Source: Spirochaetales bacterium
GTDB taxonomy: Bacteria; Spirochaetota; Spirochaetia; Sphaerochaetales; Sphaerochaetaceae
Direction: 5' to 3'
Assembly: GCA_012519115.1 (NCBI GenBank)
Contig: JAAYQW010000001.1
Location: 1-64,000 of the forward strand
Length of the DNA: 64,000 nucleotides
The position numbers and the translations under genes were made by a program. Each line of letters opens with the position of its first letter. The stretch's first letter is position 1. Below are positions 1 to 64,000 of this stretch, one piece after another. The notes beneath the pieces were generated by a model. It saw only the letters and a program-made list of their open reading frames with translations. It did no database searches and was not told where the DNA came from.

Positions 1-4
1 CGTT

Positions 5-2389
5 TCATGGTTTGGTCCTCCTTTTGAAAATGAGCTTGGGATAATGGACAGCTATCGCAGGTAGCAACAGCAGCGCGCTGGCTGCTGCTGTTGCCATTGC
101 GATGCAGAATAGAACTCCTAAATTTGCGATCGGCATGAAGCGGCTGAACAACAAACCGATGAAGCCGAGGGCTACGGATGCCGCATTGGCGAGAATCGCC
201 TTGCCGGTCGTTTGCATAATCCGCTCCATGGACATATCCTCACGAACGATTGCGCTGAGGAGGTGAATCGCATAGTCGACCCCGATTCCGATGCACAGCG
301 CTGCGAGCAGGCTGGTGACAATATCCAGTTTGATCGAGAAGACAAGCATCGAAACGAAGACCGCCAAGAGGGCGAAGAGACAGGGAATCAAGGAAAACGT
401 GGCGAGCTTCGGAGATTTTAGGGTGAACCATACCAGGAACCACACAGCGATCAAGGAGCTGAACAGACTGACGATCTGACTTCGGGTAACCAGATCCGCG
501 AGAGCGAGGGCTACCGCTTCACCGCCGCCGACTTCGACTTTCCAATCCTCCGGGAAAAGGGTGGAAATGAGATTGGTGACGGTTCGAAGCTGGTTGGTGT
601 CCGAACTCTTCAGTACGAGCGTCAATGCAGTGGCATCGGGCTCCAAGGGGTCATTGATGAGCGTATCGAGGTTGCCCGAGTAGAGGAGCAGGTATTGAGC
701 GATGAGGTTCGCCAGCTCTGATTCGTCAGCGAGACCATAGCGCGCCGGATCGCTGGGAATCTCATACTCGCCCTGACCACCGGCACTTGCGACCACCTCT
801 TCCGCTTCGAACGGCTCATCCTCGAAACCTAAGAAGTAATCCTCATCAAAAGCGAAGAAATCGAAAATCACTTCTTCTTCATCGACGGTGTGGACGATTT
901 CATCCTCACCGGGTCCGAGAAGCTGGTTCATGCGCTTGACGAACGGAATGATTGATTGCACTCCTCCTATCACCGGTTCAGCTTCAAGGGTCCGGATCGC
1001 CCCTTCAATCGTTTTGAGGGTGGAAGGATCGAGGATCGAGACTCCGTCATTCGGTTCGATCATCACGGTCATCGAGAAGCTTCCCTGCATCCGTTCGTTG
1101 AAACGATTGGAGTCTTTGACCAATGATGAAGAAGGGCGGAAGAAATCGAGCATATTGGTACCGCTCTCCACAAAATAATAGGATAGCGGAAGAAAGATCA
1201 CCAGGATGATCATGGAGACCCAAAGCAGCACTTTGCCGTGACGGTTTGCCACGACTATTGCCGCAGTCATCAACCGCGAGTCTTTGCCTTGTTGTTTCAT
1301 CCGCTCTTTTCCGTTCGGTTTCTTATAGACGACTCGGATAAGAGCGGGCAGAAGGACAAGGGAGCTGAAGGCGCAGATGACGACGCCGATGAAGCTGAGA
1401 AGTCCGAAGATCCTGAAAGGTCCCAGGGGAGATGAGAGCTGGGCCAGGAAGCCGAAGGCGGTCGTAGCCGCGGCGGCGATGATCGGGTTGGTATTTCGCT
1501 TCACAACGCTTCGGAGCACCTCTTCGATTGTCCCGGAATCCTGGTTTTGGAAGAAATGGCTGAAGATGTGGATCGTATAGGCACTGCCTACGATGAGCAG
1601 CAATACGGGAACGAGCATCGTCGCCATCGTGAAGGTGATATTGGCGATCGCCATGATTCCGAGCGCTAGAGAGGAGGAGAAGATGAGGGGAACAAGCGAA
1701 AGCAATGTCGCTTTGAAGGAGCGAAGGAAGTAGTACAGAATAAGGATGATGAGGATTGCCACGATCGGGGCTAAAATCCCCAAGTCACTGAGTAAACTCT
1801 CACTAATCGCCTCAGTGACTGCGGGGAGACCTAAAATCGAGGTTTCGACAACCCCTTGGTAAGGAGCAACGACTTCCCGTAGATCATGGAGAAGCTGTTT
1901 TGAATCGTAGTCCAGGGTGGTTTGGATGAGGACGGAAGCAACAGTATGGTCGGCCGAGAGAAATGTCCCTTCATAAAAGGAGGGCCACTCGGCGATCCGA
2001 TTCTTCAACGCCTCAATGTCACCGTCGTACAGATATACCGCTTCAACCCCATCGAACGATGGTTCCAGGTGTTGTACATTCGCGATTGAGTTGGCGGTGG
2101 AGACTCCGTCCAATTTCTCAATGTCGCTGGAGATCGTCTTCAGGATCTCCATGTACTTCGGTTGAAGGATCGTATCCTCTGCGTAGATGCTCACGACCAC
2201 AGGATCCAACGAGCCAAAGCGTTCTTTAATTCGATCATTGATCTGCACGACATCCGCATTTGTCGGGATGAAGGCGTCGGTAGAACTGTCGACATGAAGC
2301 CAGCCTATGCCGAGAAGGCCCAGGACTGTCAGAACAAATGAAAATGAAATAATGATCCAATCGAAGGTGCGTCGTTTTTCCATGACCAT
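5..2389 (-). CDS. RND/MMPL-family transporter (two SSD-like membrane halves)
   Basis: 794-aa ORF with repeated hydrophobic domains and motifs typical of MMPL/RND exporters (GIGVDYAIHLLS); complete within window. Confidence 0.88.
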   Translation of the reverse strand: MVMEKRRTFDWIIISFSFVLTVLGLLGIGWLHVDSSTDAFIPTNADVVQINDRIKERFGSLDPVVVSIYAEDTILQPKYMEILKTISSDIEKLDGVSTANSIANVQHLEPSFDGVEAVYLYDGDIEALKNRIAEWPSFYEGTFLSADHTVASVLIQTTLDYDSKQLLHDLREVVAPYQGVVETSILGLPAVTEAISESLLSDLGILAPIVAILIILILYYFLRSFKATLLSLVPLIFSSSLALGIMAIANITFTMATMLVPVLLLIVGSAYTIHIFSHFFQNQDSGTIEEVLRSVVKRNTNPIIAAAATTAFGFLAQLSSPLGPFRIFGLLSFIGVVICAFSSLVLLPALIRVVYKKPNGKERMKQQGKDSRLMTAAIVVANRHGKVLLWVSMIILVIFLPLSYYFVESGTNMLDFFRPSSSLVKDSNRFNERMQGSFSMTVMIEPNDGVSILDPSTLKTIEGAIRTLEAEPVIGGVQSIIPFVKRMNQLLGPGEDEIVHTVDEEEVIFDFFAFDEDYFLGFEDEPFEAEEVVASAGGQGEYEIPSDPARYGLADESELANLIAQYLLLYSGNLDTLINDPLEPDATALTLVLKSSDTNQLRTVTNLISTLFPEDWKVEVGGGEAVALALADLVTRSQIVSLFSSLIAVWFLVWFTLKSPKLATFSLIPCLFALLAVFVSMLVFSIKLDIVTSLLAALCIGIGVDYAIHLLSAIVREDMSMERIMQTTGKAILANAASVALGFIGLLFSRFMPIANLGVLFCIAMATAAASALLLLPAIAVHYPKLIFKRRTKP

Positions 2390-2439
2390 AGACTCGCTCT
2401 TTAGAGCAAATCTAACAATCGCCTCCGGGCAGTATTTAT

Positions 2440-2470
2440 ATCACCCGTCAGGGTGATTTGAATATCACCC
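2440..2470. promoter_or_regulatory. Candidate operator: ATCACCC-gtca-GGGTGAT plus a third ATCACCC
   Basis: Read directly in the divergent intergenic region between the RND gene and pyk. Confidence 0.4.
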
Positions 2471-2573
2471 CATGGAAATCAGGGAAGAAATCATCATTCT
2501 TCATTGATTTCGATATCAAACTGTATTTAAGCCTCCGCTTTACAAATTATACCTAATCACAGATGATGAGCCT

Positions 2574-4007
2574 ATGAATTATACCAAGATCGTAGCCACC
2601 CTGGGGCCAAGCAGTGATGAGTATCGAACCATCAAGGCGATTCTTCAAGCGGGATGTCGAGTCATCCGATTGAATTTCAGTCACGGTGCCCATGAAGATC
2701 AGCAAAGAAGGTACGACATGGCTCGAAAAGCTTCCGCCGAATTGGGGATTGAAATCGCGATCTTCATGGACCTGCAGGGTCCGAAGATCCGTTTGGGAAC
2801 GTTGGCCGAGCCTTCCTATACGCTGGAAACTGATGAAGAATTGGTGTTGACCACCGAACCGTGCATCGGAACCCGCAATCGAGTTTCAATCGATTATCCC
2901 CACCTTCACGAGGAAATCAAAGTGGGAAATCGGGTTCTCATCAATGATGGCCTGGTCTCTCTCGTGGTTGAAAGAATCGATGGAACCGGTATCGTGTGCC
3001 GGATGGTGGAAGAAGGAACGATTCTGCCTCGTAAGGGAGTGAACCTTCCGGGGGTGCCGCTTATTCATCTGTCTTCCTTCACGGAAAAGGACAAAGCCGA
3101 TCTGGTTTTTGGCTTCAAGAACAAGATTGACTATGTCGCTCTCTCCTTTGTCCGAAGCGGTGGGGATGTGGCGTTGTTGAAGGAATACATGGCGGAGACG
3201 TTCGGGTATGCGATTCCCATCATCAGCAAGATCGAGAAACCGGAAGCGGTCGACAATATCCACCGAATCATCGACGAAAGCAGTGCGATCATGATTGCTC
3301 GGGGCGACTTGGGCGTGGAGGTCCCCGCCGAAGAGGTTCCTTTGATTCAAAAATCGATTATTCAGATGGGCATCAATCGAAATCTCCCGGTAATCACCGC
3401 TACCCAGATGTTGGAATCGATGATTTATCGTCCCCGGCCGACTCGTGCCGAGACCAACGACGTGGCAAATGCCGTTCTGGATGGAAGCAGCGCGGTAATG
3501 CTCAGCGGTGAAACCGCAGTAGGGGAGTACCCGCTTCAAGCGGTCCGGACGATGGCCAATATCACTTCGATGATTGAAAAAAGCGATGCATTCAAACGAG
3601 AGGTGATGAACCAGATTTCCAGCATGGATATGTTGCGCAAGCAGACCGTAACCGAAGCGGTGGGTTTGGCCACCCGCAATTTGGCGATCAATGTGAAAGC
3701 ATCCTACATCACGTGTTTCACCCACTCCGGCTCGACCGCTCGCCTGATCGCCAAGTTCCGTCCTTCGGTACCGATTCTGGCGTTCAGCCCGAACAAATCG
3801 GTCGTTCAATACCTCTGTCTGAGCTGGGGGGTGACCCCGATCCTTATTGATGAATTGGAAAGCGTCGATGAATTGCTTCTTTTCGCCCCGGAGTATTTGA
3901 AGAAAAACGGCCTCGTGAAGGCCGGTGATACCGTGGTCATCACCGCCGGAGTCCCGGTGGGCTCCAGCGGTAAAACCAATATGATCAAAGTGGTCGAGAT
4001 CGAATGA
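2574..4007 (+). CDS. pyk: Pyruvate kinase
   Basis: N-terminal TKIVATLGPSS, IMIARGDLGVE and ATQMLESM signatures. Confidence 0.97.
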   Translation: MNYTKIVATLGPSSDEYRTIKAILQAGCRVIRLNFSHGAHEDQQRRYDMARKASAELGIEIAIFMDLQGPKIRLGTLAEPSYTLETDEELVLTTEPCIGTRNRVSIDYPHLHEEIKVGNRVLINDGLVSLVVERIDGTGIVCRMVEEGTILPRKGVNLPGVPLIHLSSFTEKDKADLVFGFKNKIDYVALSFVRSGGDVALLKEYMAETFGYAIPIISKIEKPEAVDNIHRIIDESSAIMIARGDLGVEVPAEEVPLIQKSIIQMGINRNLPVITATQMLESMIYRPRPTRAETNDVANAVLDGSSAVMLSGETAVGEYPLQAVRTMANITSMIEKSDAFKREVMNQISSMDMLRKQTVTEAVGLATRNLAINVKASYITCFTHSGSTARLIAKFRPSVPILAFSPNKSVVQYLCLSWGVTPILIDELESVDELLLFAPEYLKKNGLVKAGDTVVITAGVPVGSSGKTNMIKVVEIE

Positions 4008-4757
4008 CTATGGGCGGAACGTCAGCGCAGTGCTGAGACTCACCGCTCGACCGGCGTGATCGAAGAGGTCGAGGGCACGCAGATCGAAGGACATCGTCGT
4101 CGAGGGGAAGAGCTTGAAGGCGGGAACACGGAGACCGACGCTGACCAATCCCCGGTTCTGGGCGTTTCCGCCCGAGGGGCTGAGACTATAAGAGATATTC
4201 CCGAAGTCGAGGAGAAGGGCCAAATGGTTCTTCAGCTTGTTGGGGAAGAGCATCGTTTCAAGACCGACCGCAAAGTCGATATTTGAAAGAGCCTGAGTTC
4301 CCTGCTTCCAGGAGTATCCGATCATTATTGACGACTTGGTCGGCGAATCCATCAACGTGTGGTGGAAGGTGGAAGCAAGATATCCCTGAATACCGAAGGT
4401 ATTGGTGTCGCCCACTTCAAGCAGTTGGAGGCTTGTTCCTACGGCGAATGACGTACCTTTCGTTTCGACAAAGCGCCATTTTGCCGAGAGAAGCAAATCG
4501 ACCTCGGTTTTGGCATCAACGGCGAACGCCACCTCGATATCCACAGGAAAGGAAAGATAGATGAAGGGGAGGTGGGCAAGACCTTTGTCGCCATAGAGCA
4601 TCGAATATCCGGTGGCGATAGCAAGCTTGGATCCGCTTTCTTCCACTTCAGCGCTGGGGGCGGTGATATAACCGCTGGTTCCGCTTAATGTGGGTTCGGC
4701 GACTAGCAGAGCGGTTCCTAACAGAAGGATACCTACGATGAGAAGGGTTCGTTTCAT
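4008..4757 (-). CDS. Predicted outer-membrane beta-barrel / exported protein
   Basis: Signal peptide MKRTLLIVGILLLGTALLVAE followed by alternating amphipathic segments. Confidence 0.6.
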   Translation of the reverse strand: MKRTLLIVGILLLGTALLVAEPTLSGTSGYITAPSAEVEESGSKLAIATGYSMLYGDKGLAHLPFIYLSFPVDIEVAFAVDAKTEVDLLLSAKWRFVETKGTSFAVGTSLQLLEVGDTNTFGIQGYLASTFHHTLMDSPTKSSIMIGYSWKQGTQALSNIDFAVGLETMLFPNKLKNHLALLLDFGNISYSLSPSGGNAQNRGLVSVGLRVPAFKLFPSTTMSFDLRALDLFDHAGRAVSLSTALTFRP

Positions 4758-5536
4758 AACTGGCTCCTTGGTTCTCCGGTTGCCTTTCTCAATTCAGGCT
4801 GACCTTTTTCATTGATTCGTTTAGTGATGTATTTTTCTTTCTCCAATTGAGCGAGAAGGGCTCCCAACGATTTGTATTTCGAGCGTTCAATCATCCGGCT
4901 CTTGTCCATCTGGTGGAACTTGGTTCCCACAAAACTGGTAAGTTGCCAACTGTCGGGGTCAAAGGAGTCGATCACCTTCTTAGCCAACTCTTTGACATGT
5001 TCATTCATCTTCTCCTGCGGCGTCGGTTCGACGGCGATCTTCATTTCCTTCTTGGCACCCTTCGCCTTGGTCGTATAGGACTCCAAGATGAGGATCTCGT
5101 CGCAGCTGTTGGAGAATACCGGCTTGTCGCTGACCGCCTCCTTGGTGACGAGAAACACCTCCTTGCCATACTTGCGGAGCATCTCCATGATGACGGTGAA
5201 ATCGCTGTCACTGGTGATGAACACGTAGCGGTCGATCACCGGCATATTGATGATGATCGTTTCAAGAGCGGCCAAAGAGATGATCAGATCCGCCCTATTC
5301 TTGTACTTTGATGTGATCGAGGGGGTGTCGCGGATTTCAAAATTATACTCGGTGAGCTGCTTTTTCATCTTCCGGATCGCGGTGGAGTTTCCCGCCGCCA
5401 TCTTGATGACGAAGACGTTCTCCTCGTCACTGTCCACGTTGTGCCGTAAGGACAGATCGTCAAGCAGGCTCTTCAGATCGAGAGCTGCCGGGATGTTTTC
5501 CAAGTCAATGTAAATCGCGTTGTTTTTTCGTTTCAT
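4754..5536 (-). CDS. NYN (LabA/DUF88) domain protein with C-terminal OST-HTH/LOTUS-like segment
   Basis: IYIDLENIP, ADLIISL and FITSDSDFTVIMEMLRKYGKEV acidic motifs; start re-assigned to MKRKNN; stop overlaps start of the downstream gene. Confidence 0.8.
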   Translation of the reverse strand: MKRKNNAIYIDLENIPAALDLKSLLDDLSLRHNVDSDEENVFVIKMAAGNSTAIRKMKKQLTEYNFEIRDTPSITSKYKNRADLIISLAALETIIINMPVIDRYVFITSDSDFTVIMEMLRKYGKEVFLVTKEAVSDKPVFSNSCDEILILESYTTKAKGAKKEMKIAVEPTPQEKMNEHVKELAKKVIDSFDPDSWQLTSFVGTKFHQMDKSRMIERSKYKSLGALLAQLEKEKYITKRINEKGQPELRKATGEPRSQL

Positions 5537-5565
5537 AGGAGAACTATACCCCACCAATGGCAATC

Positions 5566-6795
5566 CTAAAAGGGGACGGGTGCATGGATGTGGAGTTCTT
5601 CCTTGGTGATCGGGTGGATAAATGCCAGGCTCTTGGCATGAAGATACAGGCGGCCCTTCATCCCCGAGCCATAGAGGCGATCACCAAGAATCGGCAGTCC
5701 AAGGCCTTCTTTGCTGTGGATTCGAAGCTGGTGGGTCCGTCCGGTATACGGTGTGAATTCGACTCTGCTGAGGTAACCGGAAGGATGCTCTTCCACCCGA
5801 ATCCGCTTCACATGCGTTTTCGCCTCCTTGCCGCCCTCGCGGTCGACGACCTGATAGGGGCGATTGGTGATATCGGCTCGGAGCGGAAGGGTGATTTCGG
5901 TTTCCTCTTCCTTGAGGATTCCTTCAAGCAGCGCCTCATAGGTCCGCCTTACCCGTTGGGTTCGAAAGAGACCATGCATGCCGCTGAGCGCTTTCCCGGT
6001 GAGCGCTACGACGATAAGACCTGAAGTATCCATGTCCAGACGATGGGTCGCGCATTGAACAGGCGCCGATGGAATGAGAGTCCGCACTCTGCTTTCAATC
6101 GAATCGCTCTCGACGGTTCCCGGAATCGATCGGAGGTGGGGAGGTTTGTTGACGATGAGAAGATGCTCATCCCGATACACGGGATCGAGCCCGAGCATCT
6201 TTCTGAGAATCGGGGAGCAGCGCTCTTCACAAGGCTGGTAAAAGTCCAAGTGAGAGCGCGTACCGCTGCCGTAGAAGAACTCGGTCATCGAATTAGGGAC
6301 GATATGATGGCTGAACGCATAGGCAAGGAGCTTGATCGCGGCGCAATCACCGCTGCCGGTCGGAATGGGCCGATCGCCAAAACATTCGGAGAGGGTGACC
6401 ATGCCGCCTCCAATTGTCGGAAATCGGTAGAGACCGTAGTAGTGCTTCAACGCTTGAGCGGAGTATTCGCTTTGTTCAAAGGGGGTGTTTTGCGGATCTT
6501 TTATAATCGCGTCGTACGTATCGAGGTAGGTTTGAAAATCCGGATCGGTGATGATGTGCGGAACATAGCGGGCAAGATTCCGCTGTTGTCCGCTGATTCC
6601 CTTCAGCAGCACTTCGTTCCCGTCTTTGTCGGTTCCAAGGAGAACTCCAATCATCACGCCGTTGTACTCCTTGAAGAGCTCCTTCACCGGAAGCGCTTTG
6701 TTCGAGTCGAAATCAAGAAAGCCGGTTTTGGTGATGAGGTGGACGAGATACCGGGCATGGAGGCGGGCAGGTTCCTCGTTGAACAGGTTAATCAT
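5566..6795 (-). CDS. RluA-family pseudouridine synthase with ~200-aa N-terminal extension
   Basis: HRLDMDTSGLIVVA catalytic motif and GRTHQLRIH; start re-assigned to MINLFNEEP. Confidence 0.88.
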   Translation of the reverse strand: MINLFNEEPARLHARYLVHLITKTGFLDFDSNKALPVKELFKEYNGVMIGVLLGTDKDGNEVLLKGISGQQRNLARYVPHIITDPDFQTYLDTYDAIIKDPQNTPFEQSEYSAQALKHYYGLYRFPTIGGGMVTLSECFGDRPIPTGSGDCAAIKLLAYAFSHHIVPNSMTEFFYGSGTRSHLDFYQPCEERCSPILRKMLGLDPVYRDEHLLIVNKPPHLRSIPGTVESDSIESRVRTLIPSAPVQCATHRLDMDTSGLIVVALTGKALSGMHGLFRTQRVRRTYEALLEGILKEEETEITLPLRADITNRPYQVVDREGGKEAKTHVKRIRVEEHPSGYLSRVEFTPYTGRTHQLRIHSKEGLGLPILGDRLYGSGMKGRLYLHAKSLAFIHPITKEELHIHAPVPF

Positions 6796-8149
6796 CGCCC
6801 CGTTCCATCCAATCGGCGGTAAAGTAGTAAATGATGAAGATCGTCGAGCTGATAGTCCAGGTGACCGGGTGCGCCCAGAAAACGACGCGGATATCAAAGA
6901 AGAGGGCAAGACCCACTTTGATGAAAATGATTCTAAGAACGCACCAGATGGAGAGCATGACGGTCATCGGAACGATGGACTTGCCCGCTCCGCGCAAGAC
7001 TCCCGTCATCGTATGACTGAGAGCCAAAGCCCAGAAGAACCATCCGGCGATCGACCCTTTTTGAACGCCGAGGCGGATGATCTCGCTGTCTCGGGTGAAG
7101 ATAGTCATCACTTGGCCGCCGAACAACATCAGCGAGAGTCCCACCAATTGGGCGAGAGCCATCGCGAAGATGATGCCGAAGCGGGCGCCTTCTCTGACTC
7201 GATCTCTTTGCCTCGCTCCGAGGTTTTGACCGGTGAACGTCGTTATGGCGAGAGCGAAGGCGGTGATGGGGATGAACGCAAAACCTTGAATCCGGTTGTA
7301 GGATCCGTGGGCGGCCATCGCCGCCGGGCCGAACAGGTTGATCGATGATTGGACGATCACGTTTGCGAAACTTGTGACGGAGTTTTGAATCCCCGACGGG
7401 ATTCCGAGCCTGACGGTTTTCCCAAAATATCCCCGATAGATCCTAACGTCTTTGATTCGGACCCGGATGACGTCTTTCGTTCGAAAGAGGAGCCGGAAGG
7501 AAAGGATCGCACTGATGCTTTGGGCAATGATTGTGGCGTAGGCGGTTCCTTCGATTCCCATCCCGAAGCCGAGGACGAAGACCAGATCCAAAACAATATT
7601 CAACAAGGCCGAGATGATCAGAAAATACAGGGGGTTTTTTGAATCTCCGACCGCTTGAAGGATTCCGCTTGCGGTATTGTACATGATGAGCGATGAAATA
7701 CCCAAAAAGAAGATCTGAATGTATGCTTGAGCATCGGAAAAGACTTCGGGCGGAGTCTTCATCCACATGAGGATCGTCGGAGTGAATGTATAGCCGATGA
7801 TCGTCAGCAAGATCGAATTGATGATGCCGAGGGCGACGGTGGTATGAACGGCTTTTGTTACGGAATCATAGTTGCCTTCACCGAACGCGGTGGAAATGAC
7901 GACGCCGGCGCCGACAGAGAGCCCTTGAAAGAGTCCGATGATCAACATCGTCAGCGATCCGACCGAGCTGATTGCAGCGAGCGCTTGAGTGGAGACGAAG
8001 TTTCCGACTACCACGGAATCGGTCGTCTGATAGAGCTGCTGAAGAAGTCCACCGAGGAAGATGGGAAAAGCGAAGCATATAAGATGTTTTTTAATCGATC
8101 CTGTGGTCATCAACCGCGTTTGGGTAGCCATAATATCCACTGTAGACAT
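6788..8149 (-). CDS. MATE family efflux transporter
   Basis: 12-TM MatE-like sequence (FPIFLGGLLQQLYQTTDSVVVGNF). Confidence 0.93.
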   Translation of the reverse strand: MSTVDIMATQTRLMTTGSIKKHLICFAFPIFLGGLLQQLYQTTDSVVVGNFVSTQALAAISSVGSLTMLIIGLFQGLSVGAGVVISTAFGEGNYDSVTKAVHTTVALGIINSILLTIIGYTFTPTILMWMKTPPEVFSDAQAYIQIFFLGISSLIMYNTASGILQAVGDSKNPLYFLIISALLNIVLDLVFVLGFGMGIEGTAYATIIAQSISAILSFRLLFRTKDVIRVRIKDVRIYRGYFGKTVRLGIPSGIQNSVTSFANVIVQSSINLFGPAAMAAHGSYNRIQGFAFIPITAFALAITTFTGQNLGARQRDRVREGARFGIIFAMALAQLVGLSLMLFGGQVMTIFTRDSEIIRLGVQKGSIAGWFFWALALSHTMTGVLRGAGKSIVPMTVMLSIWCVLRIIFIKVGLALFFDIRVVFWAHPVTWTISSTIFIIYYFTADWMERGDD

Positions 8150-8308
8150 CTTTTAGGAATGAGGCAACTATGCTTTCTCATTTCTTGCTGAACAGGTGTA
8201 CATACCGATGGTCGCTCCTCCTTTCGGCGATGACCATCAAGCTCGGCGGAACGCTGCCAATCTTTAGAAAACGGGGGTTTCAACTCTAGCTTCTTCTCAT
8301 ACGTGCAG

Positions 8309-8327
8309 GTATCTTAAATCAAGATAC
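8309..8327. repeat. Inverted repeat GTATCTT-aaatc-AAGATAC
   Basis: Perfect 7-bp arms read directly, immediately upstream of a GGAGGGG SD. Confidence 0.6.
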
Positions 8328-8339
8328 GGAGGGGTTCGT

Positions 8340-8456
8340 ATGAAATCAGAGTCAATTCGTCATGCCCATGAGTTTGAAGAGAACTTCACCGTTGCAGGGA
8401 AGTATTGTCTCGATAATCAAGAGACAATAGAAGCAACATACCTTTGCTTCACGTAG
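8340..8456 (+). CDS. Small ORF (38 aa) MKSESIRHAHEFEENFTVAGKYCLDNQETIEATYLCFT, possible leader peptide or toxin relic
   Basis: Hand-translated; GGAGGGG SD about 6 nt before ATG; not in supplied ORF track. Confidence 0.4.
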   Translation: MKSESIRHAHEFEENFTVAGKYCLDNQETIEATYLCFT

Positions 8457-8470
8457 CGAGGGCGTTCGTG

Positions 8471-8492
8471 TCTATCATACAGGTTTGATAGA
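8471..8492. promoter_or_regulatory. Inverted repeat TCTATCA-tacaggtt-TGATAGA, candidate autoregulatory operator
   Basis: 7-bp perfect arms just upstream of the XRE gene. Confidence 0.45.
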
Positions 8493-8516
8493 ACCCGACA
8501 GTGAAGGAGAGACACG

Positions 8517-9593
8517 ATGGCATTTTTATGGAACAGTCAAGGACCGGCATCTCCGCCGGGCAAGACGATTCGTGACCTCATCGAAGATCGGGGAATGACC
8601 CAAAAAGAGTTTGCGACTCGAATGGATCTTTCGGAGAAACACGTCAGTAAATTGATCAGTGGAGAAGTGCTGCTCACCACCGACGTGATTTTGAGGATGA
8701 TTTCGGTAATCGGAAAGGATGTTCTTTTCTGGTCAAACCTGGAAGCGATGTATCGGGCCGGCTTGCTCAGAGAAACGATGAAAGACCAGGTCGCTTTGGA
8801 TAAGCGCATTCTTTCCCGAGTCCCCCTTGAGGAGTTGCATGAACTTGGCTGGATCGCTCTTGATGAGAATCCGGCAAAGCAAGTGGAGCTTGCCCGGCAA
8901 TATTTCGAGGTATCCACCCTTCAAATCATTGAAAGCGAAGCGATGGCTCCATATACCGCTTTGGGAGCGCACATCAACCGTGAAATGGACTATACGCTTC
9001 TTGCCTGGACTCAACAAGCGAAGTTCTGCGCCCGTAAAATGAGCGCCCGACCGCTGGACCATCGAAAGCTGGAACGAAATCTGATAAAGATCCGTTCGTT
9101 ATCCCTTCTTCCCCCAAAAGAGTTTCTCCCCAAGCTTCAGGCGATTCTGGCGTACTGCGGGGTGGCTTTCGTGGTGCTTCCTGCTATGAAGAAACTGCAC
9201 CTCGAAGCGATCACGTTCTTTGCCGAGGGGCGGGCAACGATCGCTTTCACTTCCGACGGCAAGAATTCGGAAACATTCTGGATCTCTCTTTTCAAAGAGC
9301 TGGCTCATATCCTTCTCCGACATGTCGGACCGCGCATGGTGTACTCAAAAGACGCTGAAACCCAAGCCAAGCGTCTTGGCCTTGAGAAGCTGCTTCCTTC
9401 CGATCGCTACAAGAGCTTCCTCGCTCTCAAACGGTTTGACGAAGAAGCGATTCTCGCCTTCGCAAATGAAGAAAAGCTTCACCCTTCGATCATCGTCAAT
9501 CGCCTGCGAAGCTCAAATATGCTTTCGAAGAAGGAGCTTGTCCATCTTACGGTTGATTACGAACTGTCACGAAGTGATATGAAAAATCCGTAG
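8517..9593 (+). CDS. XRE/HigA-type HTH protein fused to degenerate ImmA/IrrE (COG2856)-like domain
   Basis: N-terminal GMTQKEFATRMDLSEKHVSKLISGE HTH; C-terminal LFKELAHILLRH in place of the usual LFHELGHILLxH. Confidence 0.75.
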   Translation: MAFLWNSQGPASPPGKTIRDLIEDRGMTQKEFATRMDLSEKHVSKLISGEVLLTTDVILRMISVIGKDVLFWSNLEAMYRAGLLRETMKDQVALDKRILSRVPLEELHELGWIALDENPAKQVELARQYFEVSTLQIIESEAMAPYTALGAHINREMDYTLLAWTQQAKFCARKMSARPLDHRKLERNLIKIRSLSLLPPKEFLPKLQAILAYCGVAFVVLPAMKKLHLEAITFFAEGRATIAFTSDGKNSETFWISLFKELAHILLRHVGPRMVYSKDAETQAKRLGLEKLLPSDRYKSFLALKRFDEEAILAFANEEKLHPSIIVNRLRSSNMLSKKELVHLTVDYELSRSDMKNP

Positions 9594-9620
9594 CATTGAC
9601 TCATCGAGCTCTATCGCTAT

Positions 9621-10109
9621 CTAATCAATGCTTTTCATCAGAGAAGAAACTTGGGACCGCACAAAACAAGCAACATTGTCTGGCAATGAATCGACGGGAA
9701 ACCACCTCAGCTGTGAAAACTCTGCATGACAAACAATATCTTTCTTCTTAGTCATGTTGTATGCGAAGACTCTGAAATAGTAGGCAGGTATATGTATTTG
9801 CCATAGATGAGTGAGATCATCAACATTGTCAATTGATAGTCGTATCTCTTCCTGCGTTTCTCGAATAGCGGTCGCTCGATAGTTGGGTGTTGTTCCTGCT
9901 TCAACCCCGTCCTTCTTTTCATCCCATCCACCACCGGGGATCGACCACTTTCCCCGTTGTGGATTGTATTTTCTCAATCCAAGAAGAACCTCTGTCTTCC
10001 CGTGAATGTTTTTTCGCCATATCAAGATGCCGGCCCCATGATAGGGGAGATGTTTCATTATTTGTTTAACGTTCTTGGTTATTGCGGAAAGAGATTTTTT
10101 AGATGCCAT
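9621..10109 (-). CDS. NUDIX hydrolase
   Basis: Nudix box GGGWDEKKDGVEAGTTPNYRATAIRETQEEI. Confidence 0.85.
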   Translation of the reverse strand: MASKKSLSAITKNVKQIMKHLPYHGAGILIWRKNIHGKTEVLLGLRKYNPQRGKWSIPGGGWDEKKDGVEAGTTPNYRATAIRETQEEIRLSIDNVDDLTHLWQIHIPAYYFRVFAYNMTKKKDIVCHAEFSQLRWFPVDSLPDNVACFVRSQVSSLMKSID

Positions 10110-10112
10110 TGT

Positions 10113-10331
10113 CTATGTACTTACCTTCCAAGCATCTTTGACGACTTCAGTGCTTGAACCGTACGTTTCGAGAAGTTCGTCGGTGTCTTCATCGAAAACA
10201 CGCCAAGTTCGGGCAAGGGCGTCATCTACCCTTTCCAATACATCGATCGTTCTTTTCTTTTGTTCCGGGCTCCGCTCAGGGAAAACAAAGAACACGTCAA
10301 GGTTCAAACAATTGAATCCCGATGGGCTCAT
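10113..10331 (-). CDS. Hypothetical short protein, probably N-terminally truncated
   Basis: 72-aa ORF 3 nt upstream of the NUDIX start; no clear SD; its 5' end runs into the aspA terminator hairpin. Confidence 0.35.
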   Translation of the reverse strand: MSPSGFNCLNLDVFFVFPERSPEQKKRTIDVLERVDDALARTWRVFDEDTDELLETYGSSTEVVKDAWKVST

Positions 10332-10346
10332 CCACCGGGATTCAAT
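10311..10346 (-). terminator. Rho-independent-like hairpin after aspA
   Basis: ATTGAATCCCG ... CGGGATTCAAT, 11-bp perfect arms. Confidence 0.6.
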
Positions 10347-10355
10347 CGGTCCGTT

Positions 10356-11741
10356 TTACAGCATCGTATCCGGGGAGAGGAGCTGATCCAGCTCCTCCTT
10401 GCTGAGATGGCCTTCTTCCAGCACGATCTCATACACCGATCCGCCGGTCTTTTGGGCCTTCTTGGCGATTTGCGCGCAAAGCTCATAGCCGAGGCGAGGC
10501 ACCAGGGCGGTGATGATGCCGATGGAGTTTTCAACCAAAGAGCGAGAACGGTCGCGGTTTGCGATGATTCCCACGATGCACTTTTCAGTGAGCGTGGCAA
10601 GGCCACGGGTAAGGCGTTCGATCGAGGTGAAGATCTTGTAGGCGATCAAGGGCTCCATCACGTTCAGTTCTAGCTGACCGGCTTCAGCCGCGATGGCGAC
10701 GGCGACGTCATTGCCGATCACATCGAAAGCGACTTGGTTCATCACTTCGGGGATGACCGGATTCACTTTGCCCGGCATGATCGAAGATCCCGGCTGCATC
10801 GGAGGAAGGGTGATTTCACTGATTCCCGTCCGCGGTCCGGAAGAGAGAAGGCGAAGGTCATTGCAAATCTTGGAAACTTTAACCGCGATTCGTCTGAGGA
10901 ATCCGCTCACCTCCACAAAGGCTCCGGAATCTTGGGTCGCCTGCACAAGGTCTTTCGCCGGATACAGGGGAAGTTTCGTCAATTTCGCGAGGTGTGCGGT
11001 GACCACCTTGGCGTAGCCTTTCGGGGCGTTGATGCCGGTGCCGATTGCAGTTCCTCCCATGTTGATTTCCGTAAGAAGAGTCTGAACCTCTTTCAACCGG
11101 ACGATATCCTCTTCAACTGATACCGCCCAAGAGGCGAACTCCATCCCGAGGGTCATCGGAACCGCGTCCTGCAGCTGCGTTCGACCCATCTTCACCACGT
11201 CGCTGAATTCAACGCCTTTATCGGCAAGGGCTTTTTGCAGCCCTTTCAAAGCCACGAGCAAGTCGTCGAGCATGTGGTGGATCGCGATGCGAATTCCCGA
11301 AGGACATACGTCGTTGGTAGATTGCGAGAGATTGACATGGTTGTTCGGGTGTACGGCATCATACACGCCTCGTTCTTTGCCGAGGAGTTCGAGGGCGCGG
11401 TTGGCGATTACTTCGTTCGCGTTCATGTTCACCGAGGTTCCCGCTCCTCCTTGAATCGCATCGATCGGGAATTGATCATTCATCTTCCCGGCGATCATCT
11501 CTTCACTGGCCTTGATGATCACCTCGCCGACCTGCTTATCTAGAATTTTGAACTCCATATTTGCCAAGGCGCACGCTTTCTTGATATAACCCAAGGCCTT
11601 TATATATTCGGGGAAAGCAGAGATCGTAGTGTTTGAGATGACGAAGTTCTCCATCGCCCTGACGGTTTGTACTCCATAATAGGCATCTACGGGTACCTGT
11701 TTTTCTCCAAGAGAATCGTGTTCAATCCTGAACTTTTTCAT
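10356..11741 (-). CDS. aspA: Aspartate ammonia-lyase (fumarase/aspartase superfamily)
   Basis: GSSIMPGKVNPV signature and full-length aspartase-like sequence. Confidence 0.93.
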   Translation of the reverse strand: MKKFRIEHDSLGEKQVPVDAYYGVQTVRAMENFVISNTTISAFPEYIKALGYIKKACALANMEFKILDKQVGEVIIKASEEMIAGKMNDQFPIDAIQGGAGTSVNMNANEVIANRALELLGKERGVYDAVHPNNHVNLSQSTNDVCPSGIRIAIHHMLDDLLVALKGLQKALADKGVEFSDVVKMGRTQLQDAVPMTLGMEFASWAVSVEEDIVRLKEVQTLLTEINMGGTAIGTGINAPKGYAKVVTAHLAKLTKLPLYPAKDLVQATQDSGAFVEVSGFLRRIAVKVSKICNDLRLLSSGPRTGISEITLPPMQPGSSIMPGKVNPVIPEVMNQVAFDVIGNDVAVAIAAEAGQLELNVMEPLIAYKIFTSIERLTRGLATLTEKCIVGIIANRDRSRSLVENSIGIITALVPRLGYELCAQIAKKAQKTGGSVYEIVLEEGHLSKEELDQLLSPDTML

Positions 11742-12009
11742 TGAAGCTCCTCCCATGTGTATAGAAATTTTTAAAAACCACTGTTTTCAGTGTACACCGT
11801 GACGATGAAAAAATACATTGAAAAATAGCTCAATCCGGAATCGGTATCCTTCGGGATAGATGAAAAAAGATGATTGTGCTTTGAAAAAACTGAAACCTCA
11901 TATAACAATACATCTTGCCGAATATGGTGGATATTCGTTGGCTTATCTTTTTATTTGACCTCCAAATGGGGGCATGGTACGCTTTTTCTACATAACAAAT
12001 GGAGGTTAT

Positions 12010-13011
12010 ATGAATATGAGAAAAACGTTATTGATTCTTTCTGTGCTTCTCGTGACCACAACCATGTTGTTCGGCGCGGGACAAGCGGACAAACCCGAAC
12101 AGACCGGTCCTTCGAAAGTTTCGATGTATGCGAATATCACGGCAATCGAGCCGATTCTTGAGCGCTACAAGGGAGAAAGCGGAGTGGAAGTGGAGTATAC
12201 CCGTCTTTCAACCGCCCGCTATGTTTCGACAATCTTGACCGAAGTCGAAGCAAACAAGCTGGTAGCGGATGTTGTCCAGGGTCCGCTTTCGATTCTTGAG
12301 ATTTTGCGTGAATACGACGTGCTTTCAAACTATAAGGCAAAAGCGGCGGAAGGATACCCTGATTGGGCGAAAAGAGATGGAACCTACCTTTTTGGAATCG
12401 AATATGTTGGGCTCATCTACAACAAGGATCTGGTTTCCGCCGCCGAAGCTCCCAAGAGCTACATGGATTTGACCGATCCCAAGTGGAAAGGTCACATCGT
12501 GATGCCCGATCCGGCAACCCATGCCACTACGATCGGCTGGCTCGTCGGACTGAGAGAGCATGTGTTCAAGAGTGATGCGGAGTGGTATCGCTTCCTGGAA
12601 GGGTTGGCCAAAAACGAACCGATGCTTGTCGCCTCGTTCAGCCCGACTGGCGCCCCTCTGGCCAGTGGAGAGAAGAAGATCGGTGTCTCCATGCCCAAAT
12701 ACATTGTAACTCAGGCTCCGGCGCCGCTCGACTATGCGAAAATCTCTCCGATGCTGGGGTCGCCCCGCGCCATAGCGATAACCAAAAATGCTCCCCATAA
12801 AAAGGATGCCGAAGCGTTCCTGGAGTTCTGGCTGGGCGCGAGTGCGGCAAGCCAGCTTGCGACCGACGTAGGTGAATATGTGCTCGCCCCTGGAGTATAT
12901 CCACCGATTCCCGGCATCGCCGAAACGGAAGTGATTCCGATTCGCGAGCTTACGGATGAGGAAATCCAAAAATGGGGCAACGAGTTCGGTAAGATCTTCG
13001 CATTGAAGTAA
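12010..13011 (+). CDS. ABC transporter extracellular substrate-binding protein (ferric iron type)
   Basis: Signal peptide; FbpA/AfuA-like solute-binding sequence; followed by cognate ATPase and permease. Confidence 0.85.
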   Translation: MNMRKTLLILSVLLVTTTMLFGAGQADKPEQTGPSKVSMYANITAIEPILERYKGESGVEVEYTRLSTARYVSTILTEVEANKLVADVVQGPLSILEILREYDVLSNYKAKAAEGYPDWAKRDGTYLFGIEYVGLIYNKDLVSAAEAPKSYMDLTDPKWKGHIVMPDPATHATTIGWLVGLREHVFKSDAEWYRFLEGLAKNEPMLVASFSPTGAPLASGEKKIGVSMPKYIVTQAPAPLDYAKISPMLGSPRAIAITKNAPHKKDAEAFLEFWLGASAASQLATDVGEYVLAPGVYPPIPGIAETEVIPIRELTDEEIQKWGNEFGKIFALK

Positions 13012-13037
13012 GAAAACATTGAGGGTGGAAACACGAT

Positions 13038-14120
13038 ATGGAAATTAACGTTAGGGGACTGAAGAAGTACTATCAAAGCGAAGGCAAGGTGATCAAAGCG
13101 CTCGATGATGTAGACCTCACCATCGAAGCGAATAAGATCTTTACACTTCTTGGCCCAAGCGGGTGTGGGAAAACCACCTTGCTTCGGTGCATCGTTGGAT
13201 TGGAAACTCCCGATGAAGGGGAGATTCAAATCGGGGAAACGATTGTCTGGTCGAAAGAAAAAGAAATCTATGTACCCCCTGAGAAGCGCCAGTTGGGCAT
13301 GGTCTTCCAGACCTATGCGATTTGGCCGCATATGAACGTCTTCAACAATGTCGCCTATCCACTTCAAAACATGAAGCTTCCAAAAGAAGAAATTGCCGTC
13401 CGTGTTGCTAAAACCCTCAAGTTCGTTCAATTGGAGGGGTTTGAAAATCGCCCCTCCACCCGGCTCTCAGGCGGGCAGCAACAGCGCGTTGCGCTCGCCC
13501 GAGCCCTTGTTGCCGAACCAAAGGTGATTCTTTTTGATGAACCGCTGTCAAACCTTGATGCAAAGCTGCGGGAAGAGACCCGCAAAGAGCTTAGACAGTT
13601 TCTGACCGAGCTTGAGATTACCGCTGTCTATGTTACCCATGACCGCGTCGAAGCTCTTGCCCTCTCCGATATGATCGGGGTGATGAACAAAGGAAAAATC
13701 ATTGAGCTTGGCACGCCGAGGAAGATCTACTTTGACGCGGATCACCAGTTTGTCGCCGACTTTATCGGTCGGTCGAACCTGATTCCGGCAAAACTCCTTC
13801 GTCAAGAAAAACAGCATACGATCGTGGACACTCCGATCGGTGAAATCGCCTGTCACAAGCGGACCTTTGAAAAGGATGATGAGCTGGTCCTTTGCTTGAG
13901 ACCGGAGTTCATCAACACGGAGAAACCGAGCGATGAACACACCAACCGGGTAAAAGGAATCATCCAGCATATCACGTTCGTCGGCGAAGTCTATGAAGCT
14001 GATGTCCAAATCGGAGAAGAAACCGTGCTTGTGAAGCTGGATCCAGAAACCACCCTCGTTGTGGGAGATGAATTGACGCTGAGTATGAAACCGGATCATT
14101 GTCTTCTCGTTTCACGATAG
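13038..14120 (+). CDS. ABC transporter ATP-binding protein (FbpC/PotA-like)
   Basis: Walker A GPSGCGKTT, signature LSGGQQQRVALARAL, Walker B ILFDEPLSNLD. Confidence 0.95.
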   Translation: MEINVRGLKKYYQSEGKVIKALDDVDLTIEANKIFTLLGPSGCGKTTLLRCIVGLETPDEGEIQIGETIVWSKEKEIYVPPEKRQLGMVFQTYAIWPHMNVFNNVAYPLQNMKLPKEEIAVRVAKTLKFVQLEGFENRPSTRLSGGQQQRVALARALVAEPKVILFDEPLSNLDAKLREETRKELRQFLTELEITAVYVTHDRVEALALSDMIGVMNKGKIIELGTPRKIYFDADHQFVADFIGRSNLIPAKLLRQEKQHTIVDTPIGEIACHKRTFEKDDELVLCLRPEFINTEKPSDEHTNRVKGIIQHITFVGEVYEADVQIGEETVLVKLDPETTLVVGDELTLSMKPDHCLLVSR

Positions 14121-14130
14121 GAGGGGTGGT

Positions 14131-15864
14131 ATGGAAAAGAGAAACGCTCGTCTTACCTATTCCCTCATCGTTATTGTCAGCTTGCTCACCGTAGCCCCGG
14201 TAATCATGCTGATCATTGGAAGTTTCTCAAATAGCCTGCATTCATTTGGAAACTTTACCCTCAAGAAATATGTGGCCGTTTACACTGACCCGATGCTCAT
14301 CGACATTCTAGGGAACACCGCGGCGTTCGTGTTGGGCTCGGCGCTGTTCGCCACCGTGCTGGCTATCTTTCTGGCGTATTTGAACAACCGTACCGATATT
14401 CCTTTCAAGTTTCTCTTTAAAGTCGTGTCGGTGATGCCGATGATGATCCCACACGTGTTGTTCGGAGTCAGCTGGGCGTTGTTGCTCAATCCCACGAACG
14501 GAATCCTCAATATGTTGCTGATGAGACTCTTCACACTTTCAAAGGCTCCGTTCAATATCTACACCATCCCGGGAATGATCGTCGTCGAGGGACTTTTAGA
14601 CCTGCCTGTCGCCTATTTGATCATTTCACCGGCTATGGGATCGTTTGATGCGACGCTTGAGGAGTCATCTCGAGTTTTTAAAGCCGGCCCGCTTAAAACC
14701 TTCTTCAGGATCACTCTGCCGGTTCTTCGCCCGGCGATCATGGCGTCTTTCATTCTCTGTATCGTTCGGGCGTTGGCATCGTTCGCCGTTCCTTCCGTCC
14801 TGGGAATGCCCGGTCGAATCTACGTGCTTTCAACGTTTATCTATCGGGTTGTCTCGATGAGCTTGATCGCTGATTATGGAAAGGCCGCGGCGATCGGAAT
14901 GAGCATCCTTGTGATCAGCATAAGCTTGATCTACGTCTATCGCTACTACACCAGAGCAAGCGACAAGTTTGTTACCGTCAGCAGTCGCGGCTTCAAGCCC
15001 ACCGTGGTGGAACTGAGAAAGGGAAGAATTCCGCTTTTCATCATTGTTCTGTTCATCAGCGCCCTGTTGATTCTGCTGCCTGTCCTTGTTCTGTTCTACA
15101 CCTCGCTCATCCCATACGTCATGGAGCCTGGAATAAAGGCGTTTAAAGCGATGAGTTGGGACAACTGGCGAATCGTCATCAAGGATCCGATCTCGGTAAG
15201 ATCGCTGAAGAACAGCCTCTTCCTGGGTGTGGTGGGAGCTACCGTCGGTTCCTTCCTGTCCGTGCTCGTGGCGTATGTGATCGTAAAAGCGAAGACGAAG
15301 GCGGCCGGGTTCCTGGAGTCGATCAGTTTCCTCTCCTTCTCGTTCCCGGGAATCGTCATCGGTATCGGTTTCATGTGGTATTTCGTGCGAACTCCGCTTT
15401 ATGGCACGATTTGGGCGCTCTTCTTCGGATATATCGCAACCTACCTGCCGTATGGAATCCGACCGATGACCAGTGCCTTTATTCAGATCCATGGCAGTCT
15501 GGAAGAATCCTCGCTGGTATGCGGGGCTTCCTTCGCGACGACATTGCGCCGCATCGTTCTCCCGCTCCTTGTTCCGGGAATGGTTTCTGCATGGATTCTC
15601 CTAGCTACGATGTTTTTCCGGGAACTTTCCATCTCGGTTGTTCTTTCCCGCCCGGGAACCGAGACGTTGGCGGTTCAAATCCTTCGCTTCAGCGAGGATG
15701 GCCAATGGGGCAAGCTCAGCGCTCTCGGTCTGATCATGATCTTCGTCTCCACAGCGATGGTTCTTGTGGTGAACGCCCTCGGCGCCTACTTCAAACCCGG
15801 GGAGGTAAGGGAGAAGAAAAGCGTGTGGACCAAAGGGGAAGCAAAGCTCAAAGCTGCAGTATAA
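14131..15864 (+). CDS. ABC transporter permease, two fused binding-protein-dependent transport domains (FbpB-like)
   Basis: 577-aa membrane protein with two permease halves, adjacent to substrate-binding protein and ATPase. Confidence 0.92.
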   Translation: MEKRNARLTYSLIVIVSLLTVAPVIMLIIGSFSNSLHSFGNFTLKKYVAVYTDPMLIDILGNTAAFVLGSALFATVLAIFLAYLNNRTDIPFKFLFKVVSVMPMMIPHVLFGVSWALLLNPTNGILNMLLMRLFTLSKAPFNIYTIPGMIVVEGLLDLPVAYLIISPAMGSFDATLEESSRVFKAGPLKTFFRITLPVLRPAIMASFILCIVRALASFAVPSVLGMPGRIYVLSTFIYRVVSMSLIADYGKAAAIGMSILVISISLIYVYRYYTRASDKFVTVSSRGFKPTVVELRKGRIPLFIIVLFISALLILLPVLVLFYTSLIPYVMEPGIKAFKAMSWDNWRIVIKDPISVRSLKNSLFLGVVGATVGSFLSVLVAYVIVKAKTKAAGFLESISFLSFSFPGIVIGIGFMWYFVRTPLYGTIWALFFGYIATYLPYGIRPMTSAFIQIHGSLEESSLVCGASFATTLRRIVLPLLVPGMVSAWILLATMFFRELSISVVLSRPGTETLAVQILRFSEDGQWGKLSALGLIMIFVSTAMVLVVNALGAYFKPGEVREKKSVWTKGEAKLKAAV

Positions 15865-15892
15865 ATACTATTTTGCTGAGACTGAAAACACA

Positions 15893-15921
15893 AAATCCGA
15901 ACCCGGTGAGGGTTCGGATTT
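15893..15921. terminator. Bidirectional terminator AAATCCGAACCC-ggtga-GGGTTCGGATTT
   Basis: Perfect 12-bp arms between convergent genes. Confidence 0.85.
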
Positions 15922-15947
15922 GCTCTGCTTGTACGACCGAAGCGGAT

Positions 15948-17507
15948 CTATTCATTTGTTGAGAACAACTTGGCAAGTGCTTCGCGGCAGCTGGCTTCCT
16001 CATGAAGGTGTGTCAGAACAGTAACGTGATCGTTGGCTCGGATCAGGGTATTTCCGCGTGGAATGATGTCTTTGCCATCCCTATGGATTCCGATCAGGAG
16101 GCAATTGTCCGGAAAATCAAGATCTCTTATACGTTTATCTGATGCAAGCGAGCCATGATGCACAACCATTTCAACGGTGGTTGCCCGTCCTTCGTCGGGA
16201 AGGCCGGCGGAGCCGGCTTCCTTCTGCTGGTTTTCAAGAAGCGCTTCATACACAGGTGGGCTTTTTAAAAGATCCGCGGTTGTGGAGGCGATGATGGCGA
16301 CCAACGCAAGAGGAAGCATGCTTGTAAACGATCCGGTCATTTCCAACAGGAGGACGATACCGGTAAGCGGCGCGCGCACGATCGCTGAAAAGAATCCCGT
16401 CATGGCCAAAATGATGAAATTGTTCATATATGCCGGGTTAAGCCCCAGATACAGGATGGAGAATGTTCCGAAGAGCGCTCCGATGATTGCACCGAGGATC
16501 AGCAAGGGAAAGAAGATGCCGCCCGGGGCTCCGGATCCGAAACTTATCATTGAAAAGATGAATTTGACAAGAAAAAGCACAGTGAGAAACCCCAGACCGC
16601 TTGACAGGTTCAAGTACTCCATCGCCGCATGACCTCCTCCTAAAACAGCGGGGAATACGAGGCTTAAAAAGCCCGCAAGGAAAAATGGAATCATCACCCG
16701 AAATCGCGTGTTGGATACTTTTTTATACAGCTTCTGTGTTTTCAGCAGGACGAGATTATACAATGAACCAGCACCTCCCAAGATGATGCCGAGCAGGCAG
16801 ATCATCCAATAGGAGCTCAAGGGAAGAGCGTCCTGAATGGGAAAAGCAAGAACGGGATGGGCGCCGAAGATCAGTCTGGCGATGGATCCCGCTACGATGG
16901 CCGATACCATGGTGACGAGCATGATGAGCGGCGATATGTAGGTAAACAGCTCCTCCACCGCAAAGACCACACCGGCAAGAGGGGCATTGAATGCGGCCGC
17001 CAGTCCGGCACTTGCGCCACCCGCAATCAAATAGTTGCGTTCAGTGCGAGTATCACATAATCTGTTGCCAAGACCCTCGGCGACACAGGCGCCGAGTTGG
17101 ATTGACGGCCCTTCGCGTCCAACTGACAGTCCGACGAAAATAGCGAGCGCCCCTCCCACGAATTTAGACCAAAGCGTGTTGAACCAGTTATAGTTGAAAT
17201 AGCCGAGAATGGTTCCTTTTACCTGAGGAATGCCGCTGCCGCTGATTGACCGGTTTTTTGCGACGAGCATTCCGACACCATATCCCATGATGCCCAGCAC
17301 GATGAATACAACAGGAAGCAAGAGGGGATTATTCTTCGCATGTCCATACAGTTGAAAAGACAGTGTTTCCAATTTGCCGAGGAGAATCCGGTATGCGATG
17401 ACAACCAGAGCTGCAGCAAACCCGGCCAATGCGGCTTTCCATATGAGTGATGGTCGTTGATTTCCTATATCCAATTCGCTTTGACCATAATCAATCATTT
17501 TTTTCAT
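15948..17507 (-). CDS. ClC-family chloride channel/antiporter with C-terminal TrkA-C (RCK_C)-like domain
   Basis: GSGIPQVKG, GREGPSIQ and GAPGGIFFPLL motifs; start re-assigned to MKKMIDYGQ with SD AAGGAAG. Confidence 0.92.
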   Translation of the reverse strand: MKKMIDYGQSELDIGNQRPSLIWKAALAGFAAALVVIAYRILLGKLETLSFQLYGHAKNNPLLLPVVFIVLGIMGYGVGMLVAKNRSISGSGIPQVKGTILGYFNYNWFNTLWSKFVGGALAIFVGLSVGREGPSIQLGACVAEGLGNRLCDTRTERNYLIAGGASAGLAAAFNAPLAGVVFAVEELFTYISPLIMLVTMVSAIVAGSIARLIFGAHPVLAFPIQDALPLSSYWMICLLGIILGGAGSLYNLVLLKTQKLYKKVSNTRFRVMIPFFLAGFLSLVFPAVLGGGHAAMEYLNLSSGLGFLTVLFLVKFIFSMISFGSGAPGGIFFPLLILGAIIGALFGTFSILYLGLNPAYMNNFIILAMTGFFSAIVRAPLTGIVLLLEMTGSFTSMLPLALVAIIASTTADLLKSPPVYEALLENQQKEAGSAGLPDEGRATTVEMVVHHGSLASDKRIRDLDFPDNCLLIGIHRDGKDIIPRGNTLIRANDHVTVLTHLHEEASCREALAKLFSTNE

Positions 17508-18384
17508 CTCTGAATCTTCCTTCAATGCTATCGTCGGTGTTTTCAATTAAATTCGTTACGACGGCGTTGAGCTGTGCGGCGTTCTGACTTGTAATCACCG
17601 GCTTCCCAGTTTGCTGTTCAACGGCGAGCCGAGCCTCTTTAGCTGCTGTACCACCGCGCTTCGCAATAGCATGGCTTTCTTCAAAAGAGCTTGGATTCTC
17701 ATTCTTGGAAATTTCCGTTGAGGTGGATTCGGCAAGCATATTCAGAATCAGTTCCATGTCCGACATATTATCGCGTAGATTTTCTTTTTTGAGACCTTTC
17801 AGGTTTTTGTATTGCCGCGTATTCATGTCCGACCAGGCTTTTGTCATTTCATCCGTCAGGATTGCGTATTCAATACCTTTTCTGACACCGCTTTTCTGCC
17901 ACTCATCCGTCAGAGCATTGCGGACTCGGATAGAAAGAATCCGTTGATGAATCCATTCGTCGCTGTAACCCTTTTTCTGATACGTCTCCAATGCACGGTC
18001 AATGGCAAGTTCGGGATCAATGGTTTCTTCTATATGCTTTCTGCCGACTTGTGCAAGCCAAATCTTGAAAGGTTCTGCTTTTGGGGACGGAATAGATTGG
18101 ATGATACGAAGAAGCTGCTCGGTGTTGGCAACATCGGTTTTATAGCGCTTGCCATCTGCGGAGAGCATTTTCAGTTGACTACAATTTGTAGGCAACTCGC
18201 TCCCATCTTTTTTCAGGCGCGTTTTCAAGACACTCCAATATTTGGCGGCCCGGCGGGTGTCAGGCTGATCGGTCAGTACGCCTACCACATCTACAATGGA
18301 GAAATACCATTCCTCTTTATCCTTGTCCCATGCGGTACGGATATTCTGATTTTCAAAAAGCTGAACCTTATTGTTCTCTTGCAT
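17491..18384 (-). CDS. BRO-N domain / DinD-like protein
   Basis: BRO-N-like EWYFSIVDVVGVLTDQPDTRRAAKYWSVLKTRL plus DinD-like HQR...KNLKGLKKENLRDNMSDMELILNMLAE segment. Confidence 0.75.
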   Translation of the reverse strand: MQENNKVQLFENQNIRTAWDKDKEEWYFSIVDVVGVLTDQPDTRRAAKYWSVLKTRLKKDGSELPTNCSQLKMLSADGKRYKTDVANTEQLLRIIQSIPSPKAEPFKIWLAQVGRKHIEETIDPELAIDRALETYQKKGYSDEWIHQRILSIRVRNALTDEWQKSGVRKGIEYAILTDEMTKAWSDMNTRQYKNLKGLKKENLRDNMSDMELILNMLAESTSTEISKNENPSSFEESHAIAKRGGTAAKEARLAVEQQTGKPVITSQNAAQLNAVVTNLIENTDDSIEGRFRDEKND

Positions 18385-18436
18385 TTTTCGCTTTCCTCCC
18401 ACATCATTTCTTTGAGTGCTTCCTTCAATCTCTCGT

Positions 18437-18727
18437 TCATGGCAGTTCCAAGCTCAAAGTAGGTTTTAGTGAACTGTCTATTTCAGAGTAGGTCTTCTCA
18501 ACTTCCGGTATCCGGCAAGTATAGCACTTTCTGTGGGTGTCGTTTATCCGGCTATATAGGTAATCCTTTGATATATCGAAGCAGTCCGCGTATTGCAGCA
18601 TAACCTTGGCGGGAACGGTAGACATGCAGGACTCATATTTGAAAATATTGGACTGCCCGGTGCCGAACATTTTTCCAATCTGTGTCTGCGAAAGCTGTAC
18701 GCCGTTCATGCGATAACAACACACCAT
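18437..18727 (-). CDS. Small XRE-like helix-turn-helix protein
   Basis: LSQTQIGKMFGTGQSNIFKYE HTH; ATG 4 nt after the DUF262 stop. Confidence 0.55.
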   Translation of the reverse strand: MVCCYRMNGVQLSQTQIGKMFGTGQSNIFKYESCMSTVPAKVMLQYADCFDISKDYLYSRINDTHRKCYTCRIPEVEKTYSEIDSSLKPTLSLELP

Positions 18728-18730
18728 AAT

Positions 18731-20443
18731 TTAAATCCCCCAAGTTTCAAGAGCATGCATAGAAAGATTCTTGGCTCTATCCTGAATGGAGGTTTCGTCC
18801 CAAACTTCAGTATCAAGATAAGCGGAAAGCGTTTCGATGCCTTCTGCATACTTACGAAGCCCACCCTTGTCACCTGACCCGGTTTTCTTTTTTTTCCAGT
18901 CAGCATCACGGATGGAAGCGTTTAACGCTTGAGTGATAATCGTAAGATTTCCAAGCGTAAGGAGTTTTCGGTCACGAAAGTCTGCAGCTTCTTCGTCCCC
19001 GGTAAAAGCCCAGTGGTTTCGCCACTTCTTCGGCATCATATGCTCAAGGCTATATTTGCTGATGCCCAGCAACTGTGTGGAGTGTCTGCGACGGTCACGG
19101 ATTTTGGATTCAATCAGGTATAGAACACCTATGGCCTGCTTATTCGTCAGTAGCGCATCGTTGAATGCCGTCGTTACATCCCTGTCCGTAGGCATACGAT
19201 TTATCTTATCATCCTGATTGTCTAGGTAACTGATAAACTGATCCTTTGACAAGACTCGATTAAGTATTAAACGGTCGGAGAAAAGCTGATTGTAATTCTT
19301 GGTAGTTGCGCGGGTCACAATGCGTCGCATTATATACGATTCCAGATAATCATACAGGTCGTTCCGTACCGAAATATCCCGTACATTGCGCTCAACAAAT
19401 AGGAGATAAGGAATCAGTGTGGCGGTGTCCAAAGCGAATATTATCGCGTTGAGGCGTTCAATCCCAGCCACAGAAGGCAACTCGTCATCAATGATGTTTG
19501 CGTTAATTGCCTTTTTGAAATAATCAGCATACTGGCGTATTTCCTCAAGGATAGATTGCTTATCGCCTCCGAAGTAATCCTTGATGAAACGCTTGTAGGA
19601 ATCGAAAAGCTTTTCCACTTTCGAAAATGTCAACTTGTCGTCGGCACTAACTTTCAACTCCGAGTCTTGTATTTTTATTTGGAGGAATGAGAAAAAGAAC
19701 AGGTCGATAAATGTCCTTTTCAGTCTGCCAGTGGTGACTTCTCTATCCCAGTATTCCTTTGTTTCATCGTCTTTCTCAAAGACATCAAGCCAGTACGTTC
19801 TATACTTAGTCATGTCGTTGCGCCCGAAGAAGTAATTTTTCAAGAGTTCAGCTGTAGTTAGACGAACTCCAAGTGAGTTGATAGTATCAAAAATCTGCTG
19901 TTCGTCTTCTTCCGTAGCAAGGTCAATGCCGACGAACAGCATATGGTAGCAAACCGCATCGAAATCCACCTTGGAAGGGTTAATATTGTCGACGAAGTAT
20001 TGATAAGCAAGGGAGATGTTGTCTTTGCGGTCGGTAGGCTGGATATTCTCTAACTCCATAATCGCATTGTACGCTTCGATGTCGTTATGGTTGTGTTGTA
20101 AGACTGTTCGGTCATCGTCGAGGCGGAAACGCTTATCGAACTTCCGCAAGCTATCATTCTTAAGGCACAATACCTTAAGCATGATGCTCAACGTAGTGAG
20201 CCGCTGCTGACCGTCGATGACCGTTCTAATATCGCCGATAGTGCTTGAAGTATCCGTCAACTTTTGCTTAAGTATAATCGAACCCATAAAGTATGGTGTC
20301 TGCGTCCTACTTACATTCTCAACATCCTCAAGTAGACGTTCCCACTGGGGCTCGCCCCATACATAAGCGCGCTGGAAAAACGGAATCTCAAGTATACGGC
20401 TTCCGTTAAAAATCTCATTAATTGTACGTTTCCCTGCATCCAT
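18731..20443 (-). CDS. DUF262 + DUF1524 (HNH-type) protein, GmrSD-like
   Basis: DUF262 motif VIDGQQRLTTLSIML and C-terminal SLEHMMPKKW...LLTLGNLTIITQALN. Confidence 0.85.
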   Translation of the reverse strand: MDAGKRTINEIFNGSRILEIPFFQRAYVWGEPQWERLLEDVENVSRTQTPYFMGSIILKQKLTDTSSTIGDIRTVIDGQQRLTTLSIMLKVLCLKNDSLRKFDKRFRLDDDRTVLQHNHNDIEAYNAIMELENIQPTDRKDNISLAYQYFVDNINPSKVDFDAVCYHMLFVGIDLATEEDEQQIFDTINSLGVRLTTAELLKNYFFGRNDMTKYRTYWLDVFEKDDETKEYWDREVTTGRLKRTFIDLFFFSFLQIKIQDSELKVSADDKLTFSKVEKLFDSYKRFIKDYFGGDKQSILEEIRQYADYFKKAINANIIDDELPSVAGIERLNAIIFALDTATLIPYLLFVERNVRDISVRNDLYDYLESYIMRRIVTRATTKNYNQLFSDRLILNRVLSKDQFISYLDNQDDKINRMPTDRDVTTAFNDALLTNKQAIGVLYLIESKIRDRRRHSTQLLGISKYSLEHMMPKKWRNHWAFTGDEEAADFRDRKLLTLGNLTIITQALNASIRDADWKKKKTGSGDKGGLRKYAEGIETLSAYLDTEVWDETSIQDRAKNLSMHALETWGI

Positions 20444-20602
20444 TGCTAATCCTCCAGATAGTAATAATAATCGTTCTTATTCCTTTGTAGAAATGGCTCA
20501 AAAATATCGCTACTACGGTAAATTATGCGCCTTTGACTTCTTCAGGAAGATTATAAGTCATCTCAGCAGGTTTTTCACATATTTCCAACCGTTCGGATTG
20601 TT

Positions 20603-21301
20603 CTACTCCATGTAATCAAGTGTCTGATCGTTGAGTGTCGCCTTAACTTCTCTCCACATCGGCATATACATATCCATTAGTGAAACGAACCGTTCGTTAT
20701 GGGTTTTCTCTACGAGGTGAATGAGCTCGTGTAGAATGATGTATTCAAGACATTCCGGTGTTTTCTTGGCAAGCTGAAGGTTAATCCATATCTTACCCGT
20801 CTTGGGGTTACAGGTTCCCCACCGTGTGGTCATGTACTTCGTTTGCCACCCCGTAGCCTTCAAGTCTGTTATCTTTTCCCATTTGGGAAGCAATCTCGCT
20901 ATTTCGGTTTTTAGCAACTCCCGGTACCATTCGCGGACAAGGTTTTCACGCTGATCGGCGGTGCTCCCTTTGCGCACCGTCAGCACAGCTTTGTCACCAG
21001 AAAGGACAATCGAGTTTTTGTTGCCGTATTCTATCTGGAGATAGTACTGCTTACCCCAGACAAATAAGGTTTCGCCGGAAACATACTCCCGCTCAGATTG
21101 CCGAGACTGGTTGTCGAACTTAGCGATTTGTTTTTTTATCCAGCTTACCTTAGTCCGAACGAACCGTTCAATCGCCTCGTCGCTTATTGTGAGGGGGGCG
21201 GATACCATCACGCTACCGTTGGGAGGCTTAACGTAGAGATGCATATTTTTGATATCTTTTTTGCACACCTCTATCGGTATGCCCGAAATGTTCAGCAGCA
21301 C
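20603..21301 (-). CDS. YgjP-like/DUF45 zinc metallopeptidase
   Basis: ILHELIHLVEKTHNERF HExxH motif, WGTCNPKTGKIWINLQLAKKTPECLEYI; abuts hsdR. Confidence 0.88.
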   Translation of the reverse strand: MLLNISGIPIEVCKKDIKNMHLYVKPPNGSVMVSAPLTISDEAIERFVRTKVSWIKKQIAKFDNQSRQSEREYVSGETLFVWGKQYYLQIEYGNKNSIVLSGDKAVLTVRKGSTADQRENLVREWYRELLKTEIARLLPKWEKITDLKATGWQTKYMTTRWGTCNPKTGKIWINLQLAKKTPECLEYIILHELIHLVEKTHNERFVSLMDMYMPMWREVKATLNDQTLDYME

Positions 21302-24300
21302 TTAATATTCCCCCTGTTCCACAACGATGTTGTAGACTCTTTCAACCTCGTCCTTGTCTTTCAGTATCTTGTACAGCGCTTGCTTTATGCGCCGCTCTTT
21401 GAACTCGTTATGCCGGAAATCGGCTTGCTTGCTTTCGCGGACAGCTTTGTCGAGGGCAAGAGCTAAAGCCTCGTCCTCTCCGCAGTTATCGAATAGCGCC
21501 CTTAACGCTCCGCTGTGGCGGATACTTTCAGGGTAACGCGGATTGTTTTCAGGTGTTTCTGCGTTCTTTACCAATTCGATATACTTGGCGAGCATCTCTT
21601 CATATGCGATTGCACCCTCGCTTCTTGCCTTGATGAGTTCGTCGAGAATAGCCGACATCTTTTCATAATACTTCGGATTTATGAGGATCTTCTCAACAAT
21701 CTTTTTGCGGATGTTGTTCTCGATTGCCTCGGCCGCTGCTTCCTTACCTTTGCCGCCAAGCCGTTCACCCTGAGCCAGCACGAAGTCAAGAAGAGTGAAG
21801 TCATCAAACTCTCCTATTTTACGGCTGTCATCGGCTTTAATGTAGGTATCGATAAGTCGGCGCATATCCGCCTCATATGACTTCAAGTCAATAAAGTCGC
21901 CGCTGGCATTGCCGATGGTTTCTTTCAAGGCGGTGTAGAATGTGACCTTTTTACCGATGTCCGCCTGCTCGGCAGCAGTGTAGCCTGCTTCGTTCATTTC
22001 GCCCTTGATTTCGGCATAGGCACGGATAAGGCGGTTTACAAGTTTATACAGCTTCTCACGGCTGCGGGAACATGACTCGTCGTCAATGCCGCCGACGCCG
22101 TCCTCGCCACAGAAATAATAGATGAAGTCGATCTCAGCTCGCGGAGCGGGAACACCGCCGCAGAGGTCTTCCAGTTCCTCAAGTGTGATATCAAGGTATT
22201 TCTTCGCTTCACCAAGGCGGTCTTTTATCAAGCCCTCCACGTCTTCGGGCGAGTAGCCTTCAAATGCTCCAGCAGTATATTTATTAAGGGCATCTGCCAG
22301 GTCACCAAACAACTGCTTATAGTCTACGATGTAGCCGAAGTCTTTTTCCTCGCCATCCAGACGGTTGACGCGGCAGATAGCTTGAAACAAGCCGTGGTCG
22401 CGCATTGATTTGTCGATGTAGAGATAGGTGCAGGGCGGGGCATCAAAGCCGGTTAGCAGTTTATCAACCACGATGAGCAGCCTCATCTGCGCCGGTTCCT
22501 CGACGAACTTACGTTTGGCTTCAGCTTCAAATCCCTCCACGCTTTGACCGTTCAGCATTTGCGTGTAGACTTCATATTTTTCAAATTCCTCCGCATCCTC
22601 GGTTTCGGTACGAAGGTTTCCGGGAAGCGGAACGAAAGACGTAATGATGGCACATTGTTTGAAACCGCGGGACTGGAATATCTCGTAATACTTGCAGGCG
22701 GAATAAATGGAGTCCGCCACGAGCATGGCGTTCCCCTTGCCGTCGGCAAGGCGGTTTTTGATGTCAAAGTCGCTGATAATGTCCTCGGCAATGACTTCAA
22801 GCCGTTTCAGGGAACTATAGACTTTTTGCATATTGCCCCACTTGGACTTCAGCTTGGCTTTCGCCGCATCATTCAGCCCACGGGTCTTAATATCAAAATA
22901 CTGGTCAATCCGCTCTTGATTGCTGATGATTTGCTCGATGTCGCGGGCTTCGTAGCGGAGGTCAAGGACAACGCCGTCGGTGACAGCTTCGTCATATTTA
23001 TAGGTATGAATACAACCCGGTGCGAAAACCTCAATGCTTGTCTTTTTATCCTTGACAAGGAGTGGTGTACCCGTGAATCCGATGAAGACAGCGTTCGGGA
23101 GGATCTCCTTCATTGCCTCGTGTAAGAGACCGCTTTGGGTTCTGTGGCACTCATCCACGAAAACAACAAAACCGCCCTTTGCCTTAAAGCCTGTAGGCAG
23201 AGCGGCTTTCAATTCACGGATGAATTGTTCGACTGACCTCTTGGCTTGGGCTTCGTTGGATTCCGAACCGGTACGGACACCGAATTTATGAATCAGGGAG
23301 CAGATAAGCCGCTTCTCAGTCTTATCCAGCCGCTTTACAAGATCGTCACAGGACTTGGTGCGGTAGACCTGTTCGTCTACACCCAAATAGACTTTTTCCA
23401 TCTGCTCATCAAGTTCATCACGGTCGGTGATAATGAGGACACGAGCCTCGGGGTTTCCCGCCAGTATCCATTTGGAGAGCCAAACCATCGTCAAGGTTTT
23501 GCCGCTGCCTTGGGTATGCCAGATGATGCCGCCCTGCCCCCTGTTCAATTTTATCTGGGCTTTCTTTACACCGAAAAACTGATTATGGCGGCAGACCTTT
23601 TTAACGCCTTTATCGAACACGATGAAGTTATGGATGAGGTCGAGGAAGCGCCGTTTCTGGAACATGCTGAATAGCTGTCGGTCGAGTTTATCGGGCAGGC
23701 TTTTGCATTTCTCCAGAATATCGAGGGACACATCGTCCAGCGGTTGCGACGCGGTGTTAACGGTATCATTTTTCCATTCGAGATAATACTTCTCTGGCGT
23801 TTCAATGGCGGCATAGCGAAGACCCTCTCCGGTGTTGCCCGCCATAACAAACTGGATGGTGGTAAAGAACGGCTTGTTGAAATGCTCGCTCTGGTTGGAG
23901 AGGTTCTGCCGTATGCCCTGAGATATCGATACGGTGGATTTCTTCAATTCAATTACAGCTACAGCGATACCGTTAATATAGACGACAAGGTCGGGGCGGC
24001 GTTCGCTGCCAGACTTAACTGTCACTTCCTCAGCAACAGCAAATTCGTTATGATGAGAGTATTCCCAATCTATGAAATAAACCGTCTTGTCAGGGTCGCC
24101 GGGGTTTTCATGAACTTTCGCACCATATTTGAGGAGGGAATACACGTTTTGATTCGCCTTATATAAGCCCTGTTGCAAATTGCCCGCTGCTTTGGTGAGT
24201 TTAAGCACAGCCTTATCCGCGATAGATCGGCTATGTCCGCCGCCTTTGGGTGAAGTTAGCCAGGCGGTCAGGCGGTCTTCTATAATGTTCGTGTTTATCT

Positions 24301-24406
24301 GCCCGTGCAGGTCGCCCAAATAGGTGTAGTTTAACCCTGCCTTGTCTTGGAACAGGGAGAGTACGCGGTTTTGGGTCTTGCGTTCGGCTTCGTTGATCCT
24401 CGGCAT
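21302..24406 (-). CDS. hsdR: Type I restriction enzyme, R (endonuclease/translocase) subunit
   Basis: PDLVVYINGIAVAVIELK nuclease motif, HTQGSGKTLTM Walker A, DECHRTQ. Confidence 0.96.
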   Translation of the reverse strand: MPRINEAERKTQNRVLSLFQDKAGLNYTYLGDLHGQINTNIIEDRLTAWLTSPKGGGHSRSIADKAVLKLTKAAGNLQQGLYKANQNVYSLLKYGAKVHENPGDPDKTVYFIDWEYSHHNEFAVAEEVTVKSGSERRPDLVVYINGIAVAVIELKKSTVSISQGIRQNLSNQSEHFNKPFFTTIQFVMAGNTGEGLRYAAIETPEKYYLEWKNDTVNTASQPLDDVSLDILEKCKSLPDKLDRQLFSMFQKRRFLDLIHNFIVFDKGVKKVCRHNQFFGVKKAQIKLNRGQGGIIWHTQGSGKTLTMVWLSKWILAGNPEARVLIITDRDELDEQMEKVYLGVDEQVYRTKSCDDLVKRLDKTEKRLICSLIHKFGVRTGSESNEAQAKRSVEQFIRELKAALPTGFKAKGGFVVFVDECHRTQSGLLHEAMKEILPNAVFIGFTGTPLLVKDKKTSIEVFAPGCIHTYKYDEAVTDGVVLDLRYEARDIEQIISNQERIDQYFDIKTRGLNDAAKAKLKSKWGNMQKVYSSLKRLEVIAEDIISDFDIKNRLADGKGNAMLVADSIYSACKYYEIFQSRGFKQCAIITSFVPLPGNLRTETEDAEEFEKYEVYTQMLNGQSVEGFEAEAKRKFVEEPAQMRLLIVVDKLLTGFDAPPCTYLYIDKSMRDHGLFQAICRVNRLDGEEKDFGYIVDYKQLFGDLADALNKYTAGAFEGYSPEDVEGLIKDRLGEAKKYLDITLEELEDLCGGVPAPRAEIDFIYYFCGEDGVGGIDDESCSRSREKLYKLVNRLIRAYAEIKGEMNEAGYTAAEQADIGKKVTFYTALKETIGNASGDFIDLKSYEADMRRLIDTYIKADDSRKIGEFDDFTLLDFVLAQGERLGGKGKEAAAEAIENNIRKKIVEKILINPKYYEKMSAILDELIKARSEGAIAYEEMLAKYIELVKNAETPENNPRYPESIRHSGALRALFDNCGEDEALALALDKAVRESKQADFRHNEFKERRIKQALYKILKDKDEVERVYNIVVEQGEY

Positions 24407-24409
24407 CGA

Positions 24410-26200
24410 TTAGCTCCCTCCTTGCAATAGGGTGTTCAGTTCTCGAAGAGCACGGGCGATGTTGGCATCGCTGAAGTTCTGCTTTTTCAGCTTTTCCTTC
24501 CACTCGACATCGGTGGCAATCAGGTGTTTGACGGACTGCACAGACACGGGCGTTCCCGCCTCCATCAGGTCACAGGTTGCCATATCCACCGTTGCGAGAA
24601 GTTCCAGCTTGTTTACGCTCTTGTATTTTAACTTATCGGCTACCCATTTGATGTCAGCCTGTCTGTCCCAACTTTGGACGTAGGCAAGGGCTTTGCTGAT
24701 GTTCTTTCCACGGGCAAAGGTTGTGCCTTGTTTTTTGTTGAAGGTGGCGATGTAGTTCATATTTTTGGCTATCATCTCGCCGCCCTTATAGCGCACTTCG
24801 TCAGCATAGGGACCCGCCGCTTTTTTCTTGAACGCCGCCGTGCTTTCGCCTTGATATCGACGCAGGAGATAGAGGCACTTCTGTACCTTTTTTCTGCCCA
24901 ACGGGTATTTGTCGGAGTAAAGTGCGTCCACAATGCCCGCAATCATCACGGCATCGTCAAATTGCTGGTTGTGCCCTTTGAATTTGGTTTCTTTTGCAAC
25001 AGGGCGAAGCGGTTCTGTCTTCTTCTCTTGGTCAATATCAGCCGTTGCTTTTATGGGTTCGGATTCTACAAGCCGGATCCTGCCTGCCAGCAGTTCGCTC
25101 ATCATTCCCTGCTTGATGTTCTGCAGCTTATTCAGCTTCGCCGTAAGTACGTCAATCTCCGCATCCATATCGGAGAGGATTTCGGCGATGGCGGTCTGCT
25201 CAGCAATAGTTGGTGGAATTTTCACTTCCAGTTTACTATATTCAGAAATCCAGTAACGTTGATGGTCTTTCAAAGGGAAATTTATCGTCTGCATAAGAGC
25301 ATAAATCAAACGAATGTCACAAATTCCTGTTGATGTCAGCAATTTCATTGCAGAGGATTTCACCTTGAACGGATAAGTGATGTACTTGGATTCGGTTGTA
25401 AAATCATCAAATATTATTACAGGTAAATTTGTGTAAATGCCATCGCGCTCATTTGTATAACCTAATACTAATGACTTGCCAGCAGTCAAAACTGGAGTGC
25501 CGCTTTCTTCATACTTGGTGCTTGCAACAATATATTTTTGTGGTTGCTCGTATTGAAGTAATTCACTAAGCGTTGTTTTCACCCACTCGCCCTCAAATCC
25601 CGGCAGCTTCCGCTTGCCCGTGAGCAGTTCCTGCATCACCCCCTGCTTGATGGCGCGCTTCTTAGCGATGAGCTTCTCCGTCGCGGCAAGCAAGGCGTCC
25701 GTATCCGAGAGCGCTTCAGCTATGCGGCGCTGTTCGGGGAGGGGAGGAAGTTGAACTTCAATCTCCGCTAACGATCTCGCCGAGATATGAACAATAGCAT
25801 CACCTTGACCGCGACTTGCTTTTTGCTCAGCAATCGGCTTTGAATTCAAATAGTAACCTAAGAAAAGACTATCCACCGCTTTTCTTGGTGTAAGTATCAC
25901 AATGTCTCCACCTGCATAAGCCTCGCAGTCATCAACAAAAGCAACGCATTTACCGATATCCTCTTTTGTTTCTCCTGAACCAGCAAACAACAATTCTCCT
26001 GTTCGCAAACGCCGAGAGGCATCTGCTACTGTCTCGGAAATATGCGAATGAAAAGTCTTCACATAATCATTGTGATGCGTATAAATCTCACCATACCGAA
26101 CACAAGGTATATTTCCGCTATGTGCTTCGTCCTTGTTTATCCCTCGACCTTTGGAAAAGTCACCTACAGAGCCGAGGATTGTTGTCTCCCAATTCACCAT
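24410..26200 (-). CDS. hsdS: Type I restriction specificity subunit with extra C-terminal domain
   Basis: Two target-recognition-domain conserved regions (LPPLPEQRRIAEALSDTDALL; IPPTIAEQTAIAEILSDMDAEI) followed by ~200 aa not belonging to HsdS. Confidence 0.92.
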   Translation of the reverse strand: MVNWETTILGSVGDFSKGRGINKDEAHSGNIPCVRYGEIYTHHNDYVKTFHSHISETVADASRRLRTGELLFAGSGETKEDIGKCVAFVDDCEAYAGGDIVILTPRKAVDSLFLGYYLNSKPIAEQKASRGQGDAIVHISARSLAEIEVQLPPLPEQRRIAEALSDTDALLAATEKLIAKKRAIKQGVMQELLTGKRKLPGFEGEWVKTTLSELLQYEQPQKYIVASTKYEESGTPVLTAGKSLVLGYTNERDGIYTNLPVIIFDDFTTESKYITYPFKVKSSAMKLLTSTGICDIRLIYALMQTINFPLKDHQRYWISEYSKLEVKIPPTIAEQTAIAEILSDMDAEIDVLTAKLNKLQNIKQGMMSELLAGRIRLVESEPIKATADIDQEKKTEPLRPVAKETKFKGHNQQFDDAVMIAGIVDALYSDKYPLGRKKVQKCLYLLRRYQGESTAAFKKKAAGPYADEVRYKGGEMIAKNMNYIATFNKKQGTTFARGKNISKALAYVQSWDRQADIKWVADKLKYKSVNKLELLATVDMATCDLMEAGTPVSVQSVKHLIATDVEWKEKLKKQNFSDANIARALRELNTLLQGGS

Positions 26201-28629
26201 ACAAACCCCATCCTCTCCAGATGAGATTTTACCTTACCCTCAAGCTGCGCGACCTCGGCTTCGAGTTCGGGCAGGGTCTGCTCATACCGCTCGTTGAGTT
26301 CGGTCACGCGGTCGGAAATGCGGTGGCTAACCGCCGTGTAGAGAGCATAGATGCCGCTGATCATCGCGCGGTACCATTTACGGTTCAAAAGCAGTTCCAC
26401 GCACACGGCTTCGGTCAGCTTGGGGTATTGCGCGCGGGCTTTCCTGTCGAGGGCGTCGCGGAGGCCTTTGACCGTCTTTGTGCCTTCGTCAACCCTTGTG
26501 ACCAAGGTCTGCAAAGTGGTCAGTTCCGCTTTATCGTCGACATCGAGGTCTTTGTCTTTAAGCTTCTTTTTCAGTTCCGGTTTGTCGAGGTTGCCGCTGT
26601 CTTTCAGAACATCTTTTATCACCGAGTCTTCCTCGGCATTTTCAAGCATCTCGTCTAGTTCGGCCTGAGCCGCCGCGATGACGGTGTCCATATCGTCGAT
26701 GGCTTTCTGCTTGGCAGCAAAGAACATCTCTATGATGAGGGATTTCGGCACAAGCTTGCCGTCCCAGCCTGTTTCTTTCTCTTGTTTGATCTCGGTGCCG
26801 TCCTTTTTCTTTTTTGTGGAGGTCTTCATAAACACCTCGATGTCGCGGATAGCCTTGTAGCCGTCTTGCACAAGGAGGTAAACATCGTCGGACATCGTTT
26901 CGTTCCAATAGGATAGAAGCACCTCGTAGACATCATATTTATCCACGAGAGTGATATGCTCGAAATCGATCAGTATTTCTTCAGCAATTTCGGAAATCAA
27001 CATCTTTGGCTTCGTCGTACCGGTAATGTTGCGGAGTTTGCCGGCCACACCGGTTTTCCACTTCTCAAAGGCGGCTTCTACTTTATCGGCATAAGCGGAA
27101 AATTCCGCATCATCGAAGATAGTATCCTGCACTTCGTCTTTTCCGACAGTTAACGTCTCAAAGCCCCCGCGGAAGCCTTTAAACAACTGCCCGCGCAGAT
27201 TCGGAAAAGTCTTCCAGTAGCGCGAAAGGCTCTCCACGTCCGCTGTCGGGATACCGCCGTTCAGATGTCCATCTATACTCTGTAAGTCCTCGGCCTCGCT
27301 GCCGTCTATATAGCGCGGAATGTTGAGGTTGTAAGCGTTCTTCTCCTTTATCTCGGCGTTTGGCACAAAGCGAGAGTATTTTGGCAGTTCGAGCCGCTGA
27401 TTGAATACCGCGGCGATCTTATAAACGTCGCGCTCGCGCAGACGGTTCTTGTTGCCGTCTTTTATAAAGTCGAGGCTGGCGTCAATCATGAAGATGCCGT
27501 CCCGTTCGTCGGCGTTTTCTTTGTCTATGATGATGATGCAGGCAGGAATACCCGTGCCGTAGAAAAGGTTGGCGGGCAAACCTATGATGCCTTTGATATA
27601 CCCTTTATCTATGATGGACTGTCGTATAGTAGCCTCAGCGTTTCCGCGAAAGAGAACGCCATGAGGCAGAATGACCGCTGCCTTTCCGTTGCGTTTCAGG
27701 GACTTGATAATGTGAAGTAGCCAAGCGAAATCACCGTTCTTTTGCGGTGGGCGATCGCCGTACCCATCAAAACGCCCGAACTCTTTCAGCCCGTGTGTCC
27801 AGTTTTTATCGGAAAACGGAGGATTGACCACGGCAAAGTCGAACGTTCGAAGCAGACTGTCATCATCTCTATTTTTAAACTTCGGGTCGGAGAATGTGCT
27901 GTAACCGCCCTCAATTACAGCGGTCGCCCGGTTGTGCAGTACGAGGTTCATCCTAGCAAGACCCGCAGTCGTGCCTTCCTTCTCCTGACCATATATGGAA
28001 ACCTCCACAGGCGCTGCTTCGGCGGCTCGTATAAGTAGGGAACCAGAACCGCAAGCGGGGTCGTAGAGGGTGACATCATTGCCATGAGCATGTTCAATGC
28101 CCACAACTTTTGCAAGAACACGGGACACCTCGGCAGGGGTATAGAACTGACCTTTGCTCCTGCCGCTCTCAGTGGCGAAGTTCCGCATCAGATATTCATA
28201 AGCGTCACCGATGATGTCATCGCCATCAGCGCGATTTTTGGATAAGTCAGGCATCTGATCACGGAATATACCGAGCAGTTCGCTCAGCTTATCTACCATC
28301 TCCTTGCCTTTACCCAGCTTATCCTCATCATTAAAGTGGGCGTTATCGATAACACCTCGGAGATTGTTCGCCTCAGCAAGACGGGCGATGATTTTATCCA
28401 TTTCTTCGCCGATATTCTTGTTGCCTATGAGCGCAAGCATATCATCGAAGCTTCCACCTTCCGGAACATCGATGTCACCATAGGCAACGCCTTTAAATTT
28501 GTCCGACACATACTTAACGAACAATAGGGTAAGAATATAATCCTTATACTGCGAACTATCCATGCCACCACGCAAACTATCACAGCTTGCCCAGAGGCTG
28601 GAATAGAGGTTACTTTTTTTTACCGCCAT
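26194..28629 (-). CDS. hsdM: Type I restriction-modification N6-adenine methyltransferase subunit
   Basis: GQFYTPAEVSRVLAKV, DPACGSGSLL, NPPFSDKNW motifs. Confidence 0.96.
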   Translation of the reverse strand: MAVKKSNLYSSLWASCDSLRGGMDSSQYKDYILTLLFVKYVSDKFKGVAYGDIDVPEGGSFDDMLALIGNKNIGEEMDKIIARLAEANNLRGVIDNAHFNDEDKLGKGKEMVDKLSELLGIFRDQMPDLSKNRADGDDIIGDAYEYLMRNFATESGRSKGQFYTPAEVSRVLAKVVGIEHAHGNDVTLYDPACGSGSLLIRAAEAAPVEVSIYGQEKEGTTAGLARMNLVLHNRATAVIEGGYSTFSDPKFKNRDDDSLLRTFDFAVVNPPFSDKNWTHGLKEFGRFDGYGDRPPQKNGDFAWLLHIIKSLKRNGKAAVILPHGVLFRGNAEATIRQSIIDKGYIKGIIGLPANLFYGTGIPACIIIIDKENADERDGIFMIDASLDFIKDGNKNRLRERDVYKIAAVFNQRLELPKYSRFVPNAEIKEKNAYNLNIPRYIDGSEAEDLQSIDGHLNGGIPTADVESLSRYWKTFPNLRGQLFKGFRGGFETLTVGKDEVQDTIFDDAEFSAYADKVEAAFEKWKTGVAGKLRNITGTTKPKMLISEIAEEILIDFEHITLVDKYDVYEVLLSYWNETMSDDVYLLVQDGYKAIRDIEVFMKTSTKKKKDGTEIKQEKETGWDGKLVPKSLIIEMFFAAKQKAIDDMDTVIAAAQAELDEMLENAEEDSVIKDVLKDSGNLDKPELKKKLKDKDLDVDDKAELTTLQTLVTRVDEGTKTVKGLRDALDRKARAQYPKLTEAVCVELLLNRKWYRAMISGIYALYTAVSHRISDRVTELNERYEQTLPELEAEVAQLEGKVKSHLERMGFVW

Positions 28630-28666
28630 AATGAGTTCCCTTCATGTAGTTCAATTAAATTATTAC

Positions 28667-28933
28667 TCACTGCTGTCGTTCTGTGGTGATATTAAGTATC
28701 TGACCAAGTTCTGGCGTGTATATTCCATAATGCGTCAACAGGTCAGATAGTAAGGCGACAAACACATTCCATTGTAGCGTTCGTTTTCCCTTTTCAATTT
28801 CCAGAAAAGCCTGTCTGCTGATTCCCATCTTTTCGGCAAGTTCAGATTGCTTTAACCGCAGCTTCGTTCTTAGCACCATAAGGTTATCTGACATCTTTTT
28901 AGTTAATTCGTCTTTGTTAATCTCGCCAGCCAC
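28667..28933 (-). CDS. XRE-family HTH transcriptional regulator
   Basis: LRTKLRLKQSELAEKMGISRQAFLEIEKGKRTLQWNVFVAL. Confidence 0.85.
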   Translation of the reverse strand: MAGEINKDELTKKMSDNLMVLRTKLRLKQSELAEKMGISRQAFLEIEKGKRTLQWNVFVALLSDLLTHYGIYTPELGQILNITTERQQ

Positions 28934-28984
28934 GAATTCCTACCTCCTTCATGAATGAGCGAACGGTTCTTCCGAATTAAATAT

Positions 28985-29023
28985 CGACACAATATGAAGA
29001 TAATATACTTCAAGTCGATGTCG
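28985..29023. promoter_or_regulatory. Nested inverted repeats CGACA...TGAAG-ataatata-CTTCA...TGTCG, candidate XRE operator
   Basis: Two arm pairs sharing nearly the same centre, upstream of the XRE/hsd operon. Confidence 0.4.
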
Positions 29024-29230
29024 TTATCAAGAGGATAGATATATAATTTTGAACTTAACAGTGAGTTTTGTTATCATAAACTGTAGAATCTTATACAAAC
29101 CGTTAATTACTTATAGACTAAATATTAGCATAATAATGAGACTGTGTATATGGTGTTGTTTCTTGGTACCAGAGGCATTGATGTTGGTTTAACCTGATAC
29201 TATATTTCAACGTTTTGGATAAAAACAAGA

Positions 29231-29268
29231 AATCCGAACCCTTGGCTGATTGGCCTAAGATTCGGATT
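29231..29268 (-). terminator. Terminator hairpin downstream of tRNA-Ala
   Basis: AATCCGAA ... TTCGGATT arms just 3' of the tRNA. Confidence 0.6.
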
Positions 29269-29280
29269 GTCTTGCATTGC

Positions 29281-29353
<73 letters not shown>

Positions 29354-29371
29354 AAAGTTCGTACTTTTGGC

Positions 29372-29400
29372 ATGATACGGATTGCGCCGTTGCTCGTCAA
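29372..29400 (-). promoter_or_regulatory. Sigma70-like promoter of tRNA-Ala: TTGACG-17-TATCAT
   Basis: Read directly on reverse strand with 17-nt spacer. Confidence 0.7.
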
Positions 29401-29477
29401 GAGGGGATGGGTTTTGCTTGACCTTTTGTCCAAGAACGAGTACTAATTCGACATTGCATAAGCAGTGAGGAGGCGAA

Positions 29478-30941
29478 ATGGAACTGTTGAACAAGCTCAA
29501 GGAAATAAGCTCCTCCATTATCCCGATTCTCATACTCGTGACAATCATGCACTTCTTCATCGCTCCTTTGGAGGAAGGCGTGCTCGTATCTTTTTATATC
29601 AGCGGTGTTCTCATCATTCTGGGACTTTCGTTGCTTCTTCTCGGTGTCGATCTGGGGGTTTTGCCGATCGGCGAGAAGATCGGATCGGCGGTGACCCGAT
29701 CCAGGAGCAATTTCCTCATCGGAGCCACCGGTTTCATCGCGGGAATCGTCATCATCATCGCCGAACCGAATATTGCGATGCTGAGTGAGCAGGTCGCATC
29801 GGTGAACCCCTCGATCAATACCCGGGTTATGGTGGCGATGATCGCCATCGGAGTCGGCTTCTATGTGATGGTGGGAATGTTGCGCCAAGTTTACCGCATC
29901 CCTGTTATCTGGATCTATTTGATCAGTTACATCATCGTGTTCACGTTGGCAATCTTCAGCACCGCCGAGATGATGGCAATCGGTTTTGACAGCGGAGGAT
30001 CGGCTACCGGTCCGCTTTCCGTTCCGTTCATCATGGCCTTGGGAATCGGTGTCGCCCGTGTCCAGAAAGTACAAAAAGAAGCTGATAGCTTCGGCTATGT
30101 TTCTTTGGCGCTCATCGGACCTGCTCTTGCTCTGATCATTCTTGGCATTGTTTCGCCCGGTACCAGCACCAGTGAAGGCGCCCAAGCGACGGTCAGTCAA
30201 GCTGGCGGTTTCATCACTCTCATTCGTCCCAGCGTGCAGATGGCGACCCAAGCGATTACCCCAATGTTCATTCTCAGCTTGCTTTATCAGATTTTTCTCT
30301 TGAAGATGCCCACTCGCCAGGTGCTTCGTGCCGGTGTTGGCTTCATCTATCTCTATATCGGCTTGACCCTCTTTTTTATCGGTTCCAGCGGAGGCTTCAT
30401 CCCAGTTGGCTACCGAATAGGGTACCTCTTGGGGCAAATCAATCCATATCTGCTCCTTTTCTCCGGCCTTGTCATCGGAGCGATCACTGCAATCAGCGAA
30501 TCCTCGGTATGGGTATTGGTAAACCAAGTTCAAGAGATTACTAAAGGGCATCTTCGCAGATCCGTAATGTTGCTTGCGATATCGATCGGAGTAGGCCTTT
30601 CGGTCTTTTTGGCGGTCTTGAGAATTTGGACCGGACTCCCGTTCTGGTCCTTCATTCTGCCCGCTTACATAATCGCCCTTACGCTCGCCTTTTTTGTTCC
30701 CGAGCTGTTTGTCGGACTCTCCTTTGACAGTGGAACGGTTGCCTCCGGTCCGATGGCTTCCACGTTCATCCTCGCATTTGCAATCGGCTCGTCCATGGGT
30801 TTGGAGACGGGAAACCCTGGCGATGCCTTTGGAATTATCGCCTTTGTATCCATTACTCCCGTATTGGTCGTCGAAATCCTTGGCTTGCTGTACAAGAGAA
30901 CACAGGCTAAGCTGAAGAAGGAGGAGAATCAAGCGCCATGA
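29478..30941 (+). CDS. DUF1538 family integral membrane protein
   Basis: Internally duplicated motif FDSGGSATGPLSVPFIMALGIG / FDSGTVASGPMASTFILAFAIG. Confidence 0.85.
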   Translation: MELLNKLKEISSSIIPILILVTIMHFFIAPLEEGVLVSFYISGVLIILGLSLLLLGVDLGVLPIGEKIGSAVTRSRSNFLIGATGFIAGIVIIIAEPNIAMLSEQVASVNPSINTRVMVAMIAIGVGFYVMVGMLRQVYRIPVIWIYLISYIIVFTLAIFSTAEMMAIGFDSGGSATGPLSVPFIMALGIGVARVQKVQKEADSFGYVSLALIGPALALIILGIVSPGTSTSEGAQATVSQAGGFITLIRPSVQMATQAITPMFILSLLYQIFLLKMPTRQVLRAGVGFIYLYIGLTLFFIGSSGGFIPVGYRIGYLLGQINPYLLLFSGLVIGAITAISESSVWVLVNQVQEITKGHLRRSVMLLAISIGVGLSVFLAVLRIWTGLPFWSFILPAYIIALTLAFFVPELFVGLSFDSGTVASGPMASTFILAFAIGSSMGLETGNPGDAFGIIAFVSITPVLVVEILGLLYKRTQAKLKKEENQAP

Positions 30942-31549
30942 AAACCTTGATATTCGCCATCGTCGAAGAGGGAAAAGCCGAACGGCTTATGCAGGTAGCA
31001 AAAGCTGCCGGCAGTCTCGGTGGCACGATTCTCACCGGACAAGGTAGTGGAGCAAGCGGAATTCTAAGCTTGCTCGGGTTGACTGAATTACACCGGGAAA
31101 TCCTCCTTACGATCGTCGATGATTCGATAAAAGATTCGGTGTGGAAAGCTCTGTACACATGCAGAATCCGGAAAGCTCTTCTCACCTCGATTCCTCTGCA
31201 ATCGGGTGATGGTGTTACAAAACCGATTGAAAGCACCCTTTCCATGATTTGTGTCATTTGCCCAAGCGGATTCGGCTGGGACGTTCTCCATGCAGCTCGC
31301 AAGGTCGGGGTGGGCGGAGGAACGATCGTCGAGGGGCGAGGAACGGCAAATCCCGAAGATATCGCTTTCCATGGCTCGTATCTCGTGCCTGAAAAAGAAG
31401 TTCTCTTCATGATCGCGGAGAATGAGATCGTCGATGCGGCGATCCGTTCGATGTCGAAAATTCCCGGACTGGCAAAACCGGGAAACGGAATCGTCTTCAC
31501 GATTCCCCTCGAACAGTTTTTTCAGCGAGTGGTTCGAAAAGAAGTTTGA
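30938..31549 (+). CDS. Double PII-like (nitrogen regulatory protein P-II fold) protein
   Basis: Two PII-like halves in 203 aa (GGTILTGQGSG... and GGGTIVEGRGTA...); ATG overlaps the DUF1538 stop. Confidence 0.75.
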   Translation: MKTLIFAIVEEGKAERLMQVAKAAGSLGGTILTGQGSGASGILSLLGLTELHREILLTIVDDSIKDSVWKALYTCRIRKALLTSIPLQSGDGVTKPIESTLSMICVICPSGFGWDVLHAARKVGVGGGTIVEGRGTANPEDIAFHGSYLVPEKEVLFMIAENEIVDAAIRSMSKIPGLAKPGNGIVFTIPLEQFFQRVVRKEV

Positions 31550-31665
31550 TATCCTGAACAAAAAGTTACCATATTAACATTTTGTTAAAATCTTTAATTA
31601 TTTGTTAATAATGCCTTGCGTAAAGATGAAGAAATCGATAGGGTATCACGCAAGGAGTTGAACCT

Positions 31666-32685
31666 ATGGAAAAGAAGATAAACGTTGCCGTCATGGGTGC
31701 CACCGGCGCAGTTGGCCAAGTATTCATGTGGATGTTGGCAGACCACCCTTGGTTTGAGGTCACGTACGCCACGGCCTCAGCTACGCGAGTTGGTCTGAAA
31801 TACGCTTCCACGGTTCATTGGGTGATGCCTTTCGAGATGCCCGAGAAGGTCAAAGAAACAGTGGTGCAGGAGTTCAACATCGATGCGATGAAGGAAGCGG
31901 GAGTGAAAATCGTCTTCAGCGCTCTTCCTGCAGAAATCGCCCGCGAAGCGGAGCCGCAATTACGAGAAAATGGTTTTTATGTGTTCTCCAACGCGTCCTC
32001 GATGCGCTACGATCCCAACGTTCCGATTCTCATTCCCGAAGCAAACCTCGATCAGCTGGATTTGATCAAGAAGCAAGGATATCCCAAGAAGGGGTTTGTG
32101 GTTACCAACGCCAACTGTTCGACCACCGGATTGGCGATGGCCATCGCCCCGTTGATGAAGTACGGGATCAAGTCGGTAACGATGCACTCTTACCAGAGTG
32201 TCAGCGGAGCGGGGTATCCCGGTCTTTCCTCCTTTGATATCACCGACAACTGCATACCGTACATCGGAGGTGAAGAGGAGAAGGTTGAAAGGGAGATCAA
32301 GAAGATACTTGCTTTCGATCCCGAGGTGTTCTGCTACACCGTTCGGGTCCCGGTGATGTTCGGACACCTCGAGGCGGTATGGATCGATACCGAAAAGGAT
32401 CTCTCCATCGAAGATGTCAAGGAAGCATGGAGTTCCTTCAAGCTTGAGGCCGACTATCCCTCCAGTGCCGAGCACCCCGTGCAGTACGGTGAGGCGAATA
32501 CATTCCCGCAGCCGAAATATGCGTTCTGGGGAAAGCCCAGCGGAATGGTCGTGTACACCGGCCGACTGAAGAAAAAGAATGGAAAAATCGGTTTCATCCT
32601 TCTGGTGAACAACGTCGTGAAAGGAGCGGCAGGCGGTTCCATTCAAAACGCGGAGGCGTTTGTCAGCAAATACGGCTTGGTGTAA
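31666..32685 (+). CDS. asd: Aspartate-semialdehyde dehydrogenase
   Basis: [18 protein letters not shown] motif, NANCSTTG catalytic Cys, SYQSVSGAG. Confidence 0.93.
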
Positions 32686-33194
32686 TGGACGAGTATTTCG
32701 ACCTTGTCGATGACCGACGACGATCGTTGAATCGAGTTCATAAACGTGGTACGCCCTTGGAGACGGGGACGTACCACAATGTTGTTTCCGTGTGGACGAT
32801 GAACAGCGACGGAAGGGTATTGCTGACCCTTCGCTCAGCGGACAAGCGTTTGATGCCGTGTTTATGGGAGAATACCTCCGGTTCGGTTCTTGCCGGGGAA
32901 AGCAGCATCGGAGCCGCTTTGCGCGAACTGAAGGAAGAAACCGGGATTGAGGCAGGACCTGAGCAGATCACTCACTTGGGAACGGTCTTGAAAATGCAAT
33001 CCTTTGTCGATATCTACTTGGTACGGGTCGATATCGATCCGAAATCGATTCGGCTTCAGAAAGAAGAGGCGATCTCCTACCGGTGGGAGGATGAAGCAGG
33101 CCTCCAAGCTCTTCATGAGGAACGGCTTCTGGCGTTTCCTCTCTCCTATGAATTCGAACCTTTCAGAACCGCTCTTCGCCAAGCAGCGTTGTAA
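32685..33194 (+). CDS. NUDIX hydrolase (IPP isomerase-like subgroup)
   Basis: Nudix box GSVLAGESSIGAALRELKEETGI. Confidence 0.88.
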   Translation: MDEYFDLVDDRRRSLNRVHKRGTPLETGTYHNVVSVWTMNSDGRVLLTLRSADKRLMPCLWENTSGSVLAGESSIGAALRELKEETGIEAGPEQITHLGTVLKMQSFVDIYLVRVDIDPKSIRLQKEEAISYRWEDEAGLQALHEERLLAFPLSYEFEPFRTALRQAAL

Positions 33195-35364
33195 TGCACT
33201 CGCGAACGATCACGCGGGCTTTCTTGTCCTGCTGAGTTACGTACCATGAACCCGAGCGGGAACAATTTTCACACCCCAGATTCAACGAATCATATCGAAA
33301 ACAGGAGCGGCTGATGAACAAGGGAGCTCGAAACGCCGAATCGACGAACGTCGGCTCAAACGGCCAAAGCGAGGTATCCCCTTCAAGCCGTTCAAGCCAA
33401 TGGTATCCGCCGATGAGATTCAGTTTGGTCTCACCGATCAAGCGGGCGCTTTGGCTGTTGGCGAGGTAGAGGTAGACATCGGAAAAGACCGGAAGCTGCC
33501 GCTCTTCGAAGAACCGAATGTGGGCTATATTGTTCAACCCGAAACGGATCCGCTGCAGACACCCGTCCTCTTTCGCCTGATCGATAAGCCTCTTGAGGTC
33601 TTCAAAAAACCGTTCTTCAAAAAAGGTGATCGGAGCGAGAGGGAAATAGAGAAACGACCCGTCGGTGAAGAGCAGTTCTTCCAACAAAGCTCCTTTATCG
33701 ATTCGTTTCTTCAGATAAGTGGGGTCCAGATAGGGGATTCGATCGTTGTCAATCAGCATGCTCCGCTTGGGGAGCGGCTTCCATTCTTTCTTCTTGACCT
33801 CACCGAGATCGATCGTTTGATCGATGTATCGCTTGAATCGTTGGTCGAGGCTTTGGTAGAACGCCCGTCGAATCTTCTTTAACGCGGAAAGAGGCAAAAA
33901 AATCTCTTCAGTTTCAAGTGAACTGTTATTCACCACTGTCAATGTACCGAGGGTGAAGAGCGATTGGTCGCTTTGCATAAAGATCGTCGCAAGGTTATGT
34001 TCGACATCTTGCTCCCGATGGGCTTTTTGAAGGGAAATATGGGCTTCGGCGTTGCCCGCTTTGCTTTGAATGGTCAGTTTCGAATCTTCCAGGGTGATGG
34101 TGAGGTCGATCGGTGCCTGGTAAGGAGGAATCTCTTCGGAAATGAGGGGGACATTCAGGTCATGGCCGCTGATCAGATAGAGTTCTGATCCGATCGTCGG
34201 CCATTGCGCATCGTTTGGAAACGGAATCCAGATCCGCTCTCCCGCCTCGGCGGAGCCGACGCCTTTGACGGCGAAGCGGACCGGTTCGAAGAGGCCGAGC
34301 CGGTTTTCCGCCAGATACATCACCCCGTCACGATTGGCGATCGGGGCATCCAGTGCGACCTGGATCTCATGATCGACGAAATCAACGATCGTTCCCGCCA
34401 CGACTCCTATGTGCGAAGCAGTTTTTCCGCTGCTTAAGGAAGGGGTATGGCGAGTGGAGAAATCCGCTCTGCTGCGGCCATACCCGGCGAGCCAGCCTTT
34501 GCTTTGCGTTCGGGCGAAGGTGATGGCGAGGGGATCGGGATCCACGGGTTCGTCATCGATCGCCTTTCGGTAGGCTTGGGCAGCGAAGTGGGCGTATGCC
34601 GGACTTTTCATCCGTCCTTCGATCTTAAGGCTGTCGATTCCCATCGCCTTGAGGCGACCGATCACCTCGGTACCGTTCAGATCGCTCATCGAGAAGAAGG
34701 GAGCGTTTCGTGGTCTTTCGCCGAGCGGGGAGAGAGAGGCTCCGAAGGATGGATCCTCCTCCACACGCCACCACGTTCGACAGATTTGGGCACACGCGCC
34801 CTGATTAGCCGATCGATCGGCAAGATAATGACTGGCCATGCACAGTCCGCTGAATGCATAGCAGAGCGCTCCGTGGATAAAGACTTTGAGCTCGACATCG
34901 GGGCAAGCTTTGCGGATATCCTCAATTTCATCCAAGGTGAGCTCTCGAGCAAGCACTATCCGCTCGAACTCCCACTTCTGAAGTCGTCTTACCCCCTCGA
35001 CGGTATGAACAGCCAGTTGTGTGGATGCGTGCAAGGGGAGAGAGGGGAAAAAGTTCCTGATGATCCGGGCTATTCCAAGATCCTGGACGATGATTCCATC
35101 CACCCCGATCCGATCCACCTCCTTGAGGGTGGCGATGACATCGTCGAGCTCCCGGTCGGTGACCAGGGTGTTGATCGTGAGGTAGATGTTTTTATGTTCT
35201 TTCTGCGCGACGGTTCGAAGTCCGGCGAGCTCTTCAACCGTGAGATTTGTCGCACCTTTACGGGCGGAAAACCTTTTGAGACCAAGATATACGCCATCAG
35301 CCCCTTCACTAAACGCGTGAAGGGCGCTTTGCAAGGAACCGGCCGGAACGGTGAGTTCAATCAT
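33163..35364 (-). CDS. Peptidase U32 family protein
   Basis: LKVFIHGALCYAFSGLCMASHYLADRSANQGACAQICR and LKIEGRMKSPAY. Confidence 0.92.
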   Translation of the reverse strand: MIELTVPAGSLQSALHAFSEGADGVYLGLKRFSARKGATNLTVEELAGLRTVAQKEHKNIYLTINTLVTDRELDDVIATLKEVDRIGVDGIIVQDLGIARIIRNFFPSLPLHASTQLAVHTVEGVRRLQKWEFERIVLARELTLDEIEDIRKACPDVELKVFIHGALCYAFSGLCMASHYLADRSANQGACAQICRTWWRVEEDPSFGASLSPLGERPRNAPFFSMSDLNGTEVIGRLKAMGIDSLKIEGRMKSPAYAHFAAQAYRKAIDDEPVDPDPLAITFARTQSKGWLAGYGRSRADFSTRHTPSLSSGKTASHIGVVAGTIVDFVDHEIQVALDAPIANRDGVMYLAENRLGLFEPVRFAVKGVGSAEAGERIWIPFPNDAQWPTIGSELYLISGHDLNVPLISEEIPPYQAPIDLTITLEDSKLTIQSKAGNAEAHISLQKAHREQDVEHNLATIFMQSDQSLFTLGTLTVVNNSSLETEEIFLPLSALKKIRRAFYQSLDQRFKRYIDQTIDLGEVKKKEWKPLPKRSMLIDNDRIPYLDPTYLKKRIDKGALLEELLFTDGSFLYFPLAPITFFEERFFEDLKRLIDQAKEDGCLQRIRFGLNNIAHIRFFEERQLPVFSDVYLYLANSQSARLIGETKLNLIGGYHWLERLEGDTSLWPFEPTFVDSAFRAPLFISRSCFRYDSLNLGCENCSRSGSWYVTQQDKKARVIVRECITTLLGEERF

Positions 35365-35447
35365 GAATTACAGCCTACGGTTCTCCCCGGGACGTGTCAA
35401 CGTTCCTACTCTGTGATATACTTAGCGTCTGAGATGGAGGAGATGAT

Positions 35448-35981
35448 ATGTCTACCACCCCAAGTATTTCGGTTACGAAAGGAACGATCATCTACGAGCA
35501 GGGTCAGCCATGCACAACGATGTTCGTTTTGCAAAGCGGAACCATCGGTTTATATCTGAACTGGGCTACACCGACGCAATTCCAACTTCTCGAGATTTCA
35601 AAGGTCGGTACGATGTTCGGCGAAATGGGGCTCTTTGAAAAAGATCCCCGTAATGCGACGGCGATCGCTCTGACCGATTGCATGTTGCTTGAAATCTCAA
35701 GCGAAAGCTTTCCCCGGTTTGTTCAGGAGCATCCCGACCAGACGATCAACATCATTTTAGATTTGAGCCAGCGTTTCAAGATGGCGCTGCAGGAGATCAA
35801 AGCCGGTCAGGAAATCATCGCTGAATCACTTGCCGCTTTGAAAGAAATGAGCGAGTGCAAGAAAGACACTCTGAAAGATCGAATCAAGCGAATCAGTGAT
35901 TACCTGCTGGATATCCCCGAAGATGTTCCGCCGGAGCTGTATCTCTCCTTGAACTCCCGTTTCCACGGGACGATGTACTGA
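35448..35981 (+). CDS. Single-domain cyclic-nucleotide-binding protein (no HTH)
   Basis: cNMP-fold MFGEMGLFEKDPRNATAIA; no C-terminal DNA-binding domain. Confidence 0.82.
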   Translation: MSTTPSISVTKGTIIYEQGQPCTTMFVLQSGTIGLYLNWATPTQFQLLEISKVGTMFGEMGLFEKDPRNATAIALTDCMLLEISSESFPRFVQEHPDQTINIILDLSQRFKMALQEIKAGQEIIAESLAALKEMSECKKDTLKDRIKRISDYLLDIPEDVPPELYLSLNSRFHGTMY

Positions 35982-36103
35982 CAAACGAAACATTTTCTCA
36001 GTGTAATGCATGCTCTTGCTAAAGACAGGGAAAAACGATACGGTTGAAACCGTACAACTTCTCTCGATATGAGAAATTGACCCCATTTTTAAAGGAGAAG
36101 TCC

Positions 36104-37933
36104 ATGACACTCAATGACATCAAACATGCGAAGCTGAAGGCATGGATCGAGGAATTTGCTGCCCTTGCCACCCCCGATGCGATCGTAATTGCGAATGGAA
36201 GCCAAGAGCAGTATGACGAATTGATTCAACAGCAGATTGATGACGGATACTGCGTTCCCCTAAACCCGGAAAAGAAGCCGGGCTCGGTTGCGTACAACTC
36301 CGATCCTTCCGATGTTGCACGTGTTGAAAATCGTACCTACATCGCCAGTGAAACGAAAGATGAGGCCGGTCCGACAAACAACTGGATCGATCCCGTTGAA
36401 CTGAAGAAGACGATGACGGATCTCTATAGAGGAAGCATGAAGGGACGAACGCTCTATGTCATTCCCTTCTCAATGGGCCCGTTGGGCTCTCCGATCGCCA
36501 AGATCGGTGTCGAGATTACCGACAGCGCCTACGTCGTGCTCAACATGATGATCATGACCCGTGTAGGAGTCAAGGTTCTTGATTTGCTCGGAACCGACGG
36601 GGAGTTTGTTCCCTGTCTCCACTCCGTCGGAAAGCCCTTGGCCAAAGGCGAGAGCGACAACGGCAAATGGCCTTGTGCCCCGCTTGAGGACAAGTACATC
36701 TCCCATTTCCCCGAAACCCGTGAAATCTGGTCCTACGGTTCCGGTTACGGCGGGAACGCGTTGCTTGGCAAGAAGTGCCTTGCCCTTCGAATCGCCAGCG
36801 TCCTTGCTCGTGATGAGGGATGGCTCGCCGAACATATGCTGATTCTCAAGATCACCAATCCCCGAGGCAAATCGATTTTCGTTACCGGTGCATTCCCGTC
36901 CGCCTGTGGAAAGACCAACCTCGCAATGCTCGTTCCGACGATTCCCGGATGGAAAGTCGAGACGATCGGAGACGATATCGCCTGGATGAAGTTCGGTAAG
37001 GATGGTCGCCTCTATGCGATCAACCCTGAAGCCGGATTCTTCGGTGTCGCCCCCGGTACCAGCGAGAAGTCCAACTACAACGCGATGAAGGCCGCTTCGA
37101 AGAACACGATCTTCACCAACTGCGCTTTGACGGAAGACAACGATGTCTGGTGGGAAGGAATCGGATACGATGCTCCCGGCAAACTGATCGACTGGACGAA
37201 CAACGAGTGGATCCAAGACAAGGGCAACAAGGCTCAGAAGCCCGCCGCTCACCCGAACGCCCGCTTCACCGCTCCTGCCAGCCAAGCTCCCTCGATCGCC
37301 CCAGAGTGGGAAGATCCGAAGGGTGTTCCGATCAGCGCGATTCTCTTCGGCGGACGCCGTCCGAAGACGGTTCCATTGGTGCACCAGAGCCGCGACTGGA
37401 ACCACGGAGTGTTCCTCGGTTCGATCGTCGGTTCGGAGATCACCGCCGCCGCGCTCGACTTGAAGGTCGGAACGATCCGCCGCGACCCGTTCGCGATGCT
37501 GCCGTTCTGCGGATACCATATGGGCGACTACTTCAACCACTGGATCAAGATCGGAGAAAATGCTCCCGATCCTTCCAAGCTCCCGAAGATCTTCTACGTC
37601 AACTGGTTCCGTAGAGATGATGACGGCAAGTTCATCTGGCCGGGCTTCGGAGAAAACAGCCGCGTGTTGAAGTGGGTCTTTGAGGCCACCGAGGGAACCG
37701 CAAAGAGCGTTGACACCCCGATCGGAATCATGCCCGCCCACGGTGCGATCGATCTTCCCGAAGGTGTTACCGAAGAGCAGATGGACGAGCTGCTTGCCGT
37801 CGATGTCGATGGCTGGCTCGCTGAAGTGGCGGACATCAAAACGAACCACTATCCGAAGTTCGGAGATCGCCTTCCGAAACAGCTTATCGAATGCCTTGCC
37901 GGGCTGGAAAAGAAACTGAAGGCGGCGAAGTAA
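36104..37933 (+). CDS. pckG: Phosphoenolpyruvate carboxykinase (GTP)
   Basis: [14 protein letters not shown]-loop and GTP-PEPCK sequence; start re-assigned to [10 protein letters not shown]. Confidence 0.96.
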
Positions 37934-37952
37934 CAATCAAAGCAATCTACCG

Positions 37953-37979
37953 ACGGCCCTCGATTCGAGGGCCGTTTTG
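37953..37979 (+). terminator. Terminator ACGGCCCTCGA-t-TCGAGGGCCGTTTT
   Basis: Perfect stem followed by T-run after pckG. Confidence 0.85.
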
Positions 37980-38135
37980 CCGATTTATGACCCGAGCTGA
38001 ACGGATCAGCTCCATCCGGAATCTTGAAAGAACGATAAAAACCTTTTCCCGGGCGTTGCACAACGATCCTCTTTATGGGTAGGATTGAGAGACTTCTTGT
38101 GGAGGTCATCATTCTTCTTATCAGGGAGCTTCTCG

Positions 38136-39428
38136 ATGGCAAAACAATCACAGAATACCGTCAAATATGGTCCGAGTGACCGTCCGCCCCTCGGGTCGTG
38201 GATTCCGATGAGCATCCAACACGTCTTTGCGATGTTCGGTGCGACCATTCTTGTTCCGATTCTTACCGGACTTTCTCCATCGACCGCTTTGTTTACTGCG
38301 GGAACGGGAACCCTCATCTATATTTTGATAACACAATCCAAGGTTCCGGCTTTCCTTGGCTCTTCTTTTGCGTTCATCCCCGCCTTGATCGCGATCTCTT
38401 CCTCCTATGGCGTCGCCTATGCGATGGGAGGGGCGTTTGCCAGCGGAGCTTTTTATGTCATCGTGGCTCTGATCATCAAAAAGAGTGGACATGAATGGAT
38501 TGGCAAAGCTCTTCCTCCGGTGGTGATCGGAAGCGTGATCGTGGTGATCGGTCTTTCCTTGGCTCCGACGGCGATGGGAATGGCGATGAATGACGCTTCA
38601 GGCAATTACAACCTTTTGGTGTTCACCGTGGCGATGGTGACCCTGGCCTTCACGATCGTGGCGAATCTCTTCCTGAAAGGGTTCTTCTCGATCATCCCGA
38701 TTCTCATCGGGCTTGTCGCCGGATATCTCTTTTCCCTGATCATCGGTTTCATCAGTCCCGCCCACGCCCTCATCGACTTCACCGCGGTTCATCAGGCGGC
38801 GTGGTTCGGACTGCCGACCTTTGCCGTTCCCAAGTTCAATCTCGTCGCCACGGTAACGTTTGTAATCGTCTCTTTGGCGACGATTTGCGAACATTTGGGT
38901 GATACGATCACGATCAGCAAGGTCGTCGGCGAAGACTACCTTGTTGACCCCGGTTTGCACCGCACCCTTACCGGAGACGGGTTGGCCACTCTGTGGGCGT
39001 CACTGTGGGGCGGTCCCCCCAACACTACGTATGGTGAGAACATCGGTGTTCTTGCCCTTACCCGCGTGTACTCTGTGTGGGTGACCGGAGGAGCTGCGGT
39101 GATCGCGGTTCTCCTCTCCTTCTTCCCCAAGTTCGGAGCTCTGATCCAAACGATCCCGAGTCCCGTCCTCGGCGGGATTTCGATGCTTCTCTTCGGAATC
39201 ATCGCATCAAGCGGACTGAGAACATTGGTCGACAGCGGTGTCGATTACGAAGACAAGCGCAACCTCACGATCAGCAGCGTGATTCTCGTCATCGGAATCG
39301 GCGGCGGAGCCCTCTCCTTTGCGATGGGCAAGGATCTTATGTTCACGTTGGAAGGCGTGGCGCTGGCAACCGTCGTCGGAATCTTCCTCAACCTCGTTCT
39401 TCCCAGGAACGGAACAACCATAGAGTAA
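38136..39428 (+). CDS. Uracil/xanthine permease (NCS2 family)
   Basis: UraA-like sequence (MSIQHVFAMFGATILVPILTGL, NTTYGENIGVLALTRVYS). Confidence 0.92.
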   Translation: MAKQSQNTVKYGPSDRPPLGSWIPMSIQHVFAMFGATILVPILTGLSPSTALFTAGTGTLIYILITQSKVPAFLGSSFAFIPALIAISSSYGVAYAMGGAFASGAFYVIVALIIKKSGHEWIGKALPPVVIGSVIVVIGLSLAPTAMGMAMNDASGNYNLLVFTVAMVTLAFTIVANLFLKGFFSIIPILIGLVAGYLFSLIIGFISPAHALIDFTAVHQAAWFGLPTFAVPKFNLVATVTFVIVSLATICEHLGDTITISKVVGEDYLVDPGLHRTLTGDGLATLWASLWGGPPNTTYGENIGVLALTRVYSVWVTGGAAVIAVLLSFFPKFGALIQTIPSPVLGGISMLLFGIIASSGLRTLVDSGVDYEDKRNLTISSVILVIGIGGGALSFAMGKDLMFTLEGVALATVVGIFLNLVLPRNGTTIE

Positions 39429-39440
39429 TAATCATATACG

Positions 39441-39470
39441 TCAGGGGGCCGATCGGCTCCCTGATATTAT
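39441..39470 (+). terminator. Terminator TCAGGGGGCC-gatc-GGCTCCCTGA
   Basis: 10-bp stem with one G-T wobble after the permease. Confidence 0.65.
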
Positions 39471-39499
39471 TTCACCGGCTTTTCTGTTACCCTTAAACG

Positions 39500-40372
39500 A
39501 TGCATACCTATACCGTGATCGACAGCGATGATGCTCTTATCAAGCTCAGGAACACATGGAAGGAAGATCAAGTCTCCACGATCGCGATGGATTTTGAAGG
39601 GGAGTACAACCTTCACATCTACGGCGAGCATCTGTGTCTCATTCAAATCTATGATCGGACGACATTCCACCTGATCGATCCCTTTAAGATCTCAGTACCC
39701 GAGTTGAAGCATTTTTTGGAAGATGAGACGCTTGAGAAGATCATGTTCGATTGCGCAAGCGATGCCGCCTTGGTTCGAAAGAACCACGCGATCGTCCTCA
39801 AAAACATCTATGACCTCAGAATCGCTGCGAAGCAGCTGGGTATGGATGGAGGACTGACCAGAATTCTCGACCACTATCTTCCCGACCGAACCCGGCATAC
39901 GACCGGATCAAAGAAGAAACATCAAAAAACCAATTGGCTCTTACGGCCCCTTTCTCAGGAACAGATTCAATACGCCTTGGAGGACGTGGAGCATCTCTTC
40001 ACCCTCAAAGCCCTGATCATCGCCGATCTTGAGAAACAAGGTCTCAGAGAAAAAACCAGGGAATTGATGGAAAGCGCGGGGATGCCCAAGGGTCCTGATA
40101 AACCGGGCTGGACGAAGTATTCCTCCTATCGCCATCTCTCCAAGGAGGAGCGAATCCTGCTGAAGCATTATTATCTGGCCCGCGAGCACGTCGCCAAGCG
40201 AAGGAACGTGCCGGCGGTCCGAATCATGAACAAGAAGCTCGTCTTGAAGATGGCCAAGGAGAAGCCTCGGAATCGAGAGGAGTTCGAGGCCTACACGCAA
40301 AGAAACGATCTGTTGACGGCGCTTTTGGAGTCTCACGCCAAAGCCATGAAGGAGATCGCTTCCTTGGCTTGA
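39500..40372 (+). CDS. rnd: RNase D-like 3'-5' exonuclease with HRDC-like C-terminus
   Basis: AMDFEGEY, FDCASDAALV, YALEDVEHLFTL exonuclease motifs. Confidence 0.85.
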   Translation: MHTYTVIDSDDALIKLRNTWKEDQVSTIAMDFEGEYNLHIYGEHLCLIQIYDRTTFHLIDPFKISVPELKHFLEDETLEKIMFDCASDAALVRKNHAIVLKNIYDLRIAAKQLGMDGGLTRILDHYLPDRTRHTTGSKKKHQKTNWLLRPLSQEQIQYALEDVEHLFTLKALIIADLEKQGLREKTRELMESAGMPKGPDKPGWTKYSSYRHLSKEERILLKHYYLAREHVAKRRNVPAVRIMNKKLVLKMAKEKPRNREEFEAYTQRNDLLTALLESHAKAMKEIASLA

Positions 40373-41238
40373 ACAAGAAGTGAAAGAGTCCGACAGATCG
40401 GGGTGGGGATGTCGTGCTTCCTGCCCAAGGCGGCCACCGATCCGGCAAACCACTCGTTTTCCGTCGTCCGACCCGCTTCCAGGTCTTGGCACATCGAGGT
40501 TTTTCCGTCGCCCAAGGTGATGACGAGGTTGTGGTTCTCTTCGATAAAGGAATCGGGGATCCGGACCCCCTCGGCCGACGCTACGGCCTGCACTTCGGCA
40601 CATACCCCGTAGGCGAGCTCTTTCACCGCTTTTTGATCGAGCTGCCTGTAGTTCGCCAGCAACAGCCCGCTGATCGTATTGTACGCTGTATTGAGCATGA
40701 ACTTGTTCCACTGCATCAGATGGATATCCTTCGGTACGACCGCTTCGATGCCGGCGGAGGCAAACAGTTCCGACAGCGCAGCGACTCGGTCCGTCGAGGA
40801 ATTATCCCGTTCGCCGAAGACGATTCTCCCTTCGGCGGTGAACTCGATCCGGTTGCTCACGTGGGTAGAGTTCAATCCCACGGCGAAACCGTGGAGAATC
40901 TTCTCCCATCCGAAGGCGGCGGCCAGGACTCCCTCGCTTTCGATTCCGTTGAGCAACGTGAGAATTACCGTAGAGGGACCGACGATCGGCTTCATCTGTT
41001 CAATGACGGTATGCAAATGGTGGTTTTTCGTGGCGATGATGATGAGATCGGTCGAGCCGATTTCATCGGCGCATCGATACGCAAACGGAGCGGCTTCTCC
41101 ATTTATGATAATGCCATTCCGAAGATAGCGTTCTTTCCGCTCTTCATCCACTAGGAACGACAACGAGCATACCGAGTTCAGACGTTGACCGTAGAGAGCT
41201 CCCACGGCTCCCGCTCCGACGATGACGACATTCTTCAT
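40333..41238 (-). CDS. Ketopantoate reductase family protein (ApbA/PanE)
   Basis: VVIVGAGAVGALYGQRL; WNKFMLNTAYNTISGL. Confidence 0.9.
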   Translation of the reverse strand: MKNVVIVGAGAVGALYGQRLNSVCSLSFLVDEERKERYLRNGIIINGEAAPFAYRCADEIGSTDLIIIATKNHHLHTVIEQMKPIVGPSTVILTLLNGIESEGVLAAAFGWEKILHGFAVGLNSTHVSNRIEFTAEGRIVFGERDNSSTDRVAALSELFASAGIEAVVPKDIHLMQWNKFMLNTAYNTISGLLLANYRQLDQKAVKELAYGVCAEVQAVASAEGVRIPDSFIEENHNLVITLGDGKTSMCQDLEAGRTTENEWFAGSVAALGRKHDIPTPICRTLSLLVQAKEAISFMALA

Positions 41239-42302
41239 CTGACAATAATCTCCTCGATCAGGGAAGCCAAGCGCTCAAGTTCGCTCAGCGGAATATACTC
41301 TTCTTTGGAATGAGCGTTCTCGTAGCCGACGCAACAGGTGAGGGTGGGAATACCCAGGCCATTGAAGATATTGGCGTCGCTGCCGCCTTGCGTCTTCTTG
41401 AATTCGACCGGGATCTTCAATGCGCCGCATGCTTCGGTGAAGCGTCTAACGACCGGACTGTCGGTATGATGCCGATATCCTTCATAGAGACGATAGCGGT
41501 GGGTATGAACCGTTCCTCCCGCTAAGCGGGCGGTCTTTTCCAAGACTTCGACCATATGGTTGATCTGCTTGTCGATTTTTTCTTCATCCAGGCTTCTCGC
41601 TTCGAAGTGTATCGTCGCTTCCGAACTGATCACATTGGTGGTGCCGGGGGCGACGAAGGAGCCTACGTTCGCCGTGGTTTCCTCATCGATGCGAAAGAGG
41701 TGCATCGCAGCGATCGCATCCGAACCGATTTTGATCGCGCTGACTCCGTCTTCCGGTTTGAAGCCGGCATGGGCGGCTTTCCCGCCGATGACCACATCCA
41801 GGCGATCGTGGTAGGAGGCTTGGATGATCGCTCCGCCCACCGGACCGGAGGCATCAAACGTATACCCGCAGGAAACGGCATCCAACAACGATCGATCGAC
41901 CTGTTTTGCACCGGCAAGGCCCGTTTCCTCGGCGATGGTGAAGAGCACCACCAGCGGAGGATGCTTCCTTCCCTCCGTGATGACCTTTTCCAATGCGTGC
42001 AGCAACGCCGCCACGGCGGCCTTGTCATCCGCTCCGAGAGCGGTGGTTCCATCGCTTCGGATGATGTCATCCTCAACGACCACGTGAGCCCCGACGGCCA
42101 AGTCCACCGTATCCATGTGGGTGTTGAGTATCAGGGCATCTCCCTCTCCCCCAAGATACCCGTAGAGATTCCCGGCAGCGTCATACCGGGTACTGAACCC
42201 CAATGCCAAGAGCTTCTGTTCCAGAAACAGCGCAACCCTGTCCTCCCCGAAGGAGGGCGAATCAATGGCGACAAGACTTTTGAAGATATCAAGCAATTTC
42301 AT
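41235..42302 (-). CDS. M20/M42-type metallopeptidase (PepT-like)
   Basis: LILNTHMDTVD, TTALGADDKAAVAALLHAL, TIAEETGLAGAKQVD. Confidence 0.9.
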   Translation of the reverse strand: MKLLDIFKSLVAIDSPSFGEDRVALFLEQKLLALGFSTRYDAAGNLYGYLGGEGDALILNTHMDTVDLAVGAHVVVEDDIIRSDGTTALGADDKAAVAALLHALEKVITEGRKHPPLVVLFTIAEETGLAGAKQVDRSLLDAVSCGYTFDASGPVGGAIIQASYHDRLDVVIGGKAAHAGFKPEDGVSAIKIGSDAIAAMHLFRIDEETTANVGSFVAPGTTNVISSEATIHFEARSLDEEKIDKQINHMVEVLEKTARLAGGTVHTHRYRLYEGYRHHTDSPVVRRFTEACGALKIPVEFKKTQGGSDANIFNGLGIPTLTCCVGYENAHSKEEYIPLSELERLASLIEEIIVR

Positions 42303-42422
42303 GGAGCAAGCTTAACATAAAGAGGGGAGACAGAGAAGAAAGGCGAAGGAAAAGGTTTAGTGTCACTCTCCGGCAGGTTATGATATCGTTGAGAGGAAGC
42401 CGGGGTACAGGGAGGGAATCTG

Positions 42423-43562
42423 ATGGAACTGCTTGGATCTTTGAGTCGATATATCAGTCAACAGCTTGATGAACGAAGATTCGATTCTGTCGAGAAAGAG
42501 GAGTTCCGGGCGACATTGGAGGCGGCGCTGCTGATGCCTGCCTTTGATAAGCCGATCGTAAGAAGCGAATGGGTGAAGGAGCATGATGCTCTTCGAATCG
42601 AAAAATTGACATGGCAAGTCGGTTTCAGTCTCAGTGAAGGGTATCTTCTCTCCCCGGCGGGTGCTCAGGAAAAGCTTCCCGGCATCCTTGCGCTTCATGA
42701 CCATGCAGGGGAGAAGTTCTGGGGAAAGAGCAAAATCGTAGATATCGGTGAAGAGCTCGACCAATCCCTGGTTGAACACCGGAGGCGATATTATGGGTCG
42801 CGAGCTTGGGCCAACGAGCTGGCCAAACGAGGCTATGCGGTCTTTGTGCCCGATCTTATCGGCTTTGAAAGCCGAAGAATCAAGGTCGGCGAACTGCCAA
42901 AGTCACTGGTTCAAGACCTGTTGACTCCTCCGCTTAAGATCGTCGAGGGAGGAACCTGCCGGAACGATGACCTGGTCTTGGATGACAGTCTTGAAAACAG
43001 GGTCGCGTATAACGCCCTTGCCCGGGGGCTGGAACATGTCATCGCCAAAGTGCTGATGAGCGGCGGCTGCACGTGGGCGGGGTATGCGGCGGCGGAGGAT
43101 CTGGTCGCCTTGGATATCCTGTCCGAACACAAGCTTGTCGACGGCTCCCGCCTGGGATGCGGAGGTTTGAGCCTCGGAGGACTGAGGAGCGTATTGCTGA
43201 GCGCTCTTTCTCCGAAGATCCAAGCGAGCTTCGTGACAGGGTTCATGACCACCTTCAAGGACCTGGTGAACGCCAAAGCGGCGAATCATACCTGGATCGC
43301 CTATGCCCCCCAGCTCAGCCATCTCGGCGAGTTCGGTGATCTGCTTCAGTCTCACGCCCCAAAACCCCTCCTGGTTCAACACGGCAGACAGGATCGGCTC
43401 TTCACCTTCAGTGAAGTGGAGCGAAGCGTTTCACGGATCGGAGCGCATTATAAGAATGATCCGGAAAGATTCCTCTTCACCGTATATGACGAACCGCACC
43501 TCTTCAATGAGCTGATGCAGGAAGAGGTGTTTGAGTTTTTCGATTATTTTTTCTTCTTGTGA
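42423..43562 (+). CDS. Dienelactone hydrolase-like alpha/beta hydrolase
   Basis: LALHDHAG, LGCGGLSLGGLRSVLLSAL nucleophile elbow. Confidence 0.75.
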   Translation: MELLGSLSRYISQQLDERRFDSVEKEEFRATLEAALLMPAFDKPIVRSEWVKEHDALRIEKLTWQVGFSLSEGYLLSPAGAQEKLPGILALHDHAGEKFWGKSKIVDIGEELDQSLVEHRRRYYGSRAWANELAKRGYAVFVPDLIGFESRRIKVGELPKSLVQDLLTPPLKIVEGGTCRNDDLVLDDSLENRVAYNALARGLEHVIAKVLMSGGCTWAGYAAAEDLVALDILSEHKLVDGSRLGCGGLSLGGLRSVLLSALSPKIQASFVTGFMTTFKDLVNAKAANHTWIAYAPQLSHLGEFGDLLQSHAPKPLLVQHGRQDRLFTFSEVERSVSRIGAHYKNDPERFLFTVYDEPHLFNELMQEEVFEFFDYFFFL

Positions 43563-44287
43563 AGCTGCTCATCGAAGACGCGGACGTTGTACGAGGAGAC
43601 TTTCAAGTGTTCACGCATCGCCTTCAGCGCCGCTTCTTTGTCCCGAGCCCGGAGGGCATGGTAGATCTGCCGGTGGCGGGCGATCGCGTCCTCGATTCCC
43701 CCTTCGATGAGGATTCCCTTGCCCATATAATCGCGAAGAAGCGAGGTAAGGGTTCCAATGAAGAGAGCCAGGAGATTGTTTCCCGTCGCCTTGGCGAGAG
43801 CGAGGTGGAACGACTCATCCAAGCTGACCCGGACTTTGAAAGGGAGGGTCTTGTTTTCGAATTGGGTGAGAATCGAATCGATCTCCTCAAGCTCCTCATC
43901 GGTAATCTTCTCGACAACGAGCTCAATCGCCGAAAGCTCAAGGATCGCTCGGACCTCCGTCAGCTCTTCGCTGCTGATCTGATCGACTTGCATGATGCGG
44001 TTGACCGCATTCATCACCGTGGAGGTTTCGGGACGGGTGATATACGCCCCGCTTCCGGTTTTCAGGGTGACCAGGCCGCGTTCCTGCAGCAGTTTGATCG
44101 CCTCTCGGACAACCGGCCGGCTGACGTTGTACTGCTTGGCGAGATTCATCTCGCTTGGGAGCTTATCACTGACCTTCGTCGGGGAGGTGAGAATCACCTC
44201 CTCCAGATGGTCGGCTATCTGCATGCTGAGATTCGTCCTCGAAAGGGTAATGTGCTCAATGTCGAGTACAGAACCTTCTTCACTCAC
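43544..44287 (-). CDS. GntR (FadR subfamily) transcriptional regulator; GTG start proposed
   Basis: LPSEMNLAKQYNVSRPVVREAIKLLQERGLV wHTH; GTG at 44287 with AAGGA upstream overlapping the aldolase stop. Confidence 0.9.
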   Translation of the reverse strand: MSEEGSVLDIEHITLSRTNLSMQIADHLEEVILTSPTKVSDKLPSEMNLAKQYNVSRPVVREAIKLLQERGLVTLKTGSGAYITRPETSTVMNAVNRIMQVDQISSEELTEVRAILELSAIELVVEKITDEELEEIDSILTQFENKTLPFKVRVSLDESFHLALAKATGNNLLALFIGTLTSLLRDYMGKGILIEGGIEDAIARHRQIYHALRARDKEAALKAMREHLKVSSYNVRVFDEQLHKKKK

Positions 44288-45059
44288 GGCATCGTCCTTT
44301 TTGAATCGCTTTGATTGTTGCTTTCGCTCCTTGGTGAAGGAAGGAGATATCATCCCCGCAACTGAAATAGTCTACTCCTAATCCCCTCCAAATGTCGATA
44401 GCCTCCTGATTGGGACCAATTGAGACTCCGATGGGTATGCCCGCCTTCTTCGCTTGGGCGATCGCATGTTTTGACAATTCGAGCACGTTCGGATGAACAG
44501 ATTCACCGATCAAGCCGATCGAGGAGGCCAAGTCGTTCGGACCCAGGACAAGAGCATCGAGCCCATCAAGGGTGAGAATCCGATCGATTTCTTCAACCGC
44601 TTTATGATGCTCGACCTGGATGAAACGGACGATATCATCCTCCGCGTTCTTGAGGTATTCACTCATGTCGAGATTGTTGTAGTGAATGGATCTTCGCGGA
44701 CCGAAGCCTCGAACCCCCCGAGGGGGATAGAGGCATTCCGCCAACGCCGCTTTGACATCCTCATACCCCTTGGTCTGGGGGATGATGATTCCGTCGATTC
44801 CCATCTCCAGAACCGGTTTGATCGCTTCCATCGTCCAGGCGGGAACCCGCACCACGGCAGCGGCTCCTCCGGCGTTCGCCGCCGTGACGTGGTTCAGGAT
44901 GAGAGGTCGGTCAAACGCTGCGTGCTCAGCGTCGATCCAGATGAAATCATAGCCGTAGATCGCCAGCGCCTCGCTGATCGCCGGATCTCCCAAGAAGACG
45001 TGCCCGCCGATTGCGGTGCCGTTCTTCAATTTTTCCCGCAGTTCCTTTCCGTATCTCAT
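44280..45059 (-). CDS. HpcH/HpaI aldolase family protein
   Basis: FIWIDAEHAAFDRP, DGIIIPQTKGYEDVKAAL, VLGPNDLASSIG. Confidence 0.92.
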   Translation of the reverse strand: MRYGKELREKLKNGTAIGGHVFLGDPAISEALAIYGYDFIWIDAEHAAFDRPLILNHVTAANAGGAAAVVRVPAWTMEAIKPVLEMGIDGIIIPQTKGYEDVKAALAECLYPPRGVRGFGPRRSIHYNNLDMSEYLKNAEDDIVRFIQVEHHKAVEEIDRILTLDGLDALVLGPNDLASSIGLIGESVHPNVLELSKHAIAQAKKAGIPIGVSIGPNQEAIDIWRGLGVDYFSCGDDISFLHQGAKATIKAIQKGRCRE

Positions 45060-45982
45060 GGTTCCAGTCCCAAGCGGGCTCTCAGCTGGGCTTCGAGCCG
45101 AATCAAGCTGGCGATTTCATGCCTTCCGTTCTCATTCAACAACGAGGGGTCTTTTGTCCGGGTGGTGAGGCTCATCGGCACACCGGTAAGGCTTCTGTGG
45201 TACTTGGCGTTCACCGGATAGGAGCGCGCCTCGGCGACCGCCCATACGGTGAGGTGATCCATCACCTCGCGAGCGAGAACCGGATCCTCCAGGTAGTGCT
45301 TGAAAAGCCATGCGTAGAGGTCAATGTGGAAGTTCGCCATCACTCCGTTATACCCATGATATCCCATCAGCCATGAATCCAGAACCGTCGCGGTGTTGGC
45401 GTTGAAGAGGGCGAGGCCGGTGCCTTTGACGAGTTCAGCCCGCCGTTTTTGGATCTCCAACGAACATGAGACATCCTTGAGGAAGACCAATTTGTCCTCT
45501 TTTGCCGCCCATCTCAGGAACTCGTCGCTTAGGAGGCGCAGATAGGGATAGGGGCACTCATACAAGCCGAACGCGACCTCCGGCAACTGGGCAAAGATGT
45601 CTTCGATGTTTTTTCGGAAGATCTCCTCTCCTTCATTCTCTTGAGCAAGGCGGTTGGAGACCAGCACCACGGCATCGACTCCCGTTTCGCTCATCTTTCC
45701 CAGTTGATCGATCTGCTTGGCGTGCTCGTCGGCGGTGTGGCCGCTTGCGATCACTTTGATCTTTCCACCAGCCGCTTCGACCACCGCCTTGGCAAGGTCG
45801 AGCTTCTCTTCTTCGGATAGGAAAAACATCTCGCTGGATTGACAGACGGCGAAGATTCCATCCGCTCCCCGATCGATATACCACTTGGTCAGGGCTTCGA
45901 CCGCCGGGTAATCGATCCTGTCATCGGGGGTGAAGGGGGTGATCATCGTGGGCCAACAGCCCCTATATACCGTATCTTTCAT
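45056..45982 (-). CDS. DHDPS/N-acetylneuraminate lyase superfamily aldolase
   Basis: TIM-barrel with Schiff-base Lys region LVFLKDVSC; start re-assigned to MKDTVYRGCWP. Confidence 0.88.
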   Translation of the reverse strand: MKDTVYRGCWPTMITPFTPDDRIDYPAVEALTKWYIDRGADGIFAVCQSSEMFFLSEEEKLDLAKAVVEAAGGKIKVIASGHTADEHAKQIDQLGKMSETGVDAVVLVSNRLAQENEGEEIFRKNIEDIFAQLPEVAFGLYECPYPYLRLLSDEFLRWAAKEDKLVFLKDVSCSLEIQKRRAELVKGTGLALFNANTATVLDSWLMGYHGYNGVMANFHIDLYAWLFKHYLEDPVLAREVMDHLTVWAVAEARSYPVNAKYHRSLTGVPMSLTTRTKDPSLLNENGRHEIASLIRLEAQLRARLGLEP

Positions 45983-45992
45983 TGTGACATCC

Positions 45993-47282
45993 TTATAGCA
46001 ATCCCGCAGCTCGAGGCAGGAAGAGGCTGAGCTCGGGGAGGTAGGTGATGAGAACCAGAAGGACCAGCATGACCACGATAGGCCACCAGATCTCACGTAC
46101 GATGTCCTTGAGCGGAGCGCCGCTGATTCCGCTGGTGATGAAGAGCAGCATTCCGAAGGGCGGAGTGGAAAGACCAACCATCATGTTGTACGTTACGATC
46201 ACTCCGAAGTGGATCATATCGATTCCAAGGGCGCGAGCTACCGGAATCATGATAGGAACAAACACCAGCTGAATCGTGGAGGTATCCACGAACATTCCCA
46301 GAATCAGGATGATGATGTTCACGATGAAGAGGAACGTGTACTTGCTGGTTGTCAGGCCGAGGATCCAATTGCCGATATTTTGGGCAAGCTGCTCGCGAGC
46401 GACGATATAGCTGATCACCGTAGCCGCTCCGATCATGATGCTGGTCGATCCGATATCCTTGATTGTCGTCTTCAACACCTCCACGAGGTCTTCGAGCCCC
46501 ATCGCCCGATAGGCAAAGAAGGAGATGACAAGCGCATACAAGCCGGCGACTGCGCCTGCTTCGGTGGGGGTCATCACTCCCGTGTAGATTCCGACGAGGA
46601 GAATCACCGGAGTGAGGAGGGCGGGAATCGCCGCCAACGTATTCTTTAAAAACACTTTCCAGACGATTTTCTCTCCACGGGGATATTTACGGATGTGGGA
46701 GACGATCGCGACGTAGATCATCAAGAAAACCGACAACAGAACGGCGGGGACCACTCCACTCAAAAACAGTGCTCCGACGCTGGTCGATGAAAGCATCGCG
46801 TAGATCACCAGAGGAATCGAAGGGGGGAAGGTCGGTCCGATCGTCGCTGAAGCGGCTGTCATGGCGCAGGCGAACTCGACTTCATAGCCGGCATCCCTCA
46901 TCGCTTCGATTTCGATCTTTCCCAGTCCCGCCGCATCGGCGATCGCCGAGCCGGTCATACCGCTGAAGAGGAGGGAACCAAGCACGTTCACATGTCCGAG
47001 GGCTCCGCGGACCCGCCCCATCACGCTGCTGGCGAAGTTGTAGATCATATCGGTAACCTTTCCCGTGTTCATCACGTTTGCGGTAAAGATGAACAGGGGA
47101 ACGGCGATGATGACATAGTTGGTGAAAAAGGTGTTCATCACCTGGTTTACCACCATGGAAAGATCGGCACCTCTGATGAGCAAATAGACTACTGCGCTGC
47201 TGATCATCCCGATGGCGATCGGCATCCGAAGGAAGAAGATCAGTACAAAGACGATTAGCGTCATAAATAGGGGAAAACTCAT
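45993..47282 (-). CDS. dctM: TRAP transporter large permease subunit (DctM)
   Basis: DctM-like membrane protein with GSAIADAAGLG and PPSIPLVIYAM motifs. Confidence 0.95.
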   Translation of the reverse strand: MSFPLFMTLIVFVLIFFLRMPIAIGMISSAVVYLLIRGADLSMVVNQVMNTFFTNYVIIAVPLFIFTANVMNTGKVTDMIYNFASSVMGRVRGALGHVNVLGSLLFSGMTGSAIADAAGLGKIEIEAMRDAGYEVEFACAMTAASATIGPTFPPSIPLVIYAMLSSTSVGALFLSGVVPAVLLSVFLMIYVAIVSHIRKYPRGEKIVWKVFLKNTLAAIPALLTPVILLVGIYTGVMTPTEAGAVAGLYALVISFFAYRAMGLEDLVEVLKTTIKDIGSTSIMIGAATVISYIVAREQLAQNIGNWILGLTTSKYTFLFIVNIIILILGMFVDTSTIQLVFVPIMIPVARALGIDMIHFGVIVTYNMMVGLSTPPFGMLLFITSGISGAPLKDIVREIWWPIVVMLVLLVLITYLPELSLFLPRAAGLL

Positions 47283-47809
47283 GCCTCCACCTCCTTCATC
47301 AGTTGATCCAGTTTGCGCTCGGCGCTGTCATCCAACTTTCCGGTGATAATCTTCCAGTCTTCGATTACCGGTTCGATCGTGTATCCGATGATGGAAAGAA
47401 GGAAATAGCTGAATGGAATGAAGATCCAGAAATAATTGATTCGAAGGGCTGCGGTTTTCTGAAAACTTACGAAGATCGCATAGTTCACCGAGGGAATAAC
47501 GAGCACGGCGAAGGTGCCGATGATAAGCACGTTTCCCGCCAAGCGCGCCCACGCTGCTACTTTCGGCGGGTATTGATCATACAGCATCGTAAAGGAAACT
47601 TGTCCTTTGCGTCGCATCGTGTAGCATGCTCCAAGAATCACCGTCCAACAGAAACCGACGACGATGATGTCTTGAGTCCACGTCAGCGGCCGGTTGATCA
47701 CATAACGGAAGAACACTTGAAGAATGAATGCTATGAACAGCAGGGAAAAAGAGATAATTGGAATATATAGCTCAATTACGTCTCGGAGAAATAAAAGGAT
47801 TTTTTTCAT
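47279..47809 (-). CDS. dctQ: TRAP transporter small permease subunit (DctQ)
   Basis: 4-TM DctQ-like protein overlapping dctM. Confidence 0.9.
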   Translation of the reverse strand: MKKILLFLRDVIELYIPIISFSLLFIAFILQVFFRYVINRPLTWTQDIIVVGFCWTVILGACYTMRRKGQVSFTMLYDQYPPKVAAWARLAGNVLIIGTFAVLVIPSVNYAIFVSFQKTAALRINYFWIFIPFSYFLLSIIGYTIEPVIEDWKIITGKLDDSAERKLDQLMKEVEA

Positions 47810-47837
47810 GTAGATAGTCCTTCGAGATTGAAAAGAA

Positions 47838-47859
47838 ACCCGGGGTTTGAACCCCGGGT
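47838..47859 (-). terminator. Hairpin ACCCGGGGTT-tg-AACCCCGGGT downstream of dctP
   Basis: 10-bp perfect stem followed on minus strand by TTCTTTTC. Confidence 0.7.
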
Positions 47860-47872
47860 CGTGATTCGTGGA

Positions 47873-48871
47873 TCAGTTACCCGCGGCAACGACTTTTTCG
47901 AACATCGCCTTATCCCAAGTGGCGGCGTAGGGACTTGCCAGGTACTGAGCAAGAACGTGGTCGGCAAATGCATCCAAGTCGGCGTAGTACACCTTCAGTC
48001 CGGCATTCTTGAAGAAATCAACCAGCTCCGCTTCCGCTTTGAGGTTGGTGGTGTCGCAGTACTCGATTCCCGCTTTGACTCCTTCCATGACCCAGGCTTT
48101 CTGCTGGTCAGTAAGGGATTGCCACTTCTTCTCGTTGATCGCCGGCCACACGGAGTCGACCAGGTGGTTGGTGATCGTGATGGATTTGGTTACTTCGTAG
48201 AACTTCGCGTTCTTCGTGGACGGAAGGGGGTTGTCCTGACCGTCTACGGTCCGGGTCTGCAAGGCCATGTAGAGCTCGCTGAAGGAGATCGGGGTGGGGT
48301 TCGCGCCGAGGGCTTTTCCAAGGAAGATCCAGGAATCGGAGTTCGGCATGCGAAGGTTCACGCCGCGAAGGTCGGCGGGGGTCTTGATTTCCTTGTCATC
48401 GATCAGGTTCAACTGGCGGGTTCCGAGATACTGGGCGCCGAGGGGGCGGATTCCCTGCTCTTTCGCGATGCGCTCAAAGATCTCTTTACCAACCGGTCCG
48501 TTGAGGACTTTGGTCATATGGTCATAGCTCTTGAAGATGTATCCGGCGGTGAACATCGATACCCAGGGGCTTCCATCGGTGAGCCAGCTCGCCGCGGTGG
48601 CGGTGATATCCGCTTGACCGCTCTTTACCGCCGCGACTTCCTGCTCCTGCTTGAAGAGCGAAGCTGAGTCGTAGGTGAGCACTTTGATCTCGCCGCCGCT
48701 GAGTCGTTCGACGGTTTCCTTGAATACCATCATCGCACCGGCGTGCGCATCGGTGGGGACGGCGGTCATCGTGTATACGAGTTCAACTTGCTTGGCCTCT
48801 TTTGTACCTTGGGCGAACGCCATGGGCAGCATCATGGCAACCACTAACATGGTAATCATTACCTTTTTCAT
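47873..48871 (-). CDS. dctP: TRAP transporter substrate-binding protein (DctP)
   Basis: Signal peptide; ELYMALQTRTVDGQDNPL; start re-assigned to MKKVMITML. Confidence 0.94.
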   Translation of the reverse strand: MKKVMITMLVVAMMLPMAFAQGTKEAKQVELVYTMTAVPTDAHAGAMMVFKETVERLSGGEIKVLTYDSASLFKQEQEVAAVKSGQADITATAASWLTDGSPWVSMFTAGYIFKSYDHMTKVLNGPVGKEIFERIAKEQGIRPLGAQYLGTRQLNLIDDKEIKTPADLRGVNLRMPNSDSWIFLGKALGANPTPISFSELYMALQTRTVDGQDNPLPSTKNAKFYEVTKSITITNHLVDSVWPAINEKKWQSLTDQQKAWVMEGVKAGIEYCDTTNLKAEAELVDFFKNAGLKVYYADLDAFADHVLAQYLASPYAATWDKAMFEKVVAAGN

Positions 48872-48988
48872 ACGATTCCTCCTGAATACCTCCGTCAACG
48901 ACGGTGGATGTTAAGTTGTAAAGCTGTCTTACAGGTTATGATTGCATGTGTATATTCACTTGTCAAACATTTTTTTGACAAAAAAGGG

Positions 48989-49441
48989 TTATGCCCGGCG
49001 GATCTTGAACACGACCTTGATGATTCGCTGCTGTACCTTGTCGATCAGATTCGGAGCATGAGGCTCACCTGGGAAAAAGAGCGCGAAATGGTTCTGATCC
49101 GCTCGGTAGGTGAGGATCGATTCAGCCGGTCCGAATGCAGCATCCTTGGCGGCATCATACGCCACCGTCGTTTTGAAGCTTTCCCTCGAGCCGATCTCCA
49201 TCACTTCCGTGCCCTGAAGAAGGATCTGCACATCGGTCTCCTTCTTGTGGATTTCATAGAGGTCCGTCTCTTTCTTTTCCGTCTGATAGGTCATGATGAT
49301 ATAGCGAAGGTTCGGATCGGATGTCTCATAGGATCCGAGCTCTTTGGATAGAAGATCTCCTGCGAGAATCTGCTGAATGAGGCGTAGTTCCGGTACGGCG
49401 GAGATGTAGCGGCTCAGGTTGGATAGCGAATCGATGATCAT
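48989..49441 (-). CDS. YhcH/YjgK/YiaL (DUF386) family protein
   Basis: TDLYEIHKKETDVQILLQGTEVM, FALFFPGEPHAPNL. Confidence 0.88.
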   Translation of the reverse strand: MIIDSLSNLSRYISAVPELRLIQQILAGDLLSKELGSYETSDPNLRYIIMTYQTEKKETDLYEIHKKETDVQILLQGTEVMEIGSRESFKTTVAYDAAKDAAFGPAESILTYRADQNHFALFFPGEPHAPNLIDKVQQRIIKVVFKIRRA

Positions 49442-49536
49442 GATGACTCCTTTGCTCCACCTTACCGCCTAAGCGGTCCTTGCGCTAGCCGCCCATCCCA
49501 AGTGTGAGTATTGTTGAGGGAGAAGGAGTGATAACG

Positions 49537-49971
49537 ATGAGTGATAATCATGCATATACGACACATTTGGAGTGGACCCGAAACAGAAAGGGGGCCTTGT
49601 CTTCAACGGGTCTTCCCACGATGGAGGTGGCGACTCCGCCGGACTTCCCCGGCGGACATCCGGGAATCTGGTCGCCGGAGCATCTCTTCGTGGGTGCGGC
49701 CGAGGTGTGTCTGATGACGACGTTTTTGGCGATCGCCGAAAAATCGGATCTTGAATTCCTCGCCTATGGATCGAGCGCCACCGGAATGCTGGCCAAGCTC
49801 GACAGGGGAATGTTCGTCGAGAAGATCGTCATCAAGCCAAAGGTGGTAGTCAGTGATGAAAACCAGCGGGAGAAAGCCCTTACGGTGCTTGAAAAGGCGA
49901 AAAAACACTGTCTTATCTCCAAATCGATGGTCACAGAGGTAACGATGGAGGCGGAGGTCGTGGTACGCTAA
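49537..49971 (+). CDS. OsmC family protein
   Basis: SPEHLFVGAAEVCLMTTFLAIAEK. Confidence 0.88.
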   Translation: MSDNHAYTTHLEWTRNRKGALSSTGLPTMEVATPPDFPGGHPGIWSPEHLFVGAAEVCLMTTFLAIAEKSDLEFLAYGSSATGMLAKLDRGMFVEKIVIKPKVVVSDENQREKALTVLEKAKKHCLISKSMVTEVTMEAEVVVR

Positions 49972-49975
49972 GACC

Positions 49976-51463
49976 ATGAATAAAAAACGTGTTCTTGTCA
50001 TTATCTTTGTTTTGGTCATAACCGTCGGGCTGCTGAGCGCCAAGGATGGTTCGTTCACGATCATCCATATGAATGACACTCACTCGTATCTGCTTGGCGG
50101 CAGCGACGAATATGCGGGTCGCGAGTTCGGCGGAGCGGCTCGTTGGAAAACGATCATCGATGATCTTCGTGGTGGCCGAAAAGATGTTCTTACCCTCCAC
50201 GCCGGAGACTTTCTCACCGGCAGCGGCGGTGAGTACCTGACCTTTGAACAGATCGATTATGATCGCTTCCCCCTCTACGGATGGCGGGGAGCGACCGACG
50301 TATTGCTTTTGAACATGCTTGGCTTCGATGCGGTGACGTTGGGAAACCACGAGTTCGACTACGGGCTCTCCTGGCTCCTGTCGATTCTCAAGCCCGCCAA
50401 ATTCTCCGTCCTTGCGGCGAACCTCGACTTGAACCCGATTCCTCCCACCAAAGAGTTCAAGAAACTCTCCCCGGTCAAGGAGTATGAGATCTTCACTCGG
50501 GGAGAGGTGAAGGTCGCGGTGATCGGGTTGGTCACCAACGACTATCTCAAATCCCTCCAAGTGAAAATCCGAAGCGCCGAGGAGACCCTCAGAACATTGA
50601 TTCCCAAAGTTCGAAAGAAAGCGGATATCGTCGTCGTGCTCTCCCACTTGGGGTACCAGCGAGATATCGAAGTTGCCCGAGCTGTCGATGGAATCGATCT
50701 GATCGTCGGTGGTCATTCCCATACTCGTCTCAGCACGCATACCGTAGAAAACAATACCTACATCACCCAGACCGGAGCATGGGGCAGTTATGTGGGAGTG
50801 ATCGACCTTCATGTGAAAGACAAGGCGATCGATTCGATCGACTATCGCCTGATTCCCACTCCGAATGCCGCAGAGGACGAAGAGGTGCTTTCTTTCATCG
50901 AAGAATACAAGACGACCGGTCTCGCTCTCGATCGCGATCTTTCCACCGAAGACGGCAGCTTGTATCAGTGGATCTTGGATACCGTTCAAAAACGCTTCAG
51001 AACCCATGGAGCGATTATCATCGGTCGCCTGATCAAGGAAGGAGAGCTGAAAAGGGGAGTCGTGCCTTCAAGCGATTTCTTCTCGATCTTCTGGCCGTAC
51101 CGCGCCCGGACCGCCGGAGCGGAACGGGATATGCTCGGTACGCAGATTATCGATGTTCTTACCGGCGGTTATCCCAGAAGTCTCAGAAGTCTGCTTTCAA
51201 GCGGTGATTGGGTCTCGCCCTTTGTGGTGGCCACGGTAACTCAGGAAGAGATCGAGGCGATAAAAGCTTTCAATGATCGGAATGTCATCGCCGGCGATCA
51301 TCTCCACATGAGCTTTGACGATCACCTGCCTAAAAAACCGAAAATCGCCCTCGATCTTCAAACATATCGGCTATTGCTCCTCCAAGGGGTGCTTGATCCC
51401 AAAACCGGATATACCCTGGAAGACGGAGAACTTTTTGAAGTGATGCTCGAGTCGACGAAATAG
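49976..51463 (+). CDS. 5'-nucleotidase / UshA-like calcineurin-type phosphoesterase, exported
   Basis: IIHMNDTHSYL, LGNHEFDYG, GGHSHT motifs; signal peptide. Confidence 0.92.
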   Translation: MNKKRVLVIIFVLVITVGLLSAKDGSFTIIHMNDTHSYLLGGSDEYAGREFGGAARWKTIIDDLRGGRKDVLTLHAGDFLTGSGGEYLTFEQIDYDRFPLYGWRGATDVLLLNMLGFDAVTLGNHEFDYGLSWLLSILKPAKFSVLAANLDLNPIPPTKEFKKLSPVKEYEIFTRGEVKVAVIGLVTNDYLKSLQVKIRSAEETLRTLIPKVRKKADIVVVLSHLGYQRDIEVARAVDGIDLIVGGHSHTRLSTHTVENNTYITQTGAWGSYVGVIDLHVKDKAIDSIDYRLIPTPNAAEDEEVLSFIEEYKTTGLALDRDLSTEDGSLYQWILDTVQKRFRTHGAIIIGRLIKEGELKRGVVPSSDFFSIFWPYRARTAGAERDMLGTQIIDVLTGGYPRSLRSLLSSGDWVSPFVVATVTQEEIEAIKAFNDRNVIAGDHLHMSFDDHLPKKPKIALDLQTYRLLLLQGVLDPKTGYTLEDGELFEVMLESTK

Positions 51464-51535
51464 CATGGTGAAGGTATGGCATCGCCTTCATCGTATGATA
51501 TGATTAACACGATTTTAGAACGTGTAGGAGTTTCT

Positions 51536-52393
51536 ATGAAGCGAACAATACTCGTGGTCCTGCTCATCGTAGGTTTGAGCGCCGGTCTCGTTGCACAAAG
51601 CGGCAGTGCCGCCGTCAAGCTTACCGGAGCGCTTGGTCCGGGAAGCGTGGATCTCAAAGCGGAAGGATCCTATCAGATGAAGATTCCGATGCTTCAAGGG
51701 GAAGGTCCTCTCTTTGAGGGCAACAATCTGAAAGTAAAGGTCGCCCTCGGAGTTTCTCCGATCGCCGTACAAGGTATCGTCGATGCGGTCTTGACCCCGA
51801 TTGCGCTTGCCGAAGTGAATCTGGGAGTCGCCGTCGGAAGTGGATGGGATTTTCCGCTTTTGAAGATGAGCGGACTCATCAAGGCTCCCGCTGAAGGTGC
51901 CGCGATGGTCGATGAAACCTTCAAAGGGGTGTATGTGAAGCCAAAGGCCGGAGTCGCCCTTCAGTTTGACACGGGAGCGATCTTTGCGTCGAAATGGGCA
52001 AGCGTAGTGTTGCGCGCGTATCAGGAGTTGAACTTCACCTACTATTCCAACGCGGAGGAAGATGAACCGTGGGAGTTCGAGCTCAGCGGCGAGCTGTATA
52101 ACTCCTTCAACTACAAGGGGGAGTATATTGTAGGCTACAAGCTGCCGCTTGAATGGGTGAACCTGGTCGGAGTCCAGGTCGAACATTACATCTACGATGC
52201 CTTCAACCGAAAGAACGGGGGATTGATTGATGCTTCGATTCTGGTGAACAGTCCGTTTCCGATCGTCGACAGCCTTTCACTCTTGATTGCCATTCAATTC
52301 ACCAACTATAAAGCTCAACCTGATGTCCGAAATCGGGTCGTCGATCAATTGCGCTTCAAGCGTGTAGCCTTGATCGCGACCTATTCGATCTGA
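51536..52393 (+). CDS. Predicted exported/outer membrane beta-barrel protein
   Basis: Signal peptide MKRTILVVLLIVGLSAGLVAQ; alternating beta-type pattern. Confidence 0.6.
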   Translation: MKRTILVVLLIVGLSAGLVAQSGSAAVKLTGALGPGSVDLKAEGSYQMKIPMLQGEGPLFEGNNLKVKVALGVSPIAVQGIVDAVLTPIALAEVNLGVAVGSGWDFPLLKMSGLIKAPAEGAAMVDETFKGVYVKPKAGVALQFDTGAIFASKWASVVLRAYQELNFTYYSNAEEDEPWEFELSGELYNSFNYKGEYIVGYKLPLEWVNLVGVQVEHYIYDAFNRKNGGLIDASILVNSPFPIVDSLSLLIAIQFTNYKAQPDVRNRVVDQLRFKRVALIATYSI

Positions 52394-52411
52394 TTTTCTG
52401 AAATACTAATG

Positions 52412-52451
52412 GAGAGAGCCTGCTTCTTGCATGAGAGGCAGGCTTCTCTTT
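52412..52451 (+). terminator. Terminator AGAGAGCCTGC...GCAGGCTTCTCTTTT
   Basis: Imperfect long stem followed by T-run. Confidence 0.75.
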
Positions 52452-52506
52452 TGACTCTCTTGAGTAAGTAGGGTATCTTTTTAGTGTTGAACAAAACGTG
52501 GAGGAG

Positions 52507-54504
52507 ATGATGAACGTAAAAAAGTTTGCCGATGCAATTCGAATTTTGAGTATGGACGGAGTACAGAAAGCGAACTCCGGTCACCCGGGAGCTCCCATGG
52601 GAATGGCGGATATGGCGGAGGTCCTCTTCAGACGAGTGATGAAGCACAATCCTAAGAACCCCCGGTGGGCGAACCGTGACCGCTTTGTCCTCTCCAACGG
52701 ACACGCTTCAATGCTGCTCTATTCGTTGCTCCATTTGAGCGGGTATGATGTTTCCCTTGATGAGTTGAAGAATTTCAGACAGTTGCACAGCAAGACCGCC
52801 GGTCACCCCGAATATGGCGAACTTCCCGGAATCGAGACGACCACCGGACCTCTTGGCCAAGGGTTCGCCAATGCGGTTGGAATGGCGCTTGCCGAAAAGA
52901 GTCTGGCAGCGCAGTTCAACAAGGAAGGACACAAGGTAATCGACCATCACACGTATGTCTTTTTAGGTGATGGATGCCTGATGGAAGGAATCAGCCACGA
53001 GGCCGCCTCCCTTGCCGGAGTGTGGAAACTCGGAAAACTCATCGTCCTCTACGATGATAATGGGATCTCAATCGATGGCGAAGTCAAAGACTGGTTCAAG
53101 GATGATACAGCCAAGCGCTTCGAGGCGTACGGATGGCACGTGATCAGAGATGTCGACGGACACGACGCCGACTCCATCTCCAAGGCGATCGTCGGAGCCA
53201 AGTCGATCCATGATAAACCGTCGTTGTTGATGTGTCGGACCACGATCGGCTTCGGTTCCCCGAATAAAGCCAACACGGCTGCCAGCCACGGTGCACCGCT
53301 TGGCGGTGAAGAAGTCGCCTTGACCCGCAAGAGCCTCGGCTGGGAACATGATGAACCGTTCTTCGTTCCCGAAGAAATCTACAATGCGTGGGACCAAAGT
53401 GCACGGGGAGCAATCGATGAAGCGGCATGGAACGCCGTGTTCGCCGCCTATGAAAAGGCATATCCCTCAGAAGCGGCGGAATTGAAGCGGCGCTTGGCAA
53501 ACGAGCTTCCGAAGGGCTGGGAGAAGAGCTTTGACGAGGCGATCAAGAAGTGGCAAAGCGAAGATGTGAAGGTCGCCAGCCGCAAGGCGAGCCAGATGAG
53601 TCTGGATATTTTAGGAAATCTCCTTGGTGAGCTGATCGGCGGATCGGCGGATCTTTCCCCCTCCAACCTTACCGCTTGGAAGGGTGTCAAGGACTTCAAT
53701 CCCGAAACCGGGGAAGGAACGTACCTGCGCTTCGGGGTCCGCGAGTTCGGAATGCTGGCGATTCTCAACGGAATATCCCTTCATGGCGGTTTCATCCCCT
53801 ATGGCGGAACGTTCCTGATGTTCATGGAGTATGCCCGTAACGCGGTTCGAATGGCGGCGTTGATGAAGATCCGTTCAATCTATGTATTCACCCACGATTC
53901 GATCGGTCTTGGTGAAGACGGACCGACCCACCAGCCGGTGGAACAGATTGCCAACCTGAGGATGACTCCCAATGTGGTCACCTGGCGCCCTGCCGACCTG
54001 GTTGAAACGGGGGTCGCTTGGAAGATGGCGATCAAACGTTCCAAAGGACCGACGGCTCTGCTGCTTTCAAGGCAGAATCTGGCTCCTCAGAAACGAACGG
54101 AGAAGCAGCTCGCCTTGATCGAAAAGGGTGGATACATTCTCCAGGAGACCAACAACAAACCGAGCGTCATCCTCATCAGCACCGGAAGTGAAGTGGGGGT
54201 AGCTCTCAAAGCTGCCAAGGCGCTGGAAGATGAGAAGATTTCCGTGCGGGTCGTTTCGATGCCCTCACCGGAGTTCTTTGAAATGCAGGACGCCAAGTAC
54301 AAAGAAGATGTTCTGCCCAAGGCGGTAAAAGCCCGAGTCGCCGTCGAAGCCGGCTGGGCGGACTACTGGTACAAGTATGTCGGTCTGGATGGGAAGATCA
54401 TCGGAATGCGTTCATTCGGAGAATCCGGTCCTGCCGGAGAGCTGTATGAATATTTCGGCATTACCGCCGAAAAGGTCGTTGAAGCGGCTAAGAGCCTGCT
54501 GTAA
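52507..54504 (+). CDS. tkt: Transketolase
   Basis: [47 protein letters not shown]. Confidence 0.97.
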
Positions 54505-54520
54505 ACATTAAAACCGATCA

Positions 54521-54550
54521 ATCCTCCGGCAATCACCGGAGGATATCTTT
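54521..54550 (+). terminator. Terminator ATCCTCCGG-caatca-CCGGAGGAT-ATCTTT
   Basis: 9-bp perfect stem after tkt. Confidence 0.75.
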
Positions 54551-54555
54551 ATCGT

Positions 54556-55158
54556 ATGAACGACTACTACGATACCAACGCAGCCTCGTATATCGAAGAA
54601 ACCGGAGATCTTGATATGAGCTTCTTTGCGAACCGGTTTCTTCAATCGGTTCCCACTGGTGGAACGATATTGGATGCGGGGTGCGGGTCAGGCCGCGATG
54701 CCCTCTTTTTTCATGAGAAGGGATATCGGGTGACGGCGTTCGATTCCTCCAAAGAGCTTGTTCGACTGGCCAGTCAGTGGACGAAGCTCTCCATCGAGCA
54801 TCGCAGCTTCCATAAGATGAGCGAATGTGATGAATACGATGGAATCTGGGCTTCCGCATCATTATTGCATCTGAACCGCGATGAGCTGCCGACGGTCTTT
54901 TCTTTGCTCTGCCGGGCATTGAAAGAACATGGGGTGTTATATGCTTCGTTCAAGATGGGGCAAAGCTTCAAGAGGGAGGGGCTCCTCTATACTTCCTTCA
55001 CCTCGGATGAGTTCAGATCGTTCATTCGAAATGAAACCTCGTTCATCATCGATGAGATGATCATCACCGAGGATGCGAGGGCTCATCGGAAAGGGGAATA
55101 CTGGTTGAATGCCTTTTTGAGAAAGATGCCGCCGTGCTTTATCAATGATTACCGTTGA
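54556..55158 (+). CDS. SAM-dependent methyltransferase
   Basis: ILDAGCGSGRDALFFHEKGYRVTAFDSS motif I. Confidence 0.9.
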   Translation: MNDYYDTNAASYIEETGDLDMSFFANRFLQSVPTGGTILDAGCGSGRDALFFHEKGYRVTAFDSSKELVRLASQWTKLSIEHRSFHKMSECDEYDGIWASASLLHLNRDELPTVFSLLCRALKEHGVLYASFKMGQSFKREGLLYTSFTSDEFRSFIRNETSFIIDEMIITEDARAHRKGEYWLNAFLRKMPPCFINDYR

Positions 55159-55216
55159 TGCGGTTACGGGCATATGTATTTGCCTTGTTTCTTTGAAGTG
55201 TCATTCATGTTTGCGT

Positions 55217-55336
55217 TCATCTTCGGCAAGCACCGTTAAGATAAGACAAATTCATACGTCGGGGTGTTTTTAAAGGCTTCTCGTGGAATTTCACTTCTTC
55301 TTGTTCCAGCCGGATAGCAACATCCAATAGTTCCAT
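55217..55336 (-). pseudogene. 39-codon ORF resembling the N-terminus of a ferritin/rubrerythrin-like protein
   Basis: Hand-translated MELLDVAIRLEQEEVKFHEKPLKTPRRMNLSYLNGACRR; no clear SD. Confidence 0.2.
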
Positions 55337-55478
55337 GGTAATTGAAAACGAAACAGGAGAGAGAAAAAGCTGACGTTATTTCAAGTTGCATGAAGGTGAA
55401 GGTGCAAGATGAAAAGCCATGCAGGAACCATAGAATCTATTGTCCATGACAATGGTTAAGGCAAACAGTGCGACGAAA

Positions 55479-55901
55479 TCAGCGAATCGAAATGAAGATT
55501 CCCTTATTCGGATCTTTTTGGCAGTTGTCCCATGGGAAGGTTCGCCCGCTCATCGTGATATATACTCCCGGTTCCAGCAGCTGGACCGTGCTGATCGCCG
55601 AATCGAGGTTGAAGACGGCATCCGACCCTTCCAAGGAATAGGGAGTCATCGCTCCGGTGGAGACGATGGTCTTATTGATATCTTTCTTGGCAATGACCCG
55701 AGCGGTCTCCCCGCGTTGTTCTTCGGTCATGTAAAGACTGTCAACCGCCAACGGCCCTTCAAGGTGAACGGTCAGCGTGCATCGAGCCTGCCCAAGAATC
55801 CGAGGAAGCTGACTCTCCCGAAACGTCAATTCACCCTTGACAGCATCATACTGCTTATCAAATGTCCCACCGGTAGTGATGATTCTCAAATCCTGTGCCA
55901 T
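55479..55901 (-). pseudogene. Short asparaginase-like protein with internal in-frame loss of the HGTDTM motif
   Basis: N-terminal TTGGTFDKQYDAVKGEL and C-terminal KTIVSTGAMTPYSLEGSDAVFNL...PGVYITMSGR present; ...MTEEQRG|ETARVIAKK joined directly. Confidence 0.65.
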
Positions 55902-56060
55902 TCAATCCTCCCTGAAGACAGTATCGCCCTAAGGGGGGAGGATTGGGCAACCGGAAATAAAAAGAGTGTAGTGGATAAAAAGATATGGTAGGGTTTTATC
56001 AGAGCAAAAAGAAGGAAAGACACTATAGGACAGGAGTATTTTGAAAAACCAGAAATCGCG

Positions 56061-56960
56061 ATGAAAGCATATGTGGGTGTTACAGATTATTTTTGGTACT
56101 CATTTTTGAAAGAGCAGAATCCGGATGAAGTAAACTTCTGGCAACCGAGCGGAAATGATCAATTCAAGGCGCTCCGGCCTGGTGAGCTCTTTTTGTTCAA
56201 GCTCAAGGGAGAAAGAAATGCAATCGCCGGCGGAGGATTTTTTGTCCGTTCCTCGATTCTTCCGGACTTCCTCGCATGGGAAGCGTTCGGACCAAAGAAT
56301 GGAGCCGCTACGTTCGATGCTTTTAATCTGCGTATTGCCGATTACAAGAAAAAGAATAAGATCAGCCATAACCGAATCGGATGTGTCATCCTCGGCGACC
56401 CTTTCTTTTTTGATGAGGATGATTGGATTTCCACCCCCTCCGATTGGGCTCCGAATATCGTGCGAGGCAAAACGTATGCTGCCGATAATGCAATTGGAAG
56501 AAATCTTCTTCATGAAGTGCTTGATCGAATCCGCCAACCCGAAGCGATTGGAGAGGAAACAGTCCGTTACGGCGTTACGGTAACCTCCTATCGATTAGGT
56601 CAAGGTGGCTTTAGAATCGCTGTTACCGATGCGTATAACCGCCGCTGTGCGATCAGCGGGGAGAAGACTCTCCCGATTCTCGACGCCGCCCATATAAAAC
56701 CGGTCAGCAATTCGGGGATTCATTCCGTGTCCAATGGGTTGCTGCTCCGAACCGATATCCATAGCCTTTATGATCTGGGGTATATGACCATTACACCCGA
56801 TTACCACATCGAAGTATCTTCCAAGTTGGATGAGGAGTATGGTAACGGGAAACTTTACTACAGTTATCATGGACTTTTGGTTCCGAACCTTCCCGAACTG
56901 GTTGAAGAACAGCCGAGTTGCGAGAATCTCCGCTGGCATAACGAACACATCTTCCGCTGA
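56061..56960 (+). CDS. HNH endonuclease (HNH_2-type) with PUA/EVE-like N-terminal region
   Basis: CAISGEKTLPILDAAHIKPVSNSGIHSVSNGLLLRTDIHSLYDLGYMTI; N-terminal DEVNFWQPSGNDQFKALRPGELFLFKLKGERNAIAGGGFF. Confidence 0.8.
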   Translation: MKAYVGVTDYFWYSFLKEQNPDEVNFWQPSGNDQFKALRPGELFLFKLKGERNAIAGGGFFVRSSILPDFLAWEAFGPKNGAATFDAFNLRIADYKKKNKISHNRIGCVILGDPFFFDEDDWISTPSDWAPNIVRGKTYAADNAIGRNLLHEVLDRIRQPEAIGEETVRYGVTVTSYRLGQGGFRIAVTDAYNRRCAISGEKTLPILDAAHIKPVSNSGIHSVSNGLLLRTDIHSLYDLGYMTITPDYHIEVSSKLDEEYGNGKLYYSYHGLLVPNLPELVEEQPSCENLRWHNEHIFR

Positions 56961-57031
56961 GTATTCCCATTGTCTTCTCTCCGACTTCGAACTTGGAAGA
57001 AGGCAAATCGAATACAGCAAACAACGGTAGT

Positions 57032-57048
57032 TGTCCAACTGATGGACA
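57032..57048. repeat. Inverted repeat TGTCCA-actga-TGGACA upstream of oxidoreductase
   Basis: 6-bp perfect arms, 29 nt before the ATG. Confidence 0.4.
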
Positions 57049-57077
57049 GTAGAGTATTCTTTTTTCCGAGGTGAAAG

Positions 57078-58370
57078 ATGAAGAGCAGGAAACGGTATGT
57101 CCAAGTGGGAACCGGAGGCCGGGCCCGAATGTTCTATGAGGCGATCGCCACGGTCTATCGCGAAGAATGCGAACTCGTGGCGTTTTGTGATATGAGTCAG
57201 GTCCGAATGGATTTTTCCAACAAGATCCTCACTGACGAGTGCAACCATCCTGCCGTCAAGACATATAAGCACACGGCCTTCGATCAGATGATCGATGAGA
57301 TGACGCCCGATGTGGTCATCGTCACCACCATCGATCGCACCCATGACCATTACATCATCCGCGCGATGGAGAAGGGTTGTGATGTGCTGACCGAAAAGCC
57401 CATTACTACCGATGAAATGAAAGCCCAGGCGATTCTGGACGCTCAAAAACGAACCGGACGATCGATTCGGGTCACCTTCAACTATCGCTATGCTCCCCAC
57501 CACTCGAAGATCCGGGAACTCATCCGTGACGGAGCGATCGGGGAAGTGTATTCAATCCACTTCGAATGGCTTCTGAACACCGAACACGGAGCGGATTACT
57601 ACCGTCGCTGGCACCGCAATAAAGTGAACAGCGGGGGACTTTTGGTTCATAAGTCGACCCACCACTTCGACTTGGTAAACTTCTGGATGGAGAGCCAGCC
57701 CAAAAAGGTTTTTGCGATGGGGGCGTTGAATTTCTATGGCCAGGCGGCGGCCGTGAAACGGGGAGTGACGAACTTCTCCTATCGTTACCACAATTCACCC
57801 TATGCGAAGGACGATCCGTTCGCGATCGACTTGGAGAGCAATCCCGTTCTGAAGGGACTGTATCTCGATGCTGAAGAGGAAAGCGGCTATATCCGCGATC
57901 GCAACGTCTTCAGCGATGAAATCTCCATTGAAGATACGATGGGCGTCCTGGTGAAATACAAGAACGGAGCCATCCTCACCTATTCCTTGAACTCCTACAT
58001 GCCGTGGGAAGGGTACAACGTGACGATCAACGGCAGCAAGGGCCGGATCGAATATTCGGCGATGGAGAAGCCGTACATCAACGCAGGAGGGAAGAAGAGC
58101 GATGAAGGGGCGATGGTCTACCACCATATCAAGGTCCTTCCTCTCTTCGCGGCGGCATATGATGTCGAGGTGGAGGTGCGTGAAGGCGGACACGGTGGCG
58201 GCGATCCGGCGATGCTGGATGATATCTTCTTGGAAAACCCACCGTATGACCCCCTTAAGCGAAGCGCCGATCATACTGCCGGGCTTCAGTCGATTCTCAC
58301 CGGAATCGCCGCAAATAAATCAATCGCCAGCGGACTGGCGATCGATGTCGATTCATTGCTCTCCTGGTAA
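57078..58370 (+). CDS. Gfo/Idh/MocA family oxidoreductase
   Basis: YVQVGTGGRARMFYEAI Rossmann motif, VLTEKPITT, KSTHHFDLVNFW. Confidence 0.92.
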   Translation: MKSRKRYVQVGTGGRARMFYEAIATVYREECELVAFCDMSQVRMDFSNKILTDECNHPAVKTYKHTAFDQMIDEMTPDVVIVTTIDRTHDHYIIRAMEKGCDVLTEKPITTDEMKAQAILDAQKRTGRSIRVTFNYRYAPHHSKIRELIRDGAIGEVYSIHFEWLLNTEHGADYYRRWHRNKVNSGGLLVHKSTHHFDLVNFWMESQPKKVFAMGALNFYGQAAAVKRGVTNFSYRYHNSPYAKDDPFAIDLESNPVLKGLYLDAEEESGYIRDRNVFSDEISIEDTMGVLVKYKNGAILTYSLNSYMPWEGYNVTINGSKGRIEYSAMEKPYINAGGKKSDEGAMVYHHIKVLPLFAAAYDVEVEVREGGHGGGDPAMLDDIFLENPPYDPLKRSADHTAGLQSILTGIAANKSIASGLAIDVDSLLSW

Positions 58371-58376
58371 GAAGTC

Positions 58377-58710
58377 CTACGACAGGCGCAGCCTCATCTG
58401 ATAGACACCGCCCGGGATCCGATACCGATCCAGCGCATCGGGTCCACAGGTCGCCGTTCCCACTCCTCGAACCGCAGCATCAAGGCTCAGATGGTCGATG
58501 CTGTCGACGATGAGCTTGTCGGCGTGTTTCTTCTCTCAGAGCTCCTTTGGACTGTAGGGGTGGATGCTGAAGGAGAAGGGAAGGATTCCTTCAATCTTCG
58601 CTCCTTCAAGATCGAGGCGAGTCGTTTCCGTTCGCACCCCGCAATCCAGGGGGACGATGTAGGGAACGAAGAGCTCATCGACGGTTTTTCGTAAGAACCG
58701 ATGAGCGAAC
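58377..58710 (-). pseudogene. C-terminal remnant of a GH2 beta-galactosidase
   Basis: Hand-translated reverse strand: FLRKTVDELFVPYIVPLDCGVRTETTRLDLEGAKIEGILPFSFSIHPYSPKEL*EKKHADKLIVDSIDHLSLDAAVRGVGTATCGPDALDRYRIPGGVYQMRLRLS*; in-frame TGA and no N-terminus. Confidence 0.75.
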
Positions 58711-58818
58711 CGGTTTCCCTGTCCCTAAAGGGAGCTATTTTTGTCATTTCTCAGCTTTTACTATTTCTTTTCACGGGATTTGTTTGTTGCAGATCATTCA
58801 AATTGCTGGGCATAAAAA

Positions 58819-58846
58819 GAGGCCGTCGCTTTTTCGACGGTCCCTC
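58819..58846 (-). terminator. Terminator hairpin downstream of MscS-like gene
   Basis: GAGG-CCGTCG-cttttt-CGACGG-t-CCCTC, followed on minus strand by TCTTTTTATG. Confidence 0.75.
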
Positions 58847-58871
58847 AAATACTAGTTGATGATGAAACGAA

Positions 58872-59915
58872 TCAATCTTCCTGGAGCTTATAGGTGGGAA
58901 TCGCGAAGCGGATTCCTTCCTCTTCAAAGACCTTCACCAACTTATAATTCAGTTCCTGTTGAACATTCAAAAGGTCGATGTAGCCGGGAGAAGGCACGTA
59001 GAATGCGCTTTCAAATTCATATGTCGCTTTCCCGATCGTTTTGAAGTGAGATCGATCCAACGTGATGTTTTCAAAGGATTTGAGCGAGGAGACGACCTCG
59101 GCTATCAAAGAAGGAATTTTCTCCAGCTTTTCATACGGAGTGTCAAAGGGAAAGTTATGGGTAGCTACGAGAAGCCTCTTTTCCATCCTCTTGTAGTTAT
59201 GGATTCGACTGGCGGTGAGATCGTGGTTCGCAACGACTAGGATTTCGCCGTTTTTGACTCGGATCTGGGTGGATTTCACGCCAATCTTTTCAATCGTTCC
59301 GCTTTTATCGTCAAAGACGATGTAATCTCCGATTCCGAAGGGGTGGTCGAAAAGGATGACGAAGTAGCTGAAGAGGTCGCCCAGCGTTCCTTGCGCCGCT
59401 ACGGCGACGGCGATGCCTCCGATTCCAAGCCCGGCGATCGCGGTGGAGATGTTGACCCCCAAGGTTGAAAGGAGGATGAGGATGCCGGCGGCCCAGATCA
59501 GCAGCTGCACAAAGGACAGGAGGACTTTGAGGTTGTTCGCCTGAGTGGTTCGTCTCGGATCCTTTTCCACCAGATTGATGAAGGTCGTTCCAACGATGTG
59601 GTTGATCGCCCTGATCGCGATATAGGTTCCGATCATCAGGAAGCTGATGTTGATGATCTTTCGCACCGTTGTGCTGAATTGCGTGAGGGTCAGCGCGAAC
59701 GAGAGGGTGACGAGGAACAACACCGGCAACAGGATCTTGTGAACCAGTTCCAAGACTGTGAGGTACCGGGGTTTGGACTCTCGGGCGTTAAGCGTTTTGA
59801 TTCGGTGCTTGAGAATCGCTCGGGTGACTATCAGAACGATCGTGGCAAGAAGCAGCACACCGAGCGCCGGGACGTACGGCTGCACTGAGGCAGGAATGTT
59901 TGACAGTATATTCAT
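58872..59915 (-). CDS. MscS family mechanosensitive ion channel
   Basis: IAGLGIGGIAVAVAAQGTLGDLFSYFVILFDHPFGIGDYI. Confidence 0.93.
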   Translation of the reverse strand: MNILSNIPASVQPYVPALGVLLLATIVLIVTRAILKHRIKTLNARESKPRYLTVLELVHKILLPVLFLVTLSFALTLTQFSTTVRKIINISFLMIGTYIAIRAINHIVGTTFINLVEKDPRRTTQANNLKVLLSFVQLLIWAAGILILLSTLGVNISTAIAGLGIGGIAVAVAAQGTLGDLFSYFVILFDHPFGIGDYIVFDDKSGTIEKIGVKSTQIRVKNGEILVVANHDLTASRIHNYKRMEKRLLVATHNFPFDTPYEKLEKIPSLIAEVVSSLKSFENITLDRSHFKTIGKATYEFESAFYVPSPGYIDLLNVQQELNYKLVKVFEEEGIRFAIPTYKLQED

Positions 59916-59948
59916 GTCCCGTAGTATAGCCGAGCGACCAAGTTAGTT

Positions 59949-60437
59949 CTAGCGGGTCCGCTCCGCAATCCGCTTTTTCTGCGTTTTCTCAATCGCATCG
60001 ACGATGTGTTCATATCCGGTACAGCGACAGAGATTTCCGGCGATCTGCCGTTTGATCTCGTCACGGCTCGCCGGTATATCGGATTCGATGATCGGAATCG
60101 AAGCCATGATGAAGCCAGGGGTGCAGAATCCGCATTGGACGGCTCCTTCATCGATGAACGCCTGCTGGATGTCGCTGATCGTTCCTTGGGTGGTCGAGAG
60201 CCCTTCCAAGGTGAGGATCGTCTTTCCTTCAGCCCAGACCGCCAAGTAGATGCAGGAGTTGAACGGTTTGCCGTCTATGAGAACGGTGCATGCCCCGCAT
60301 TCACCGACATCACATCCATGCTTGATCGAATCAAGACCCGCTTCGCCGCGGAGCATATCGCTGAGAGATGAGCGAACATCGATCATGAAGGTTCGCTTCT
60401 TTCCGTTCACGGTGCAGGTAACACTTCGGTTATACAT
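59949..60437 (-). CDS. xdhC: Xanthine dehydrogenase-type [2Fe-2S] subunit
   Basis: GCDVGECGACTVLIDGKPFNSC and CGFCTPGF...GNLCRCTGY. Confidence 0.93.
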   Translation of the reverse strand: MYNRSVTCTVNGKKRTFMIDVRSSLSDMLRGEAGLDSIKHGCDVGECGACTVLIDGKPFNSCIYLAVWAEGKTILTLEGLSTTQGTISDIQQAFIDEGAVQCGFCTPGFIMASIPIIESDIPASRDEIKRQIAGNLCRCTGYEHIVDAIEKTQKKRIAERTR

Positions 60438-61317
60438 TGATCGTTCCTCCTGCCTTCTTGATCGCTTCGACCGTAGCCCGCTTCGCCAGCTCTTCGATGA
60501 GCTGCAGACGGAACTCCTTGCTGGCCCGCCATGAGGAGCGCGGGTTCACATCTTCAAGCACCGCTTCGCCGATCCGGTCGATGAGGGCTTTGGTTATCGT
60601 TTCACCCTTGGCGAGCTCTTCCGCCTTGGGCGTGCGGATTGGAATCGGAGCGGCGACTCCGAATGCGATTCGGAGCTGGTCGATCGACTGTTTGTCCTTG
60701 GCAAGCTTCACGTTCACCGAACAGCCGAGAGTGGCGATGTCCATCGCTTTGCGCATCGAGTATTTGATGTAGTGACCGTAGGTGTTTTCCCAGCTGGCCT
60801 TGGGAATACGGATGCCCGCAAGAAGTTCGGTAGGACCGAGGTCGACTTTTCCGAACCCGAGGTTGAAATCCGCATATGGCAGGATTCTCGTTCCTTCCGT
60901 TGAAACGATCTCCAAAACCGCATCATATGCCTTCAACGTGATCGCCGAGTCGGCGGAGGGGACACCGTTGCAAATGTTTCCCCCGATCGTTCCGATGTTT
61001 CGGATCTGAGGTCCGCCGATCGTATTCACCGCTTCCCCGAGGACCGGGAGGTGTTCCTTGATGACCGGATGCATCGCCACGTCGGTGAAACTGGTGAGCG
61101 GACGGATGAGGATCGAACCATCCTTCTCCAGGCAGATTCCTCTCAGTTCATCGAGCATATAGATGTTGATCAGATCGACTCCCGCCAGACGTCCTTCGCG
61201 GATCTTTATGAGAATATCACTGCCGCCGGCCAGAAAGAGCGCCTCGGGGTGGTTTGCTTTGAGCTTGAGGGCTTCGGCGACGGATGTCGCCTCATAGAGG
61301 GTTTTGAAGTTATACAT
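60430..61317 (-). CDS. xdhB: Xanthine dehydrogenase-type FAD-binding subunit
   Basis: LAGGSDILIKIREG, RNIGTIGGNICNGVPSAD. Confidence 0.93.
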   Translation of the reverse strand: MYNFKTLYEATSVAEALKLKANHPEALFLAGGSDILIKIREGRLAGVDLINIYMLDELRGICLEKDGSILIRPLTSFTDVAMHPVIKEHLPVLGEAVNTIGGPQIRNIGTIGGNICNGVPSADSAITLKAYDAVLEIVSTEGTRILPYADFNLGFGKVDLGPTELLAGIRIPKASWENTYGHYIKYSMRKAMDIATLGCSVNVKLAKDKQSIDQLRIAFGVAAPIPIRTPKAEELAKGETITKALIDRIGEAVLEDVNPRSSWRASKEFRLQLIEELAKRATVEAIKKAGGTINV

Positions 61318-63616
61318 GCTCGCTCCTTTGCTTGATCAGCCCCGCCTCGACGAATGAGTCGAAGAGCCGTTCGGGGTGGAGGGGATTGGAGTTGATCGAA
61401 ACCCCCGTTGCATTGAGGACGGCGTTTCGGATCGCCGGGGCTATGGGGATCGTCGGCGGCTCGCCCAGGCTTTTGTTGCCGTAGGGACCGGTCGGATCAT
61501 CCGTTTCCACGAATGCTGCATGGAGGGTCGGAGTATCCAACGGCGTCATCAGCTTATAATCAAGGAGATTGCCGTTGAGCATTCGTCCCGTTTTGGGGTC
61601 GAACTTGTGGTATTCATATAATCCGTATCCCAGCCCCATGCTCATCCCGCCATGAACCTGCCCGCGGGCCGTCGTCTGGTTGATGATCCGTCCGCTGTCA
61701 TGGACGTTGATGATATCAAGAATCTTGATCTGACAGAGGGGAATATCGACCTCGATTTCCGTGAAGCAGACTCCGAACGCATAGGTATTGTCACTGCAGT
61801 GGTGGGTCTCCTCGACGGCGATGTGGTTGGAGTTCGTCAGGCTGTAACACGATTCCATCGCCACATCTTTGACGGTGATCAAGACGATATCGGTGTTCTT
61901 CCGCACGATCTTGTTGTCAACGATATCAAGATCCATCGGATCCTTGTTCGTCATCAGGGCGGCATATTCAAGAATCTTTCGCTTCATCGATTCGGCGGTC
62001 TTCTTCACCGCCATTCCGGATACATACGTCTGTCTCGATCCGTATGCTCCGGTGTCGTACGGAGTCACGTCGGTATCCTGTTTGCTGACAAGGTGGACTT
62101 TATCCAAGGTGACGCCTACCGTTTCAGCGGTCATCATTACCCATACGGTATCGGCGCCCTGGCCGATCTCGGTCGCTCCGACCTGGACTTGCATCGACCC
62201 GTCCTGATTGAGGATCATCCGAACCGCGGAGGTCTCGAGACTGATCGGATAGACGCCGGTCTTGTAGCAGAAGATCGCCATCCCGACGCCGCGGCGGATC
62301 GGACCGCTTTGATCTGCATAGGCAAGGCGTTTCCTTGAATAATCCAGATGCTCTTCGCCTTTTTCGATACACTCCGCCAATCCGGTGGAGTGGCAGGTGA
62401 TCGTCGTCGGTCCATCCACGTAGCCCAGGCGCATCATGTTTTTTGTTCGAAGCAGGAGGGGATCGAGCCCCGTTTCCTTGCTGATGTCATCAATGTGCGA
62501 CTCCAAAGCGAAAGCGACTTGAGGAATTCCGTACGCTCGCATCGCTCCGGCGGTGGGCATGTTGGTATATGCGGTGATCGCTTTGCCCCGGATCGCTCCA
62601 ACCGGGTACATCATTCTGAACGCGTTCGCCGCGTTCGCCGCCAGAGCATGGCCGTGGGAAGCGTAGCCGCCCTGGTTGGAGTAGACCGTCAGTTCGCGGG
62701 CGGCGAAGGATCCGTCCTTCCGAACATAGGTGGTCAGATCGAAGGTCATCGCATGGCGGGTTCGGGTGCACTCGAATGTTTCCTCCCGAGTATAAGCGAG
62801 CCGGACCGGTCTTCCACCGACCCGAGTGGTGAGGTAGGCGTTCAGCGGCTCGGTAAGAGCGTCCTGGCGATTTCCGAATCCGCCGCCGAGATACGGTTTG
62901 ATGACCCGGATCTTTCCCCACTCGACTCCGAGGGCTTGTCCGACCATCCTTCGGACGAGGTGTGGAATCTGCGTTCCGCTTACAATGACGATTTTTCCCG
63001 CTTCTTTGTAGGCGAACGAGTTTGCCGGCTCGATGTGGCAGTGGGAGACCACCGGGCAGTCATAGGTGCCGGAAATCCTGGTCAGTCCCTTTTCCTTGAT
63101 CGCTTCTTCAAAATCTCCGATCTCGTATGAGGTCTTGTTGACGATATTGTCCGGCCGCTCTTCGTGGAGGGGAAAAGCGGTGTTTGCCAAGGATTCCTTC
63201 ACGTCCAGGATCACCGGAAGTTCCTCATAGACGACTTTAATCTTTCGAACCGCTTCAATGGCGGCAAGTTCCGTTTCGGCAATCACCGCCGCGATATCAT
63301 CGGAGTAGCAGCGGACTCGGGTGTTCAGCAGCTTGCGATCAGAGATGTCTTGTTTGGCCGGAACATTCGACCATGGGTGGCCGGCCGTAGGATATTGGAT
63401 ATCCGGAACATCAAAGCAGGTAACGATGTCTACGACTCCTTCAACCTTCCACGCTTCGCTGAGATCGAACTCTCTGACCCAGCCATTGGCAATCGTGGAA
63501 TGAAGCACTTTCGCTTCAAGGGCATGAGGCGGAAGGAGATCGGAGGTGTATTTTGCTTTACCGGTTACTTTGTCAAACGCATCGACTCGATCAGGTGAAG
63601 AACCAATAATCTTCAT
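61310..63616 (-). CDS. xdhA: Xanthine dehydrogenase-type molybdenum-binding subunit
   Basis: GGGFGNRQDALTEP, AMRAYGIPQVAFALE, GATEIGQGADTV; start re-assigned to MKIIGSSPDR. Confidence 0.93.
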   Translation of the reverse strand: MKIIGSSPDRVDAFDKVTGKAKYTSDLLPPHALEAKVLHSTIANGWVREFDLSEAWKVEGVVDIVTCFDVPDIQYPTAGHPWSNVPAKQDISDRKLLNTRVRCYSDDIAAVIAETELAAIEAVRKIKVVYEELPVILDVKESLANTAFPLHEERPDNIVNKTSYEIGDFEEAIKEKGLTRISGTYDCPVVSHCHIEPANSFAYKEAGKIVIVSGTQIPHLVRRMVGQALGVEWGKIRVIKPYLGGGFGNRQDALTEPLNAYLTTRVGGRPVRLAYTREETFECTRTRHAMTFDLTTYVRKDGSFAARELTVYSNQGGYASHGHALAANAANAFRMMYPVGAIRGKAITAYTNMPTAGAMRAYGIPQVAFALESHIDDISKETGLDPLLLRTKNMMRLGYVDGPTTITCHSTGLAECIEKGEEHLDYSRKRLAYADQSGPIRRGVGMAIFCYKTGVYPISLETSAVRMILNQDGSMQVQVGATEIGQGADTVWVMMTAETVGVTLDKVHLVSKQDTDVTPYDTGAYGSRQTYVSGMAVKKTAESMKRKILEYAALMTNKDPMDLDIVDNKIVRKNTDIVLITVKDVAMESCYSLTNSNHIAVEETHHCSDNTYAFGVCFTEIEVDIPLCQIKILDIINVHDSGRIINQTTARGQVHGGMSMGLGYGLYEYHKFDPKTGRMLNGNLLDYKLMTPLDTPTLHAAFVETDDPTGPYGNKSLGEPPTIPIAPAIRNAVLNATGVSINSNPLHPERLFDSFVEAGLIKQRSEHV

Positions 63617-63845
63617 GCAACCCTCCTTGCACCCTGACATCCGTCATACGGCCTGCAAAGAGTCGGGACAGGTAGAAGACAGAGTGCTTTTTTCCTCCCT
63701 CCATAATACAACAGATTGCAACAAATTCAAGATAATACGAAAAAACCTGGCAACAATCAGGAGGGATGAATAACCTCTCATCTGTGAGATGTGATGTAGA
63801 AATGACCGCTACCGTCAACACCCATGGCATCGTTTCGTGAATGTA

Positions 63846-64000
63846 CTAAACAGAAACCAAATCACCGGCAAAGACTATTTTGTCTTTACCAAGGTTTTTA
63901 GCCTGATACATCGCCAGATCCGCTTGGTTGAGCAGGTATTCAAGAGGATCTTCTACGCTGCATATTGCAAGATTGATGGAGCTGATTCCGATTGAAAGGG
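63846..64000 (-). CDS. GGDEF-domain protein (diguanylate cyclase), C-terminal part only; runs off window
   Basis: Hand-translated LSIGISSINLAICSVEDPLEYLLNQADLAMYQAKNLGKDKIVFAGDLVSV*. Confidence 0.85.
   Translation of the reverse strand, partial: LSIGISSINLAICSVEDPLEYLLNQADLAMYQAKNLGKDKIVFAGDLVSV

Follow-up and report, generated by a model that had tools for sequence, protein, structure and literature searches.

The locus lies in the window, by which we mean the complete stretch of 64,000 nucleotides that was analysed (contig JAAYQW010000001.1 of a Spirochaetales bacterium, positions 1 to 64,000). Two open reading frames on the plus strand, encoding a membrane protein of 487 aa (hereafter ump) and a PII-like protein of 203 aa, share an ATGA, and each is preceded by a Shine-Dalgarno-like stretch 4-12 nt 5' of its start (Table 1). 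An earlier note had placed the start of the second gene at 30938, overlapping the stop of the first, and these coordinates are exact. Exactly the same 4-bp overlap is found in 64 of the 152 ump/PII pairs in all loci fetched, and from the overlap, translation of the two genes may be coupled. An Rfam scan for riboswitches, which were sought as a clue to the ligand, was negative around ump in 16 loci and at the window. A tRNA-Ala (ggc) gene on the minus strand (29279-29354) lies a short way 5' of ump, and positions 24410-28933 of the minus strand hold the type I restriction-modification genes hsdM and hsdS together with a small HTH gene. The hsdS product has a C-terminal extension of ~170 aa with no Pfam match.

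Table 1. Features of the ump/PII locus, in window coordinates
Feature	Position	Strand	Basis
Shine-Dalgarno-like GAGGAGG, 4 nt 5' of the ump start codon	29467..29473	+	sequence reading; putative function
umpAB-like fusion gene for a 487-aa membrane protein with two DUF1538 domains, 14 predicted TM helices, inverted 7+7 repeat	29478..30941	+	PF07556 (twice), sub-threshold NCBIfam, AlphaFold2, positive-inside count
First DUF1538 domain (UmpA-like half)	29526..30152	+	NCBIfam UmpA match
Codon E96 of the AEP motif, at a predicted helix break; invariant acid that may couple the ion	29763..29765	+	alignments A1, A3; putative role
Codon D171, FDSGG..TGP broken helix, invariant acid	29988..29990	+	alignments A1, A3; putative role
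Second DUF1538 domain (UmpB-like half)	30270..30890	+	Pfam and NCBIfam UmpB match
Codon E341, second-half counterpart of E96, invariant acid	30498..30500	+	alignments A1, A3; putative role
Codon D417, second-half counterpart of D171, invariant acid	30726..30728	+	alignments A1, A3; putative role
Shine-Dalgarno-like AAGGAGGAG within the ump 3' end, 5' of the PII start	30918..30926	+	sequence reading; putative function
ATGA: PII start overlapping the ump stop	30938..30941	+	sequence reading
Gene of the 203-aa tandem PII-like protein, a single chain with two PII domains	30938..31549	+	PF00543, AlphaFold2, Foldseek to GlnK
N-terminal PII half, more diverged than the other	30944..31198	+	Pfam, AlphaFold2, residue alignment; N-half clade support 100/99
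C-terminal PII half, better conserved, motifs GGT, RGT, PEKE, PGxG	31238..31507	+	AlphaFold2, alignment, tree

The 487-aa protein matches PF07556 (DUF1538) twice (E 6.9e-112, 372.3 bits against a Pfam gathering cut-off of 22.6). The description of DUF1538 as an uncharacterised family of unknown substrate, given in the earlier note, is wrong at the family level: UmpAB of Halomonas zhaodongensis, which belongs to the DUF1538 family, is a heterodimeric Na+(Li+,K+)/H+ antiporter (PMC5484666), and the family is thus not without a known function. The paper on UmpAB makes no mention of PII. With UmpAB the window protein shares the same PF07556 domain and the same two homologous halves of seven predicted helices each, but its halves are fused, and it scores far below the NCBIfam equivalog cut-offs for UmpA and UmpB (NF041627 and NF041628; 135.1 against 490 and 99.7 against 500 bits). 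Judged by its sequence, it is a fused, distant homologue of UmpA and UmpB. Its substrate would be Na+ or K+, but with scores so far under the cut-offs the transfer of the substrate from Halomonas is uncertain.

An AlphaFold2 model built on the family alignment is of high confidence (pLDDT 93.2, pTM 0.92). No similar solved structure was found by sequence, and Foldseek gave no match with an E value of 0.001 or lower; remote relatives may be missed in such searches. When helix limits were drawn by us from the AlphaFold2 helices, the loops of each ump protein contained ~18 K+R inside versus 4 outside, alternating cleanly over the 14 predicted helices. According to this charge rule, both termini are predicted to be cytosolic and the two halves to be inverted. 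Four acids at predicted helix breaks (E96, D171, E341 and D417) are invariant in both alignments (21 and 53 sequences), and their motifs are also seen in split umpA and umpB proteins from plasmids. This conservation across the sampled family speaks against a transporter for another cation or an organic ion, in which case Na+/K+ antiport would be confined to the Halomonas branch, as does a genome-wide model that lists DUF1538 among pH-adaptation features (PMC13255231). The large distance to the UmpA and UmpB models would fit such a different substrate, and so would the missing solved-fold match, which leaves no structural hint at what is carried; on balance we regard this alternative as unlikely, but as one to be taken seriously.

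In the 203-aa protein, PF00543 (P-II) is detected in two stretches (E 8.7e-8, 32.9 bits against a gathering cut-off of 25). The AlphaFold2 model (67 sequences; pLDDT 90.5, pTM 0.85) consists of two strand/helix repeats, and its best PDB matches in Foldseek are the GlnK chains 2j9d, 2j9e and 2ns1 (probability 1.00, TM 0.63-0.67 by target length). The protein thus has the ferredoxin-like PII fold, and the two PII-like halves in one chain that had been read from the letters are borne out by profile, model and structural matches alike. A PF00543 search of the organism's own genome (~83% complete) yielded nothing at E 0.001 and also missed the copy in the window, so that a canonical PII may still be encoded there.

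Both halves were compared with E. coli GlnB and with NifI-like proteins of a relative. Both lack Q39, Y51, K90 (I or V at this position) and R101/R103, and their T-loop has 16-17 instead of 22 residues, i.e. it is ~5 shorter. G35, K58, the T29 position and the glycine-rich loops are conserved, best in the C-half. By these residues, by the length of the T-loop and by having two domains per chain instead of one, the window protein falls outside canonical GlnB/GlnK. In canonical PII proteins, T29 and G35 lie beside the adenine, while K90, R101 and R103 lie beside the phosphates. Since the adenine side is kept and the phosphate side is lost, a nucleotide with few phosphates may be the ligand, which is a weak guess. 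With the loss of the canonical residues that serve 2-oxoglutarate, the phosphates of ATP and uridylylation, classical nitrogen sensing is unlikely, and 2-oxoglutarate and Mg-ATP would be poor first guesses. A role in nitrogen regulation was considered and is disfavoured by the lost residues and by the separate canonical Amt-PII fusion of relatives.

To assess the linkage of the two genes, loci were collected by a DUF1538 profile search, from which the best 80 of 575 were taken; the sample therefore leans to the branch of the window. Flanking sequence was available for 79 of these 80 loci, and in all 79 two PII domains directly follow the double DUF1538 gene, either in one chain (75 loci) or as two PII genes (four loci). 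A script applied to all fetched loci recovered 158 different ump ORFs, 152 of which have a PII gene adjacent on the same strand. Of the other six, two run off the end of the stretch and four were called lone. For two of these four (L118 and L174), PII domains do adjoin, inside ORFs that the script had started too early. A PII gene thus adjoins 154 of the 156 evaluable double-DUF1538 genes, and the neighbourhood survey of PF07556 that the earlier note had proposed finds its linkage conserved. Many of the surveyed genomes are closely related, so the 156 loci do not represent 156 independent events. The pairing is spread over Spirochaetota, Bacillota, Desulfovibrio, Caldisericia, Planctomycetota and two alphaproteobacterial plasmids, in a sample that holds no gammaproteobacterial loci, Halomonas included. 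The linkage of ump and PII is real and old. L156:1405-2991 and L163:664-2238 are true exceptions, double-DUF1538 genes with no PII neighbour, and could show the role of the transporter alone.

No constant third gene was found among the neighbour genes scanned. LuxS matches 10 of the 61 neighbour proteins scanned, from ten Treponema-type loci, and its presence near ump is probably clade-local; apart from it, PII is the only recurrent partner of ump. In L063, L066, L068, L071, L077-L079, L082, L085 and L103, ump is preceded by a short ORF, and these ten ORFs are most likely the LuxS matches. Viral contigs contained one truncated relative only. NCBI annotates the neighbours as 'DUF1538 domain-containing protein' and 'P-II family nitrogen regulator', so their adjacency is already visible in the databases. 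In the open full-text literature, to which the search was confined (subscription papers lay outside its scope), no paper was found that links DUF1538 or UmpAB to PII.

The pairs occur in several architectures. The usual one, also that of the window (type A), is UmpAB followed by two PII domains in one chain; in four loci (type A') the halves are two separate genes in the same order. Several relatives have a tandem PII gene followed by an UmpAB with a C-terminal PII domain (type B). Type C consists of a longer UmpAB followed by a protein of 364-392 aa, in which our PII profile finds three domains, most clearly in L188 (31, 46 and 19 bits), L191 (33, 45 and 22) and L184 (23, 53 and 15). In the two type-C proteins tested with the Pfam PII domain, L045 and L147, none was found, and the three-domain reading thus rests on our profile and on motif repeats seen by eye. 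Type D, with split umpA and umpB followed by one PII, is found on the two alphaproteobacterial plasmids. In two loci (L076:3911-7697 and L200:2883-6669) a single tandem PII lies between a pair of ump genes, and at L183:5529-7501 a second long DUF1538 gene, truncated where the stretch ends, is divergent from an ump/triple-PII pair. A tree of the PII domains, built from few columns and with many weak forks, places all N-halves and the first genes of the split loci in one clade (support 100/99) and the fused type-B domains in a clade of their own (100/100).

Single PII genes of the ump-linked subfamily also occur away from ump in the genus (G000:C1:5-223, which is L031:2-256; L032:6877-7209; L034:5696-6145; L035:5075-5428). 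The first, in the genome of the window, is cut by the contig end. These orphans have no constant neighbour and fall among the C-halves in the tree, from which they appear to derive. A search of the complete ump-bearing genome G017 found no orphan. The idea that they supply a missing third subunit to a type-A trimer was rejected because of this absence and their C-half origin. Also present in the genus is an Amt ammonium transporter whose C-terminus carries a canonical PII, in which the GDGKIF and RTGEE motifs are seen (L201:1330-3240 (-) and L202:1186-2859 (-)). This fusion and the ump-linked PII are distinct systems.

Among known systems, GlnK-AmtB is similar in that the gene of a PII-fold effector adjoins that of a membrane transporter, as is also the case in 154 of the 156 evaluable ump loci, and in that a PII fused to the transporter C-terminus is known for both systems in the genus of the window. 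GlnK itself is a single-domain homotrimer with a long T-loop and with Y51, Q39, K90 and R101/R103, whereas the ump-linked PII has two or three domains per chain, a short T-loop and none of these residues. SbtB-SbtA likewise pairs a dedicated transporter with a divergent PII-like effector, but SbtB is a single-domain trimer on a trimeric transporter. In NifI1/NifI2 the genes of two different PII subunits are neighbours, an arrangement shared by the four split loci, and the best PDB profile match of the PII protein is chain H of 9p1x, which by its sequence we take to be NifI1-like. The partner of NifI1/NifI2 is nitrogenase, not a transporter, and the NifI-like pair of a relative differs in having kept the canonical GDGKIF loop.

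PII proteins gate AmtB, SbtA, NrtABCD and UrtABCDE (PMC10710835). We consider it likely that the pair described here is an UmpAB-type cation/H+ antiporter with a dedicated PII-like effector that docks on it and switches its activity. The two genes would form one operon unit, the chain of two PII domains would dock on the cytosolic face of the fused transporter, and its binding would be set by a small ligand, as for GlnK on AmtB and SbtB on SbtA. By analogy, the docked PII would probably act as an inhibitor. The PII-transporter fusions of relatives make a physical partnership likely and, together with the linkage, argue for direct binding of PII to UmpAB. Loop charges put the C-terminus inside, and the fused type-B domain would thus be in the cytosol. 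The canonical Amt-PII fusion in the same genus may serve as a local precedent for this arrangement.

Conserved adjacency alone does not distinguish regulation from an obligate subunit. The PII chain might be required for structure or assembly of the transporter, with no ligand-operated switch, and the lost ligand residues (Q39, K90, R101, R103 and Y51), the almost absolute linkage and the type-B fusions could all be read in this way. We nevertheless find it improbable: the glycine-rich loops and the T29, G35 and K58 positions are kept, as expected of a pocket in use, two lone ump genes exist, and Halomonas UmpAB was active as an antiporter in E. coli from a clone that had no partner and reportedly no PII gene, although a cognate or host PII could have contributed (PMC5484666). 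Least probable is a role of the transporter as an anchor or sensor in the membrane that would sequester a PII chain whose real targets are enzymes elsewhere, as AmtB sequesters GlnK, since the orphan PIIs that might point to such targets have no constant neighbour and are not obligatory (as in G017), and no third gene recurs near the pair.

Within the preferred reading of a docked, switching effector, the novelty lies in the chaining of the PII domains. PII control is stated to be limited to transporters able to form trimers (PMC10710835). Tentatively, two or three domains in a chain, or a chain of two plus the domain carried by the transporter itself, may form a pseudo-trimeric ring whose sites are unequal and which sits on one transporter molecule, sensing a signal other than ATP or 2-oxoglutarate. 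There would be two domains per transporter in type A and three in types B and C, and the rings of these types may differ; three tandem chains might alternatively provide two rings. If the single-transporter ring is true, PII control would no longer depend on a trimeric partner. These chains put the trimer-only rule to a direct test. The analysis also brings to view an unexplored PII subfamily without the classical nitrogen-sensing residues. For DUF1538, a widespread antiporter-related family with a confident model that has no solved-fold match, the pairing with chained PII domains provides a functional lead.
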